In this document: in pieces, positions 1 to 41,163 of the stretch
Position numbering within the stretch: the first letter of the stretch is position 1
Layout: every line of letters starts with the position of its first letter
Assembly: GCA_004144175.1 (NCBI GenBank)
Contig: SEFT01000011.1
Coordinates: 119,405 to 160,567 of the forward strand
DNA from: Sphingobacteriales bacterium
Lineage (GTDB): Bacteria; Bacteroidota; Bacteroidia; Chitinophagales; Chitinophagaceae
Length of the DNA: 41,163 bases
Direction of reading: 5' to 3'
Notes under the pieces: model-generated
Database searches by the model: none
Seen by the model: the letters and a program-made list of their open reading frames with translations, nothing else
Told to the model about the DNA's origin: nothing
Position numbers and translations under genes: made by a program

Positions 1-70
1 ACAAATGCAGGGCCGTTACCTGTCTTTCTATAACATAGGTTGGGAAATCGTTCTGTGCGGATGCAAATCA

Positions 71-1237
71 TTATGATGCTTGAATTACCTGTTTATCTTG
101 CCTATAAATCGTGCCATAGATAAAGAGCAGGGCAAGTAGGATGGGCAGTATCTCCGGCACGGGAAGCTCCTGCACCCGGAATAGGTGTAAAAGCACTGAT
201 ATGATTATCAGTACGATAGCCACCAAGGCATACCTGCCCTTGTTGCGCTTTGCTGCTACCGACAGAAACACATTGGTAGGCAATGCCCATAGTATGTTGA
301 AGTTGTTTTGACAACCCTGATGATCCGTCGCGAACCACATAACTAATATGAGGCAGCCTAAAAGCCCGGTGACAAACAATAGCAGAAAGCTCATAACCTT
401 ACCCAATGGCAGCAATGGCTTGAAAACCAAGCCTAGAATAGTAAGTATGCCCAGACTGATAGTAAGCACCAAAGGCCAGTTGACACCCGCAGGCTTGTGC
501 TCGGAGCCGGGCACCAGTAAAACGGGTTTTGTGGTTACCGGTTTTCCATTGAGTGTAGCAGTGGTCATGCCGTCGCGCAGGTGATCGGGGAGGAACATGA
601 TGTCCTTATTGTCCATCACTTTATCGATACGGCTGCCCAGTAATATGTTGATCCCAAAGCGCTCCCAATGGGTTTTGTAGAAATAGATATTGATGATCTG
701 GCGAAAGGTCATGCGGCTATCGGCGGGGATGGTAGGCCCATACTTGAAACCCTCACCCAGCGATTTAGGAAAGGCATCGCGTATGCGGGTAGCACAGTTG
801 TCGAAGAAGAAATCGTATTTATAATAGCGGTTTTCTTCCAGGCCATTCCATTTCAGGAAGTCGTATATCTCGCGCTTTTTAGCATCGCTAATATTTAGTA
901 CCTGCTCCTGTATGCTTCTGTTGGCCTCAACGTATTCTTCTTCAAAGCGGCTGTATGAATAGAAAGACAAGTAGTAATTCAACTTACCGCGCATGAAGTT
1001 CAGTTCAAAACGTTCGTCGAAGCCATTGAAAGTGCCGTAGTTATATACTATATCGGTACCAGCCATGCTATCCGTTACCCTTATTGCTGTATGACCGAAG
1101 GTCTCCCATATTTCGTCGCCGGTACCACAGGTAAGTAGGCTGATACGCAGATGACTGTTACCCAGGCTATCCGTTTGGGCACGGAGCACAAAGGCGGCAA
1201 AAAAACAAAGGCAGAAAAGTAGCGCTCGTTTGAACAT
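71..1237 (-). CDS. DUF4105 (Lnb-like periplasmic domain) membrane protein
   Basis: A 388-residue protein with a signal peptide (residues 1-20, MFKRALLFCLCFFAAFVLRA). A periplasmic domain of about 220 residues follows, with motifs typical of the DUF4105 family: ETFGHTAIRV near the N-terminus, YNYGTF, and the FFFDNCATRIRD block with its conserved Asn-Cys. About five hydrophobic segments fill residues 255-380, so the C-terminal half lies in the inner membrane. Some DUF4105 proteins are annotated as Lnb N-terminal periplasmic domain proteins, linked to lipoprotein N-acylation; the His of GHTA and the Cys of DNC are plausible catalytic residues, but that function is inferred from the family. It stands alone, 79 bp beyond the sdhB stop in the same direction, with a terminator hairpin in between. 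Confidence 0.85.
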   Translation of the reverse strand: MFKRALLFCLCFFAAFVLRAQTDSLGNSHLRISLLTCGTGDEIWETFGHTAIRVTDSMAGTDIVYNYGTFNGFDERFELNFMRGKLNYYLSFYSYSRFEEEYVEANRSIQEQVLNISDAKKREIYDFLKWNGLEENRYYKYDFFFDNCATRIRDAFPKSLGEGFKYGPTIPADSRMTFRQIINIYFYKTHWERFGINILLGSRIDKVMDNKDIMFLPDHLRDGMTTATLNGKPVTTKPVLLVPGSEHKPAGVNWPLVLTISLGILTILGLVFKPLLPLGKVMSFLLLFVTGLLGCLILVMWFATDHQGCQNNFNILWALPTNVFLSVAAKRNKGRYALVAIVLIIISVLLHLFRVQELPVPEILPILLALLFIYGTIYRQDKQVIQAS

Positions 1238-1251
1238 AATGGCAAAATAAC

Positions 1252-1279
1252 AAAAAGGCTGCCTTATACAGACAGCCTT
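1252..1279 (-). terminator. Terminator after sdhCAB
   Basis: AAGGCTG and CAGCCTT form a 7-bp stem, followed on the minus strand by a TTTTTG tract. It lies 38-65 bp past the sdhB stop, as expected for Rho-independent termination of the sdh operon. Confidence 0.65.
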
Positions 1280-1316
1280 GTGTATGAATCAGATAAACTT
1301 AATTTTTAAAACATGA

Positions 1317-2093
1317 TTATACCGCATTCTGAGAGCCGCCGGCCATTACTGCGCCGATGTACTCACGGTTGAGGCGTGCAATGTTCTCCAGCGAAATGCC
1401 TTTCGGACATTCAGCTTCGCAGGCGCCGATGTTGGTGCAACCACCGAAACCTTCTTTGTCCATCTGCTGTACCATATTCAGGGCACGCGTCTGGCGCTCC
1501 GGCTCACCCTGCGGCAGCAATGCCAGGTGCGAAACCTTAGCCGATACGAACAGCATAGCAGAAGCGTTAGGACAAGCAGCTACGCAGGCACCGCAACCGA
1601 TACATGCAGCAGAAGCAAATGACTCATCGGCACTGTGCTTATCGATAGGCAGCGCGTTGGCGTCAACGGCATTACCTGTATTTACAGAGATGTAGCCACC
1701 TGCCTGTATGATGCGGTCGAAAGACTGACGGTCAACCACCAGGTCTTTAATAACCGGGAAGGCATTGGCACGCCAAGGCTCTACTACAATGGTATCACCA
1801 TTCTTATATTCGCGCATGTGCAGTTGGCAGGTAGTGGTATGGTGCCAAGGACCGTGTGCGCGGCCATTGATGTGCATACTACAAGCACCGCAGATACCCT
1901 CACGACAATCGTGGTCGAAAGCGATCGGCTCTTTACCCTCAGCTATCAACTGCTCGTTCAGTACATCGAACATCTCGAGGAACGACATTTCAGAAGAAAT
2001 ATCTTTTACCTGGTATGTTTCAAAGTGGCCTTGCGCTTTATGATTTTTTTGTTTCCACACTTTCAGTGTGAGATTCATTGTATAATGTTCCAT
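1317..2093 (-). CDS. sdhB: Succinate dehydrogenase/fumarate reductase iron-sulfur subunit
   Basis: A 258-residue SdhB/FrdB that passes electrons from the flavoprotein to the membrane quinone site. All cluster ligands are visible: the 2Fe-2S ligands in CREGICGAC (Cys63, 68, 71) plus Cys89, the 4Fe-4S motif [12 protein letters not shown] (Cys164, 167, 170, 174), and the third cluster in [12 protein letters not shown] (Cys219, 225, 229). It is the last gene of sdhCAB, 99 bp downstream of sdhA. The second Met, at 2078 (MNLTLKVW), is an alternative start; I kept the upstream one because a short MEHY-type leader is familiar from related proteins, from memory. Confidence 0.97.
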
Positions 2094-2165
2094 AAAAACC
2101 TCCGATCCTCGAAGAGGAGTTAAGTTTTAAAGTAAATTAAAATAAGAACTATTTCTGCTCACCTG

Positions 2166-2190
2166 AAGCCCCTTTAGGGGTTTGGGGCTT
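2166..2190 (-). repeat. GC-rich hairpin between sdhA and sdhB
   Basis: AAGCCCC and GGGGCTT form a 7-bp stem around a loop that contains an extra GGGG block, just past the sdhA stop. No T-run follows on the minus strand. It could protect or attenuate the message between sdhA and sdhB, or be a copy of a short dispersed palindromic repeat. Confidence 0.5.
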
Positions 2191-2192
2191 TA

Positions 2193-4169
2193 TTATTTGT
2201 AAGAACGTGCAGTCGGGTGAACTATTTCGTAGTTCAGATCCTCTTTGTGCAGTTCAAACTGGCTTTCACCTTTGTATTCCCATGCTGCTACATATGTGAA
2301 CAAGTCATCCTGACGCATAGCCTCACCATCTTCGGTTTGGTACTCCTCGCGGAAGTGACCACCACAGCTTTCATTGCGGTTCAGTGCATCTTTACACATT
2401 AGCTCACCCAGCTCTATAAAGTCGGCAACACGGTTTGCTTTGTCCAGCTCCGGGTTAAATTCGTTGATATCGCCCGGTATACGCACATTACTCCAGAACT
2501 CTTTGCGTAGCGCCTGTATCTCTACAATAGCTTCTTTCAGTCCTTTTTCGTTACGAGCCATACCGCATTTGTCCCACATGATCTTGCCAAGGCGCTTGTG
2601 GAAGCTTTCTACGCTTTCGGTACCCTTGATGTTCATCATGCGATTGATACGATCCTGAACTTCCTTTTCAGCAGCTACGAATGCCGGATGATCGGTAGGT
2701 ATCGATTTGGTACGGATATCGTCAGCCAGGTAGTTACCCAGTGTGTATGGTATTACAAAATAACCATCAGCCAGACCTTGCATCAGTGCCGATGCACCAA
2801 GACGGTTAGCACCGTGGTCGCTGAAGTTAGCCTCACCCAGTGCATACAAGCCAGGGATAGTTGTTTGCAGTTCGTAGTCTACCCACAAGCCACCCATTGT
2901 ATAGTGTACCGCAGGGTATATACGCATAGGTATTTCGTAAGGGTTCTCTCCTGTGATCTTCTCGTACATTTCGAAAAGGTTACCATACTTCTCCTTTACT
3001 ACATCTTTACCCATTGCAGTGATCTCGGCAGCAGAAGCATTGCTCATGCCCTTCTTGTTTGCCTCGATCTTGCCATAACGTTGTATTGCTGAAGCGTAGT
3101 CGAGATAAACTGCCTGCTTAGAAGCGCCTACTCCGTAGCCTGCATCGCAACGCTCTTTAGCGGCACGGCTGGCCACGTCGCGTGGTACCAGGTTACCGAA
3201 GGCAGGGTATCTTCTTTCGAGGTAATAATCCCTTTCTTCTTCCGGTATTTCGTTCGCCTTGCGGTTATCGTTCTGTTTCTTAGGCACCCATATACGACCA
3301 TCGTTACGCAGCGACTCCGACATCAGCGTCAGTTTCGACTGGTGGTCGCCGCTCACAGGGATACATGTAGGGTGTATCTGCGTGAAGCAAGGGTTGCCAA
3401 AGAAGGCTCCTTTTTTATGTGCTTTCCACGCGGCAGTTACGTTGCTGCCCATGGCGTTTGTTGACAAATAGAATACGTTGCCGTAACCACCGCTGCACAG
3501 CAGTACTGCGTGGCCAAAATGGCGCTCCAGTTCTCCTGTTACCAGGTTACGAACGATAACGCCACGTGCTTTGCCATCGACCATTACTATCTCCAGCATT
3601 TCGTGACGTGAGTATTGGGTTACGTTACCCAGCGATACCTGGCGCTCCAGTGCCTGGTAAGCGCCTATCAGTAGCTGCTGGCCGGTTTGGCCCGCTGCAT
3701 AGAACGTACGCTGTACCTGTGTACCACCGAAAGAACGGTTGCTCAACAGCCCGCCATATTCACGTGCAAAAGGAACACCCTGTGCCACGCACTGGTCGAT
3801 GATGTTGGCGCTCACTTCGGCTAGGCGATATACGTTGCCCTCGCGGGCGCGGTAGTCACCACCTTTTACCGTATCGTAAAACAGACGGTAGGTGCTGTCA
3901 CCATCGTTTTGATAGTTCTTAGCAGCGTTGATACCACCCTGCGCAGCAATAGAGTGCGCACGGCGCGGACTATCCTGAAAGCAGAAGGTCTTCACCTTGT
4001 AGCCAAGCTCGCCAAGCGATGCAGCGGCCGAGGCACCTGCAAGACCTGTGCCTATGATTATTATTTCAAGCTGACGCTTGTTAGCCGGGTTTACCAGCTT
4101 ACAGGTAGCTTTATAGTCTTTCCATTTCGATTCTAAAGGACCTTTGGGTATTTTGGAATTTAGTGGCAT
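2193..4169 (-). CDS. sdhA: Succinate dehydrogenase/fumarate reductase flavoprotein subunit
   Basis: A 658-residue catalytic subunit that oxidises succinate to fumarate with covalently bound FAD. The dinucleotide-binding motif [20 protein letters not shown] is at about residues 37-56. The [14 protein letters not shown] block carries the FAD-attachment histidine region. [12 protein letters not shown] and the FAD/substrate motif [17 protein letters not shown] are also present. The length fits the long SdhA form of Bacteroidota and epsilonproteobacteria (B-type enzymes). It lies 33 bp after sdhC and is the middle gene of the operon. Confidence 0.98.
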
Positions 4170-4202
4170 ATATGATAATCGAAATTATAAATGTTAGTCA
4201 GA

Positions 4203-4871
4203 TTAAGAAATCCATTCCAAATAGAATGCGATAGGCATCAAAGCAAATATCAACGGAACAATAATAGAGAATGCAATACCTATCCCCTTGATAATGCTTT
4301 TGTATTTGTTAGTGGTGAGGCCTAGCGTCTGGAAGGCACTATAAAACCCATGGATAAGGTGCCATGCAAGCGCAACACAACCAAAAACATACAGGATAAC
4401 CACCCATAGATTTTGAAACTCATCGCGCATCATTACATACAGGTCCAGTTCACCTTCGCCAAAAGTCTGTGCAGCACGGTTAGGCGCCCAAAACTTAGAT
4501 ATATGTATGATGAGGAACAGTAGAATAAGCGTGCCTAAAAGGCCCATAGAACGGCGGTACCAGGGGCTGGTAGCGCTGCCGGCCTGTACATGATAGCGTG
4601 AGGTGCGGCGAGAGCGGTTTTTGATCCACAAAGCAAGACCCTGTAAGATGTGCAGTATCAGGAATGCGAAGAGGCCGATCTCAATGGTACGGATGATCAC
4701 ATTGGTACCCATGAAGTGAGCTGCAGCCATAAAAGCCTCACCCCTGTCATCCATAAATATCTGGGCATTGATATAGCAGTGGACAATGAGGAAGAGGATA
4801 AGAAAAATGCCCGTCAGGGCCATTTGCAGCTTTTTACCAATCGACGTGTTGAAATAATTTTTCCAAGACAT
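4203..4871 (-). CDS. sdhC: Succinate dehydrogenase cytochrome b subunit
   Basis: A 222-residue membrane anchor with five hydrophobic segments, as in the single-subunit di-heme cytochrome b of B-type succinate:quinone reductases. His residues that can serve as haem ligands sit in or beside the helices (IVHCYIN, HILQGLALW, IIHISKFW, WHLIHGFYSAFQTLG). It replaces the separate SdhC/SdhD pair of E. coli, so the operon needs only three genes. It is the first gene of sdhCAB, with a good promoter 47-78 bp upstream. Confidence 0.95.
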   Translation of the reverse strand: MSWKNYFNTSIGKKLQMALTGIFLILFLIVHCYINAQIFMDDRGEAFMAAAHFMGTNVIIRTIEIGLFAFLILHILQGLALWIKNRSRRTSRYHVQAGSATSPWYRRSMGLLGTLILLFLIIHISKFWAPNRAAQTFGEGELDLYVMMRDEFQNLWVVILYVFGCVALAWHLIHGFYSAFQTLGLTTNKYKSIIKGIGIAFSIIVPLIFALMPIAFYLEWIS

Positions 4872-4917
4872 AAATACAGGAAGTATTTAATAGTATACGG
4901 TTTTGTAAAATTCCCTG

Positions 4918-4949
4918 CAAAGATAATAGCCAGTGAACGAAAACACAAT
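4918..4949 (-). promoter_or_regulatory. Promoter of sdhCAB
   Basis: On the minus strand, a -7 element TATCTTTG (4918-4925) matches the Bacteroidota consensus TAnnTTTG, with ATTG (4946-4949, one mismatch to TTTG) 20 bp upstream. The -7 box is 47 bp before the sdhC start. Confidence 0.6.
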
Positions 4950-4958
4950 GTATTTATC

Positions 4959-4982
4959 AATTAAGCGCTCAATTGCTTAATT
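4959..4982. repeat. Inverted repeat upstream of the sdh promoter
   Basis: AATTAAGC and GCTTAATT are a perfect 8-bp inverted repeat with an 8-nt spacer, located 10 bp upstream of the sdh -33 element. It is AT-rich and lacks a T-run, so it looks more like a protein-binding site than a terminator for the gene at 5061-5621. Confidence 0.35.
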
Positions 4983-5060
4983 AAACCGACGGAAAATGTG
5001 TATAAAAAACGGGAAATAAATTAAAACTAATATAAAACCGATCGAATACCAGAAGCTCGC

Positions 5061-5621
5061 CTAGCCAATACGAAGCATATGATTATCAATCATCTGGAAA
5101 AAGTGCTGGGGCTGAAACGTGCGCCAGTTAGGGTTTTCCATCATTCTTATGTATCTGTCGATGTGTGAACGCTGGAAATCATACTGGGTATGCTGCGGCA
5201 TATTTACAGAAACGATCCAGCCGCCTTCGTCTTTGATGTCATCATACCATTCCACGTAATAATCGTCGTCGCTGCTGTGGAAATTCATTACGTTTTCGGT
5301 AATGAGGATGAACTTATAAATGCCCTTAGCGGTCATTTCATCGATGATGGAGCGCTTTAGCTGCATGATGTCGTTCTCTACAGCATCATTCCACTCCCCT
5401 ATCATTTCGATGATAGCAAAGTTCAGGTCGTAGTCGACATAAAGCACCTTGAGGTACAATGTGCGCGACCCAAACTCATCCCACTGGGGGTGTATGTAGT
5501 AGTTGTAAACAGTATTGGAAAACTCAAATTCGCTGTACTCTCGGCCGTAAAAGGGAGAATTTTCATCTTCTTCAGCGGTATATAGGTGCCGCCAGTTGTA
5601 ATATGGTTCTATCTCGTGCAT
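5061..5621 (-). CDS. Hypothetical protein, soluble, acidic
   Basis: A 186-residue protein I do not recognise. It is rich in Asp, Glu, Tyr and Trp, has no signal peptide or membrane segment, and is probably cytoplasmic. The sequence alternates predicted strands and helices (for example LYLKVLYVDYDLNFAIIEMIG and GIYKFILITENVMNFHSSDDD). It lies 36 bp downstream of the rhodanese gene on the same strand and is probably the last gene of the ddl-led run. Confidence 0.8.
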   Translation of the reverse strand: MHEIEPYYNWRHLYTAEEDENSPFYGREYSEFEFSNTVYNYYIHPQWDEFGSRTLYLKVLYVDYDLNFAIIEMIGEWNDAVENDIMQLKRSIIDEMTAKGIYKFILITENVMNFHSSDDDYYVEWYDDIKDEGGWIVSVNMPQHTQYDFQRSHIDRYIRMMENPNWRTFQPQHFFQMIDNHMLRIG

Positions 5622-5657
5622 AAATCCTACCTATCTGAACTAGTGCCGTACTTACTT

Positions 5658-5978
5658 TTAATTGATCTTATCTGCGCCGTATTTCTCCTGCCATGCAAGG
5701 ATACCGCCTTTTACATTCTTAGTGTTGGTAAAGCCCAGTGTATCCAGCATCATACAGGCCTGTGTGCTGCGCATGCCCGATTTGCAGTGGACAATCACTT
5801 CTTCGTTCTTCAGGTCTTCTATCTCGTCTATCTGCATGCCCATGATAGCGCCTAGAGGTATCAGTTTGGCACCGATGTTTGCTTCGGCATACTCGTTTGG
5901 CTCTCGTACATCTATTACGTTCAGCTTTTCACCTGCTTCTGCCCTTTGTTTCAGTTCTTCTACGGTAATTTCCTGCAT
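5658..5978 (-). CDS. Single-domain rhodanese-like protein
   Basis: A 106-residue single rhodanese domain of usual length. It begins with the ITVEELKQR strand-helix unit, then VIDVREPNEY, and the active-site loop VHCKSGMRS with catalytic Cys65. GGILAWQEKY closes the fold. Such proteins accept sulfane sulfur from persulfides or thiosulfate; the true donor here is unknown. The gene starts 17 bp after the stop of the T9SS cargo gene and is probably co-transcribed with it. Confidence 0.93.
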   Translation of the reverse strand: MQEITVEELKQRAEAGEKLNVIDVREPNEYAEANIGAKLIPLGAIMGMQIDEIEDLKNEEVIVHCKSGMRSTQACMMLDTLGFTNTKNVKGGILAWQEKYGADKIN

Positions 5979-5995
5979 AACTTTTTTATAGTTCT

Positions 5996-7834
5996 TTAAT
6001 ATTTTACCAGTTTTTGAGGCGAAGCCAGTATGCCATCTGCCTTCAGGTGCATGTAGTATACACCCGGCATTAATAGCTGAATGTTTACTGCTCTATCTTC
6101 ACCCAGAGCACCCGACTGCACAACCCTGCCCTGCGTATTGGTGATCTCGTAAGTACAGCTATGATTGAAGCTATAATTAAGCTTCACAATGTCGGTAGCA
6201 GGATTCGGGTACAATCCCCAAAGTTCTTCTTTTTTTGGCACTTCCGGTACATCTGAAGCTATGATCCAGCCGATAACGGGACGTATCATAACAGCACCGC
6301 TTACAGCCGAGGGCTCCCAAAAACCACCGACATTAAAATAGGCATGGTTACCCGTGATGCGGTTAGCATCAAGCCCAAAATAGAGGCTATCACTTACGCC
6401 AGATGCCGGCTGTATGGTACCCATGAAGAATGTGCCCTTATCCAATATTACCGGGCTATCGAACTTATAGAAGTAAAAGTGATTGGTATTAAGATACCCG
6501 GGGAAAAGGAAGTTTTGCTGGAAAGCCACTACATCGGGTGCGCCATTCGAACCCAATTCGCGATAAACAGCCACCGAAAAATCTTTGTATCCCGCCATAG
6601 GTACCTGCCTTGCAAAGTATATAGCGACACCCAATAACGTATCCTTGCGGTTGAGGCGATACTCTATTGCCGTCTTGCCAGGGAGCGTAGCACCAAGCTT
6701 CAGGTAATAGCTTTTTTCGGCAGAGCCATCGTCATAGGCCAGGTAGTTCTCAAACTTCTGCTCGCGTACAATAGTGTCGTTCGAAACGGGTTCTCCCGGG
6801 CGGGCTTGAATAAAATACTTATTCTCGAATACCGCACGCTGATACTGACCACCATTAGGTATATTATTAGCGTACGTTGAATAATTGAGTGAAGCCTCTT
6901 GTCTTGGAGCTATACTAATAGGACCGCCGGTTTCGTTTGCCAGCGGCGTACCGGTCAATAGTTCAGTTGCTGTAAAATCATATTGCACGCTAGCCGGACT
7001 GTTCGAGAGGTTATTGATGGAAGCAGCATGAGCAGGAGCCAATTCACCCGACGGGTTTACCATGAACTGGTGATATGGCATGTAAGTATAATCATTCAGT
7101 ATGAAGGTCGGCTCTGAAGAGAAGGCAACATCATTGATCAGTGTGTCATACATGTTTCGACCTGCAGCCATGCGGATGTAGTCTACATTCCATACATCGT
7201 CATTAGTATTAACCGATGCCTTATTGACGAAACGAAACTGAAAATCAGCATGAAAGAAGTCAGGGTTTGTAACCGCCACCATGGCCTGCTTGAAAGGTTG
7301 TAGCTGACTACCCGGTATGGCCCAAACCTTCACCCATGCACCGGTGGTTATCTTACGCTTCATATAAACAATGAGCGAATCAGATGCTTCCGGATAAAAA
7401 CCATTGCCCTGTGGCTGGTAAAAGAAGCTGAGGTAAACGCTATCGGCAGGGCTCAGGGTGCTCAGGTCAATCACCTGCGATGTAAGACTGTCTGCATACA
7501 ACAAGTGAGTGCTGAGGACAGGATCGTAGGGTATGCCGTTCTGGTCGAGCCCGTCAAAAGTAGCTATTCCCCTGCTCACCGGCTTAATACCCATGGTGTT
7601 ATTAACATATACCTGCCTTTCTACCCAGCGGGTTGTATCGGGGTCGTCTTCATAGGTAAAGTCTTCGAAGAAGGGAAGTGTGAGTGCTGTTGTTTTAGCA
7701 TATATCGGCTTAGCAGATACATTCCTTTTGGCGCGCGCAGGGTTATAGCCAAGCGGCGCCAGCATCTCCTGCGAAAATGCAGGCAGACTAAGAAAAAAGC
7801 AAATGATATATATACAACAAATCCTTATCGGCAT
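5996..7834 (-). CDS. Secreted T9SS cargo protein with type A sorting domain
   Basis: A 612-residue extracellular protein. Residues 1-21 are a signal peptide ending near PAFSQ. The large central part is beta-rich (repeated Tyr/Asp/Asn-rich strands, PLSFFYQPQGNG-like segments) and resembles a jelly-roll or adhesin fold, but I cannot name its ligand. The last 75 residues form a type IX secretion C-terminal domain: LWGLYPNPATDIVKLNY, an ITNTQGRVVQSG strand pair, LMPGVYYMHL and a terminal basic-aromatic KLVKY. The gene starts only 4 bp after the PASTA gene stop, so the two are probably co-expressed. Confidence 0.9.
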   Translation of the reverse strand: MPIRICCIYIICFFLSLPAFSQEMLAPLGYNPARAKRNVSAKPIYAKTTALTLPFFEDFTYEDDPDTTRWVERQVYVNNTMGIKPVSRGIATFDGLDQNGIPYDPVLSTHLLYADSLTSQVIDLSTLSPADSVYLSFFYQPQGNGFYPEASDSLIVYMKRKITTGAWVKVWAIPGSQLQPFKQAMVAVTNPDFFHADFQFRFVNKASVNTNDDVWNVDYIRMAAGRNMYDTLINDVAFSSEPTFILNDYTYMPYHQFMVNPSGELAPAHAASINNLSNSPASVQYDFTATELLTGTPLANETGGPISIAPRQEASLNYSTYANNIPNGGQYQRAVFENKYFIQARPGEPVSNDTIVREQKFENYLAYDDGSAEKSYYLKLGATLPGKTAIEYRLNRKDTLLGVAIYFARQVPMAGYKDFSVAVYRELGSNGAPDVVAFQQNFLFPGYLNTNHFYFYKFDSPVILDKGTFFMGTIQPASGVSDSLYFGLDANRITGNHAYFNVGGFWEPSAVSGAVMIRPVIGWIIASDVPEVPKKEELWGLYPNPATDIVKLNYSFNHSCTYEITNTQGRVVQSGALGEDRAVNIQLLMPGVYYMHLKADGILASPQKLVKY

Positions 7835-7838
7835 GCGT

Positions 7839-8663
7839 TTACTCCTGGTCTTCTATAACGGTTGCTCCGGGGTTCCTATTGTTCTCCAACTCTTCGGCGC
7901 TGGCTTCTTGTTTTATTCTTATATCTACAATGTCCCCTTCTTTGATACGGTTAGGCGCCGATAGCTCATTGAGCGCTGTCGGTGTCTGTGCAAATACTAC
8001 CGCGCTCACAGAGTCTTGCACTTCACCTTCCCATATAGCAGTAAAGTTCAGGCCTCTGCTGTTAAGAATTGCAATGGCTTCGTCATATGTCATACCAATG
8101 ACATCGGGCACGTTAAATTCCGTATTACCAAGGCCATCGCCTATGACCAGGTCGATGCGGCTACCCTGCGGTATCAGCTGCCCCGGCCTGATGCTCTTGC
8201 CATTATAAAGTTGATCGAGCACCGCGCCTTTTGCAATATCAGGACGGTAGGTAGTGTCACCCAATACCAGCCTGCTGCTCTTGATAATCATCACCGCGCT
8301 GCGATACGATACACCCAGCATATTTGGCATTGGTGTTTTAGGCGGCTCGGCTTTGTTGATGGTCAGGAAAATAGTGCGGCCCTCTTTTACAATTGCATTT
8401 ATCTCGGGTATCTGCAACAGCACTACGTACGGCTTAGCCGCAGGCTCGTAGGTAGAGTCTACATCTATCTCGAAACCCAGCTTCTGTAGCTCGGCGGTGG
8501 CAGCATTAATATCTTTACCGGTCACATTCGGCACTTTCATTTCGTTACCATGGCGGGTAATGATACCCAGGCTTGCAAAGAAAAGTACATACAGCACGAT
8601 ACCTACCACCAGTATGATAAATAAATTGAACCTTAGCGATCCTTTTAAATCTCCTTTCTTCAT
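7839..8663 (-). CDS. PASTA-domain membrane protein
   Basis: A 274-residue protein with a short cytoplasmic N-terminus, one membrane helix (about residues 13-33, FIILVVGIVLYVLFFASLG) and three PASTA repeats outside (roughly 38-106, 110-178, 182-254). Each repeat shows the VPNVTGKD, MPNMLGVSY or VPDVIGMTY opening and a VLLQIP / VLDQLYNGK / VVFAQTP close. PASTA domains bind peptidoglycan stem peptides or muropeptides. There is no kinase or transpeptidase domain, unlike the best-known PASTA proteins. It follows ddl by 20 bp, which supports a role in cell-wall sensing or attachment. Confidence 0.93.
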   Translation of the reverse strand: MKKGDLKGSLRFNLFIILVVGIVLYVLFFASLGIITRHGNEMKVPNVTGKDINAATAELQKLGFEIDVDSTYEPAAKPYVVLLQIPEINAIVKEGRTIFLTINKAEPPKTPMPNMLGVSYRSAVMIIKSSRLVLGDTTYRPDIAKGAVLDQLYNGKSIRPGQLIPQGSRIDLVIGDGLGNTEFNVPDVIGMTYDEAIAILNSRGLNFTAIWEGEVQDSVSAVVFAQTPTALNELSAPNRIKEGDIVDIRIKQEASAEELENNRNPGATVIEDQE

Positions 8664-8683
8664 ATACTACTAATACAAGATAG

Positions 8684-9682
8684 CTATACTGAATGGTTTT
8701 TCAGACAGTCTTCTATCAGGGCTCCATAAAAATCTGTGAGTGACTTACCGGCTGCACGCACCTGTTGCGGCACTATGCTGTTCTCGCTCTGGCCGGGCAT
8801 CGTATTCACTTCCAGGAAGTACAGCTTATTCGTTCCTTTTTGCAGGATGAAATCCATACGTACAACGCCGCGGCAGTTGAGGTGGCGGTAGATGTATGCT
8901 GCCTTTGTCTCCAGTTGTTCTTTTACGCTGTCATCTATCGGTGCCGGGGTTATCTCGCTGGTTACACCCGGTGTATACTTAGCTTCATAGTCGAAGAACT
9001 CATTTTTGCTTACTATCTCCGTAGCAGGCAGCGTGTGCAGGTAGCCGTCTACACGGTATACGCCAATGGTAAGCTCCCTGCCCTCAATAAACTCCTCTAT
9101 CAAAACCTGGTTGTCTTCCTTAAATGCCTTTTCAATTGCAGGCAGCAGTTCTTCTATAGACTTCACCTTGCTAACGCCGAGGCTCGATCCGCTTTCGTTC
9201 GGCTTTACGAACATCGGCATCTGCAGCTGCTCCAGTATATTACCTACCGAATATGGCTCCCCTTTTATCAGGTGTACCGAATTGGCAATGTTTACTACGT
9301 TGAACGCTTTTACTACCTTGTTGCAATAGCTCTTGTTGAATGTAAGCGCCGATACGATGGCATTGCAGGTATTATAAGGAATGTTCAGCATGTCGAGATA
9401 GCCTTGCATACGGCCATCTTCGCCCGGCGTGCCATGTATGGCAATAAACGCACAGTCGAACTTCACCTTTTCACCTCCAATAGTCAGCGAAAAATCATTT
9501 TTATCTACAGGCACTTTAGCACCGTCAGCCGCTTCATGCCACCAGCCATCGCGGGTCACTACGATCTTATATGAATTGTATAGCTCCGTATCAAGGTTAC
9601 TTTCTATCGTCTTTGCAGTTTGTATAGAGATAACATATTCTCCCGAATAACCTCCGGCCAATAATGCGATATTTTTCTTCAT
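8684..9682 (-). CDS. ddl: D-alanine--D-alanine ligase
   Basis: A 332-residue ATP-grasp ligase that makes D-Ala-D-Ala for peptidoglycan precursors in the cytoplasm. Visible motifs: the N-terminal LLAGGYSGEYVISIQTA with the catalytic Glu of the GxxSxE region, IHGTPGEDG, the ATP-binding MFVKPNESGSSLGVSKV, IEEFIEGRELTIGV, VVRMDFIL and the metal/substrate loop FLEVNTMPGQSENSIVPQQ. It is the first gene of a five-gene minus-strand run (ddl, PASTA, T9SS cargo, rhodanese, hypothetical) with short gaps, so wall synthesis and envelope proteins are probably expressed together. Confidence 0.97.
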   Translation of the reverse strand: MKKNIALLAGGYSGEYVISIQTAKTIESNLDTELYNSYKIVVTRDGWWHEAADGAKVPVDKNDFSLTIGGEKVKFDCAFIAIHGTPGEDGRMQGYLDMLNIPYNTCNAIVSALTFNKSYCNKVVKAFNVVNIANSVHLIKGEPYSVGNILEQLQMPMFVKPNESGSSLGVSKVKSIEELLPAIEKAFKEDNQVLIEEFIEGRELTIGVYRVDGYLHTLPATEIVSKNEFFDYEAKYTPGVTSEITPAPIDDSVKEQLETKAAYIYRHLNCRGVVRMDFILQKGTNKLYFLEVNTMPGQSENSIVPQQVRAAGKSLTDFYGALIEDCLKNHSV

Positions 9683-9906
9683 CTAAGATCAATAAAATTG
9701 TGACCAAAGGTAATAGAAAAATGATGTAAGGTGCGGGCAAGTTGTAAATTTAGCCTTGCAGGTTTTGTTAACGTTTTACGCTTACTTTAACAGCGAATAG
9801 TCTTACAGTTTTAGATTGATAATGTTTTGATTCGTAACTTGTATAGGACATAAAAACGCTGTGATACAAAAAAATACGATTGACAACAAAAACCCATAGA
9901 TAAACA
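9683..9906. other. 224-bp divergent intergenic region
   Basis: AT-rich spacer between divergent ddl and the GNAT gene. It holds the ddl -7 candidate and must hold the GNAT promoter, for which I see no clear consensus. Short reading frames here lack coding character. Confidence 0.5.
9705..9712 (-). promoter_or_regulatory. Candidate -7 element for the ddl run
   Basis: TACCTTTG on the minus strand fits TAnnTTTG, 22 bp before the ddl start. No TTTG lies at the usual 19-21 bp spacing, so the -33 element is weak. Confidence 0.4.
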
Positions 9907-10467
9907 ATGACACTGCAACGTTTTACCACAAAGCTGAAGGACGGCACCGAAGTGCTGGCGCGCGAAGCCACCATACACGATGCTGCGGAAATGATACAAT
10001 GCGTGAAGACCTATGTGGCAGAGAGCAAATATATGGTGGTGCTGCCCGAGGAATTTTCGCTGACGCTGCACCAGGGGCGTGAATGGATACAAGCATTTAT
10101 CGAGGCCGACAACTCGCTACTGATGGTGGCGGAGGTAAATGGTGCTATTGTTGGTAATCTGGATATTACCGGCGCTAAACGGCAGCGCATTATGCACAAT
10201 GGTATGATAGGAATGGGTATGTTGCCCGACTACCGTCGAAAAGGGTTGGGCTCTGTCCTGCTGAAGGCCGGCATCGACTGGGCAACACATAACCCTTACC
10301 TGCAACGCCTGTGGCTACAGGTAATAGCTGCAAACCAACCAGCCATTGAGCTGTACAAGAAATTTGGCTTTGAGCAGGAAGGCTTGCAAAAAAACTTCAT
10401 TAAAACAGGAGAAGGCACCTATGCCGATAACCTGATAATGGGCCTGCCCCTAAATAAAACAGCCTAG
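9907..10467 (+). CDS. GNAT family N-acetyltransferase
   Basis: A 186-residue acetyl-CoA-dependent acyltransferase, close to the usual length. Motif A is clear: GMIGMGMLPDYRRKGLGSVLLKAGIDWA, with R-R-K-G-L-G as the pyrophosphate-binding loop. Motif B follows as LWLQVIAANQPAIELYKKFGFEQEG. The substrate cannot be read from sequence. It resembles the RimJ/RimL or phosphinothricin acetyltransferase-like branch, which includes protein, amine and antibiotic acceptors. Its stop overlaps the end of the convergent hydrolase gene by 4 bp. Confidence 0.93.
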   Translation: MTLQRFTTKLKDGTEVLAREATIHDAAEMIQCVKTYVAESKYMVVLPEEFSLTLHQGREWIQAFIEADNSLLMVAEVNGAIVGNLDITGAKRQRIMHNGMIGMGMLPDYRRKGLGSVLLKAGIDWATHNPYLQRLWLQVIAANQPAIELYKKFGFEQEGLQKNFIKTGEGTYADNLIMGLPLNKTA

Positions 10468-11147
10468 ATAAAACGGGTAAGGAAATAAGCCAGCATATCC
10501 ACATCCACCTGCTCTATGGGGTGCTGGGTATTGGGCATCACACCCATGGTGGCATTGGGCAGGCTTCTGAATACATTTACCGTTTCTTCCAGCGTTACCA
10601 TCTTGTCCTTATCGCCCAGCAGTATCAACGAGGTGTGTGCAATCTCTTTGTAGTCTTCCGCTTTCAATTTATTCTCTGCGCCAAGGCTTATCAGCATATC
10701 AGCAGTACGTTGTAGCACAGCTTTCCAGTCATTCGGAGCATGGCGCATTTGCAGGGTTTGCGCAAACGCAGGTAGTTTGGCTTCTATCTTATCTGCATCC
10801 AGCATTTTCACTTCTTTAGCTGCCGTAGCTTCATCCCAATGGAACTTGGAAGCAAGTGTGGCTATCTTGTTCACTTTTTCGGGGTGATGTTTGGCAAGGT
10901 ACATAGCGACATAACCGCCCATGCTGTAGCCGAATATACTTACTTGCTTCAAATCTTTCTGCTGCATATAGCCCAACACATCCTGCGCAAACAGTGCAAT
11001 GGAGAATGTATGTTCTGGGAAAGCATTGCCACCATGGCCTGAAAAACTCAGTGTATGTACGTCGTATAGTTTGCTGAGATTATCAGCCAGCGGTTGCAAT
11101 TGATCGGCCGCGCCAATCGCGCCATGTAGCAGCAGTAGTGTTTCCAT
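10464..11147 (-). CDS. Alpha/beta-fold hydrolase
   Basis: A 227-residue alpha/beta hydrolase without signal peptide. The oxyanion loop LLLHGAIGA is at the N-terminus, the nucleophile elbow is GYSMGGYVAMYLA (Ser), the acid is probably in LLGDKDKMV (Asp), and the base is in NTQHPIEQ (His). It is the size of small carboxylesterases or MhpC/BioH-like enzymes; the substrate is unknown. I start it at METLLLLHG (11147), because the conserved first strand begins there; an in-frame ATG six codons upstream (11165) is possible. Confidence 0.9.
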   Translation of the reverse strand: METLLLLHGAIGAADQLQPLADNLSKLYDVHTLSFSGHGGNAFPEHTFSIALFAQDVLGYMQQKDLKQVSIFGYSMGGYVAMYLAKHHPEKVNKIATLASKFHWDEATAAKEVKMLDADKIEAKLPAFAQTLQMRHAPNDWKAVLQRTADMLISLGAENKLKAEDYKEIAHTSLILLGDKDKMVTLEETVNVFRSLPNATMGVMPNTQHPIEQVDVDMLAYFLTRFI

Positions 11148-11278
11148 ATGATAACGAAATGCCACGCAAGTAATTAAAATTCCGCGATATAGTAGCTATC
11201 GACTGTCAAATATGGCTTGAGCGACGGTGATGTATGGCATACTTTTAATGCCAGCTTATGAAACATTAACTCTCCTGC

Positions 11279-12409
11279 ATGAAAAAATTGTTTGTCCTTT
11301 CGTTTGCCTGCCTGAGCATGGTAAGCGCTACCTGCCAAAACAAAGCTTTAGAAGAAGTAAAAGATCCCAGGCTTACCGACATTAAAGTACCAGCGGGGTT
11401 TACCGTCTCCATTTTTGCCGACAATGTAGATAATGCCCGCTCGATGGTGCTGGGCGAAAGGGGAACTGTATTTGTAGGCAACCGTGCCAAAGACAAGGTG
11501 CATGCATTGGTAGATGAAAACAATGATGGTGTAGCCGACAAACGGTATGTAATAGCCAGCGGGCTTAATATGCCCAACGGCGTTGCGTTCAGGCAGGGAT
11601 CATTGTACGTGGCCGAGCTAAATAAGATATGGCGGTTTGATAATATAGAAGTGAATCTTGCACAGCCACCGAAGCCGGTGCTGGTAAGCAAAAACTTCCC
11701 CAGCGACAAGCACCACGGCTGGAAGTATGTTGGTTTTGGGCCGGATGATAAGTTATATGTACCTGTTGGTGCGCCTTGTAACGTGTGCAATGATAATGAG
11801 AAAGATCCTCGCTACTCTTCTATCACACGTATGAATCCGGATGGCAGCGGGTTCGAGGTGTATGCACATGGCATAAGGAACAGCGTAGGCTTCGACTGGC
11901 ATCCGCAAACCAAAGAAATGTGGTTTACTGAAAACGGACGTGACCAGATGGGCGATGATGTGCCGCCGGATGAGTTGAACATAGCGCCAAAAAAGGATAT
12001 GAATTTCGGCTTTCCTTATTGCCACGGTAATGGTATTTCTGACCCTGAGTTTGGAAAAGGTAAAGATTGCAGCCAGTATACCCAGCCTGCTGCTACCCTG
12101 GCACCACATACTGCTGCACTAGGTATGAAATTCTACACCGGCAGTATGTTCCCCGATGAATATAAGAACCAGGTTTTCATAGCAGAACACGGATCGTGGA
12201 ACCGCTCTACTCCAATTGGCTACCGCGTGATGCTGGTACGCCTGGATGGCAATAAAGTAACCAGCTATGAAGAATTTGCCACAGGGTGGCTGAAAAACGG
12301 AAAAGCCTGGGGACGCCCTGTAGACGTGCTGCAAATGCCGGATGGCTCGCTGCTGGTATCTGATGATTTCGCAAACGTAATTTACAGGATAACCTATAAT
12401 AAAAAATAG
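11279..12409 (+). CDS. PQQ-dependent sugar dehydrogenase-like protein (sorbosone dehydrogenase family)
   Basis: A 376-residue exported six-bladed beta-propeller of the glucose/sorbosone dehydrogenase family. The N-terminus is a signal peptide. A Cys in VSATCQN might be a lipobox, but the residues before it are not canonical. Family motifs include LPNGVAFRQGSLYVAE-like blades, KHHGWKYVGFGPDDKLYVPVGAPCN, GIRNSVGFDWHPQTKEMWFTENGRD, a DELN segment, and AEHGSWNRSTPIGYRV near the end. The family oxidises sugars with PQQ in the periplasm, but many Bacteroidota members have no known substrate. It stands alone with a terminator 29 bp downstream. Confidence 0.9.
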   Translation: MKKLFVLSFACLSMVSATCQNKALEEVKDPRLTDIKVPAGFTVSIFADNVDNARSMVLGERGTVFVGNRAKDKVHALVDENNDGVADKRYVIASGLNMPNGVAFRQGSLYVAELNKIWRFDNIEVNLAQPPKPVLVSKNFPSDKHHGWKYVGFGPDDKLYVPVGAPCNVCNDNEKDPRYSSITRMNPDGSGFEVYAHGIRNSVGFDWHPQTKEMWFTENGRDQMGDDVPPDELNIAPKKDMNFGFPYCHGNGISDPEFGKGKDCSQYTQPAATLAPHTAALGMKFYTGSMFPDEYKNQVFIAEHGSWNRSTPIGYRVMLVRLDGNKVTSYEEFATGWLKNGKAWGRPVDVLQMPDGSLLVSDDFANVIYRITYNKK

Positions 12410-12437
12410 TTATTGTTGTTTTCTTTTGAGTGTTTAG

Positions 12438-12467
12438 CAAAGCCGCCTTTCGAATAGGGCGGCTTTG
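12438..12467 (+). terminator. Terminator after the sugar dehydrogenase
   Basis: A perfect 10-bp stem (CAAAGCCGCC / GGCGGCTTTG) with a 10-nt loop lies 29 bp past the stop. The following T-run is weak. Confidence 0.6.
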
Positions 12468-12555
12468 TCTGTTACATAGACACCACCGAGCAAACATTTT
12501 TGATCGCTACAATACTGGCATAATTTTATTGAGCTCATCTATACAATTCTCAAGA

Positions 12556-12792
12556 ATGACGGCCAAGTTGAATACCGAAGTGTACGACCAACTAAAGAGT
12601 GAAGGATACAAATACCTGGTACTCGACAAAGTGGAGCGGCATTCCGTACCTAAACCTGTTTTTATCTTTAAGCTATTCAAGGAAATGCCGGAGGCGTCAT
12701 CTAAGCAAAGTATTATGCTGATAGAAGACCAGATGTTCAGCTACATAGCCTACGGTGTAGTACAGCACGTAGATATACAGGTGATGCTGTGA
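12556..12792 (+). CDS. Small hypothetical protein
   Basis: A 78-residue protein I do not recognise. It starts at MTAKLNTEVYDQL; the frame extends upstream without coding character and runs through the preceding terminator, so this internal ATG is preferred. It looks like a compact soluble alpha/beta protein (KYLVLDKVERHSVPKPVFIFKLFKEMP, then MLIEDQMFSYIAYGVVQHVDIQVML). Nothing suggests a signal peptide. It converges with the PAS-sensor gene, leaving a 25-bp gap. Confidence 0.6.
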   Translation: MTAKLNTEVYDQLKSEGYKYLVLDKVERHSVPKPVFIFKLFKEMPEASSKQSIMLIEDQMFSYIAYGVVQHVDIQVML

Positions 12793-12817
12793 CCCTTACC
12801 TGTAACAAGCAGCGTAA

Positions 12818-14089
12818 TTACGCCTTTAACGATATAGCCTCATTGTAACGACGGGAATTTTCAATGCAAAATGCTATCCTCCCTGCCAGGTCTTTAGCAA
12901 AGGCCACATCCGATTCGTCAAATACCTTGTCCACTGAGCTGGACATAAAGTTTACTGCCCCTATCACTTCGCCATGCAGCATCATAGGTACTATCATATA
13001 CGATTTTAGCTGCAGCCTGTATAGCGCCATCAGGTGATCGTGGTCATTAGCAATTATCTCCAGGTCATGGTTGGTGACTGGCGTCACCAGTACTGTTTCG
13101 CCTGTGTTGGATACCGATGAAAGGCTATTAGGCTTATCTCTATCCAGGCGAAAAGGAACTTTCTTACGGTAGTTGATGGCCAGGTCGAGGCGTTCTTTAT
13201 CGGTATGGAACAGCTTTATCAGCTTCACCTCATCGTCCTGCTTCAGGTTTATTGATAACCAGTCGGCATATCCCGGCACGATCAGTTCTGCCATCTTTTC
13301 TAATCCCTCGTCCGAATCAAGTGTGCTGGCAAGCACCTCGCCTGCTCTATTCAGCAGGTCCAGAAGTTGCTCTGCTTTCCGCCTTTTGGTTATGTCGCGG
13401 GTAAAGCAGCGTGTATATTGAAATTCGCCATCGCGCAGGCATACATTAGAACTAATAAGCACGTGACGTATAGAACCGTCCTTACATTTAAGTCTTGCTT
13501 CATAGCTATGCAGCTCCTCACAAGTAAGCAGGCGTTTCATAATGTCATCTATCACAGGCTGGTCGGCATAAAACTCTGAAATGTGGTGCCCGACATATCC
13601 GTCGCGGGTGTACCCTAGCAGGTCCAGCTCCGCTTTGTTTACATATATAACAACACCATCCTTATTTACACAATGTATCCCCACGGCTGCACTGTCAATA
13701 AACTCCTGGAGGCCATTCTTTGCTTCGATCAACCTTTGCTCTTCGGCTTTGCGCGCTGAAATATCATGCACAAAAACGGCAACGCCCGATTTGGTCGGAG
13801 AAGCAGTTACCTCTGCCCACCTGTTCATTACGGGGTTGAATTCTTCGAAAGTTACGAGTAATCCCGTCTCCATCGCCCGGTTCAGCTCTGTGTATATGGG
13901 TTCGTTTACAGCGGTCGGGAAGATCTCCCAGTATTGGTTACCTATGAGCTCATCCTTTGTCTTCCGGAACAGCTTTTCCATTTGCGTATTTACATAAATG
14001 AAGTTCCAGGCTTTGTCCAGTACATAAAAAGCAAGGGGGGCACTTCCCAATATTTCCAGCATCTTATCCTGCTCTGCAGATTGGCTCAT
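12818..14089 (-). CDS. PAS-PAS-GAF sensor protein without output domain
   Basis: A 423-residue cytoplasmic sensor. PAS domain 1 spans about 8-115 (PLAFYVLDKAWNFIYVNTQMEKLF) and ends with a PAC-like HDISARKAEEQRL. PAS domain 2 spans about 120-240 (IHCVNKDGVVIYVNKAELDLLGY) and ends with TRDITKRRKAEQLL. A GAF domain fills about 260-415 (MVPMMLHGEVIGAVNFMSSS, then FAKDLAGRIAFCIENSRRYNEA). It stops where a histidine kinase, GGDEF or PP2C domain would normally begin, and no partner kinase is nearby. It may signal by protein contact or be the remnant of a longer kinase. Confidence 0.9.
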   Translation of the reverse strand: MSQSAEQDKMLEILGSAPLAFYVLDKAWNFIYVNTQMEKLFRKTKDELIGNQYWEIFPTAVNEPIYTELNRAMETGLLVTFEEFNPVMNRWAEVTASPTKSGVAVFVHDISARKAEEQRLIEAKNGLQEFIDSAAVGIHCVNKDGVVIYVNKAELDLLGYTRDGYVGHHISEFYADQPVIDDIMKRLLTCEELHSYEARLKCKDGSIRHVLISSNVCLRDGEFQYTRCFTRDITKRRKAEQLLDLLNRAGEVLASTLDSDEGLEKMAELIVPGYADWLSINLKQDDEVKLIKLFHTDKERLDLAINYRKKVPFRLDRDKPNSLSSVSNTGETVLVTPVTNHDLEIIANDHDHLMALYRLQLKSYMIVPMMLHGEVIGAVNFMSSSVDKVFDESDVAFAKDLAGRIAFCIENSRRYNEAISLKA

Positions 14090-14361
14090 ATTATTCTAAA
14101 AACGGGCTGCGATTTCCTCCGACAAAAATAGCCATTTATAACATCGCTAGTTACTAATAACATCTCTTTTACCATTAGGGGATTAGGCATATAAAGACCT
14201 TTTAGCTACATATGTATTACGACAGCAACAGCGATTTTTGTAGCAATTATCGGTTTAACATAGTATTAAGAGAAATGGGACTCTCATTTGGTTTAACTAA
14301 AAGCAGACGGCGCAGTCAAAGCTATCGAACGAATTTTCATTACATCTCACAAAAGCACAAA
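14090..14361. other. 272-bp divergent intergenic region
   Basis: Spacer between the PAS sensor (minus) and the Trp-rich protein (plus). Apart from the -7 candidate listed separately I see no clear element. The plus frame from 14212 is open but has poor coding character. Confidence 0.4.
14123..14130 (-). promoter_or_regulatory. Candidate -7 element of the PAS-sensor gene
   Basis: TATTTTTG on the minus strand fits TAnnTTTG, 34 bp before the start codon. No -33 match at proper spacing. Confidence 0.3.
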
Positions 14362-15774
14362 ATGAGCAGCATTTTTAAAAGAACAGCAGGGGCGGTATTG
14401 CTCGGTATACTACTAATACTTGGCGGCACTGCTAAGAATGCAAGCGCCCAACCCGGGGGAGCAGTATCCTTCCAAACATTCTATAACGAGTTGTCGCCGT
14501 ATGGTGACTGGATAGACGACCCGGAATATGGCTATGTGTGGGCACCACAAGCCGACCGCGACTTTCGCCCCTACTACACCAATGGGCGCTGGGTAATGAC
14601 TGAGTATGGCAATACTTGGGTATCGGACTATCCTTGGGGATGGGCACCTTTCCACTACGGACGGTGGACACACAACCCATACTATGGCTGGGTATGGGTG
14701 CCGGATAACACATGGGGACCTGCATGGGTAAGCTGGCGTGGTGGCGGCGATAACTATGGATGGGCGCCCCTGGCACCGCGCATCAGCATCAATGTAGCTT
14801 TCGGGCCGCGCTATAGGTGCCCTAATGACTGGTGGGTATTTGTACCCCAAAGGCATATCTACAGCAATGGCTGGCACAGGCATTACCGCGGACCAAGGTA
14901 TAATAATACCTATATCAACAATACCACCATCATCAACAACACGTACATTAATAATAACAACACCTACGTAATAGGCCCGCGCAGAGGCGATATGGAGCGT
15001 GCTACCGGCCAACGTATAAACGTATATAACATACAGAATAGCGACAGAGCGGGAAGATCGACCGTGCGTAGCAATAACCTGAACATCTATCGCCCCGAAG
15101 TATCGGGCCCGCGCAGCAGCATGGACCGTCCCAATCAGGTGGTACGTAGCGACCGCAGTGGCAGAAGATCGGACATGAACGAGCGGATGAGCAATGACAA
15201 TAACAACACGCGTAGCGAACGTGTTGCGCCTGACAATAATGTAGCACGAGATGACCCACGCCGCTCACGCACGGAACGCAGTAACGACTGGACAAACGGA
15301 GGCGTTAGCCCAAGAGGTGACAGGGCAAATACAAGTACAGAACATGTAGTACGTGCAGAAACTCCTGCAAGAACAGAACGCAACGAATCTGTAAGAAATG
15401 AAAACAACAACTGGCAGAACAGGAGTGAGCGAGCGGTAGAAGAACCACACATATCGCGAAGCCGCCCGCAGGAACAAGCACAGCAACAAACACGCCCTAT
15501 GCAGAGACTGGAACGTACCGAACAACAGCAACGTATAGAAAATAACCGCCAGCAGCGTTGGGACAGACAACAGCAACCGGAAAGAGTAGACAGGCAATCG
15601 CAACAAGCAGAGCGTAGTCGCCCGCAGAGGTACGAGCAGCGTAGCCAACCACAAATGGACAGGCCCGCACAGGTAGAGCGCAGCCGCCCGCAGCGCAGCG
15701 AAAGAGCAGAGAACAGCGGTGGTGGTGCTGCTACACCGACACCTATGGACCGACCTTCGCGCAGCAGAAGATAA
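14362..15774 (+). CDS. Secreted Trp-rich / Arg-Gln-rich protein (DUF6600-like)
   Basis: A 470-residue exported protein. The chosen start (MSSIFKRTAGAVLLG) gives a good signal peptide cut near NASAQ; the frame is open 50 codons further upstream, but that stretch is not signal-like. Residues about 30-180 repeat a W/Y/G-rich unit (YGDWIDDPEYGYVWAP, WVSDYPWGWAPFHYGRWT, YYGWVWVPDNTWGPAWVSWR), matching the DUF6600 type. An Asn/Thr/Ile-rich linker follows (INNTTIINNTYINNNN), then about 250 residues dominated by Arg, Gln, Ser, Asn and Glu with repeats of QVERSRPQRSE type. The tail is probably disordered and strongly basic. Function unknown. Confidence 0.85.
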   Translation: MSSIFKRTAGAVLLGILLILGGTAKNASAQPGGAVSFQTFYNELSPYGDWIDDPEYGYVWAPQADRDFRPYYTNGRWVMTEYGNTWVSDYPWGWAPFHYGRWTHNPYYGWVWVPDNTWGPAWVSWRGGGDNYGWAPLAPRISINVAFGPRYRCPNDWWVFVPQRHIYSNGWHRHYRGPRYNNTYINNTTIINNTYINNNNTYVIGPRRGDMERATGQRINVYNIQNSDRAGRSTVRSNNLNIYRPEVSGPRSSMDRPNQVVRSDRSGRRSDMNERMSNDNNNTRSERVAPDNNVARDDPRRSRTERSNDWTNGGVSPRGDRANTSTEHVVRAETPARTERNESVRNENNNWQNRSERAVEEPHISRSRPQEQAQQQTRPMQRLERTEQQQRIENNRQQRWDRQQQPERVDRQSQQAERSRPQRYEQRSQPQMDRPAQVERSRPQRSERAENSGGGAATPTPMDRPSRSRR

Positions 15775-15808
15775 TAGAATAAGGCTTAGAATACAGGAAA
15801 ATGGATAC

Positions 15809-15836
15809 GGCGCTTCTTTTCAGAAGCGCCTTTCTT
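15809..15836. terminator. Bidirectional terminator
   Basis: GGCGCTTCT and AGAAGCGCC form a perfect 9-bp stem with a 4-nt loop, followed by TTTCTTATTT. It lies between the convergent ends at 15774 and 15839 and can serve both genes. Confidence 0.75.
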
Positions 15837-15838
15837 AT

Positions 15839-16789
15839 TTACCAGACCAATGCACTGGCACCGAGAATCGCAGCATCTGCATCGGGCAGTTCAGAGTATA
15901 GCAAGCGTACTTTATTCTTAAATACGCGCAGAAGGTTATCTTCCATATGCCTGCGTACCGATTTCATAAGCATTTCGCGCGAGTTGGCCAGCCCTCCAAA
16001 GAATACGATCGCTTCGGGAGATGTAATAGCCACCGTATCGGCAAGGGTCTCACCCAATATCTTACCAGTGTATTCAAATATTTCTATGGCCAGTGCGTCT
16101 CCCTGCTCTGCTGCTTCGTATATATTTTTGGCGGTGATCTTGCCGTTCTTTTCGCGTACTGCACGCAACAGCGAATCCTCTTTACGCTCTTGCAACCATT
16201 CTTCGGCAGTTATTACGATACCTGTTGCAGAACTATAGCGCTCCAGGCAACCCTTACGGCCGCAGCCACACAAGCGGCCACCACGCACCGAGATAACATG
16301 TCCTAGCTCACCCGCGAAGCCATCGTGCCCATATATAAGCTGGCCGTTGGACACAAAGCCGCTACCTACGCCTGTACCCAGCGTAACGATAATAAAATCG
16401 CGCATACCGCGTGCAGCGCCATACATCATCTCGCCCAGTGCGGCAGCGTTGGCATCGTTGGTGATGGTGACTTTCAGGTTTAGTCCTTCGCTCAACAGGT
16501 TTGCCAGTGGTATAACCCCTTCCCATGGCAGGTTGGGTGCATAGGCTATTTCGCCCGTGTAGAAGTTGCCATTGGGCGCACCTACCCCCGCAGCCAGTAT
16601 ATGCTGCCGGCCTACTTTTTCCATCAGCGGGCCTACCTGCGCTTTCAGCGCTTCGATAAATTCGTATACGGTATCGTGGCCAGTAGTGAGCATGTAGCCC
16701 TGTTCTATGATCTGGCCCCTGCGATCTACTATACCAAAAGAGGTACCTGTGCCGCCTATATCTATACCGAGCGCATATTGGTGCGTCAT
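15839..16789 (-). CDS. ROK family sugar kinase
   Basis: A 316-residue ROK protein of kinase length, without a DNA-binding helix-turn-helix. The phosphate-1 motif LGIDIGGTGTSFGIVD is at the N-terminus. The glucose-binding GAPNGN and NDANAAALGE segments, LGTGVGSGFV, the ELGH sequence and the zinc motif CGCGRKGCLERYSSATG (CxCGxxGCxE) are all present. The likely role is phosphorylation of a hexose in the cytoplasm, glucokinase-like; the exact sugar is not readable. It is divergent from a sugar transporter, which fits uptake plus phosphorylation of the same sugar. Confidence 0.93.
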   Translation of the reverse strand: MTHQYALGIDIGGTGTSFGIVDRRGQIIEQGYMLTTGHDTVYEFIEALKAQVGPLMEKVGRQHILAAGVGAPNGNFYTGEIAYAPNLPWEGVIPLANLLSEGLNLKVTITNDANAAALGEMMYGAARGMRDFIIVTLGTGVGSGFVSNGQLIYGHDGFAGELGHVISVRGGRLCGCGRKGCLERYSSATGIVITAEEWLQERKEDSLLRAVREKNGKITAKNIYEAAEQGDALAIEIFEYTGKILGETLADTVAITSPEAIVFFGGLANSREMLMKSVRRHMEDNLLRVFKNKVRLLYSELPDADAAILGASALVW

Positions 16790-16899
16790 GCTGTTTGTTG
16801 GTTTGATTGCTGTAGAAATGGGTTCACAAAAATCGTACTATGGGCAAGGTTTTTAAACAATAGCATGTATATTTAAACTTCCCCATTCCTTAAGAGAAG

Positions 16900-18168
16900 A
16901 TGCAATCTAACAATAAGCAATCATACACTACATCACTGTTCCTGGTAGGCTGCCTGTTTTTTATTTTCGGCTTTATCACCTGGCTAAATGGTACGCTGAT
17001 ACCCTTCCTGAAGACGGCCTGCCAGCTCAACAACTTCCAGTCTTACTTCGTAACGTTTGCATTCTTCATATCATACTTTGTAATGGCGCTGCCCTCTTCA
17101 GCCATCCTCAAGGCAACGGGTTTTAAGAATGGCATGTGTATCGGCCTGCTCACGATGGCCGTGGGCACCATCATCTTTATACCGGCTGCAATGCAGCGCA
17201 GTTATACGGTGTTTCTTGTGGGCTTGTTCACACAGGGGCTGGGCTTATCGATACTGCAAACAGCTACTAACCCATACGTGACCATTCTGGGGCCTGAAGA
17301 AAGTGCAGCGAAGCGCATCAGCATTATGGGTATTGCTAACAAAGCCGCGGGTATATTGAGCCCTATCATTGTGGCGTCGATATTGCTGCATAATATAGAT
17401 GCACTGAACAAGCAGCTGCCTACTATTAGCGACCCTGTGCTGAAAGAGCAAATGCTGAATGACCTGGCATCGCGTATCATCACACCTTATATTATACTGA
17501 CCGTAGTATTGGTGCTATTGGCGATTGCGCTGAAACTTTCTCCATTGCCGGAGATAAAAGATGAAGAAGAAAATCCGGACAATACCGTTGGTGACCGCAG
17601 CATCTGGAGCCATCCTTACCTGTTCCTGGGTGCATTGTCCATCTTTATGTATGTGGGTGTAGAGGTAATAGCCGGTGATACCATCATCAACTATGGCTCT
17701 TACCTGAACATACCTATCGACCAAGCGAAGTTCTTTACCTCACTTACACTTGGCTTTATGGTGGCGGGCTACTTCTTGGGCGTGGCGCTGATACCAAAAG
17801 TCATTAGCCAGGAGACTGCGCTGAAAATCTGCGTAATACTGGGACTAATATTTACAGTGGGCGTGCTTACAACTACAGGTATTACTTCGGTATTTTCCCT
17901 GGCTGCTTTGGGACTAGCACACTCACTGATGTGGCCTGCTATATGGCCTATGTCACTTAAAGGACTTGGCAAACATACCAAGACCGGCTCTGCATTCCTT
18001 ATAATGGGCATCGCCGGTGGAGCCATCATACCATTGATATACGGGCAAATGGCAGATATGATGAATAATCAGACGGCGTATATCGTGATGATACCGTGTT
18101 ATCTGTTTATTCTGTTCTTTGCGGTGTGGGGGCATAGGATTGGTTATAAACCGACGGCGAAGAAATAA
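16900..18168 (+). CDS. Sugar MFS transporter (FucP/GluP-type)
   Basis: A 422-residue major facilitator protein with about 12 hydrophobic helices. It matches the fucose/glucose-galactose proton symporter branch: FGFITWLNGTLIPFLKTAC in helix 1, GLGLSILQTATNPYVTILGPEESAAKRISIMGIANKAAGI around helices 4-5, and SLMWPAIWPMSLKGLGKHTKTGSAFLIMGIAGGAIIPLIYG in the second half. The Asn-Pro of TATNPY is family-typical. It is divergent from the ROK kinase, suggesting an import-phosphorylation pair. The substrate (glucose, galactose, fucose or an amino sugar) is open. Confidence 0.93.
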   Translation: MQSNNKQSYTTSLFLVGCLFFIFGFITWLNGTLIPFLKTACQLNNFQSYFVTFAFFISYFVMALPSSAILKATGFKNGMCIGLLTMAVGTIIFIPAAMQRSYTVFLVGLFTQGLGLSILQTATNPYVTILGPEESAAKRISIMGIANKAAGILSPIIVASILLHNIDALNKQLPTISDPVLKEQMLNDLASRIITPYIILTVVLVLLAIALKLSPLPEIKDEEENPDNTVGDRSIWSHPYLFLGALSIFMYVGVEVIAGDTIINYGSYLNIPIDQAKFFTSLTLGFMVAGYFLGVALIPKVISQETALKICVILGLIFTVGVLTTTGITSVFSLAALGLAHSLMWPAIWPMSLKGLGKHTKTGSAFLIMGIAGGAIIPLIYGQMADMMNNQTAYIVMIPCYLFILFFAVWGHRIGYKPTAKK

Positions 18169-18180
18169 ATAACGTTATCT

Positions 18181-18504
18181 ATGCCAAGTATTATATGCAA
18201 ATGCGGACATCGAATATCTAGAGGGGAAATACCTAATCCCAATGGTTTTCGCATATTTGAAGATGTAAAAGTTGAGGACATTGTAGCTAAGGTTAGAAAT
18301 GCTGACGAGTTCGAAGCTTTTATGTCGTTTAGCGACTATTCAATGGAGATGCTAAAATGCAGTAGCTGTGGGTTGTTGTGGATAGATCATAACAGCGATT
18401 CAAATTATACACCATACAGAAAGAGCATTAGCACTCCAGTAATTAAAACGAAAAGCGGCAGCATAGAATCTATGCTGCCGCTTTGTTATCTGGTACAGTA
18501 TTAA
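18181..18504 (+). CDS. Small zinc-ribbon-like hypothetical protein
   Basis: A 107-residue protein I do not recognise. A Cys pair near the N-terminus (CKCGH) and another at about residue 60 (CSSCG) could hold zinc. The gene starts 12 bp after the transporter stop. Its last ~18 codons run through a perfect 15-bp terminator stem, so the natural C-terminus may have been lost or shifted and the tail (SGSIESMLPLCYLVQY) may not be conserved. Base composition is more AT-rich than its neighbours. Possibly a recent or degraded gene. Confidence 0.55.
   Translation: MPSIICKCGHRISRGEIPNPNGFRIFEDVKVEDIVAKVRNADEFEAFMSFSDYSMEMLKCSSCGLLWIDHNSDSNYTPYRKSISTPVIKTKSGSIESMLPLCYLVQY
18453..18485 (-). terminator. 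Strong terminator hairpin inside a reading frame
   Basis: AAAGCGGCAGCATAG and CTATGCTGCCGCTTT form a perfect 15-bp stem with a 3-nt loop. On the minus strand it is followed by TTTTCGTTTT and lies 22 bp past the end of the TPR gene, so it most likely terminates that gene. Confidence 0.8.
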
Positions 18505-18506
18505 GA

Positions 18507-19163
18507 CTACCCCGGTATACGGGCCATGTATTTGCCCATTTCATTTATCTGCTCCACCACTTGTGCATTTTTCGGCTTGCAGGATTTAGCCTTGCCAAAA
18601 TATAGCTTGGCATTGCGGAAGTCGCGGCGCTGCAGGCAAATGCTCGATAGCTGTAGGTAAGCGGTAGCCTCATTGTCTTTATCAGGCAATCCGGCCTTCA
18701 ATGCCTTGCGCAGATTTTCATTAGCTTCCTTCATATTGCCTTTACGGTAAGCAATAGAACCCAGTTGTAGGTACGCAGTTCCTTCAAATTCTTTTTCAGT
18801 AATACCCGTTTCCAGGCTCTTTTTCAGGTCGGCTTCTGCTTTGTCCAGGTCATCCGTCATGGTCGACAAGTTAGCACGAAGCATGTAGTACGACGAACGT
18901 ACAGGCTTGTACAACAGGTTAGGGTACTTCACTTTATTGAGCAGTGCCTGCGCACCTTCCATATCGCCGTTCTCGATGTAGCCTTGTATCAGCGTCATTG
19001 GGCCGATGAGGAAATGCGCTGTAGCCATAAGTATAGCTATCAGGAACAGCGGAACGGCGGCCCACCAGCTAGCTTCGAAGCCTATCCACACACCCAGACC
19101 TAAAAGCACGACAGCAATTGGGAGGCGATTAAATACTATAAAACGGCGGAGATTATTTTTCAT
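18507..19163 (-). CDS. Membrane-anchored tetratricopeptide repeat protein
   Basis: A 218-residue protein with two membrane helices near the N-terminus (about 13-28 and 33-54) and a TPR domain behind them. Repeats are visible as DLDKAEADLKKSLETG, GTAYLQLGSIAYRKGNMKEANENLRKALKAG and ATAYLQLSSICLQRRDFRNAKLYFGKAKSC. TPRs mediate protein contacts; no partner is evident. It lies 67 bp downstream of the exosortase-associated gene on the same strand, but a terminator plus its own promoter sit between them, so it is probably a separate unit. Confidence 0.87.
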   Translation of the reverse strand: MKNNLRRFIVFNRLPIAVVLLGLGVWIGFEASWWAAVPLFLIAILMATAHFLIGPMTLIQGYIENGDMEGAQALLNKVKYPNLLYKPVRSSYYMLRANLSTMTDDLDKAEADLKKSLETGITEKEFEGTAYLQLGSIAYRKGNMKEANENLRKALKAGLPDKDNEATAYLQLSSICLQRRDFRNAKLYFGKAKSCKPKNAQVVEQINEMGKYMARIPG

Positions 19164-19170
19164 GCACCTA

Positions 19171-19210
19171 AAAAATTGGCTGCAAAGATAGTCAAATCAT
19201 TTGCAGCCAA
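19171..19210 (-). terminator. Terminator of the exosortase-1 operon
   Basis: TTGGCTGCAAA and TTTGCAGCCAA are a perfect 11-bp inverted repeat with a 13-nt loop, followed on the minus strand by TTTTTT. It lies 20 bp past the stop of the exosortase-associated membrane gene. Confidence 0.75.
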
Positions 19211-19211
19211 A
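19183..19211 (-). promoter_or_regulatory. Promoter of the TPR gene, inside the terminator arms
   Basis: TATCTTTG (19183-19190) and TTTG (19208-19211) are spaced by 17 bp on the minus strand and match both Bacteroidota elements. The -7 box is 19 bp before the TPR start. Both boxes overlap the terminator stem. Confidence 0.5.
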
Positions 19212-19230
19212 GACCAATTAACTAAAAGAC

Positions 19231-19641
19231 TTATTTGGCAGACCCGGAAGGGACATTTTCTTTCTTAAACCTCTTAGGCGCAGCCAGCAGCATAATGAAC
19301 GGCAGAGGACTATTAAAAAACAGCCTTATATGATGTATCTCGTCCAAAAAGGCTGTACCAAATACCCCGAACTTCCACTGTATAATACCTACCCCAAGAA
19401 TTATAACTAACGCAACTGCATATCCCAGCAGCCAAACCGACTTTATCCACTGCACCGGGTGTTTTGCCCATGCAAAGTAGCCAACGGCACCTACTGCAAG
19501 CAGGAATAGTATATGCGCTACCTTTCTCTTCATCTCCTCTACCCCTACCGACTCCGTAAAAAACTGTAGCTCTATCCAGGACAGCACCACAATGATCAAT
19601 AGCGATATCCAGAGCCTTGCCTTATTTCCCATAAGAGACAT
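19231..19641 (-). CDS. Small exosortase-associated membrane protein
   Basis: A 136-residue protein with four predicted membrane segments (about 12-28, 39-58, 66-89, 107-123) and a short basic tail. Its 5' end overlaps the exosortase gene by 20 bp, so translation is probably coupled. It resembles what I recall being called the XrtX-associated membrane protein in Bacteroidota; this is from memory and unverified. Motifs worth noting are KRKVAHILFLLAVG and FLDEIHHIRLFFNSPLPF, with several His and Arg near the membrane face. Alternative start at Met4. A role as partner or modifier in sorting is inferred only from the coupling. Confidence 0.8.
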   Translation of the reverse strand: MSLMGNKARLWISLLIIVVLSWIELQFFTESVGVEEMKRKVAHILFLLAVGAVGYFAWAKHPVQWIKSVWLLGYAVALVIILGVGIIQWKFGVFGTAFLDEIHHIRLFFNSPLPFIMLLAAPKRFKKENVPSGSAK

Positions 19642-20164
19642 ATTTTTTACTATACCATATCCACAGTCCGAATACTACCGCATAGATTACCAACTTGAAC
19701 ACATAGTGGTGTGCAAAATCGGCGAGGTAGTGATTATTGTAAAACATCACCGCCAGCGCTGAACACCTGAGCACATTCAATCCGTAAATAATGAGGGGGC
19801 CAACTACCGCAAACGCTACCAGCCTCTTTGCATTGGTAGGCAGGCAAAAGAGAAAACCGAGGTACAGCACGATAAGTTCCAGGCCATTGCAGGCCTTAGC
19901 CACGGTGAGCGTCGGTTGCCCGTTTACCCAAATAGTATCGCCCTGAATGGCCAACTGGTCGTACACGAAGGTAAGCGTCTGGAATGTGCCGTCTATCACC
20001 CAATCGATCAGCTGCTTGTCTGGGATGTCTCTCGGCTCCAACACAAAGTAATAGGCAAGACGCCAGCCGACAAATAACAACACAGCCTTTATCAGGAAAC
20101 TCTTAAGCCCCGACGGAAGCTTATTGTATGTATTGGTCAACTCCAGACCCGCTTTTTTGATCAT
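19622..20164 (-). CDS. Exosortase (archaeosortase/exosortase family), copy 1
   Basis: A 180-residue polytopic membrane protein with the exosortase catalytic triad: Cys92 in ACNGLELIVLYLGF, Arg133 in LNVLRCSAL, and His152 or His153 in DFAHHYVFK. The N-terminal block LKSFLIKAVLLFVGWRLAYYF and the DIPDKQLIDWVIDGT segment are shared with the second copy at 20833-21378. Exosortases cleave C-terminal tripartite signals of exported proteins at the membrane. It is the short, single-domain type of Bacteroidota. The likely cargo is the gene 142 bp upstream (20307-20726). I recall this type being called exosortase X, but cannot verify it here. Confidence 0.92.
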   Translation of the reverse strand: MIKKAGLELTNTYNKLPSGLKSFLIKAVLLFVGWRLAYYFVLEPRDIPDKQLIDWVIDGTFQTLTFVYDQLAIQGDTIWVNGQPTLTVAKACNGLELIVLYLGFLFCLPTNAKRLVAFAVVGPLIIYGLNVLRCSALAVMFYNNHYLADFAHHYVFKLVIYAVVFGLWIWYSKKYVSYGK

Positions 20165-20180
20165 CCCACTAATTTAATCG

Positions 20181-20188
20181 CAAAATTA
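20181..20188 (-). promoter_or_regulatory. Candidate -7 element for exosortase copy 1
   Basis: TAATTTTG on the minus strand fits TAnnTTTG, 17 bp before the start codon. No good -33 box at the usual spacing. Confidence 0.3.
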
Positions 20189-20253
20189 CCTATTCGCCAA
20201 GACAATATTTATTAATTATATACTAAATATATCTTGTTTCGTGAAGTATATCT

Positions 20254-20293
20254 ATAACGAAGCGGATCAGTTATCACCAATCCGCCTCGTTAT
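20254..20293 (-). terminator. Hairpin between cargo 1 and exosortase 1
   Basis: ATAACGAAGCGGAT and ATCCGCCTCGTTAT pair over 14 positions with one G-T, around a 12-nt loop, just past the cargo-1 stop. There is no clear T-run, so it may cause partial termination or stabilise the highly expressed cargo message. Confidence 0.6.
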
Positions 20294-20306
20294 AATACAT
20301 CGAAAA

Positions 20307-20726
20307 TTATTTCTGTCCTTCTTTCTTTTTCTTATCAAAAGCTTTTTTAGCGCCGTAGCCCGCGCCCGCTATCAGCAGCAAGCTCAAACCACCGTCAAGC
20401 GGTACGCCTCCACCTGTTCCGCCGCCGCCATTGCCGCTACCGTTTCCATTGCCATTACCGCCACCACCATTGCCACCATCGTGGCCGTAGCCATTGCCAT
20501 TACCATGGCTTGTGTGTCCATTACCGTTGCTTTCGCTACCTGTGTGGCCGCTACCATTATTACCATTGCCATTACCGGTACCATAGTCGCCCTGAGTACC
20601 TTGGTGGCCCTGTCCATTACCGTTTCCAGCGCCATTATCAGCACCATTACCTTGTGCAAACAGAGACCCGGCCGCAATGAACGTAAATGCAGCAGCCACG
20701 AAGAGCGTTCTGGCTATTTGTTTCAT
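20307..20726 (-). CDS. Secreted Gly/Asn/His-rich protein with exosortase sorting tail, copy 1
   Basis: A 139-residue precursor. Residues 1-24 are a signal peptide (cut near LFAQ). The mature part (about 25-108) is almost only Gly, Asn, His, Ser and Asp, built on GNGNG units, with a less repetitive block GQGHQGTQGD...GSGHTGSESNG. The tail is tripartite: PLDGG (109-113), a short hydrophobic stretch LSLLLIAGAGYGA, and a basic end KKAFDKKKK. It matches my memory of the Bacteroidota PID-CTERM signal, with Leu for Ile. It is probably cleaved or anchored by the neighbouring exosortase. Function unknown. Confidence 0.88.
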   Translation of the reverse strand: MKQIARTLFVAAAFTFIAAGSLFAQGNGADNGAGNGNGQGHQGTQGDYGTGNGNGNNGSGHTGSESNGNGHTSHGNGNGYGHDGGNGGGGNGNGNGSGNGGGGTGGGVPLDGGLSLLLIAGAGYGAKKAFDKKKKEGQK

Positions 20727-20756
20727 AAAAACGAGGAATTATAAATGATGGAATTT

Positions 20757-20788
20757 CAAATCTAACACCTGAAATAACTAAATGCAAA
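20757..20788 (-). promoter_or_regulatory. Promoter of cargo 1
   Basis: On the minus strand, TTTG (20785-20788), 20 bp, then TAGATTTG (20757-20764): an exact match to TTTG-N(17-23)-TAnnTTTG. The -7 box is 30 bp before the start codon. Confidence 0.75.
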
Positions 20789-20832
20789 TTATTGCTGCAG
20801 GTTAACAACTCATTATCGTTCCTGGAGGAAAA

Positions 20833-21378
20833 CTAAGAATGACTGCTCGTATTTCCCTTGCAATACCATCCCCACATCAGAAAGGTAAACCCATAAATAA
20901 ACAGCTCGAAAAGCTGATGGTGAGTGAAGCTATGCGGCTGAAAGCCTTTGTAGAAAAGAATAGCCAACAGGAAACAGCGTAGCAGGTTCAGTAGATAGAT
21001 AATTACAGGGGCCCCAACTGCGAAAAGCAGCAGCTTACTCTTGTTCACCGGCAGGCTCAATAAAAAGCCCAGATAAGTCGCCATCATATCGAGGCCATTA
21101 CACTGCTTGTAAACCGTCAGCGCACTACGGCCGTTGATTACAATTGTATCGCCAATACACAATACCTGACCGTAAAAAGGTAAGAGCAATTGGCGGGTGC
21201 CGGCAAGTACCAGGTCTATCAGCTGCTTGTCGGGAAAGTCGGTAGGTTGTAGTATAAAAAAATATGCTACCCGCCAAAGGACGAATAGCATAAATGCTTT
21301 TATTAAAAATCGTTTAAGCTCAGCGGGTATTACATCATAGTATCTTAGTACACCAATTCTGTTACCACCGCGGCTCAT
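20833..21378 (-). CDS. Exosortase (archaeosortase/exosortase family), copy 2
   Basis: A 181-residue polytopic membrane protein with Cys93 in QCNGLDMMATYLGF, Arg134 in LNLLRCFLL, and His153 or His154 in SFTHHQLFE. It aligns end to end with copy 1 (shared LKxFLIKA, LFVxWRxAYxF, DxPDKQLIDxV, RPxLTVxKxCNGL-like blocks) but has diverged at many positions, clearly more than the two cargo proteins have. It starts 13 bp after the stop of cargo 2 and so is probably co-transcribed with it. No associated small membrane gene follows this copy; the 106-bp gap ahead of cargo 1 holds only the cargo-1 promoter. Confidence 0.92.
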   Translation of the reverse strand: MSRGGNRIGVLRYYDVIPAELKRFLIKAFMLFVLWRVAYFFILQPTDFPDKQLIDLVLAGTRQLLLPFYGQVLCIGDTIVINGRSALTVYKQCNGLDMMATYLGFLLSLPVNKSKLLLFAVGAPVIIYLLNLLRCFLLAILFYKGFQPHSFTHHQLFELFIYGFTFLMWGWYCKGNTSSHS

Positions 21379-21391
21379 TCATGTAAAATAC

Positions 21392-21958
21392 TTATTTATT
21401 TTCTTGCTCCTGCGCTTTCTTTTTCTTGTCGAAAGCTTTTTTTGCGCCAAAACCGGCACCTGCTACCAGCAACAGGCTGAGGCCTCCGTCAAGCGGTACA
21501 CCTCCGCCGTTTCCGCCGCCGCCATTATTTCCGCCGTTGCCATTTCCGTTGCCATTATTCCCATTTCCATTGCCACCGCCGTTTCCGTTACCATTTCCAT
21601 TATTACCATTTCCATTACCTCCACCGTTATTGCCGTTGCCACCATTACCACCACTGTGGCCGTAACCATTACCATTACCATGGTCCGTATGTCCAACACC
21701 ATTGCTTTCGCTACCGGTATGGCCGCTTCCGTTGTTACCATTACCATTGCCTGTACCGTCATCGCCCTGTGTACCCTGGTGGCCCTGGCCATTGCCATTA
21801 CCTGCACCATTCGTACTGCTTGAAGACCATGTGCTGCTACCCGAAAAACCGCCGCCGCTATTACCACCCCAGTTATATTGATCAGGGTCGCTTTGCGCAG
21901 TAGCATGTGTCGCACCTGCAAGGCTAAGTAATAGAACAGAATAGAGGATCTTTTTCAT
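21392..21958 (-). CDS. Secreted Gly/Asn/His-rich protein with exosortase sorting tail, copy 2
   Basis: A 188-residue precursor. Signal peptide 1-21 (cut near ATAQS), then a Ser/Trp-containing lead unique to this copy (about 22-49, including YNWGGNSGGGFSGSSTW). From residue 50 it follows copy 1 almost word for word (GNGNGQGHQGTQGD, GSGHTGSESNG, HGNGNGYGH). The GNGNNGNGNG array is longer than in copy 1. The tail PLDGG (155-159), LSLLLVAGAGFGA and KKAFDKKKK is nearly identical to copy 1. It is the first gene of a two-gene unit with exosortase copy 2. Confidence 0.88.
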   Translation of the reverse strand: MKKILYSVLLLSLAGATHATAQSDPDQYNWGGNSGGGFSGSSTWSSSSTNGAGNGNGQGHQGTQGDDGTGNGNGNNGSGHTGSESNGVGHTDHGNGNGYGHSGGNGGNGNNGGGNGNGNNGNGNGNGGGNGNGNNGNGNGNGGNNGGGGNGGGVPLDGGLSLLLVAGAGFGAKKAFDKKKKAQEQENK

Positions 21959-21981
21959 GACGGAGAACTTCGTTATTAAGG

Positions 21982-22013
21982 CAAATTTAATTTCTTTTCC
22001 GTGATATGTAAAA
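21982..22013 (-). promoter_or_regulatory. Promoter of cargo 2 / exosortase 2
   Basis: TAAATTTG (21982-21989) on the minus strand is a full -7 match; TTTT (22010-22013) lies 20 bp upstream as an imperfect -33. The -7 box is 23 bp before the start codon. Confidence 0.6.
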
Positions 22014-22033
22014 CCATTATCTAACAGTTAACA

Positions 22034-22041
22034 TATATTTG
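22034..22041 (+). promoter_or_regulatory. -7 element of the DUF72 gene
   Basis: TATATTTG on the plus strand fits TAnnTTTG, 31 bp before the start codon, in the same short divergent region as the cargo-2 promoter. The -33 is weak. Confidence 0.4.
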
Positions 22042-22072
22042 ATGCAGTTCATTTTACAGAAAAAATACAATC

Positions 22073-23011
22073 ATGGAATTTGGCAAAGTAACCGACGAGG
22101 AACTGGAACAGATATACTTTACCCTACCACTCGACCCTCCGGTGAACAAAGACGTGCTGAAGAAGGGAAAGGGTAAAACGAAATTCTATGTAGGCTGCGC
22201 CAAATGGGGCCGCAAAGACTGGATAGGTAAGCTATACCCAACAGGCACTAAGGAGAAAGACTTTCTGGAATACTACGCCGGTATTTTTAATTCGCTGGAG
22301 TTTAACGCCACCTTTTACCGCTCACCCTCACCCGACCAAGTAAGACAATGGAAGAGTAAAGTACCGAAAGGCTTCTTGTTCTGCCCGAAGTTTCCGCAGA
22401 CGATAACGCACCTGAAAAGGCTGAAAAATGTGCAGAATGAACTAAACGCTTACCTGGAGGCCGTACATGAATTTGGCGACAACCTGGGGCCGATATTCCT
22501 GTTGCCCAACCCGCAGATGAGCCCTAAGCAGATAGAGTCGATACAGCAATTCATCGCAGATTTCCCCAAAGACGTGCCGCTCTTCCTGGAGCTGAGGCAT
22601 CAGGATTGGTATACGGATGGCTATAATAAGGAGCTTTTCGACTTTTTGAAAAAGCAAAAACGCGGTACCATCATTACAGATGCAGCTGGCAGACGCGATT
22701 GTGCGCATATGTACCTGTCTACGCCGGAGGCATTTATAAGGTTTGTAGGCAACTCCCTGCACCCTACCGATTATAAAAGGATAGACGACTGGGTACAGCG
22801 CATAAAGCTGTGGATGGAAAACGGACTGGAAAAATGTTATTTCTTCATGCACCAGCACGAGGAGCTACATTCGCCGGAATTGATCAAATACCTGATCGAT
22901 GAGCTAAATAAGCACTGTGGCACCAACATAGAGCCGCCTGTGATGCAGACGCCCACCCCGCCCGTAGTCAATAAGCGCAAGGCATCAAAGGGAGGAACTC
23001 TGTTTGACTAA
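22073..23011 (+). CDS. DUF72 domain-containing protein
   Basis: A 312-residue member of the DUF72 (YecE-like) TIM-barrel family. The signature YVGCAKWGRKDWIGKLYP, NSLEFNATFYRSPSPDQVRQWKSKVPKGFLFCPKFPQTITH and LFLELRHQDWY all appear in order. The family is widespread and its biochemical role is unsettled. No signal peptide, so cytoplasmic. The C-terminus (about 285-312) is a Pro/Lys-rich extension without family motifs. It stands between the exosortase block and sucC, in its own transcription unit. Confidence 0.93.
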   Translation: MEFGKVTDEELEQIYFTLPLDPPVNKDVLKKGKGKTKFYVGCAKWGRKDWIGKLYPTGTKEKDFLEYYAGIFNSLEFNATFYRSPSPDQVRQWKSKVPKGFLFCPKFPQTITHLKRLKNVQNELNAYLEAVHEFGDNLGPIFLLPNPQMSPKQIESIQQFIADFPKDVPLFLELRHQDWYTDGYNKELFDFLKKQKRGTIITDAAGRRDCAHMYLSTPEAFIRFVGNSLHPTDYKRIDDWVQRIKLWMENGLEKCYFFMHQHEELHSPELIKYLIDELNKHCGTNIEPPVMQTPTPPVVNKRKASKGGTLFD

Positions 23012-23039
23012 ACCCTGTACATATTTAGAATTAATAAGA

Positions 23040-23072
23040 TTTGCAGTTTAGGATATTAATAAATTATCTTCG
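23040..23072 (+). promoter_or_regulatory. Promoter of sucC
   Basis: TTTG (23040-23043), 21 bp, then TATCTTCG (23065-23072, one mismatch to TAnnTTTG), 19 bp before the start codon. Confidence 0.6.
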
Positions 23073-23090
23073 CCAAAATTTTTTGCCAAC

Positions 23091-24311
23091 ATGAATTTGC
23101 ATGAATATCAAGCCAAAGAGCTTTTGAAGCGCTATAATGTACCAACGCAGGAAGGTATTGCAGTAAACAATGTGACCGATGCGGTAAATGCCTACAAGCA
23201 GATATCTGTAAACACAGGAACCAAATTTGCGGTAGTAAAAGCGCAGATACATGCAGGTGGCCGCGGTAAAGGCACAATGGTAGAAGTACCGGAGCAACAC
23301 GGTGTACAGGTAATAAAAAGTGCCGAAGACGTAGAAAAAGTAGCTAAGAACATCCTTAATAATACACTGGTAACTATCCAGACAGGCGCTGCGGGTAAAG
23401 TAGTACACAAGATCCTGATCGCTCAGGACATGTACTATGACGGACCTAGCGAGCGTAAAGAATTTTATCTTTCAATCCTGCTCGATCGCGCCAAGAAGCA
23501 AAACGTGATCATGTACAGCACGGAAGGCGGTATGGACATTGAAGAAGTAGCACACCATACACCGGAAAAGATCTTCCGTGAGTGGGCACAGCCTAACATG
23601 CCACTGCAAGGTTTCCAGGCGCGTAAGATCGCCTTTAACCTGGGCCTGAGCGGCGAGGCGTTCAAAAACATGGTGAAGTTCGTAACGAACCTTTACAATG
23701 CTTATGTTGGTCTTGACTGTGCTATGCTCGAGATCAATCCGCTTTTCAAATCGGCTGACGATAAAATATTTGCGGTCGACTGCAAGATGAACCTGGACGA
23801 TAACGCACTGATGCGTCATCCTGACCTGGCAGACATGCGCGATACCAACGAAGAAGATCCTACAGAAGTAGAAGCAGGCGAATTTAACCTGAACTATGTA
23901 AAGCTGGATGGTAACGTTGGTTGCATGGTAAACGGTGCAGGCCTTGCAATGGCTACTATGGATATGATTAAACTGGCCGGCGGTGAGCCTGCTAACTTCC
24001 TGGACGTAGGAGGTACTGCTAATGCACAAACGGTAGAAGCAGGTTTCCGAATCATCCTGAAAGACCCGAACGTGAAGGCGATCCTCATCAACATATTTGG
24101 TGGTATCGTTCGTTGCGACCGTGTTGCTGCAGGAGTTATCGAAGCTTACAACAAACTGGGTAATATCAATATCCCGATCATCGTTCGCCTGCAAGGAACT
24201 AATGCTGAGCAAGCAAAAGAACTGATCGACAATTCAGGCCTGAAAGTACAGTCTGCTGTATTGCTGAGCGAAGCTGCTCAACTGGTACAGGATGCTGTAA
24301 GCAAGAACTAA
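23091..24311 (+). CDS. sucC: Succinyl-CoA synthetase (ADP-forming) subunit beta
   Basis: A 406-residue TCA-cycle subunit that, with SucD, interconverts succinyl-CoA and succinate with substrate-level phosphorylation. The start MNLHEYQAKELLKRYNVP is canonical. The ATP-grasp region shows KAQIHAGGRGKGTMVEV, and the C-terminal CoA-ligase domain shows MVNGAGLAMATMDMIKLAGGEPANFLDVGG and INIFGGIVRCDRVAAGVIEA. The size is slightly above the common ~390. The alpha subunit is not adjacent, so sucD must be elsewhere. It is monocistronic with a strong terminator. Confidence 0.98.
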   Translation: MNLHEYQAKELLKRYNVPTQEGIAVNNVTDAVNAYKQISVNTGTKFAVVKAQIHAGGRGKGTMVEVPEQHGVQVIKSAEDVEKVAKNILNNTLVTIQTGAAGKVVHKILIAQDMYYDGPSERKEFYLSILLDRAKKQNVIMYSTEGGMDIEEVAHHTPEKIFREWAQPNMPLQGFQARKIAFNLGLSGEAFKNMVKFVTNLYNAYVGLDCAMLEINPLFKSADDKIFAVDCKMNLDDNALMRHPDLADMRDTNEEDPTEVEAGEFNLNYVKLDGNVGCMVNGAGLAMATMDMIKLAGGEPANFLDVGGTANAQTVEAGFRIILKDPNVKAILINIFGGIVRCDRVAAGVIEAYNKLGNINIPIIVRLQGTNAEQAKELIDNSGLKVQSAVLLSEAAQLVQDAVSKN

Positions 24312-24333
24312 TCTTAATTGATATATTGTATTT

Positions 24334-24367
24334 GAGGAGCTACCTATTGGTTAGCTCCTCTTTTTTT
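24334..24367 (+). terminator. Terminator of sucC
   Basis: GAGGAGCTA and TAGCTCCTC form a perfect 9-bp stem with a 9-nt loop followed by TTTTTTT, 23 bp past the stop. Confidence 0.9.
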
Positions 24368-24409
24368 AAAAAAGTTAGAGCACCGCACAAAAATATGGCA
24401 CACTAATTG

Positions 24410-24434
24410 CACTTTGAACATCAAAGCACTTTTA
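24410..24434 (+). promoter_or_regulatory. Palindromic operator, copy 1
   Basis: A 25-bp element CACTTTGA...CAAAGCACTTTTA with the palindrome CTTTG-N5-CAAAG at 24412-24426. It ends at the A of the start codon at 24434. A near-identical copy (23 of 25 positions) is at 25386-25410. Likely bound by the winged-helix regulator encoded between them. Confidence 0.7.
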
Positions 24435-25063
24435 TGATAAGCGAGAAAGAAGCTTCGCTCGAAACCCTTAAAGACATACGCAATATAATGGAACGCTCGG
24501 CCAGGTTCCTTTCGCTTAGTGGCTGGAGCGGTGTATGGGCAGGTGCAGTGGCTTTAGCAGGTGCTGCTATTGCCAGCAGTTGGATCACTAACCTACCCTA
24601 CGATGTAGACGCGGAAGATAGCTACACGTTGGCGATGATGAAGTTTGTTGTGCTGGCGATAGGTGTATTTGTAGTAGCCCTTATAGGAGCGTTTTACTTT
24701 ACCTGGAGAAAAACACGCGCGCAAGGTGGCAATCTTTGGAACAGCGCATCGAAGCGTATGATGTTGCATATGGCTATACCACTGCTTGCCGGTGGCTTTT
24801 TCTCAGCTATGTTTTTATATAATGGCCACGATATGTATATAGCGCCGGCCTGCCTTATGTTCTATGGCCTGGCACTGATCAATGGCAGCACCTACACGGT
24901 AACGGATATAAAGTATATGGGCCTGCTGGAGATAGGGCTTGGCTGTATTAGTTTATTCTGGCTGGGGTATGGACTATTATTTTGGACGATAGGTTTTGGC
25001 ATATTGCATATCTTGTACGGCATTATCATGTGGAACAAATACGACAGGAAGACAACAGACTGA
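24434..25063 (+). CDS. Hypothetical membrane protein paired with a regulator
   Basis: A 209-residue protein. A cytoplasmic N-terminal helix (ISEKEASLETLKDIRNIMERS) is followed by about six hydrophobic segments, the first being SGWSGVWAGAVALAGAAIA. I recognise it as a type often found beside small winged-helix regulators in Bacteroidota, but I know no function. I start it at MISEKEAS (24434), right after the operator. The regulator gene begins 4 bp after its stop, so the two are almost certainly co-transcribed. It may sense a membrane state and control the regulator, but that is inference from the pairing. Confidence 0.8.
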   Translation: MISEKEASLETLKDIRNIMERSARFLSLSGWSGVWAGAVALAGAAIASSWITNLPYDVDAEDSYTLAMMKFVVLAIGVFVVALIGAFYFTWRKTRAQGGNLWNSASKRMMLHMAIPLLAGGFFSAMFLYNGHDMYIAPACLMFYGLALINGSTYTVTDIKYMGLLEIGLGCISLFWLGYGLLFWTIGFGILHILYGIIMWNKYDRKTTD

Positions 25064-25067
25064 CCAG

Positions 25068-25367
25068 ATGAAGAACCCGATAGACCAGCTAAATAAGGTT
25101 TTCGACAGCCGTATACGTATCGGCATTATGAGCGCCCTCATGGTAAACGAAGGTGTGAACTTCAACGACCTGAAAGCGCTGATAGATGTAACGGACGGCA
25201 ACCTGGCCACGCACCTTAAGACATTGGAAGAGAACATCTACATCAAAGTACAGAAGGGCTTTATCGGTCGAAAAACAAACACCACATACTCCATAACAAA
25301 AGCAGGCGAAAAAGCTTTCCGTGCTCACCTGGATGCACTGGAGCAGATCATAAAGAATTTGGGATAA
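25068..25367 (+). CDS. Winged-helix transcriptional regulator
   Basis: A 99-residue single-domain DNA-binding protein. The helix-turn-helix is FNDLKALIDVTDGNLATHLKTLEENIYIKVQKGFIGRKTNTTYSITKAG, with the wing at GRKTNTTYSIT; it is close to the HTH_34/ArsR-MarR-like group. There is no effector domain, so control may come from the membrane protein it is coupled to. Start MKNPIDQLNKVFDSRIRIGIMSAL at 25068; the frame is open upstream but overlaps the preceding gene. The best candidate operators are the two copies of the palindrome at 24410 and 25386. Confidence 0.92.
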   Translation: MKNPIDQLNKVFDSRIRIGIMSALMVNEGVNFNDLKALIDVTDGNLATHLKTLEENIYIKVQKGFIGRKTNTTYSITKAGEKAFRAHLDALEQIIKNLG

Positions 25368-25385
25368 CTATTTTTTTGCTCGTTA

Positions 25386-25410
25386 CACTTTGAAAAACAA
25401 AGCACTTTTA
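25386..25410 (+). promoter_or_regulatory. Palindromic operator, copy 2
   Basis: A 25-bp element with the same CTTTG-N5-CAAAG core (25388-25402) and the same GCACTTTTA extension as the copy at 24410, 2 bp before the start codon at 25413. Confidence 0.7.
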
Positions 25411-25412
25411 AT

Positions 25413-25928
25413 ATGAAAAATCCTGCATTAAAAATTTGGCTGGAGGGACAAGTGGTATATGGTGTTCTGCATGGAATTGCAGTAATGTTCATGTTCTTTT
25501 TTGGGATTGCAACGGGCGTCGTAGACTTAGCACTTGCAGGAGTATATGGTGTTATAATAATCTTTGTTGTTGAATTTGTATTTGCACTGCCCGCGATACC
25601 ACTACTGGTGCTTTGGCTAAACCTGATCCGATCGTTTGAGTTTGATAAATCTACCTCTATATTATGGGCGACAGCAGGATACATGCTGTTCATGTACGTC
25701 TGTGCTCGTCTGTTGTGGTATTTATTTACAGATAGCTGGACAATTCCCAGTGGTGATGCCGGCGTCTTCTACTTCTTTGCAGGACTAGCCATGTTAAGTG
25801 CTTTGATCGGGATGATCATAAATAAGCGCAGGGTATATGAGTTTATCCAGCCCACGGACTATGTAAACACGGCCAACGACACAAATCATATACAAATCAC
25901 CCCTCAAACAGATACTCATGAAAGTTAA
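25413..25928 (+). CDS. Hypothetical membrane protein under the same operator
   Basis: A 171-residue protein with four membrane segments (about 14-31, 37-66, 84-104, 112-131) and a hydrophilic C-terminal tail of about 35 residues. Not recognised. Its start is 2 bp past operator copy 2, which predicts control by the winged-helix regulator just upstream. Its 3' end overlaps the radical SAM gene by 11 bp, so translation of the two is coupled and the regulator may also control the downstream genes. Confidence 0.8.
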   Translation: MKNPALKIWLEGQVVYGVLHGIAVMFMFFFGIATGVVDLALAGVYGVIIIFVVEFVFALPAIPLLVLWLNLIRSFEFDKSTSILWATAGYMLFMYVCARLLWYLFTDSWTIPSGDAGVFYFFAGLAMLSALIGMIINKRRVYEFIQPTDYVNTANDTNHIQITPQTDTHES

Positions 25929-27321
25929 GTTCATCCTACCCGCACTGATGGAAGCTAAAAGCCCGTTCTGGAGGCCCATTAAGTATTCATTGTTCCCGCC
26001 GCTTGGCTTGGCTACACTGGCTGCGTACTGCTCACCTGAGGATGAGCTGGACTTGCAGGACGAGCATGTGGAAGAGCTAAACACGGACGACCAGCCCGAC
26101 CTGGTCATAATACAAGTTTATATCACCAACGCCTTCCGCGCCTATGCACTGGCCGATCACTACCGCAAGAAAGGCTGTTACGTATGTCTCGGAGGCCTGC
26201 ATGCAAGCTCATTACCCGAAGAGGCTATACCACATGCCGATACCATTTTTATCGGTCCGGGAGAAGATACCTTTCCGCAGTTTCTTATTGACTTTAGGAA
26301 TGGACGCGCCAAGAAGATGTACCTCAATGCAAAACGTGAGATAGAAACGATACCGCCCATACGTCGCGACCTCATTAAGCATCACTTATATTTCGTACCT
26401 AACTCCATCGTGGTATCGCGCGGCTGTCCGCACCACTGCGACTTTTGTTACAAAGACGCATTCTTTGAAGGTGGTAAATCATTCTATACGCAGCGTGTAG
26501 ACGCTGCATTGGCCGAAATAGATCGACTGCCGGGACGACACCTCTATTTCCTTGACGGCCATCTACTCGGCAACTACAAATTTTCCAGCGCCTTGTTCGA
26601 AGGCATGAAGGGCATGAACCGTGTCTTTCAGGGTGCATCTACCGTAGATGCTATACTACGTGGCGATCTGATAGAAAAGGCAGCGGAGGCAGGCTTGCGC
26701 AGCATCTTCATTGGCTTCGAAACACTAAACCCTAAGAACCTCGCACAAAGTAATAAAAAGCAAAACCTGGGCAAGGACTACAACGAGGCCATCAAACGCC
26801 TGCATTCCCTCGGCATCATGATAAATGGCAGCTTCGTATTCGGGCTGGATGATGATGATAAGGATGTGTTCAAATATACCGTTGACTGGGCGGTAAGCCA
26901 GGGTATCACTACCTCGACTTTCCATATACTGACCCCCTACCCCAGCACGCGCCTGTATCAGCAGATGGAAGCAGATGGGCGCATATTGCATCGCGATTGG
27001 GACAAGTACGATACGAGACAGGTAGTCTACCAAACTAAAGGACTGAGTGCAGCAGAACTAAAGCAAGGATACGATTGGGCTTACAATTCATTCTACTCAT
27101 GGCAGAACATCGCGAAAGCAAGTGTGCAGCACGACAGTGTAAAACATATGCTGAAACACTTTGCCTACGCAGGCGGCTGGAAAAAATTTGAACCCGCCTG
27201 GAACTTTCTGATTAAGACACAAGGGCTTAATAAGACGCTACCTGTGCTGGAAGCTATACTCTCGAAGGTAAGAGGTAAAGACAAACGAGAACCGCTACAA
27301 CCCTTCCCGGCAATAGGATAA
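25918..27321 (+). CDS. Radical SAM protein with B12-binding-like N-terminal domain
   Basis: A 467-residue protein. Residues about 1-130 form a Rossmann-like B12-binding fold (FPPLGLATLAAYCSPEDELDLQDEHVEE, CLGGLHASSLPEEAIPHADTIFIGPGEDTFPQFL) without the DxHxxG cobalamin motif. The radical SAM domain follows with Cys170, Cys174 and Cys177 in RGCPHHCDFCYKD, and TLNPKNL/GFETLN and GSFVFGLDDDD further on. The C-terminal ~110 residues have a PSTRLYQQM-type segment, then no motif I know. Family members perform methylation or rearrangement on lipids, peptides or cofactors; the substrate is unknown. It precedes diacylglycerol kinase by 10 bp, hinting at lipid chemistry. Confidence 0.9.
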   Translation: MKVKFILPALMEAKSPFWRPIKYSLFPPLGLATLAAYCSPEDELDLQDEHVEELNTDDQPDLVIIQVYITNAFRAYALADHYRKKGCYVCLGGLHASSLPEEAIPHADTIFIGPGEDTFPQFLIDFRNGRAKKMYLNAKREIETIPPIRRDLIKHHLYFVPNSIVVSRGCPHHCDFCYKDAFFEGGKSFYTQRVDAALAEIDRLPGRHLYFLDGHLLGNYKFSSALFEGMKGMNRVFQGASTVDAILRGDLIEKAAEAGLRSIFIGFETLNPKNLAQSNKKQNLGKDYNEAIKRLHSLGIMINGSFVFGLDDDDKDVFKYTVDWAVSQGITTSTFHILTPYPSTRLYQQMEADGRILHRDWDKYDTRQVVYQTKGLSAAELKQGYDWAYNSFYSWQNIAKASVQHDSVKHMLKHFAYAGGWKKFEPAWNFLIKTQGLNKTLPVLEAILSKVRGKDKREPLQPFPAIG

Positions 27322-27331
27322 AGACAGGAAA

Positions 27332-27697
27332 ATGAACAAACAGAAGCCGCTTACCATACAGTCGCGCATCAACAGCTTCGGCTATGCTGTGATGGGATTT
27401 TTACAACTGCTAAAGGAAGAGCCAAACATGCGCATCCATGCACTTGCAAGTATACTTGTAGTGATAGCAGGTGCAATCAGACAGCTCGACTCATTTCAAT
27501 GGCTCCTGATTATCGTTGCTATTGCGCTTGTATGGATCATGGAAGCTATTAATACAGCTATCGAAATGCTGTGCGACTTGTACTGCAAAGGCGCTTACCA
27601 CACAACTGTAAAATCCATCAAAGACATATCAGCAGCCGCAATGCTTATGGCATCCATAGCAAGCTGCTTTATCGGAATCATAGTCTTCACCTCGTAA
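27332..27697 (+). CDS. dgkA: Diacylglycerol kinase family protein
   Basis: A 121-residue small integral membrane kinase of the DgkA type, which phosphorylates diacylglycerol or undecaprenol at the inner membrane. The signature is EAINTAIEMLCDLYCKGAYHTTVKSIKDISAAAMLMA, with three hydrophobic segments. Gram-positive and many Bacteroidota members act on undecaprenol; the sequence alone does not separate the two. It lies 10 bp after the radical SAM gene and 16 bp before the DUF1361 gene, so all three are likely one operon. The symbol is given for family resemblance. Confidence 0.93.
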   Translation: MNKQKPLTIQSRINSFGYAVMGFLQLLKEEPNMRIHALASILVVIAGAIRQLDSFQWLLIIVAIALVWIMEAINTAIEMLCDLYCKGAYHTTVKSIKDISAAAMLMASIASCFIGIIVFTS

Positions 27698-27713
27698 CAA
27701 CAACACCCGCTAT

Positions 27714-28340
27714 ATGAATTTCATCAGGACTTACAATTGGCTTTACCCTATGCTGGCATTTAATATCAGCATGGTTGCAACACGTATTGCACTGACCGGA
27801 GAATTGACATTTGTTTTCATTATATGGAACTTATTCCTTGCAGGGGTACCACTATATACATCGCACAAACTGGAACTAGCTAAAAGCAAAATACAAAGCT
27901 GGCTATACGCTGCAGTTTGGCTGCTGTTCTTCCCCAATGCTATGTATATCGTAACCGACCTTTTTCACCTGCATGAGCGGCCTGAAATACCGCTTTGGTT
28001 TGACTTGGTGCTCTTATTATCGGCTGCGCTCAATGGCGTCATCATGGGCTATCTTTCGCTATACAAAATAGAAAAATGGCTCAAGACATTCGTGCCCTTA
28101 CGATACATAACACCGATAATTTTTGCCATTCTTTTTCTTTGCGGTTATGGCATATATCTGGGGCGTTATCTGCGTTGGAATAGCTGGGATACGATTGTCC
28201 AACCATACCTTTTGTTCGCTGACATTGTGCATCACTGCTTGCATCCCTTCCGCAACATGCATGTATGGACGCTGAGCGCTGTCTTTGCCATATGGATGTA
28301 CCTGCTTTATACCCATTTCAAGAAGATAAAATTGCAATGA
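27714..28340 (+). CDS. DUF1361 domain-containing membrane protein
   Basis: A 208-residue polytopic protein with about six membrane segments. It carries family features: a WLLFFPNAMYIVTDLFHL segment in the middle and GIYLGRYLRWNSWD later. The family is unassigned. It closes the radical SAM - dgkA - DUF1361 run, so a role in membrane lipid or envelope handling is possible but unproven. Confidence 0.9.
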   Translation: MNFIRTYNWLYPMLAFNISMVATRIALTGELTFVFIIWNLFLAGVPLYTSHKLELAKSKIQSWLYAAVWLLFFPNAMYIVTDLFHLHERPEIPLWFDLVLLLSAALNGVIMGYLSLYKIEKWLKTFVPLRYITPIIFAILFLCGYGIYLGRYLRWNSWDTIVQPYLLFADIVHHCLHPFRNMHVWTLSAVFAIWMYLLYTHFKKIKLQ

Positions 28341-28460
28341 CATTTAACTCGTTCACGAACAGCGAGGACGCATCATTATCATTTATTGTAAAATTTTCAT
28401 CAAGGATATTTATAATAATTCTCGTATTCTCCATTAGCTTTATGCTGTAAAAGAAACAAA

Positions 28461-28934
28461 ATGGCTGATACAAAACCGATAGGACTAGACCAAGTACAAT
28501 CAAAACAACTGGCAGAAAAACTGAACATACTGCTGGCAAACTTCCAGTTATTCTACATCAATGCAAGAGGCTTCCACTGGAACATAAAGGGCGAGAAGTT
28601 CTTTGAACTACATGCAAAGTTTGAAGAGATCTATAATGACTCGCTGATAAAGATAGATGAGATAGCCGAGCGTGTGTTGACGCTTGGTTATACCCCTACT
28701 CATTCCTTTACCGAATATGTAGAGATGTCGGAAATAGCAGAAGTAATGAATGTATCGGAAGGAAAAGCAGCATTACAGCATGTGCTCTCCGGTATGTCTA
28801 CACTGATAAAGCTGGAGCGTGATATACACAGCCTAGCTGCAGAAGCAGGCGATGAAGGAACCGGGGCGCTGATGAGCGACTACATACGCGAACAGGAGAA
28901 GAGTGTATGGATGTTTGGCGCATATCTTAAATAA
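28461..28934 (+). CDS. dps: Dps family DNA-protecting ferritin-like protein
   Basis: A 157-residue Dps of normal length, forming a dodecamer that oxidises and stores iron and protects DNA. Inter-subunit ferroxidase ligands are all visible: His39 in RGFHWNIKG, His51 in ELHAKFEEIYND, Asp66 and Glu70 in KIDEIAERVLTLG. The N-terminus is short and only mildly charged, so DNA binding may be weak. It stands alone with a 120-bp leader in which I see no consensus promoter. Confidence 0.96.
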   Translation: MADTKPIGLDQVQSKQLAEKLNILLANFQLFYINARGFHWNIKGEKFFELHAKFEEIYNDSLIKIDEIAERVLTLGYTPTHSFTEYVEMSEIAEVMNVSEGKAALQHVLSGMSTLIKLERDIHSLAAEAGDEGTGALMSDYIREQEKSVWMFGAYLK

Positions 28935-28943
28935 TTGAACTCA

Positions 28944-28998
28944 AAAGTGAAAAGCTAAAAGCTAAAAGCATTAAATTAGTAACTTTAGCTTTCACTTT
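28944..28998 (+). repeat. AT-rich inverted repeat after dps
   Basis: AAAGTGAAA-GCTAAAG (left arm, with two bulged A) pairs with CTTTAGCTTTCACTTT (28983-28998). It contains tandem AAAAGCT units. Possible weak terminator of dps or a short intergenic repeat. Confidence 0.4.
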
Positions 28999-29013
28999 AA
29001 GTTTTGACTTATT

Positions 29014-29502
29014 ATGAAAGATCTGTTCAACAAAGTATCAGAGAAAGTATCTGAAACGAAGGGTAGTGTAATGGATGCAGTGGAGAAAGGTATCAGCCTC
29101 GATGCCTTGTCTGAAAAGTTCTCCGGCATGACCGATGCTGCCCGTGAAAAGTCGGCAGCGTTCACAAATGACCTCATATCGCTTTCTCCTATTATCGAGG
29201 AAATAGGTTTTAAAACCAATGGCATTACTATCAATATGGGGCTGCCGCCGGATGTCACTTTCCACTTCGAGAAGTTCAAGGATATAGATACCGTTCGCAA
29301 AGACGAAATACTGGCTCAGCACAAAGACAAACTAATGCTAACAACCATTGTAAAGGCATTGCTGAGTGCCGACAGCTTTCAGAACAAGCTGAAACTAGGC
29401 AGCTTCCATTTCAATACTATAGACCTGTGTATAGGATTGACTCCAGGTGTAAGTGTACAGCTGGTACCAAAGAAAATAGAAGCGTTGCCGGCTACTATTT
29501 AA
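29014..29502 (+). CDS. Hypothetical protein
   Basis: A 162-residue protein I do not recognise. The N-terminal half is helical (DLFNKVSEKVSETKGSVMDAVEKG, FSGMTDAAREKSAAFTNDLISLSP), the second half alternates strands and helices (FKTNGITINMGLPPDVTFHFEKF, TIDLCIGLTPGVSVQLVPKK). No signal peptide or membrane helix. Two similar phrases, INMGLPPDVTFHF and LCIGLTPGVSVQL, look like an internal repeat. It overlaps the convergent outer-membrane protein gene by 8 bp. Confidence 0.75.
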   Translation: MKDLFNKVSEKVSETKGSVMDAVEKGISLDALSEKFSGMTDAAREKSAAFTNDLISLSPIIEEIGFKTNGITINMGLPPDVTFHFEKFKDIDTVRKDEILAQHKDKLMLTTIVKALLSADSFQNKLKLGSFHFNTIDLCIGLTPGVSVQLVPKKIEALPATI

Positions 29503-30244
29503 CAACGTAGTTGATATTGAGCTGGAGCACAGGATACCATTGAAAGGCGGCAAGTACGTCTTCTGCCTGCTTTTCATACTCCTCTATCTTTGCTTGTGCA
29601 TCGGGGCCGCTTGCCAGCCATTTGGTGGTTGGCTTGCCTATATAGTATGTGCCGAGATCTAAATTTGCATTGAACTTGCCGAGCGGCATGTCGCGGAAAA
29701 GACCGATACCGAGGTATGGAGCAAACTGTTTCCATTCGACGCCGATTGTAAGTGCACCTGCTTCCTCAGCCGTAAGGTTTTTACCATTGCTTACGATGCC
29801 GTCCAGCATTTTACCATAAATATAAATATCGGAGCGGTAAAACACAGCCAAGCCTCCTACAAACCGAAACTTAGGTGTAACTTTTCCTTCGGCAAATACG
29901 TGAAGATTATTAAATCCTATGCTGGCAGTACCACTTGCACGCGAGCGGCCTGCATCTACGGTAAAAACCCTTGTAGTTTTAAACGTAAATATATTACCCC
30001 CGAAACGCAGGTTCATCCGGTCGCTTATTACTTTTTTGCCCTCTATTGCCAGACCGGCAGTGCCAACACCTCCGGTTACAGCCCAGATATGTTCATTCTC
30101 AGGCCGGTCCGACCAAGCTGTCGCATTTCTTTTGCGCATAGAACGCGTATCATTTCGGCGCATCTCCATAGGGTTTTGGGCAAAGAGCGGGCTATTGGAG
30201 ACTGACAATAATACAGAAATGATAATCAGAAACTTAGATCTCAT
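29495..30244 (-). CDS. Exported protein, probable outer-membrane beta-barrel
   Basis: A 249-residue exported protein. The preferred start MRSKFLIIISVLLSVSNSPLFAQ gives a clear signal peptide; other in-frame ATGs lie upstream (30259 and farther). The mature part alternates short amphipathic strands with Gly/aromatic ends (WAVTGGVGTAGLAIEGK, RFGGNIFTFKTTRVF, FRFVGGLAVFYRSDIYIYG, FAPYLGIGLFRDMPLGKFNANLDLGTYYIG) and ends in LQLNINYVVK with a penultimate-type aromatic/hydrophobic pattern, as for barrels. It resembles transporter-like porins or OprD-like proteins only in general terms. Confidence 0.75.
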   Translation of the reverse strand: MRSKFLIIISVLLSVSNSPLFAQNPMEMRRNDTRSMRKRNATAWSDRPENEHIWAVTGGVGTAGLAIEGKKVISDRMNLRFGGNIFTFKTTRVFTVDAGRSRASGTASIGFNNLHVFAEGKVTPKFRFVGGLAVFYRSDIYIYGKMLDGIVSNGKNLTAEEAGALTIGVEWKQFAPYLGIGLFRDMPLGKFNANLDLGTYYIGKPTTKWLASGPDAQAKIEEYEKQAEDVLAAFQWYPVLQLNINYVVK

Positions 30245-30317
30245 AAGGGGGCAGTTCATGTTATTGAGACTAAGATAACAAAAGGAATGCACAGTGCAAC
30301 AGTGCGTATAAGACAAA

Positions 30318-31883
30318 TTACCGGCTAACGACGGCAATAGCTGCCGCCTTTTCTGCACAGCGTTCACCGTCGATGGCTGCGCTGACAATGCCGCCCGCGT
30401 AGCCAGCACCTTCGGCGCAGGGAAACAAACCCTTTATTTGCGGGTGTTCCAGTGTCTCTTTATCGCGCGGTATGCGCACCGGCGAACTGGTACGCGATTC
30501 GGTAGCAACTAATACAGCTTCGTTGGTAAAATAACCCTTCATCTTTTTGCCAAAGTCGACCACAGCTTTGCGGAGCGCTTCGTCCACCTCTATTGGTAGC
30601 ACATCTTTGATTGCTGCGCTGTGTATGCCGGGTAAATAAGAGCAATCAGGTAGCGTTGAGGATAACTTATTATCAGCAAAATCGGCCATACGCTGGGCAG
30701 GAGCTACCAGTTTTCCGCCTCCTATCTCAAACGCACGCTGCTCTACCATTTGTTGAAAGTACATACCAGCCAATGGCCCTTTAAAGCCATACCTAGCATA
30801 GTCTTTTTCGTCCACAGCCACCACAGTGCCGGAATTAGCGTATGGATTGTTGCGTTTGGATGGCGACCAACCGTTTACTACTACCTCACCGGGCGCTGTT
30901 GCTGCGGGTGCTATGATACCACCCGGGCACATGCAGAATGAAAACACGCCGCGACCATACTCCTGCGCTACTACCGAATAGCTGGCAGGCGGCAGGTGCT
31001 CATCACGAATAGCGCAATGGTATTGAGCCTGGTCTATAAGCTCTTGCGGATGCTCTATGCGCACACCTAGTGCAAAAGGTTTGCTTTCGACCTCTATGCC
31101 TTTAGCGTGCAGTAAACTAAATATATCGCGTGCCGAATGGCCGGTGGCTAGTATTATCGCACGGCAATCGAATGTGCTGCCATCGGCAGTCTTAACACCT
31201 TTTACCTGGTTGCCATCAAGCAGAATATCAGTCAGCTTTTTATCGAACATCACCTCTCCCCCGCAAGCAACAATACCCTCGCGCATGGCAGTAATGATCT
31301 GTGGCAGTTTATTAGTGCCGATGTGCGGATGTGCTTCATATAGTATACGCGGGTCAGCGCCGAAGTGCGTGAAGAGTTGCAGGATGCGCTGCACATTACC
31401 CCGCTTAGTAGATCTAGTATAGAGCTTGCCATCGCTATAGGTGCCTGCCCCACCCTCACCAAAGCAATAATTCGATTCCGGATTTACGACGCCTTCTTTA
31501 TTCATCGCAGCCAGATCGCGGCGGCGGCTACGCACGTCTTTACCACGCTCCAGCACTATCGGCTTTATTCCCATGCTGATCAGTTTCAGTGCTGCAAACA
31601 GCCCTGCGGGGCCAGCGCCTATGATAACCACATGGGGCGCATTGGTTACATCTCTCAACTCCGGATCGAAAGGTGATTGCGCTACAACCTTCTCGTCAAT
31701 AAAAACCTGGGCTTGTATGATGATGCGCGGCTGCCTGCTGCGGGCGTCGATAGAGCGCTTCTGTATATGATAACCCGTAATGCGCTTGGATGAAACACCT
31801 GCTTCTAAGGCTACGCCTCGTTTAATGCCTGTTTCATCTGCCGCCTCAGCGGGCGTCAGCGATATAGAAATGATCTTTACCAT
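30318..31883 (-). CDS. FAD-dependent dehydrogenase-like protein
   Basis: A 521-residue cytoplasmic flavoprotein. The Rossmann motif VVIIGAGPAGLFAALKLISMGIKPIVLERG is at about residues 88-117, after an N-terminal domain (residues 1-85) of ferredoxin-like type. Further blocks are CFGEGGAGTYSDGKLYTR, ILATGHSARDIFSLL, FCMCPGG, VVNGWSPSKRNNPYANSG and EGAGYAGGIVSAAIDGERCAE at the C-terminus. It belongs to the widespread NAD(P)/FAD-dependent oxidoreductase family often called FAD-dependent dehydrogenases; the substrate is unknown. It lies 40 bp downstream of nothing on its own strand except the DsbD terminator, so it is a separate unit. Confidence 0.92.
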   Translation of the reverse strand: MVKIISISLTPAEAADETGIKRGVALEAGVSSKRITGYHIQKRSIDARSRQPRIIIQAQVFIDEKVVAQSPFDPELRDVTNAPHVVIIGAGPAGLFAALKLISMGIKPIVLERGKDVRSRRRDLAAMNKEGVVNPESNYCFGEGGAGTYSDGKLYTRSTKRGNVQRILQLFTHFGADPRILYEAHPHIGTNKLPQIITAMREGIVACGGEVMFDKKLTDILLDGNQVKGVKTADGSTFDCRAIILATGHSARDIFSLLHAKGIEVESKPFALGVRIEHPQELIDQAQYHCAIRDEHLPPASYSVVAQEYGRGVFSFCMCPGGIIAPAATAPGEVVVNGWSPSKRNNPYANSGTVVAVDEKDYARYGFKGPLAGMYFQQMVEQRAFEIGGGKLVAPAQRMADFADNKLSSTLPDCSYLPGIHSAAIKDVLPIEVDEALRKAVVDFGKKMKGYFTNEAVLVATESRTSSPVRIPRDKETLEHPQIKGLFPCAEGAGYAGGIVSAAIDGERCAEKAAAIAVVSR

Positions 31884-31918
31884 AGTTGTTTGCGTTAGGT
31901 GGTTATCCTAAAAGCAAC

Positions 31919-31939
31919 GGCCTCTATGGGTTAGAGGCC
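31919..31939 (-). terminator. Terminator overlapping the dsbD stop
   Basis: GGCCTCTA and TAGAGGCC form a perfect 8-bp stem with a 5-nt loop that spans the last DsbD codons and stop. GTTGCTTTT follows on the minus strand. Confidence 0.6.
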
Positions 31940-34038
31940 TGATACTTATTCTTAACGTTATCTAAGTGATTGATGAATTTTTGCACATCGGGGTCGTAAC
32001 CATACCCTGTATTCGCAAGTTTATTACCATTTTCATCTACAAAGAAATAGAACGGCTGAGCGTTGGAATTGAACTTTGACGCTTGTATGTCTTCGTTCTT
32101 ATCTCCAAGCGTCACTACATCAGCACCCAGCGCCTTCGAGTAATATTGCTCTTCTTTCGGCAGGTCTATTTTATCATAATCGCAATACAGAGAAGCTACA
32201 ATAAAATCTTCCTTCAATCGCTTTGCAACCTCGGGCTGCGACCAAACTTGTGCTTCCATCTTGCGGCAGTTTACACAGTTAATACCTGTAAAATCGAGCA
32301 TGATGGGCTTTTTAAGCTTCTTTGCTGCTGCAACTGCCTCATCGTAGTCGAAGTACGTGACAAGGCCCAGCTTCTTTACTACAGGTGGCTCGTAGATACG
32401 CATTTCTTCTACGTACTTAACCGGGCTAGTACCATCGGGCGATGCTGCGTGTGTGTTAGCAGCAACACTACCTCCACCTTCACCCAGTACCCAATCTTGT
32501 GTGCCCATAGGCGGTATGAATTGGCTCATGCCATTCAGCGGAGCCCCCCACATGCCCGGCATCAGGTAGACGGCAAACGTAAACGAAGCGATAGCAAGAA
32601 ACAGGCGGAACAGCGAAACATACTCTTGACCGTACACATTTTTTGGTGAAGCGTCATCATGCGATAACTTCAACCTGCCGAGCAAATAGATGCCGAGCAT
32701 GATTGCTAATACGATCCATATGGCAATGAATATTTCGCGATCTAATAACCTCCAGCCTTGTGCCAGGTCTGCATTCGACAGGAATTTGAGTGCCAGCATC
32801 AGTTCCAGAAAGCCGAGTACAACCTTTACCTGGTTGAGCCAGCCGCCTGAAGTAGCCATTTTGCTGAGCATCCCCGGAAATACTGCAAACAATGCAAATG
32901 GTAAGGCCAACCCCACAGAAAAGCCAAACATTCCAAGCGCGGGGCCTATCAGGCCGCCCTTACCGGCTATCACCAGCAGCGGGCCTACTATGGGACCGGT
33001 GCAGGAGAAGGACACGATAACGAGTGTCATAGCCATGAAGAAAATACCACCAAAGCTGCTGAGGCCTGCTTTAGAATCGGTAACGCTGGTCCATGAGGAC
33101 GGTAATGTTATTTCGAAGGCTCCCAGGAACGAGATACCGAAGATGATGAATATGGCAAAGAAAAATAGGTTGGCGATCCAGTTTGTAGAGAGGTTATTGA
33201 GGGCATTACCGCCGAATACGGCCGATATAAGCACACCCAGTACCGTAAAGATGATGATAATAGAGAGTGAATAGTAGATGGCATTACGGATACCTTCTGC
33301 ACGGGTCTTACTACGCTTGGTGAAGAAGCTAACAGTAATAGGTATCATAGAGTACACGCAAGGTGTAATAACCGCCGCCAAGCCGCCTATGAAAGATGCA
33401 ATAAACAGCCAAAGCAACCCTTTCTCTTTGTGCTCGCCGTCATCATCATCTTTCTTGTCTCCCTTATTGTCAACAGCGGCCTGCTTTGCAGTATCAACCG
33501 TAGTAGTACTTGCCGCTAAGGCGAGACTATCGTTTTTTTTTAAAGAATCTGTCAGCGCAGCATTGGTAGTTACGGCATCTGTTATTTCAAAAGTGAAGCT
33601 TTTCTTTTTAGGAGGCAGGCACATCGACTCGTCGCAAACCTGATACTCATGCTTACCGGTAACTTTGGTATTTCCGGTAACTTTTACCGTTTGTATAAAG
33701 TCTACTTTGTCTTTGTAATAATGCACAGCGCCATCGATGCCGTCCATTACCTCTGTTACCTTCTTACCTTTTTCCTTTACGCTGCCAACTTTAGTAATGC
33801 CATCGTTTTTATCGAACACGAAGGTGGGTGGTATTTGCATACCGTCGCCGCCCGGCTTTTGCGCGTATATGTGCCAGTGCTCTTTTAGCGAAAGGCTAAA
33901 TATAAGGTCGTATTCATTGTTGCCCTTACTTTTCACTTCATACTTCCAGGTGGTAGGGTCAGCAATTATCTGCGCCTGTGCACCAAAAGCGGCAATGAAA
34001 CATAGCGCAAGAAGCAGCGCCGTTTTTATTCTATTCAT
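31924..34038 (-). CDS. dsbD: Thiol:disulfide interchange protein DsbD
   Basis: A 704-residue membrane protein that carries reducing equivalents from cytoplasmic thioredoxin to the periplasm. The signal peptide is residues 1-22. The N-terminal DsbD-alpha domain has its Cys pair in QVCDESMCLPPKK. The central membrane part has about eight helices with Cys in AVITPCVYSMIP and FSCTGPIVGP. The C-terminal thioredoxin domain has the active site FTGINCVNCRKMEAQVW. The full three-domain form is kept. A linker with KNDSLALAASTTT...KKDDDDGEHKEKG is unusually charged. It is a single-gene unit. Confidence 0.96.
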   Translation of the reverse strand: MNRIKTALLLALCFIAAFGAQAQIIADPTTWKYEVKSKGNNEYDLIFSLSLKEHWHIYAQKPGGDGMQIPPTFVFDKNDGITKVGSVKEKGKKVTEVMDGIDGAVHYYKDKVDFIQTVKVTGNTKVTGKHEYQVCDESMCLPPKKKSFTFEITDAVTTNAALTDSLKKNDSLALAASTTTVDTAKQAAVDNKGDKKDDDDGEHKEKGLLWLFIASFIGGLAAVITPCVYSMIPITVSFFTKRSKTRAEGIRNAIYYSLSIIIIFTVLGVLISAVFGGNALNNLSTNWIANLFFFAIFIIFGISFLGAFEITLPSSWTSVTDSKAGLSSFGGIFFMAMTLVIVSFSCTGPIVGPLLVIAGKGGLIGPALGMFGFSVGLALPFALFAVFPGMLSKMATSGGWLNQVKVVLGFLELMLALKFLSNADLAQGWRLLDREIFIAIWIVLAIMLGIYLLGRLKLSHDDASPKNVYGQEYVSLFRLFLAIASFTFAVYLMPGMWGAPLNGMSQFIPPMGTQDWVLGEGGGSVAANTHAASPDGTSPVKYVEEMRIYEPPVVKKLGLVTYFDYDEAVAAAKKLKKPIMLDFTGINCVNCRKMEAQVWSQPEVAKRLKEDFIVASLYCDYDKIDLPKEEQYYSKALGADVVTLGDKNEDIQASKFNSNAQPFYFFVDENGNKLANTGYGYDPDVQKFINHLDNVKNKYQASNP

Positions 34039-34123
34039 GTGTATGAATGGCTTTCTTCCAGATAAAGAAACACTAATAAAAATTATCGTTGGGCTTACAG
34101 CGGTACTTTAAGAAAACTTTAGC

Positions 34124-34141
34124 GCAGGTTGATATACCTGC
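34124..34141 (-). terminator. Weak hairpin after purQ
   Basis: GCAGGT and ACCTGC form a 6-bp stem with a 6-nt loop, 9 bp past the purQ stop. No T-run, so termination is uncertain. Confidence 0.35.
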
Positions 34142-34149
34142 ACCAATTA

Positions 34150-34842
34150 TTAATTCATTTGCGTAAACGCGCTGAGTATGGCACGTCCGTCTATATTATT
34201 AAGTTCTGAGCTACATGCACGCTCCGGGTGCGGCATCATGCCAAACACATTGCGACCTTCGTTGCAGATACCCGCAATATTGCTGGTAGCTCCGTTAGGG
34301 TTTGCATTTATATGTATCTCGCCGTTTTCGTCGCAGTAGCGGAAAACGATCTGATTGTTCTTTTGCAGTTTTTCCAAAGTCGGGGCATCGGCAAAATAAC
34401 GGCCTTCGCCATGCGCTACCGGTATTTTCAGGATGTTGCTGCCTACGTTTTTACCAACAATTGTCTGATCGCCTTCACCTTTAATGAATACATTTTTGCA
34501 AACAAACTTCTGATGATCGTTTTGCAGCAATACACCCGGCAACAGGCCCGACTCGCAAAGTATCTGGAAGCCATTGCAGACACCCAGCACTTTACCGCCA
34601 TTGTTAGCAAAGTTTATCACCTGCTCCATCATGGGGCTGAAACGTGCCAGCGCACCGCAACGCAGGTAGTCACCATAAGAAAATCCGCCCGGCAATACGA
34701 TACAGTCGTCCTTCGTGAACATGCTCAGGTCTTTATCCTTGTGCCAAAGCATTACTACTTCCTGTTTCAGATCGTCTTGCAAAGCGTGCATCATGTCCCT
34801 GTCACAGTTAGACCCCGGGAATACAATAACTCCGAATTTCAT
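34150..34842 (-). CDS. purQ: Phosphoribosylformylglycinamidine synthase subunit PurQ
   Basis: A 230-residue class I glutamine amidotransferase that supplies ammonia to the FGAM synthase of purine synthesis. The start MKFGVIVFPGSNCDRDM is canonical and preferred to the upstream in-frame ATG at 34881, which lies inside the preceding gene. The nucleophile Cys is in LGVCNGFQIL, the oxyanion loop in LPGGFSYGDYLRCGA, and the catalytic His/Glu in MMPHPERAC; VAHGEGRYFAD is family-typical. It points to the split PurL/PurQ/PurS system rather than the single large PurL. It follows the DUF6427 gene by 17 bp. Confidence 0.97.
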   Translation of the reverse strand: MKFGVIVFPGSNCDRDMMHALQDDLKQEVVMLWHKDKDLSMFTKDDCIVLPGGFSYGDYLRCGALARFSPMMEQVINFANNGGKVLGVCNGFQILCESGLLPGVLLQNDHQKFVCKNVFIKGEGDQTIVGKNVGSNILKIPVAHGEGRYFADAPTLEKLQKNNQIVFRYCDENGEIHINANPNGATSNIAGICNEGRNVFGMMPHPERACSSELNNIDGRAILSAFTQMN

Positions 34843-34859
34843 TATATATAGCGTGTTAT

Positions 34860-35846
34860 TTATTTGAACGTAACCTGGCAAAAAATGACTAGTACCAGCG
34901 AGAAATAAAAGATAAAATTACTAAACCGTTTGTTCTTTTCAATATAAAGTGGCTGAGACACGATCATGGCCAGCGATGGCATCAGCGCCAACCATGCGCC
35001 GGATATGGCTTTTTCTGTGGTCAACGCTAACACAATTGATAAAAACATATAAATACTTATCAGCGACCAATTGCGCCGCGTAAATACACTGCTCTTGCCC
35101 ATATTGCCTTGCAGCACAAATGCACCGGCCAGTAGCAGCAATACTACCCCTGAAAATGCACCAATTGTATACACGGGATTATCAACCTTGTAAGCAGTAA
35201 GCCAAAAGCTCCATTTAGGCCATGACATTAGTTGCGCAAATCGGTCGAAGAGAAAAAGAATGCCGCCTATAAAATAAATCGGCGTTATATATCCCATCAG
35301 CCCAACGATCCATTCACCCGGATTAAAGGAACGCAGCATCATCAATGCAAAAATCAACAATAGCGCATACCCTATTGCCGGAAAATGCAATAGAGCCGCT
35401 AACGACAGGAAAAATCCTGCATTATATACATTCTTGCGCGGATGAGGAGTCTGGTGAATGCCCAGCATTACATCAAGTGCTATCAGCACCAGCCAATTGA
35501 CCAATAGCAGCTCACTGAAATAGGTTAGAGCAGGCGATAGCGAAGTAAGTACAATATAAAAAAAAGCAATATTGTACATGGGCTTCGTCACCATCCTGCG
35601 CCGGGTGGCGATGTTATTGAGGTACAGTGCCTGCCCAAACTGCATGAGCACCGCCAGCATGGTATAGGCAGATGCGCCGCCTGAAAGCACCACATCTAAC
35701 GCCTGTACGATGTAGCCATACAGAAAGTGGTCTGGCAAAACAACCGGAACAGCAGGAGCCGACAACGCCTGTAGCTTAACTATAAGCGTAAAGATGATAA
35801 GTATGAGAACTGTGTACGGACTGTTATTCCGGATCAGGTGGAGCAC
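34860..35846 (-). CDS. DUF6427-like polytopic membrane protein
   Basis: A 328-residue protein with about nine hydrophobic helices. Family-like features are an N-terminal NNSPYTVLILIIFTLIVK, LYLNNIATRRRMVTKPMYNIAFFYIVLTSL and LLHFPAIGYALLLIFALMMLRSFNPGEWIVGLMGYITPIYFIGG. Assigned to DUF6427 from memory; function unknown. It sits between the beta-propeller-like gene (22 bp) and purQ (17 bp), suggesting co-transcription with a purine gene. Confidence 0.75.
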   Translation of the reverse strand: MLHLIRNNSPYTVLILIIFTLIVKLQALSAPAVPVVLPDHFLYGYIVQALDVVLSGGASAYTMLAVLMQFGQALYLNNIATRRRMVTKPMYNIAFFYIVLTSLSPALTYFSELLLVNWLVLIALDVMLGIHQTPHPRKNVYNAGFFLSLAALLHFPAIGYALLLIFALMMLRSFNPGEWIVGLMGYITPIYFIGGILFLFDRFAQLMSWPKWSFWLTAYKVDNPVYTIGAFSGVVLLLLAGAFVLQGNMGKSSVFTRRNWSLISIYMFLSIVLALTTEKAISGAWLALMPSLAMIVSQPLYIEKNKRFSNFIFYFSLVLVIFCQVTFK

Positions 35847-35868
35847 TTATACGCGGCTTTGAATGCTA

Positions 35869-37320
35869 CTAAAAAATGACTTTAGCAAAGCAGATCTGTC
35901 GTCTGCGCATGCAAGGTACTATAATTTCGCGTGCTGCCACCTGTTTGGATGACCGCGGCATCCAGTCGTCGCTGCGGCCTGGTGCTAGCTGCTCCATATT
36001 TACCTTTCCTTCATGGTCGAGGCTGGCAAGGTGGATGCGCGATTTGTTGGTATTAAAGTCATTGAACATGAAGCCCAAAGCGCCACCTGTGTTCACCATT
36101 TTATAGGAAGAGAATATGCCACCGTCTTCCTGCGAGTACTGATCCTTACGGATAAAAGAATACCATTCCATCTGGCCGCTGCCATCGAACGACATACTTA
36201 ATATATCCCCATAATGATACTCGCGTATGTTAGCGCCGCCCATACCGGGATAGTACCATGAATAATAGCCAAAACCCGGCGCGAATGTGCTCCTGGTCAT
36301 TACAAAGTAGTCCTCTGCCATCATCACGAATCCGCCATCGTTCTTAACTACTATATCGCGTACCAGGTAGTCGTTAAAGGCCCGTTTCTTGCTTCTTTCA
36401 CCGCTTGCATTCCTGATCTCTTCTGAGAGCGGGATGTCTTTACGGTTCTCAAATGTGCGGGTACTCATATCATAATACGTATAGAGCACACCTTCGTAGT
36501 TACCATTCTTTTTTTCGGAATAAAAACCGGCCACATAGATCCGGCTATTGTTGCGGTCTATTTGCATGTTCGTACCGGCAGCGTACTTATTGTTCAGTGG
36601 CAATTCGTTTACGGTAAATTTCCGCTCGCCTTTGTTGATAGACAGCAGCCATATCTGGTCGGCAAAGCTCTTGGCACCAACAGGTGTATAGGCCGACACA
36701 AAGAAGGTACCTTCATTATTCACCATCCCCTCGCCATAGGTAACGCTATTGTCAGCATTGAAAGTAGCGGTTGTCTTCGATACCACGTTCATACTGTCAT
36801 CTATCCAGGCAGCGTTTATTGATAGTTTTTTGCCACGGTCGTCAATGCCGTATATCACTATGTGCTCCTTATTGTCGGATACTGCGCTGGAGAAATATTC
36901 GCGGTTAGGGCCGAAAATCCCTGCTTTTACGGAGTTGAGGGTGATAGGTCTTTTCACCAGCCTGCCCATATCATCCAGCAGAGCTGCATGTTGCACTACC
37001 TTATTACTTTCTATCGATTGGTATAGTATGAGGATGCGATCGGAATAGGCGACAAATTTGGTCTCATAGATGCGCCTCGGAAAGAAGTCGAGCACCACGG
37101 TGGCCAGTTTCTCCATTTTATCGTTATACGAATCGAGATAATAACCATCGCTTGCGCTGCGGTATGTATACAGCCTTTCGCCTACCCTGCCTACCACCGA
37201 AAAATCGCCACTCCGGAGATCGAAGCTTTCGTAGGGTGAGTATAAAACCTCCTGCGCGCCGGCCATGCCTGAAAAGCCTATGCTGAGCAACAGTATAAAA
37301 ATCAATCTTCTTAAAATCAT
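35869..37320 (-). CDS. Exported hypothetical protein, probable beta-propeller
   Basis: A 483-residue protein with a signal peptide (1-22, cut near AGAQ). The rest is a chain of short strands with aromatic and Gly/Asp turns (VVGRVGERLYTYRSASDGYYLDSY, HIVIYGIDDRGKKLSINAAW, RIYVAGFYSEKKNGNYEGVLYTYY, GFVMMAEDYFVMTRSTF), typical of beta-propellers or similar repeats. Not recognised by name; no catalytic motif seen. Probably periplasmic or surface. The C-terminal piece with MRRRQICFAKVIF is not a T9SS domain. Confidence 0.8.
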   Translation of the reverse strand: MILRRLIFILLLSIGFSGMAGAQEVLYSPYESFDLRSGDFSVVGRVGERLYTYRSASDGYYLDSYNDKMEKLATVVLDFFPRRIYETKFVAYSDRILILYQSIESNKVVQHAALLDDMGRLVKRPITLNSVKAGIFGPNREYFSSAVSDNKEHIVIYGIDDRGKKLSINAAWIDDSMNVVSKTTATFNADNSVTYGEGMVNNEGTFFVSAYTPVGAKSFADQIWLLSINKGERKFTVNELPLNNKYAAGTNMQIDRNNSRIYVAGFYSEKKNGNYEGVLYTYYDMSTRTFENRKDIPLSEEIRNASGERSKKRAFNDYLVRDIVVKNDGGFVMMAEDYFVMTRSTFAPGFGYYSWYYPGMGGANIREYHYGDILSMSFDGSGQMEWYSFIRKDQYSQEDGGIFSSYKMVNTGGALGFMFNDFNTNKSRIHLASLDHEGKVNMEQLAPGRSDDWMPRSSKQVAAREIIVPCMRRRQICFAKVIF

Positions 37321-37370
37321 GAGCTCAAATTTAATCAGAGGCGACTATAATTATTTCCTAAAAAGTTTGT

Positions 37371-37769
37371 TCAGTCGAGAAAACGGCTTTTAAGCTCGGG
37401 TGTCGGTATCATACATTGGTTTAGTCGCCCAAACCACCTGTAACGGTTCCGGGCTACCCAATCGTAAAGCATATTACGCAGAAACGACGGCAATATATGT
37501 CCCACCAACCCTACACGCCATATACCGCCAAGTATAGCCATTGTTTTCAGCGCAGCATCCGACTTGCTGTAGTACTCTCCCTTATAAGCTAAGATAACGC
37601 TTTCCGTATCCTTCAGCTTATCGGCCATCATTTGACCGGATACTGATTGCAGCGCAGCAAAACGAAACTGCTTTTTCTTATCGTGCTTTATGATAAATCT
37701 GACGGTATTGTTGCAAAGGTTGCATACACCATCAAAATAGAGCACGGGATATGTAGCGTCCTCTGCCAT
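37371..37769 (-). CDS. DCC family thiol-disulfide oxidoreductase (DUF393)
   Basis: A 132-residue DUF393 protein. The defining DxxCxxC is DGVCNLCNNTVRFII at about residues 12-26, followed by FRFAALQS and SVILAYKGEYYSKSDAALKTMAILGG, then the C-terminal LPSFLRNMLYDWVARNRYRWFGR. The family is thought to carry out thiol-disulfide exchange in the cytoplasm. Its start overlaps the stop of the lipoprotein gene by 1 bp, so the two are translationally coupled. Confidence 0.94.
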   Translation of the reverse strand: MAEDATYPVLYFDGVCNLCNNTVRFIIKHDKKKQFRFAALQSVSGQMMADKLKDTESVILAYKGEYYSKSDAALKTMAILGGIWRVGLVGHILPSFLRNMLYDWVARNRYRWFGRLNQCMIPTPELKSRFLD

Positions 37770-38062
37770 CAGGGTTCAGCAGATAAGGCAGGAGGTGCAG
37801 GTGTCACTGTCTGATTAGGGTCGGCCACCACAGGCGTACCTTCCATACACTTCTGCATTAATGAATCGGCCTTCACCTTTACCTCTATGGACATCCTGCG
37901 ATCCAGGTCTTCGTCGGCCTGGCTACGGACATCAACTGCCCGTACAGCAACGATTGAGTCAGTTTTAGCTTTTATTTCGGCCGGCGTGAGGGCTTTTTGT
38001 GGTTCCGCCTTACAGGAAAAAAGAAAAACAGATGCGACGGCAGCTATAGCCAGTCTATTCAT
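37769..38062 (-). CDS. Small probable lipoprotein
   Basis: A 97-residue protein with a short signal peptide ending FLFSCKAEP: the Cys at 17 fits a lipobox. The remainder is charged (KAKTDSIVAVRAVDVRSQADEDLDRRMSIEVKVKADSLMQKCMEG) and probably helical, ending Pro/Ala-rich. Function unknown. It precedes and overlaps the DCC gene. Confidence 0.8.
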   Translation of the reverse strand: MNRLAIAAVASVFLFSCKAEPQKALTPAEIKAKTDSIVAVRAVDVRSQADEDLDRRMSIEVKVKADSLMQKCMEGTPVVADPNQTVTPAPPALSAEP

Positions 38063-38111
38063 ACTTAAAGCAATTGACGATGTAAAATTAGCACAATCGA
38101 ATTTAATGGCA

Positions 38112-38178
38112 TCGGAGGCTGGCAGTATCCGTTTTTTGTTGTAAATTTTTGAAATATTTAAGTAAGCTTAGCCTCCGA
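38112..38178. repeat. Spaced inverted repeat upstream of the DUF4294 gene
   Basis: TCGGAGGCT (38112-38120) and AGCCTCCGA (38170-38178) are a perfect 9-bp inverted repeat enclosing 49 nt of AT-rich DNA, which should include the divergent promoters. It might be a looping operator pair or a large hairpin. Confidence 0.4.
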
Positions 38179-38212
38179 AATAGGCGAAAAATAAGGAGCT
38201 TTACATAAGCAT

Positions 38213-38863
38213 ATGTTGCAGCGGTGCCTTCAAATACTGTTTTTCATCTCCATCAGCCTAGGAGCGTGGCAATACGCAGGGGCGCAGCATACTGCAAACG
38301 ATACTATTTTGCTGGGTGGTGTAGTTGTGGGGAATGACACTTTCGGGATGGTATTTCTGGATGATGTGTACATAACAGACAAGCTGCCCAAACGCTTTGT
38401 AAAACAACGCGAGAAGTACGACCGGCTACGCTACAACGTGCAGAAAGTATATCCCTATGCCATAGTAGCGGCGGAAGTACTAAAAGATGTGGACGTAACG
38501 CTGGCTAAATACGAAGACAACAAAAAAGCCCGTAAAACCTACCTGAAATCGATAGAAAAAGAGCTGAATAAACGGTTTAAAGGTGAACTGGAAAACCTGA
38601 CCATTACACAGGGGCAGATACTGGTAAAACTTATAAACCGGCAGACCGGTAAGAATTGCTACAGCATTATAAGAGAGTTGAAGGGCGGATTCTCAGCTGT
38701 CATCTGGCAGTCCTTAGCCTTACTTTTTAGTAACAACCTGAAGCGGGAGTATGACCCGTATGACCGGGATAAAGAGATAGAGACCATCGTAAAAGACCTG
38801 GAGCTGAACAACTACCTGCAATACCAGCGGTATCGCCAACAGGCCAAGGTGACTGCCCGTTAG
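38213..38863 (+). CDS. DUF4294 domain-containing exported protein
   Basis: A 216-residue protein with a signal peptide (1-24, cut near AGAQ). The DUF4294 core is VVVGNDTFGMVFLDDVYIT, RLRYNVQKVYPYAIVAAEVL, ELNKRFKGELENLTITQGQILVKLINRQTGKNCYSIIRELKGGFSAVIWQ, then KREYDPYDRDKEIETIV. The family is nearly restricted to Bacteroidota and has no assigned function. Confidence 0.92.
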   Translation: MLQRCLQILFFISISLGAWQYAGAQHTANDTILLGGVVVGNDTFGMVFLDDVYITDKLPKRFVKQREKYDRLRYNVQKVYPYAIVAAEVLKDVDVTLAKYEDNKKARKTYLKSIEKELNKRFKGELENLTITQGQILVKLINRQTGKNCYSIIRELKGGFSAVIWQSLALLFSNNLKREYDPYDRDKEIETIVKDLELNNYLQYQRYRQQAKVTAR

Positions 38864-38901
38864 CTTATAGCCATATACCATTTCATAATCTTCCTTTTGA
38901 G

Positions 38902-38909
38902 TAATTTTG
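38902..38909 (+). promoter_or_regulatory. Candidate -7 element of bshB1
   Basis: TAATTTTG on the plus strand fits TAnnTTTG, 47 bp before the start codon. The -33 is weak. Confidence 0.35.
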
Positions 38910-38956
38910 CAACCTCCTGCGGCAGGATAAACTTACCGACAGGAAATCACTAAAGC

Positions 38957-39688
38957 ATGAAGCTACATATACTCGCCATTGGCGTACACCCCGACGACCT
39001 GGAACTGAGCGCCGCCGGAACCCTTATAAAACATGCCCGTATGGGCCAGCAGGTAGGCATACTAGACCTTACCTATGGGGAGCTGGGCACACGCGGCTCG
39101 GCAGAACTAAGAAAGCAGGAAGCACAAGACGCGGCCAAAGTAATGGGCCTGGCCGTACGCGAGGGCGCTGATATGCGCGATGGCTTCTTTGTAAATGACG
39201 AGGCACACCAGCTGAAGCTGGTACACTACATACGAAAATACCAGCCGGACATCGTGATAGCCAATGCGCTGGCCGACCGCCACCCCGACCATGGGCGTGC
39301 CGGAAAACTGATAGCTGATGCCTGCTTCCTGGCAGGGCTGCGCAAGATAGAGACATTGCTGCATGGGCAACCACAAGAAGCATGGAGGCCTACGCGTGTC
39401 TTCCATATGATACAGGATCGCTTTGCCGAGCCCAGCTTTATAGTAGATGTGAGCGATACACATACTACCAAAATGGAGGCAATTAAGTGCTATAAGAGCC
39501 AGTTTCATGACCCAAACTCCGATGAGCCGATGACTTATATTGCCAGTGAAGGCTTCCTGAATGCGATAGAAGCCCGTTCGAGCCTGCTAGGCAAGCGCAT
39601 CGGCGCAAAGTATGGAGAAGGTTTTGTGTCGGAAAATGTGCCGGGGATAGCTGACTTAGACAGGCTGCAATACCCCGAAATAGCCTGA
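38957..39688 (+). CDS. bshB1: Bacillithiol biosynthesis deacetylase BshB1
   Basis: A 243-residue zinc-dependent LmbE-like deacetylase that removes acetate from GlcNAc-malate in bacillithiol synthesis. The metal site is GVHPDDLELSAAGTLI (His11, Asp14), with the third ligand in ALADRHPDHGRAGKL. LTYGELGTRGS and the C-terminal FEKRSLLGKRIGAKYGEGF-like block are family-typical. Bacillithiol is the low-molecular-weight thiol of many Bacteroidota. bshA and bshC are not in view, as usual in this phylum. Confidence 0.95.
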   Translation: MKLHILAIGVHPDDLELSAAGTLIKHARMGQQVGILDLTYGELGTRGSAELRKQEAQDAAKVMGLAVREGADMRDGFFVNDEAHQLKLVHYIRKYQPDIVIANALADRHPDHGRAGKLIADACFLAGLRKIETLLHGQPQEAWRPTRVFHMIQDRFAEPSFIVDVSDTHTTKMEAIKCYKSQFHDPNSDEPMTYIASEGFLNAIEARSSLLGKRIGAKYGEGFVSENVPGIADLDRLQYPEIA

Positions 39689-39711
39689 TTTAAAATTTTT
39701 TATGAAAATAT

Positions 39712-39742
39712 TTTGCGGTTAAATAAAAAAAAGAGACCTTTG
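39712..39742 (+). promoter_or_regulatory. Promoter of rpmB-rpmG-DUF4295
   Basis: TTTG (39712-39715), 19 bp, then GACCTTTG (39735-39742), one mismatch to TAnnTTTG, 21 bp before the rpmB start. Confidence 0.65.
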
Positions 39743-39763
39743 CAGTCCTAAAAAATGTAAAGA

Positions 39764-40000
39764 ATGGCACGCGTTTGTCAGGTAACTGGTAAGAAACCCA
39801 TAACTGGTCATAAAGTATCTTTCTCGAACAAGAAGGCTAAACGCCGTTTTCTGCCTAACCTGCAGACAAAGCGTTTCTACCTGGTAGAAGAAGACCGTTG
39901 GGTAACGATTAAATTGGCCGCAGATGCTATCCGTACGATCAACAAAAGAGGATTGTACTCAGTAGTAAAAGAGTTGCGCGCTCAAGGCGAAAAAATCTAA
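39764..40000 (+). CDS. rpmB: 50S ribosomal protein L28
   Basis: A 78-residue L28 of usual size. It starts MARVCQVTGKKPITGHKVS and keeps KAKRRFLPNLQTKRFYL. It lacks the paired Cys motifs of zinc-binding L28, so it is the zinc-independent form. First gene of the ribosomal operon. Confidence 0.98.
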   Translation: MARVCQVTGKKPITGHKVSFSNKKAKRRFLPNLQTKRFYLVEEDRWVTIKLAADAIRTINKRGLYSVVKELRAQGEKI

Positions 40001-40028
40001 TTCTGTAAAGTAATAAAAGCACTATAAA

Positions 40029-40211
40029 ATGGCTAAAAAAGGAAACCGCGTTCAGGTAATATTGGAATGCACAGAGCATAAAAATAGCGGTATGCCCGGC
40101 ACAAGTCGTTACATTACCACTAAGAACAAAAAGAACACTCCAGAGCGTATCGAGCTGAAGAAATTCAACCCGGTAATGAAGAAGGTTACTGTTCACAAAG
40201 AAATTAAATAA
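40029..40211 (+). CDS. rpmG: 50S ribosomal protein L33
   Basis: A 60-residue L33: [18 protein letters not shown], then [22 protein letters not shown]. Only one Cys is present, so this is the zinc-free paralogue type. It lies 28 bp after rpmB. Confidence 0.98.
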
Positions 40212-40234
40212 TTTTACTAAAAATATTCTGAGTC

Positions 40235-40411
40235 ATGGCAAAAGCAGCTAAAACCGCGATCAAGAAGGACCCCAAACTGGCAGCAGAAGCGAAGAACTAT
40301 ACAAAGGTGATCAAAGCCGTTCGCAGTCCGAAGAGTGGTGCTTACACTTTTAAAGAGGCTATGGTACACAAGGACAAAGTGAAAGACTTTTTGGCTGCTG
40401 CTGAGAAATAA
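40235..40411 (+). CDS. DUF4295 family protein
   Basis: A 58-residue basic protein read directly from the sequence: it begins MAKAAKTAIKKDPKLAAEA and ends AMVHKDKVKDFLAAAEK. It matches the small DUF4295 family found after L33 in Bacteroidota, which is thought to be ribosome-associated, by position and charge. It lies 23 bp after rpmG and is the last gene before a terminator. Confidence 0.93.
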   Translation: MAKAAKTAIKKDPKLAAEAKNYTKVIKAVRSPKSGAYTFKEAMVHKDKVKDFLAAAEK

Positions 40412-40470
40412 CTACAATACAGCCTCTATAGATCAAGACTATAACCTTGGTACTTATAAATCATTAAGCC

Positions 40471-40499
40471 AAAAGGCCGCCCAAATGGGTGGCCTTTTT
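40471..40499 (+). terminator. Terminator of the ribosomal operon
   Basis: AAAAGGCCGCCC and GGGTGGCCTTTTT form a stem of about 11 bp with one G-T and an AAAT loop, followed by a T-run, 59 bp past the DUF4295 stop. Confidence 0.85.
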
Positions 40500-40539
40500 A
40501 TTACTATCCATAGCAAACAAAAACAACACAACATCTTTC

Positions 40540-40809
40540 TTACTTGTTGGAGAACGGCGCGTTCACCGGCTGCGCATCGGCAGGTGCCTGTAGCTTTTTA
40601 TCGCCCCCTTGCTGCACGGCAGCCACGTTCTTTGGCGCCCTTGGCGGTGGCGTTGCATCCGCAACCGACCTTGCAGGCGGAGGAGGAGGCGGTGGCAGAT
40701 TAGCTGCCTTTTTACTCTTTCCATCCTTCTTTTGAGCTAAAGCCTTCTGCCCGAAGGCAGCAGTAGCCAGGATTATCATCAATACGCCGGTAATAAGTTT
40801 CGTTTTCAT
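40540..40809 (-). CDS. Small exported Pro/Ala-rich protein
   Basis: An 89-residue exported protein. The start MKTKLITGVLMIILATAAFGQ gives a good signal peptide; a Met three codons upstream (40818) is also in frame. The mature part is Lys/Pro/Ala-rich with an eight-residue Pro run (LPPPPPPPAR) and no recognisable domain, so it is probably disordered and periplasmic. Its transcript may be limited by the ribosomal terminator opposite. Function unknown. Confidence 0.65.
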   Translation of the reverse strand: MKTKLITGVLMIILATAAFGQKALAQKKDGKSKKAANLPPPPPPPARSVADATPPPRAPKNVAAVQQGGDKKLQAPADAQPVNAPFSNK

Positions 40810-40888
40810 ACACTTCATTTTCGTTAACCACTACAGAACTTATGATCGCTCTGCTCTCATATCAGTTATATGTATATCAATAATCGGG

Positions 40889-40924
40889 CAAAAAAATAAG
40901 CAGAACACGTAATGCGTTCTGCTT
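40889..40924 (-). terminator. Strong terminator facing a gene end at 40952
   Basis: AAGCAGAAC and GTTCTGCTT form a perfect 9-bp stem with a 9-nt loop followed, on the minus strand, by ATTTTTTT. It sits 28 bp past a minus-strand stop codon at 40952. Confidence 0.75.
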
Positions 40925-40951
40925 CAACGAAATAAAATTTTCTATCGCTTG

Positions 40952-41035
40952 TTATCTGCGTCTCAGTTTCCAGCTCGCCGCCCCATTTGTGGCAGCAACT
41001 GCCTGCTTTGGCTTACGCTCTTTTTGCCAAACGAT
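40952..41035 (-). pseudogene. 3' end of a minus-strand gene, cut by a junction
   Basis: The minus frame ends ...WQKERKPKQAVAATNGAASWKLRRR and stops at 40952, 28 bp before a strong terminator, as a true gene end would. Upstream of about 41035 the frame stays open but loses protein character. Too short to name. Confidence 0.35.
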
Positions 41036-41038
41036 AAG

Positions 41039-41163
41039 CCAAGACGTTTTGACGAATACGAAGCCCTTGTAAAAGCCAACCCAAACAACAATGCACTGGC
41101 AATGAATTATGCCATTGAGTTGTACAACTACATTCGTTCCAGCGACGAAGCCGAAAAGGATTC
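41039..41163 (+). pseudogene. Start-less TPR-like coding fragment at the window edge
   Basis: The plus frame reads PRRFDEYEALVKANPNNNAL then AMNYAIELYNYIRSSDEAEK to the last base: amphipathic and TPR-like, with good coding character. There is no start codon at its 5' end, and it begins at the junction near 41035 that also cuts the minus-strand gene end. It runs off the window. Confidence 0.4.

Follow-up and report, generated by a model that had tools for sequence, protein, structure and literature searches.

We found that the window, i.e., the whole 41,163-nucleotide stretch of contig SEFT01000011.1 analyzed here, carries a tandemly duplicated XrtX-like exosortase module, in which the sorting tails of the cargo proteins probably form a single pool common to both enzymes. 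Judged from sequence, one common system seems a better description of this arrangement than two separate ones. The module comprises five open reading frames, all on the minus strand, in the order cargo2, xrt2, cargo1, xrt1 and P1 (Table 1), in agreement with the tandem, same-strand arrangement of two exosortase-cargo pairs described in the initial annotation. P1 lies within the segment covered by that annotation and was not mentioned in it. Plus-strand frames that overlap the cargo genes (e.g., 20241-20744) were set aside as probable antisense shadows of Gly/Asn-rich genes.

Table 1. Features of the duplicated module, with positions in the window.
Feature	Position	Strand	Properties
cargo2, 188 aa	21392..21958	-	Signal peptide (by eye), Gly/Asn/His-rich part, PID-CTERM tail; NF046080 33.3 bits (cut-off 26)
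Gly/Asn/His block, cargo2 copy	21641..21814	-	53/57 identical to cargo1 copy
xrt2, 181 aa, XrtX-like exosortase, fast-evolving copy	20833..21378	-	NF046081 97.7 bits (cut-off 170); TIGR04178 44.6 (cut-off 23); tree; rate test
Weak promoter-like match, TTTG-N-TANNTTTG	20757..20788	-	Upstream of cargo1
cargo1, 139 aa	20307..20726	-	Signal peptide (by eye), Gly/Asn/His-rich part, PID-CTERM tail; NF046080 36.3 bits (cut-off 26)
Gly/Asn/His block, cargo1 copy	20466..20639	-	Pairs with cargo2 block
19-bp RNA hairpin, cargo1-xrt1 gap	20253..20294	-	Fold of 20165-20306: z -7.14; 0/200 shuffles as stable
xrt1, 180 aa, XrtX-like exosortase, conserved copy	19622..20164	-	NF046081 126.6 bits (cut-off 170); TIGR04178 49.3 (cut-off 23)
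P1, 136 aa membrane protein	19231..19641	-	20-nt overlap with xrt1; 76/80 P1 matches adjoin XrtX; no named family

Both membrane proteins proposed to be exosortases exceeded the cut-offs of the exosortase/archaeosortase superfamily model TIGR04178 and of PF09721 (33.3 and 35.3 bits for xrt1 and xrt2, respectively, vs. 25.7). Exosortase X (NF046081) was the best-matching exosortase model for both, but its cut-off was reached by neither of them, nor by any of the 22 members of their clade, and they are filed here as XrtX-like only. The Cys/Arg/His triads agreed with those claimed, being C92, R133, H152 and H153 in xrt1, with their counterparts at the aligned positions of xrt2. In alignments of 22 and of 33 sequences, xrt1 and xrt2 among them, the triad Cys, Arg and His did not vary. 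A search of the source genome with the XrtX profile (E ≤ 0.001) returned only these two genes, and a contig search with xrt2 as the sole query found no relative. Solved relatives of xrt1 were found neither by sequence nor, at E ≤ 0.001, by fold (best E 1.6). We infer that xrt1 and xrt2 would cleave and transfer a C-terminal sorting signal.

The tails of cargo1 and cargo2 both exceeded the cut-off of the NCBIfam PID-CTERM model NF046080, the match falling within the last 35 residues. Exosortase X and PID-CTERM proteins co-occurred in a set of 59 genomes (source included), with PID-CTERM over cut-off in 26, an XrtX model match at E ≤ 0.001, a count that includes XrtY-like enzymes, in 29, and both in 25. 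PID-CTERM matches (E ≤ 0.01) numbered 1 to 14 in 13 of 14 other genomes of the same genus and 0 in the remaining one. Upstream of the tails, the 57-residue Gly/Asn/His block shared by the cargos is far more similar than shuffled sequences, which reached at most 24/57 identities (20,000 ungapped shuffles). This block had no match in the 14 other genus genomes and just seven weak matches in 393 other family genomes (E 0.016-0.08), four of them containing stops. The mature part of 31 other distinct cargos beside such enzymes, from signal peptide to tail, had a rough median length of 15 residues by a home-made cleavage rule, a set that takes in cargos beside XrtY-like genes. The initial annotation put forward a hydrated, glycine-rich surface matrix as a possible product, a proposal that would be conjectural; cargos next to the enzyme in relatives are for the most part very short. 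For cargo1, the rule cuts too late and gives 74 residues, with about 84 by eye; the signal peptides of the cargos were called by eye and with this rule.

A type IX secretion system (T9SS) is also present, as was first proposed, with SprA and one window protein bearing a T9SS sorting domain. Neither cargo had a Pfam match at E ≤ 1, to Por_Secre_tail or any other domain, and no link between the T9SS and the exosortase locus was shown.

Phylogenetic analysis placed xrt1 and xrt2 as sisters (support 98/94; identity 52% over 165 residues), which bears out the proposal that a cargo-exosortase pair was duplicated in tandem. Such a duplication is supported by the sequences and is unusual. No second XrtX pair within 3 kb was found among the matches listed for 86 family and 110 phylum genomes with matches (this one included); in the family survey, eight or nine candidates from a first look were scored in each genome, so that copies may have been missed. 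A recent duplication was ruled out by the codons of the exosortases, whose agreement (30 vs. 29.2 expected) was at chance level. Importantly, the two copies have diverged unequally. The branch leading to xrt2 is longer than that of xrt1 (1.25 vs. 0.36), and xrt2 was the more changed copy against all 20 outgroups in a rate test, with P < 0.05 in 14 of these related and hence non-independent comparisons. Of the positions that are conserved across 17 or more of 20 relatives, xrt2 alone departs at eight, xrt1 alone at none and both copies at one.

These features suggest the following model. The signal peptide would direct the export of each cargo, and the hydrophobic, Lys-rich tail would retain it in the inner membrane. 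The exosortase, using its Cys, Arg and His residues, would cut near P-L-D-G-G and hand the cargo to an anchor for surface display. P1, encoded with xrt1, would act as an accessory membrane subunit, probably serving both enzymes. The cargo-exosortase pair would have been copied without P1, after which xrt2 drifted quickly and the tails did not. Given this drift and the unchanged tails, both enzymes probably act on one tail pool, which would include the tail of a third PID-CTERM protein encoded elsewhere in the genome.

The initial annotation had instead described two parallel single-cargo systems and held that tails of the same type scattered far from these genes would mark a general system. 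Insulation, with xrt1 acting on cargo1 only and xrt2 on cargo2 only, is in keeping with the cargo that adjoins each exosortase and with the co-variation of tail and enzyme similarity over 26 loci (Mantel r 0.47, p 0.0002), a comparison from which 23 of 49 exosortase matches were dropped for want of an adjacent cargo by a motif rule. This co-variation fits some pair specificity and, to that extent, counts in favor of the initial annotation and against a common tail pool. The tails of cargo1 and cargo2, however, share 92% of their residues, compared with 48% for the two enzymes, and this pair ranks first of 325 by residual. The tail identity is also the maximum amongst the 37 pairs with enzyme identity of 0.45-0.60 (median tail identity 0.60), and it compares with 36-56% in the six other same-genome pairs, whose enzymes are more distant (0.17-0.46 vs. 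0.48). Moreover, the third PID-CTERM protein, over cut-off, stands alone on a different contig from contig 8, which carries both XrtX-like genes, and its tail is similar to those of the tandem locus (83% over 23 residues). The sorting signal is thus not confined to the adjacent cargos, and tails far from the locus do occur, albeit to the small extent of this one protein. Together with the single P1 and the faster change in xrt2, these findings make two insulated systems improbable, and the least probable of the readings weighed here.

We also considered that xrt2 may be losing its function while keeping its triad, leaving xrt1 and P1 to serve all three cargos. Its long branch, its lack of a P1 of its own and the fact that several of the eight xrt2-only changes adjoin the Cys or His motif are consistent with such decay. 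Yet the xrt2 frame is full-length and open with an intact triad, and chance-level exosortase codon agreement indicates that the frame has been kept open over a long period. The cargo2-xrt2 gap is 13 nt, tight as in most relatives (15 of 26 cargo-exosortase gaps <30 nt). Decay of xrt2 is doubtful, if somewhat less so than insulation. A further explanation, compatible with a common tail pool, is that gene conversion after an older duplication made the cargos alike. If so, the identity of the tails, which conversion could explain, would be silent on enzyme specificity, and this counts against our main reading. Codon agreement was above chance for the cargos (55 vs. 44.0 expected, P = 0.015) and not for the exosortases; likewise, dS in the shared block was estimated at 0.34 (YN00) or 1.45 (NG86), while neither method yielded a value for the enzymes, a result consistent with saturation. 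At silent sites, identity within the block is nevertheless far from complete (30 of 54 same-amino-acid codons; 13 of 28 four-fold codons), so any conversion would be old and the protein sequence held by selection since. Conversion is possible on these data, and a better candidate than decay or insulation, but we do not favor it as the likelier account. A common tail pool remains the preferred reading.

P1 appears to be a general partner of XrtX, one so far without a name. An XrtX match at E ≤ 1e-10 was present in 120 of 394 family genomes. P1 lay directly downstream of XrtX in 76 of 80 P1 matches and for 76 of the 112 XrtX matches listed, each of at least 100 bits, from 86 family genomes (weaker matches having been listed in part); the P1 profile was built from genes beside XrtX and may favor such genes. 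The same position was found in 27 of 32 named loci, some of which repeat genomes of the family survey (CP075895.1 and G003:C1 are equal in length), such that the surveys are not independent. Named genomes with P1 beside XrtX include those of Mariniflexile and Yeosuana. Chitinophagaceae bacterium LGM1 and IBVUCB1, candidates for a relative with one XrtX-P1-cargo locus, each have a further XrtX that lacks the partner. The source genome contains one copy; since its assembly is 97.6% complete in 93 contigs, an absent gene may be a gap. An XrtX match without an adjoining P1 occurred in 26 family genomes, of which just 11 had a P1 match elsewhere, a proportion that lends little weight to P1 serving both enzymes and so counts against the main reading. 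P1 had no Pfam match at E ≤ 1 and no NCBIfam match over cut-off, with a weak match to MSEP-CTERM (12.4 bits vs. 150). Its structure model (pLDDT 90.7) is all helical, with no similar solved fold at E ≤ 0.001 (best E 1.1). Homology with proteins downstream of XrtX in two genomes of other families (G043, G040) was not shown (hhalign probability 0.4%).

Regulatory signals were also surveyed. TTTG-N-TANNTTTG, which we take to be a promoter motif, matched twice in the window, and 47 of 100 shuffles gave as many matches; a promoter and terminator scan showed no excess. The hairpin was rejected as a general cargo-exosortase feature, as z was below -4 in just three of 11 gaps of at least 30 nt, that of the window among them.

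A search of one literature library returned no paper with 'PID-CTERM' and none relevant with 'XrtX'. P1 stands beside XrtX across the surveyed family, matched no named protein family and would merit one. A bolder reading, less likely than not, is that an XrtX-like enzyme and P1 form a two-subunit exosortase whose ancestral product, in view of the short cargos of relatives, was a very short surface-tethered peptide rather than a surface protein; here, the peptide would have become a long Gly/Asn/His chain and the cargo-enzyme pair been duplicated, with one P1 kept. A small system with a single enzyme, a single partner and a very short cargo would offer an easy entry to exosortase chemistry, and the tandem locus lends itself to asking whether exosortases divide their substrates after duplication.

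Several known systems can be compared with this module. The PEP-CTERM/EpsH system has the conserved Cys, Arg and His residues and tripartite tail in common with it, the latter as described in part of PMC11980579, whereas the tail motif here is P-L-D-G-G. Excerpts of PMC1569441 place the EpsI gene directly downstream of EpsH in Methylobacillus, and epsH nearly always among exopolysaccharide genes; no exopolysaccharide cluster was recognized among 30 window proteins scanned with Pfam. Exosortase Y-like enzymes (NF046083), related to those here, occur in same-genus genomes, with a short PID-CTERM cargo alongside in the one example tested (G007:C9), but form a separate clade of 15 sequences (99/99), none from the source genome. 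In Flavobacterium johnsoniae, XrtF and the 'exosortase F system-associated protein' are Fjoh_1448 and Fjoh_1449, with consecutive locus numbers, and deletion of either much reduced biofilm and abolished zorbs, according to excerpts of PMC10936215. That pair is analogous to xrt1 and P1, although the XrtF model scores here are 60 and 50.6 (cut-off 90) and P1 relatives had no match to XrtF-associated models at E ≤ 0.01. Finally, the module resembles the exosortase X/PID-CTERM system (NF046081/NF046080) in its best enzyme model, its tails over cut-off and its gene order, the cargo being encoded upstream of its enzyme here as in relatives, and differs from it in its sub-cut-off enzymes, tandem duplication, long Gly/Asn/His cargos and a P1 that has no model.

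On the minus strand, the 19231-21958 stretch holds five genes (cargo2, xrt2, cargo1, xrt1 and P1, in that order), which encode two exosortases (xrt1, xrt2), two small secreted Gly/Asn/His-rich cargos and a 136-aa membrane protein (P1). The cargo2/xrt2 gap is 13 nt, and the coordinates give a 20-nt overlap of xrt1 with P1. Both enzymes passed the cut-offs of the general exosortase models TIGR04178 and PF09721, and both cargos that of PID_CTERM (NF046080; 36.3 bits for cargo1 and 33.3 for cargo2 vs 26), thereby confirming the exosortase identity and C-terminal tails initially annotated; neither cargo had a Pfam match at E≤1. The top NCBIfam model for xrt1 and xrt2 was exosortase X (XrtX, NF046081), but their scores of 126.6 and 97.7 bits fell short of its cut-off, 170. 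Because all 22 members of their clade miss this cut-off, we refer to the enzymes as XrtX-like.

Genes of the exosortase-cargo locus (window positions)
Gene	Position	Strand	Remark
cargo2	21392-21958	-	
xrt2	20833-21378	-	
cargo1	20307-20726	-	
xrt1	19622-20164	-	
P1	19231-19641	-	absent from initial annotation

In a tree of 49 exosortases, from the 29 of 59 genomes having a match, xrt1 and xrt2 were sisters (support 98/94), as expected from the tandem duplication of an exosortase-cargo pair proposed initially. Branch lengths were 0.36 for xrt1 and 1.25 for xrt2, and xrt2 showed more changes against 20/20 outgroups (P<0.05 in 14/20), these outgroups being related and non-independent. Of the positions that 17 or more of 20 relatives conserve, eight were altered in xrt2 alone, none in xrt1 alone and one in both. 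Codons for shared enzyme residues matched at chance level (30/83 vs 29.2 expected), so the split is old. The window's pair was the only one less than 3 kb apart among 112 XrtX matches of at least 100 bits in 86/394 family genomes, and the sole one within 3 kb among matches listed for 110/395 genomes of the phylum (own genome counted in both); none of 32 named loci had a tandem exosortase arrangement. Elsewhere, a lone XrtX is preceded by two tandem PID-CTERM matches in G034:C61 (L105), where both exceed the cut-off, and in G002:C7, G005:C41 and G008:C3, where one of the two falls below it (23.3 vs 26 bits); cargos have therefore also been duplicated without their enzyme.

The further proposal of two parallel dedicated systems was not supported. 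Across 26 exosortases with a neighbouring cargo (325 pairs), tail similarity co-varied with enzyme similarity (Mantel r 0.47, p 0.0002), a pattern compatible with some pair specificity. The window pair departs furthest from this trend (residual rank 1/325), with tails 0.92 identical at an enzyme identity of 0.48; for the 37 pairs with enzyme identities of 0.45-0.60, tail identity was 0.44-0.92 (median 0.60), and in six other same-genome pairs it was 0.36-0.56, though their enzymes are more distant (0.17-0.46). Also against dedicated systems, the genome encodes a third, Ser/Thr/Gly-rich PID-CTERM protein of 127 aa on contig 47 (G000:C47:110231; L003 1198-1581), with no exosortase among ORFs of at least 80 aa in the surrounding 3 kb; the only two XrtX-like genes found in this genome lie on contig 8, the window's own. 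This third cargo shares an N-terminal stretch with cargo2 (11/13 residues), so the three cargos look modular. Other same-genus genomes had 0 to 14 PID-CTERM matches each at E≤0.01, and so the system is generally not limited to one cargo. One of them has 14 genome-wide at that threshold, and six over the cut-off within ~24 kb (G002:C11:388791-412814).

A 57-aa Gly/Asn/His block is common to both cargos (53/57 identical), and its same-residue codons were identical in 30/54 cases vs 23.8 expected (P=0.053). Judged from sequence, the block's protein sequence looks maintained by selection. Old gene conversion between the cargos is another possibility, and codon agreement over the whole cargos, above expectation at 55 vs 44.0 (P=0.015), speaks for it. 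Taken by a simple rule as the residues that separate the signal peptide from P-[ILV]-D-G-G, the mature part has a length of 74 in cargo1 (about 84 by eye) and 133 in cargo2. In 31 further distinct cargos encoded next to XrtX- or XrtY-like genes, its median is 15 residues and its maximum 53. The longest open frames among over-cut-off PID-CTERM matches in 59 genomes (211, 143 and 141 aa) are this genome's three. The matrix product initially suggested therefore suits these cargos at most, not the system.

Between cargo1 and xrt1 lies a highly stable 19-bp hairpin (20253-20294, minus strand; z -7.14, 0/200 shuffles), without an obvious T-run behind it. It could keep expression of xrt1 and P1 below that of cargo1, or have a protective effect on the cargo transcript; compared with the gaps of relatives, it is no general feature of cargo-exosortase gaps.

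P1 homologues occurred in 74/394 family genomes. With a profile built from P1 genes beside XrtX, 76/80 hits lay directly downstream of an XrtX match, accounting for 76/112 such matches, and 27/32 named loci carried P1, Mariniflexile and Yeosuana among them. P1 accompanied 26/30 XrtX matches of at least 200 bits; the four without it include xrt2, and all four genomes have P1 beside another XrtX copy. Against general sharing of P1, only 11/26 genomes with a partnerless XrtX match had a P1 hit elsewhere. P1 had no Pfam match at E≤1 and a single weak NCBIfam match (MSEP-CTERM, 12.4 bits vs cut-off 150); 17 relatives scanned at E≤0.01 yielded two families, each from one member (E 0.006-0.009). Its predicted structure is confidently all-helical (pLDDT 90.7), with no similar solved fold at E≤0.001. 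P1 is a conserved partner, matched by no named family in the present analysis. In F. johnsoniae, according to PMC10936215, deletion of xrtF or an ‘exosortase F system-associated’ gene leaves far less biofilm and abolishes zorbs; by analogy, we infer that P1 may be a subunit of the exosortase system.

The T9SS noted initially is indeed present: the genome encodes SprA (2582 bits), and a 612-aa window protein (5996-7834, minus strand) carries a T9SS sorting domain (Por_Secre_tail). In five same-genus genomes (G002, G005, G006, G008, G012; loci L075, L080, L084, L088, L094), an exosortase of a second clade lies 56-91 nt upstream of a 766-767 aa gene. In both loci tested (L075, L084) this gene encodes PorZ, the protein that delivers anionic LPS in the T9SS; the adjoining exosortase best matches exosortase Y (XrtY, NF046083; 155.6 and 144.3 bits, below the cut-off of 160). 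This adjacency may be a hint of a common anchor pathway for T9SS cargos and the products of exosortases.

Literature searches, with most subscription papers outside their scope, found no paper for ‘PID-CTERM’, no relevant one for ‘XrtX’ and none joining exosortase with Chitinophagaceae. The exosortase and PID-CTERM families are nonetheless already known, as their NCBIfam names show, and the tandem duplication is real and rare within a known kind of system.
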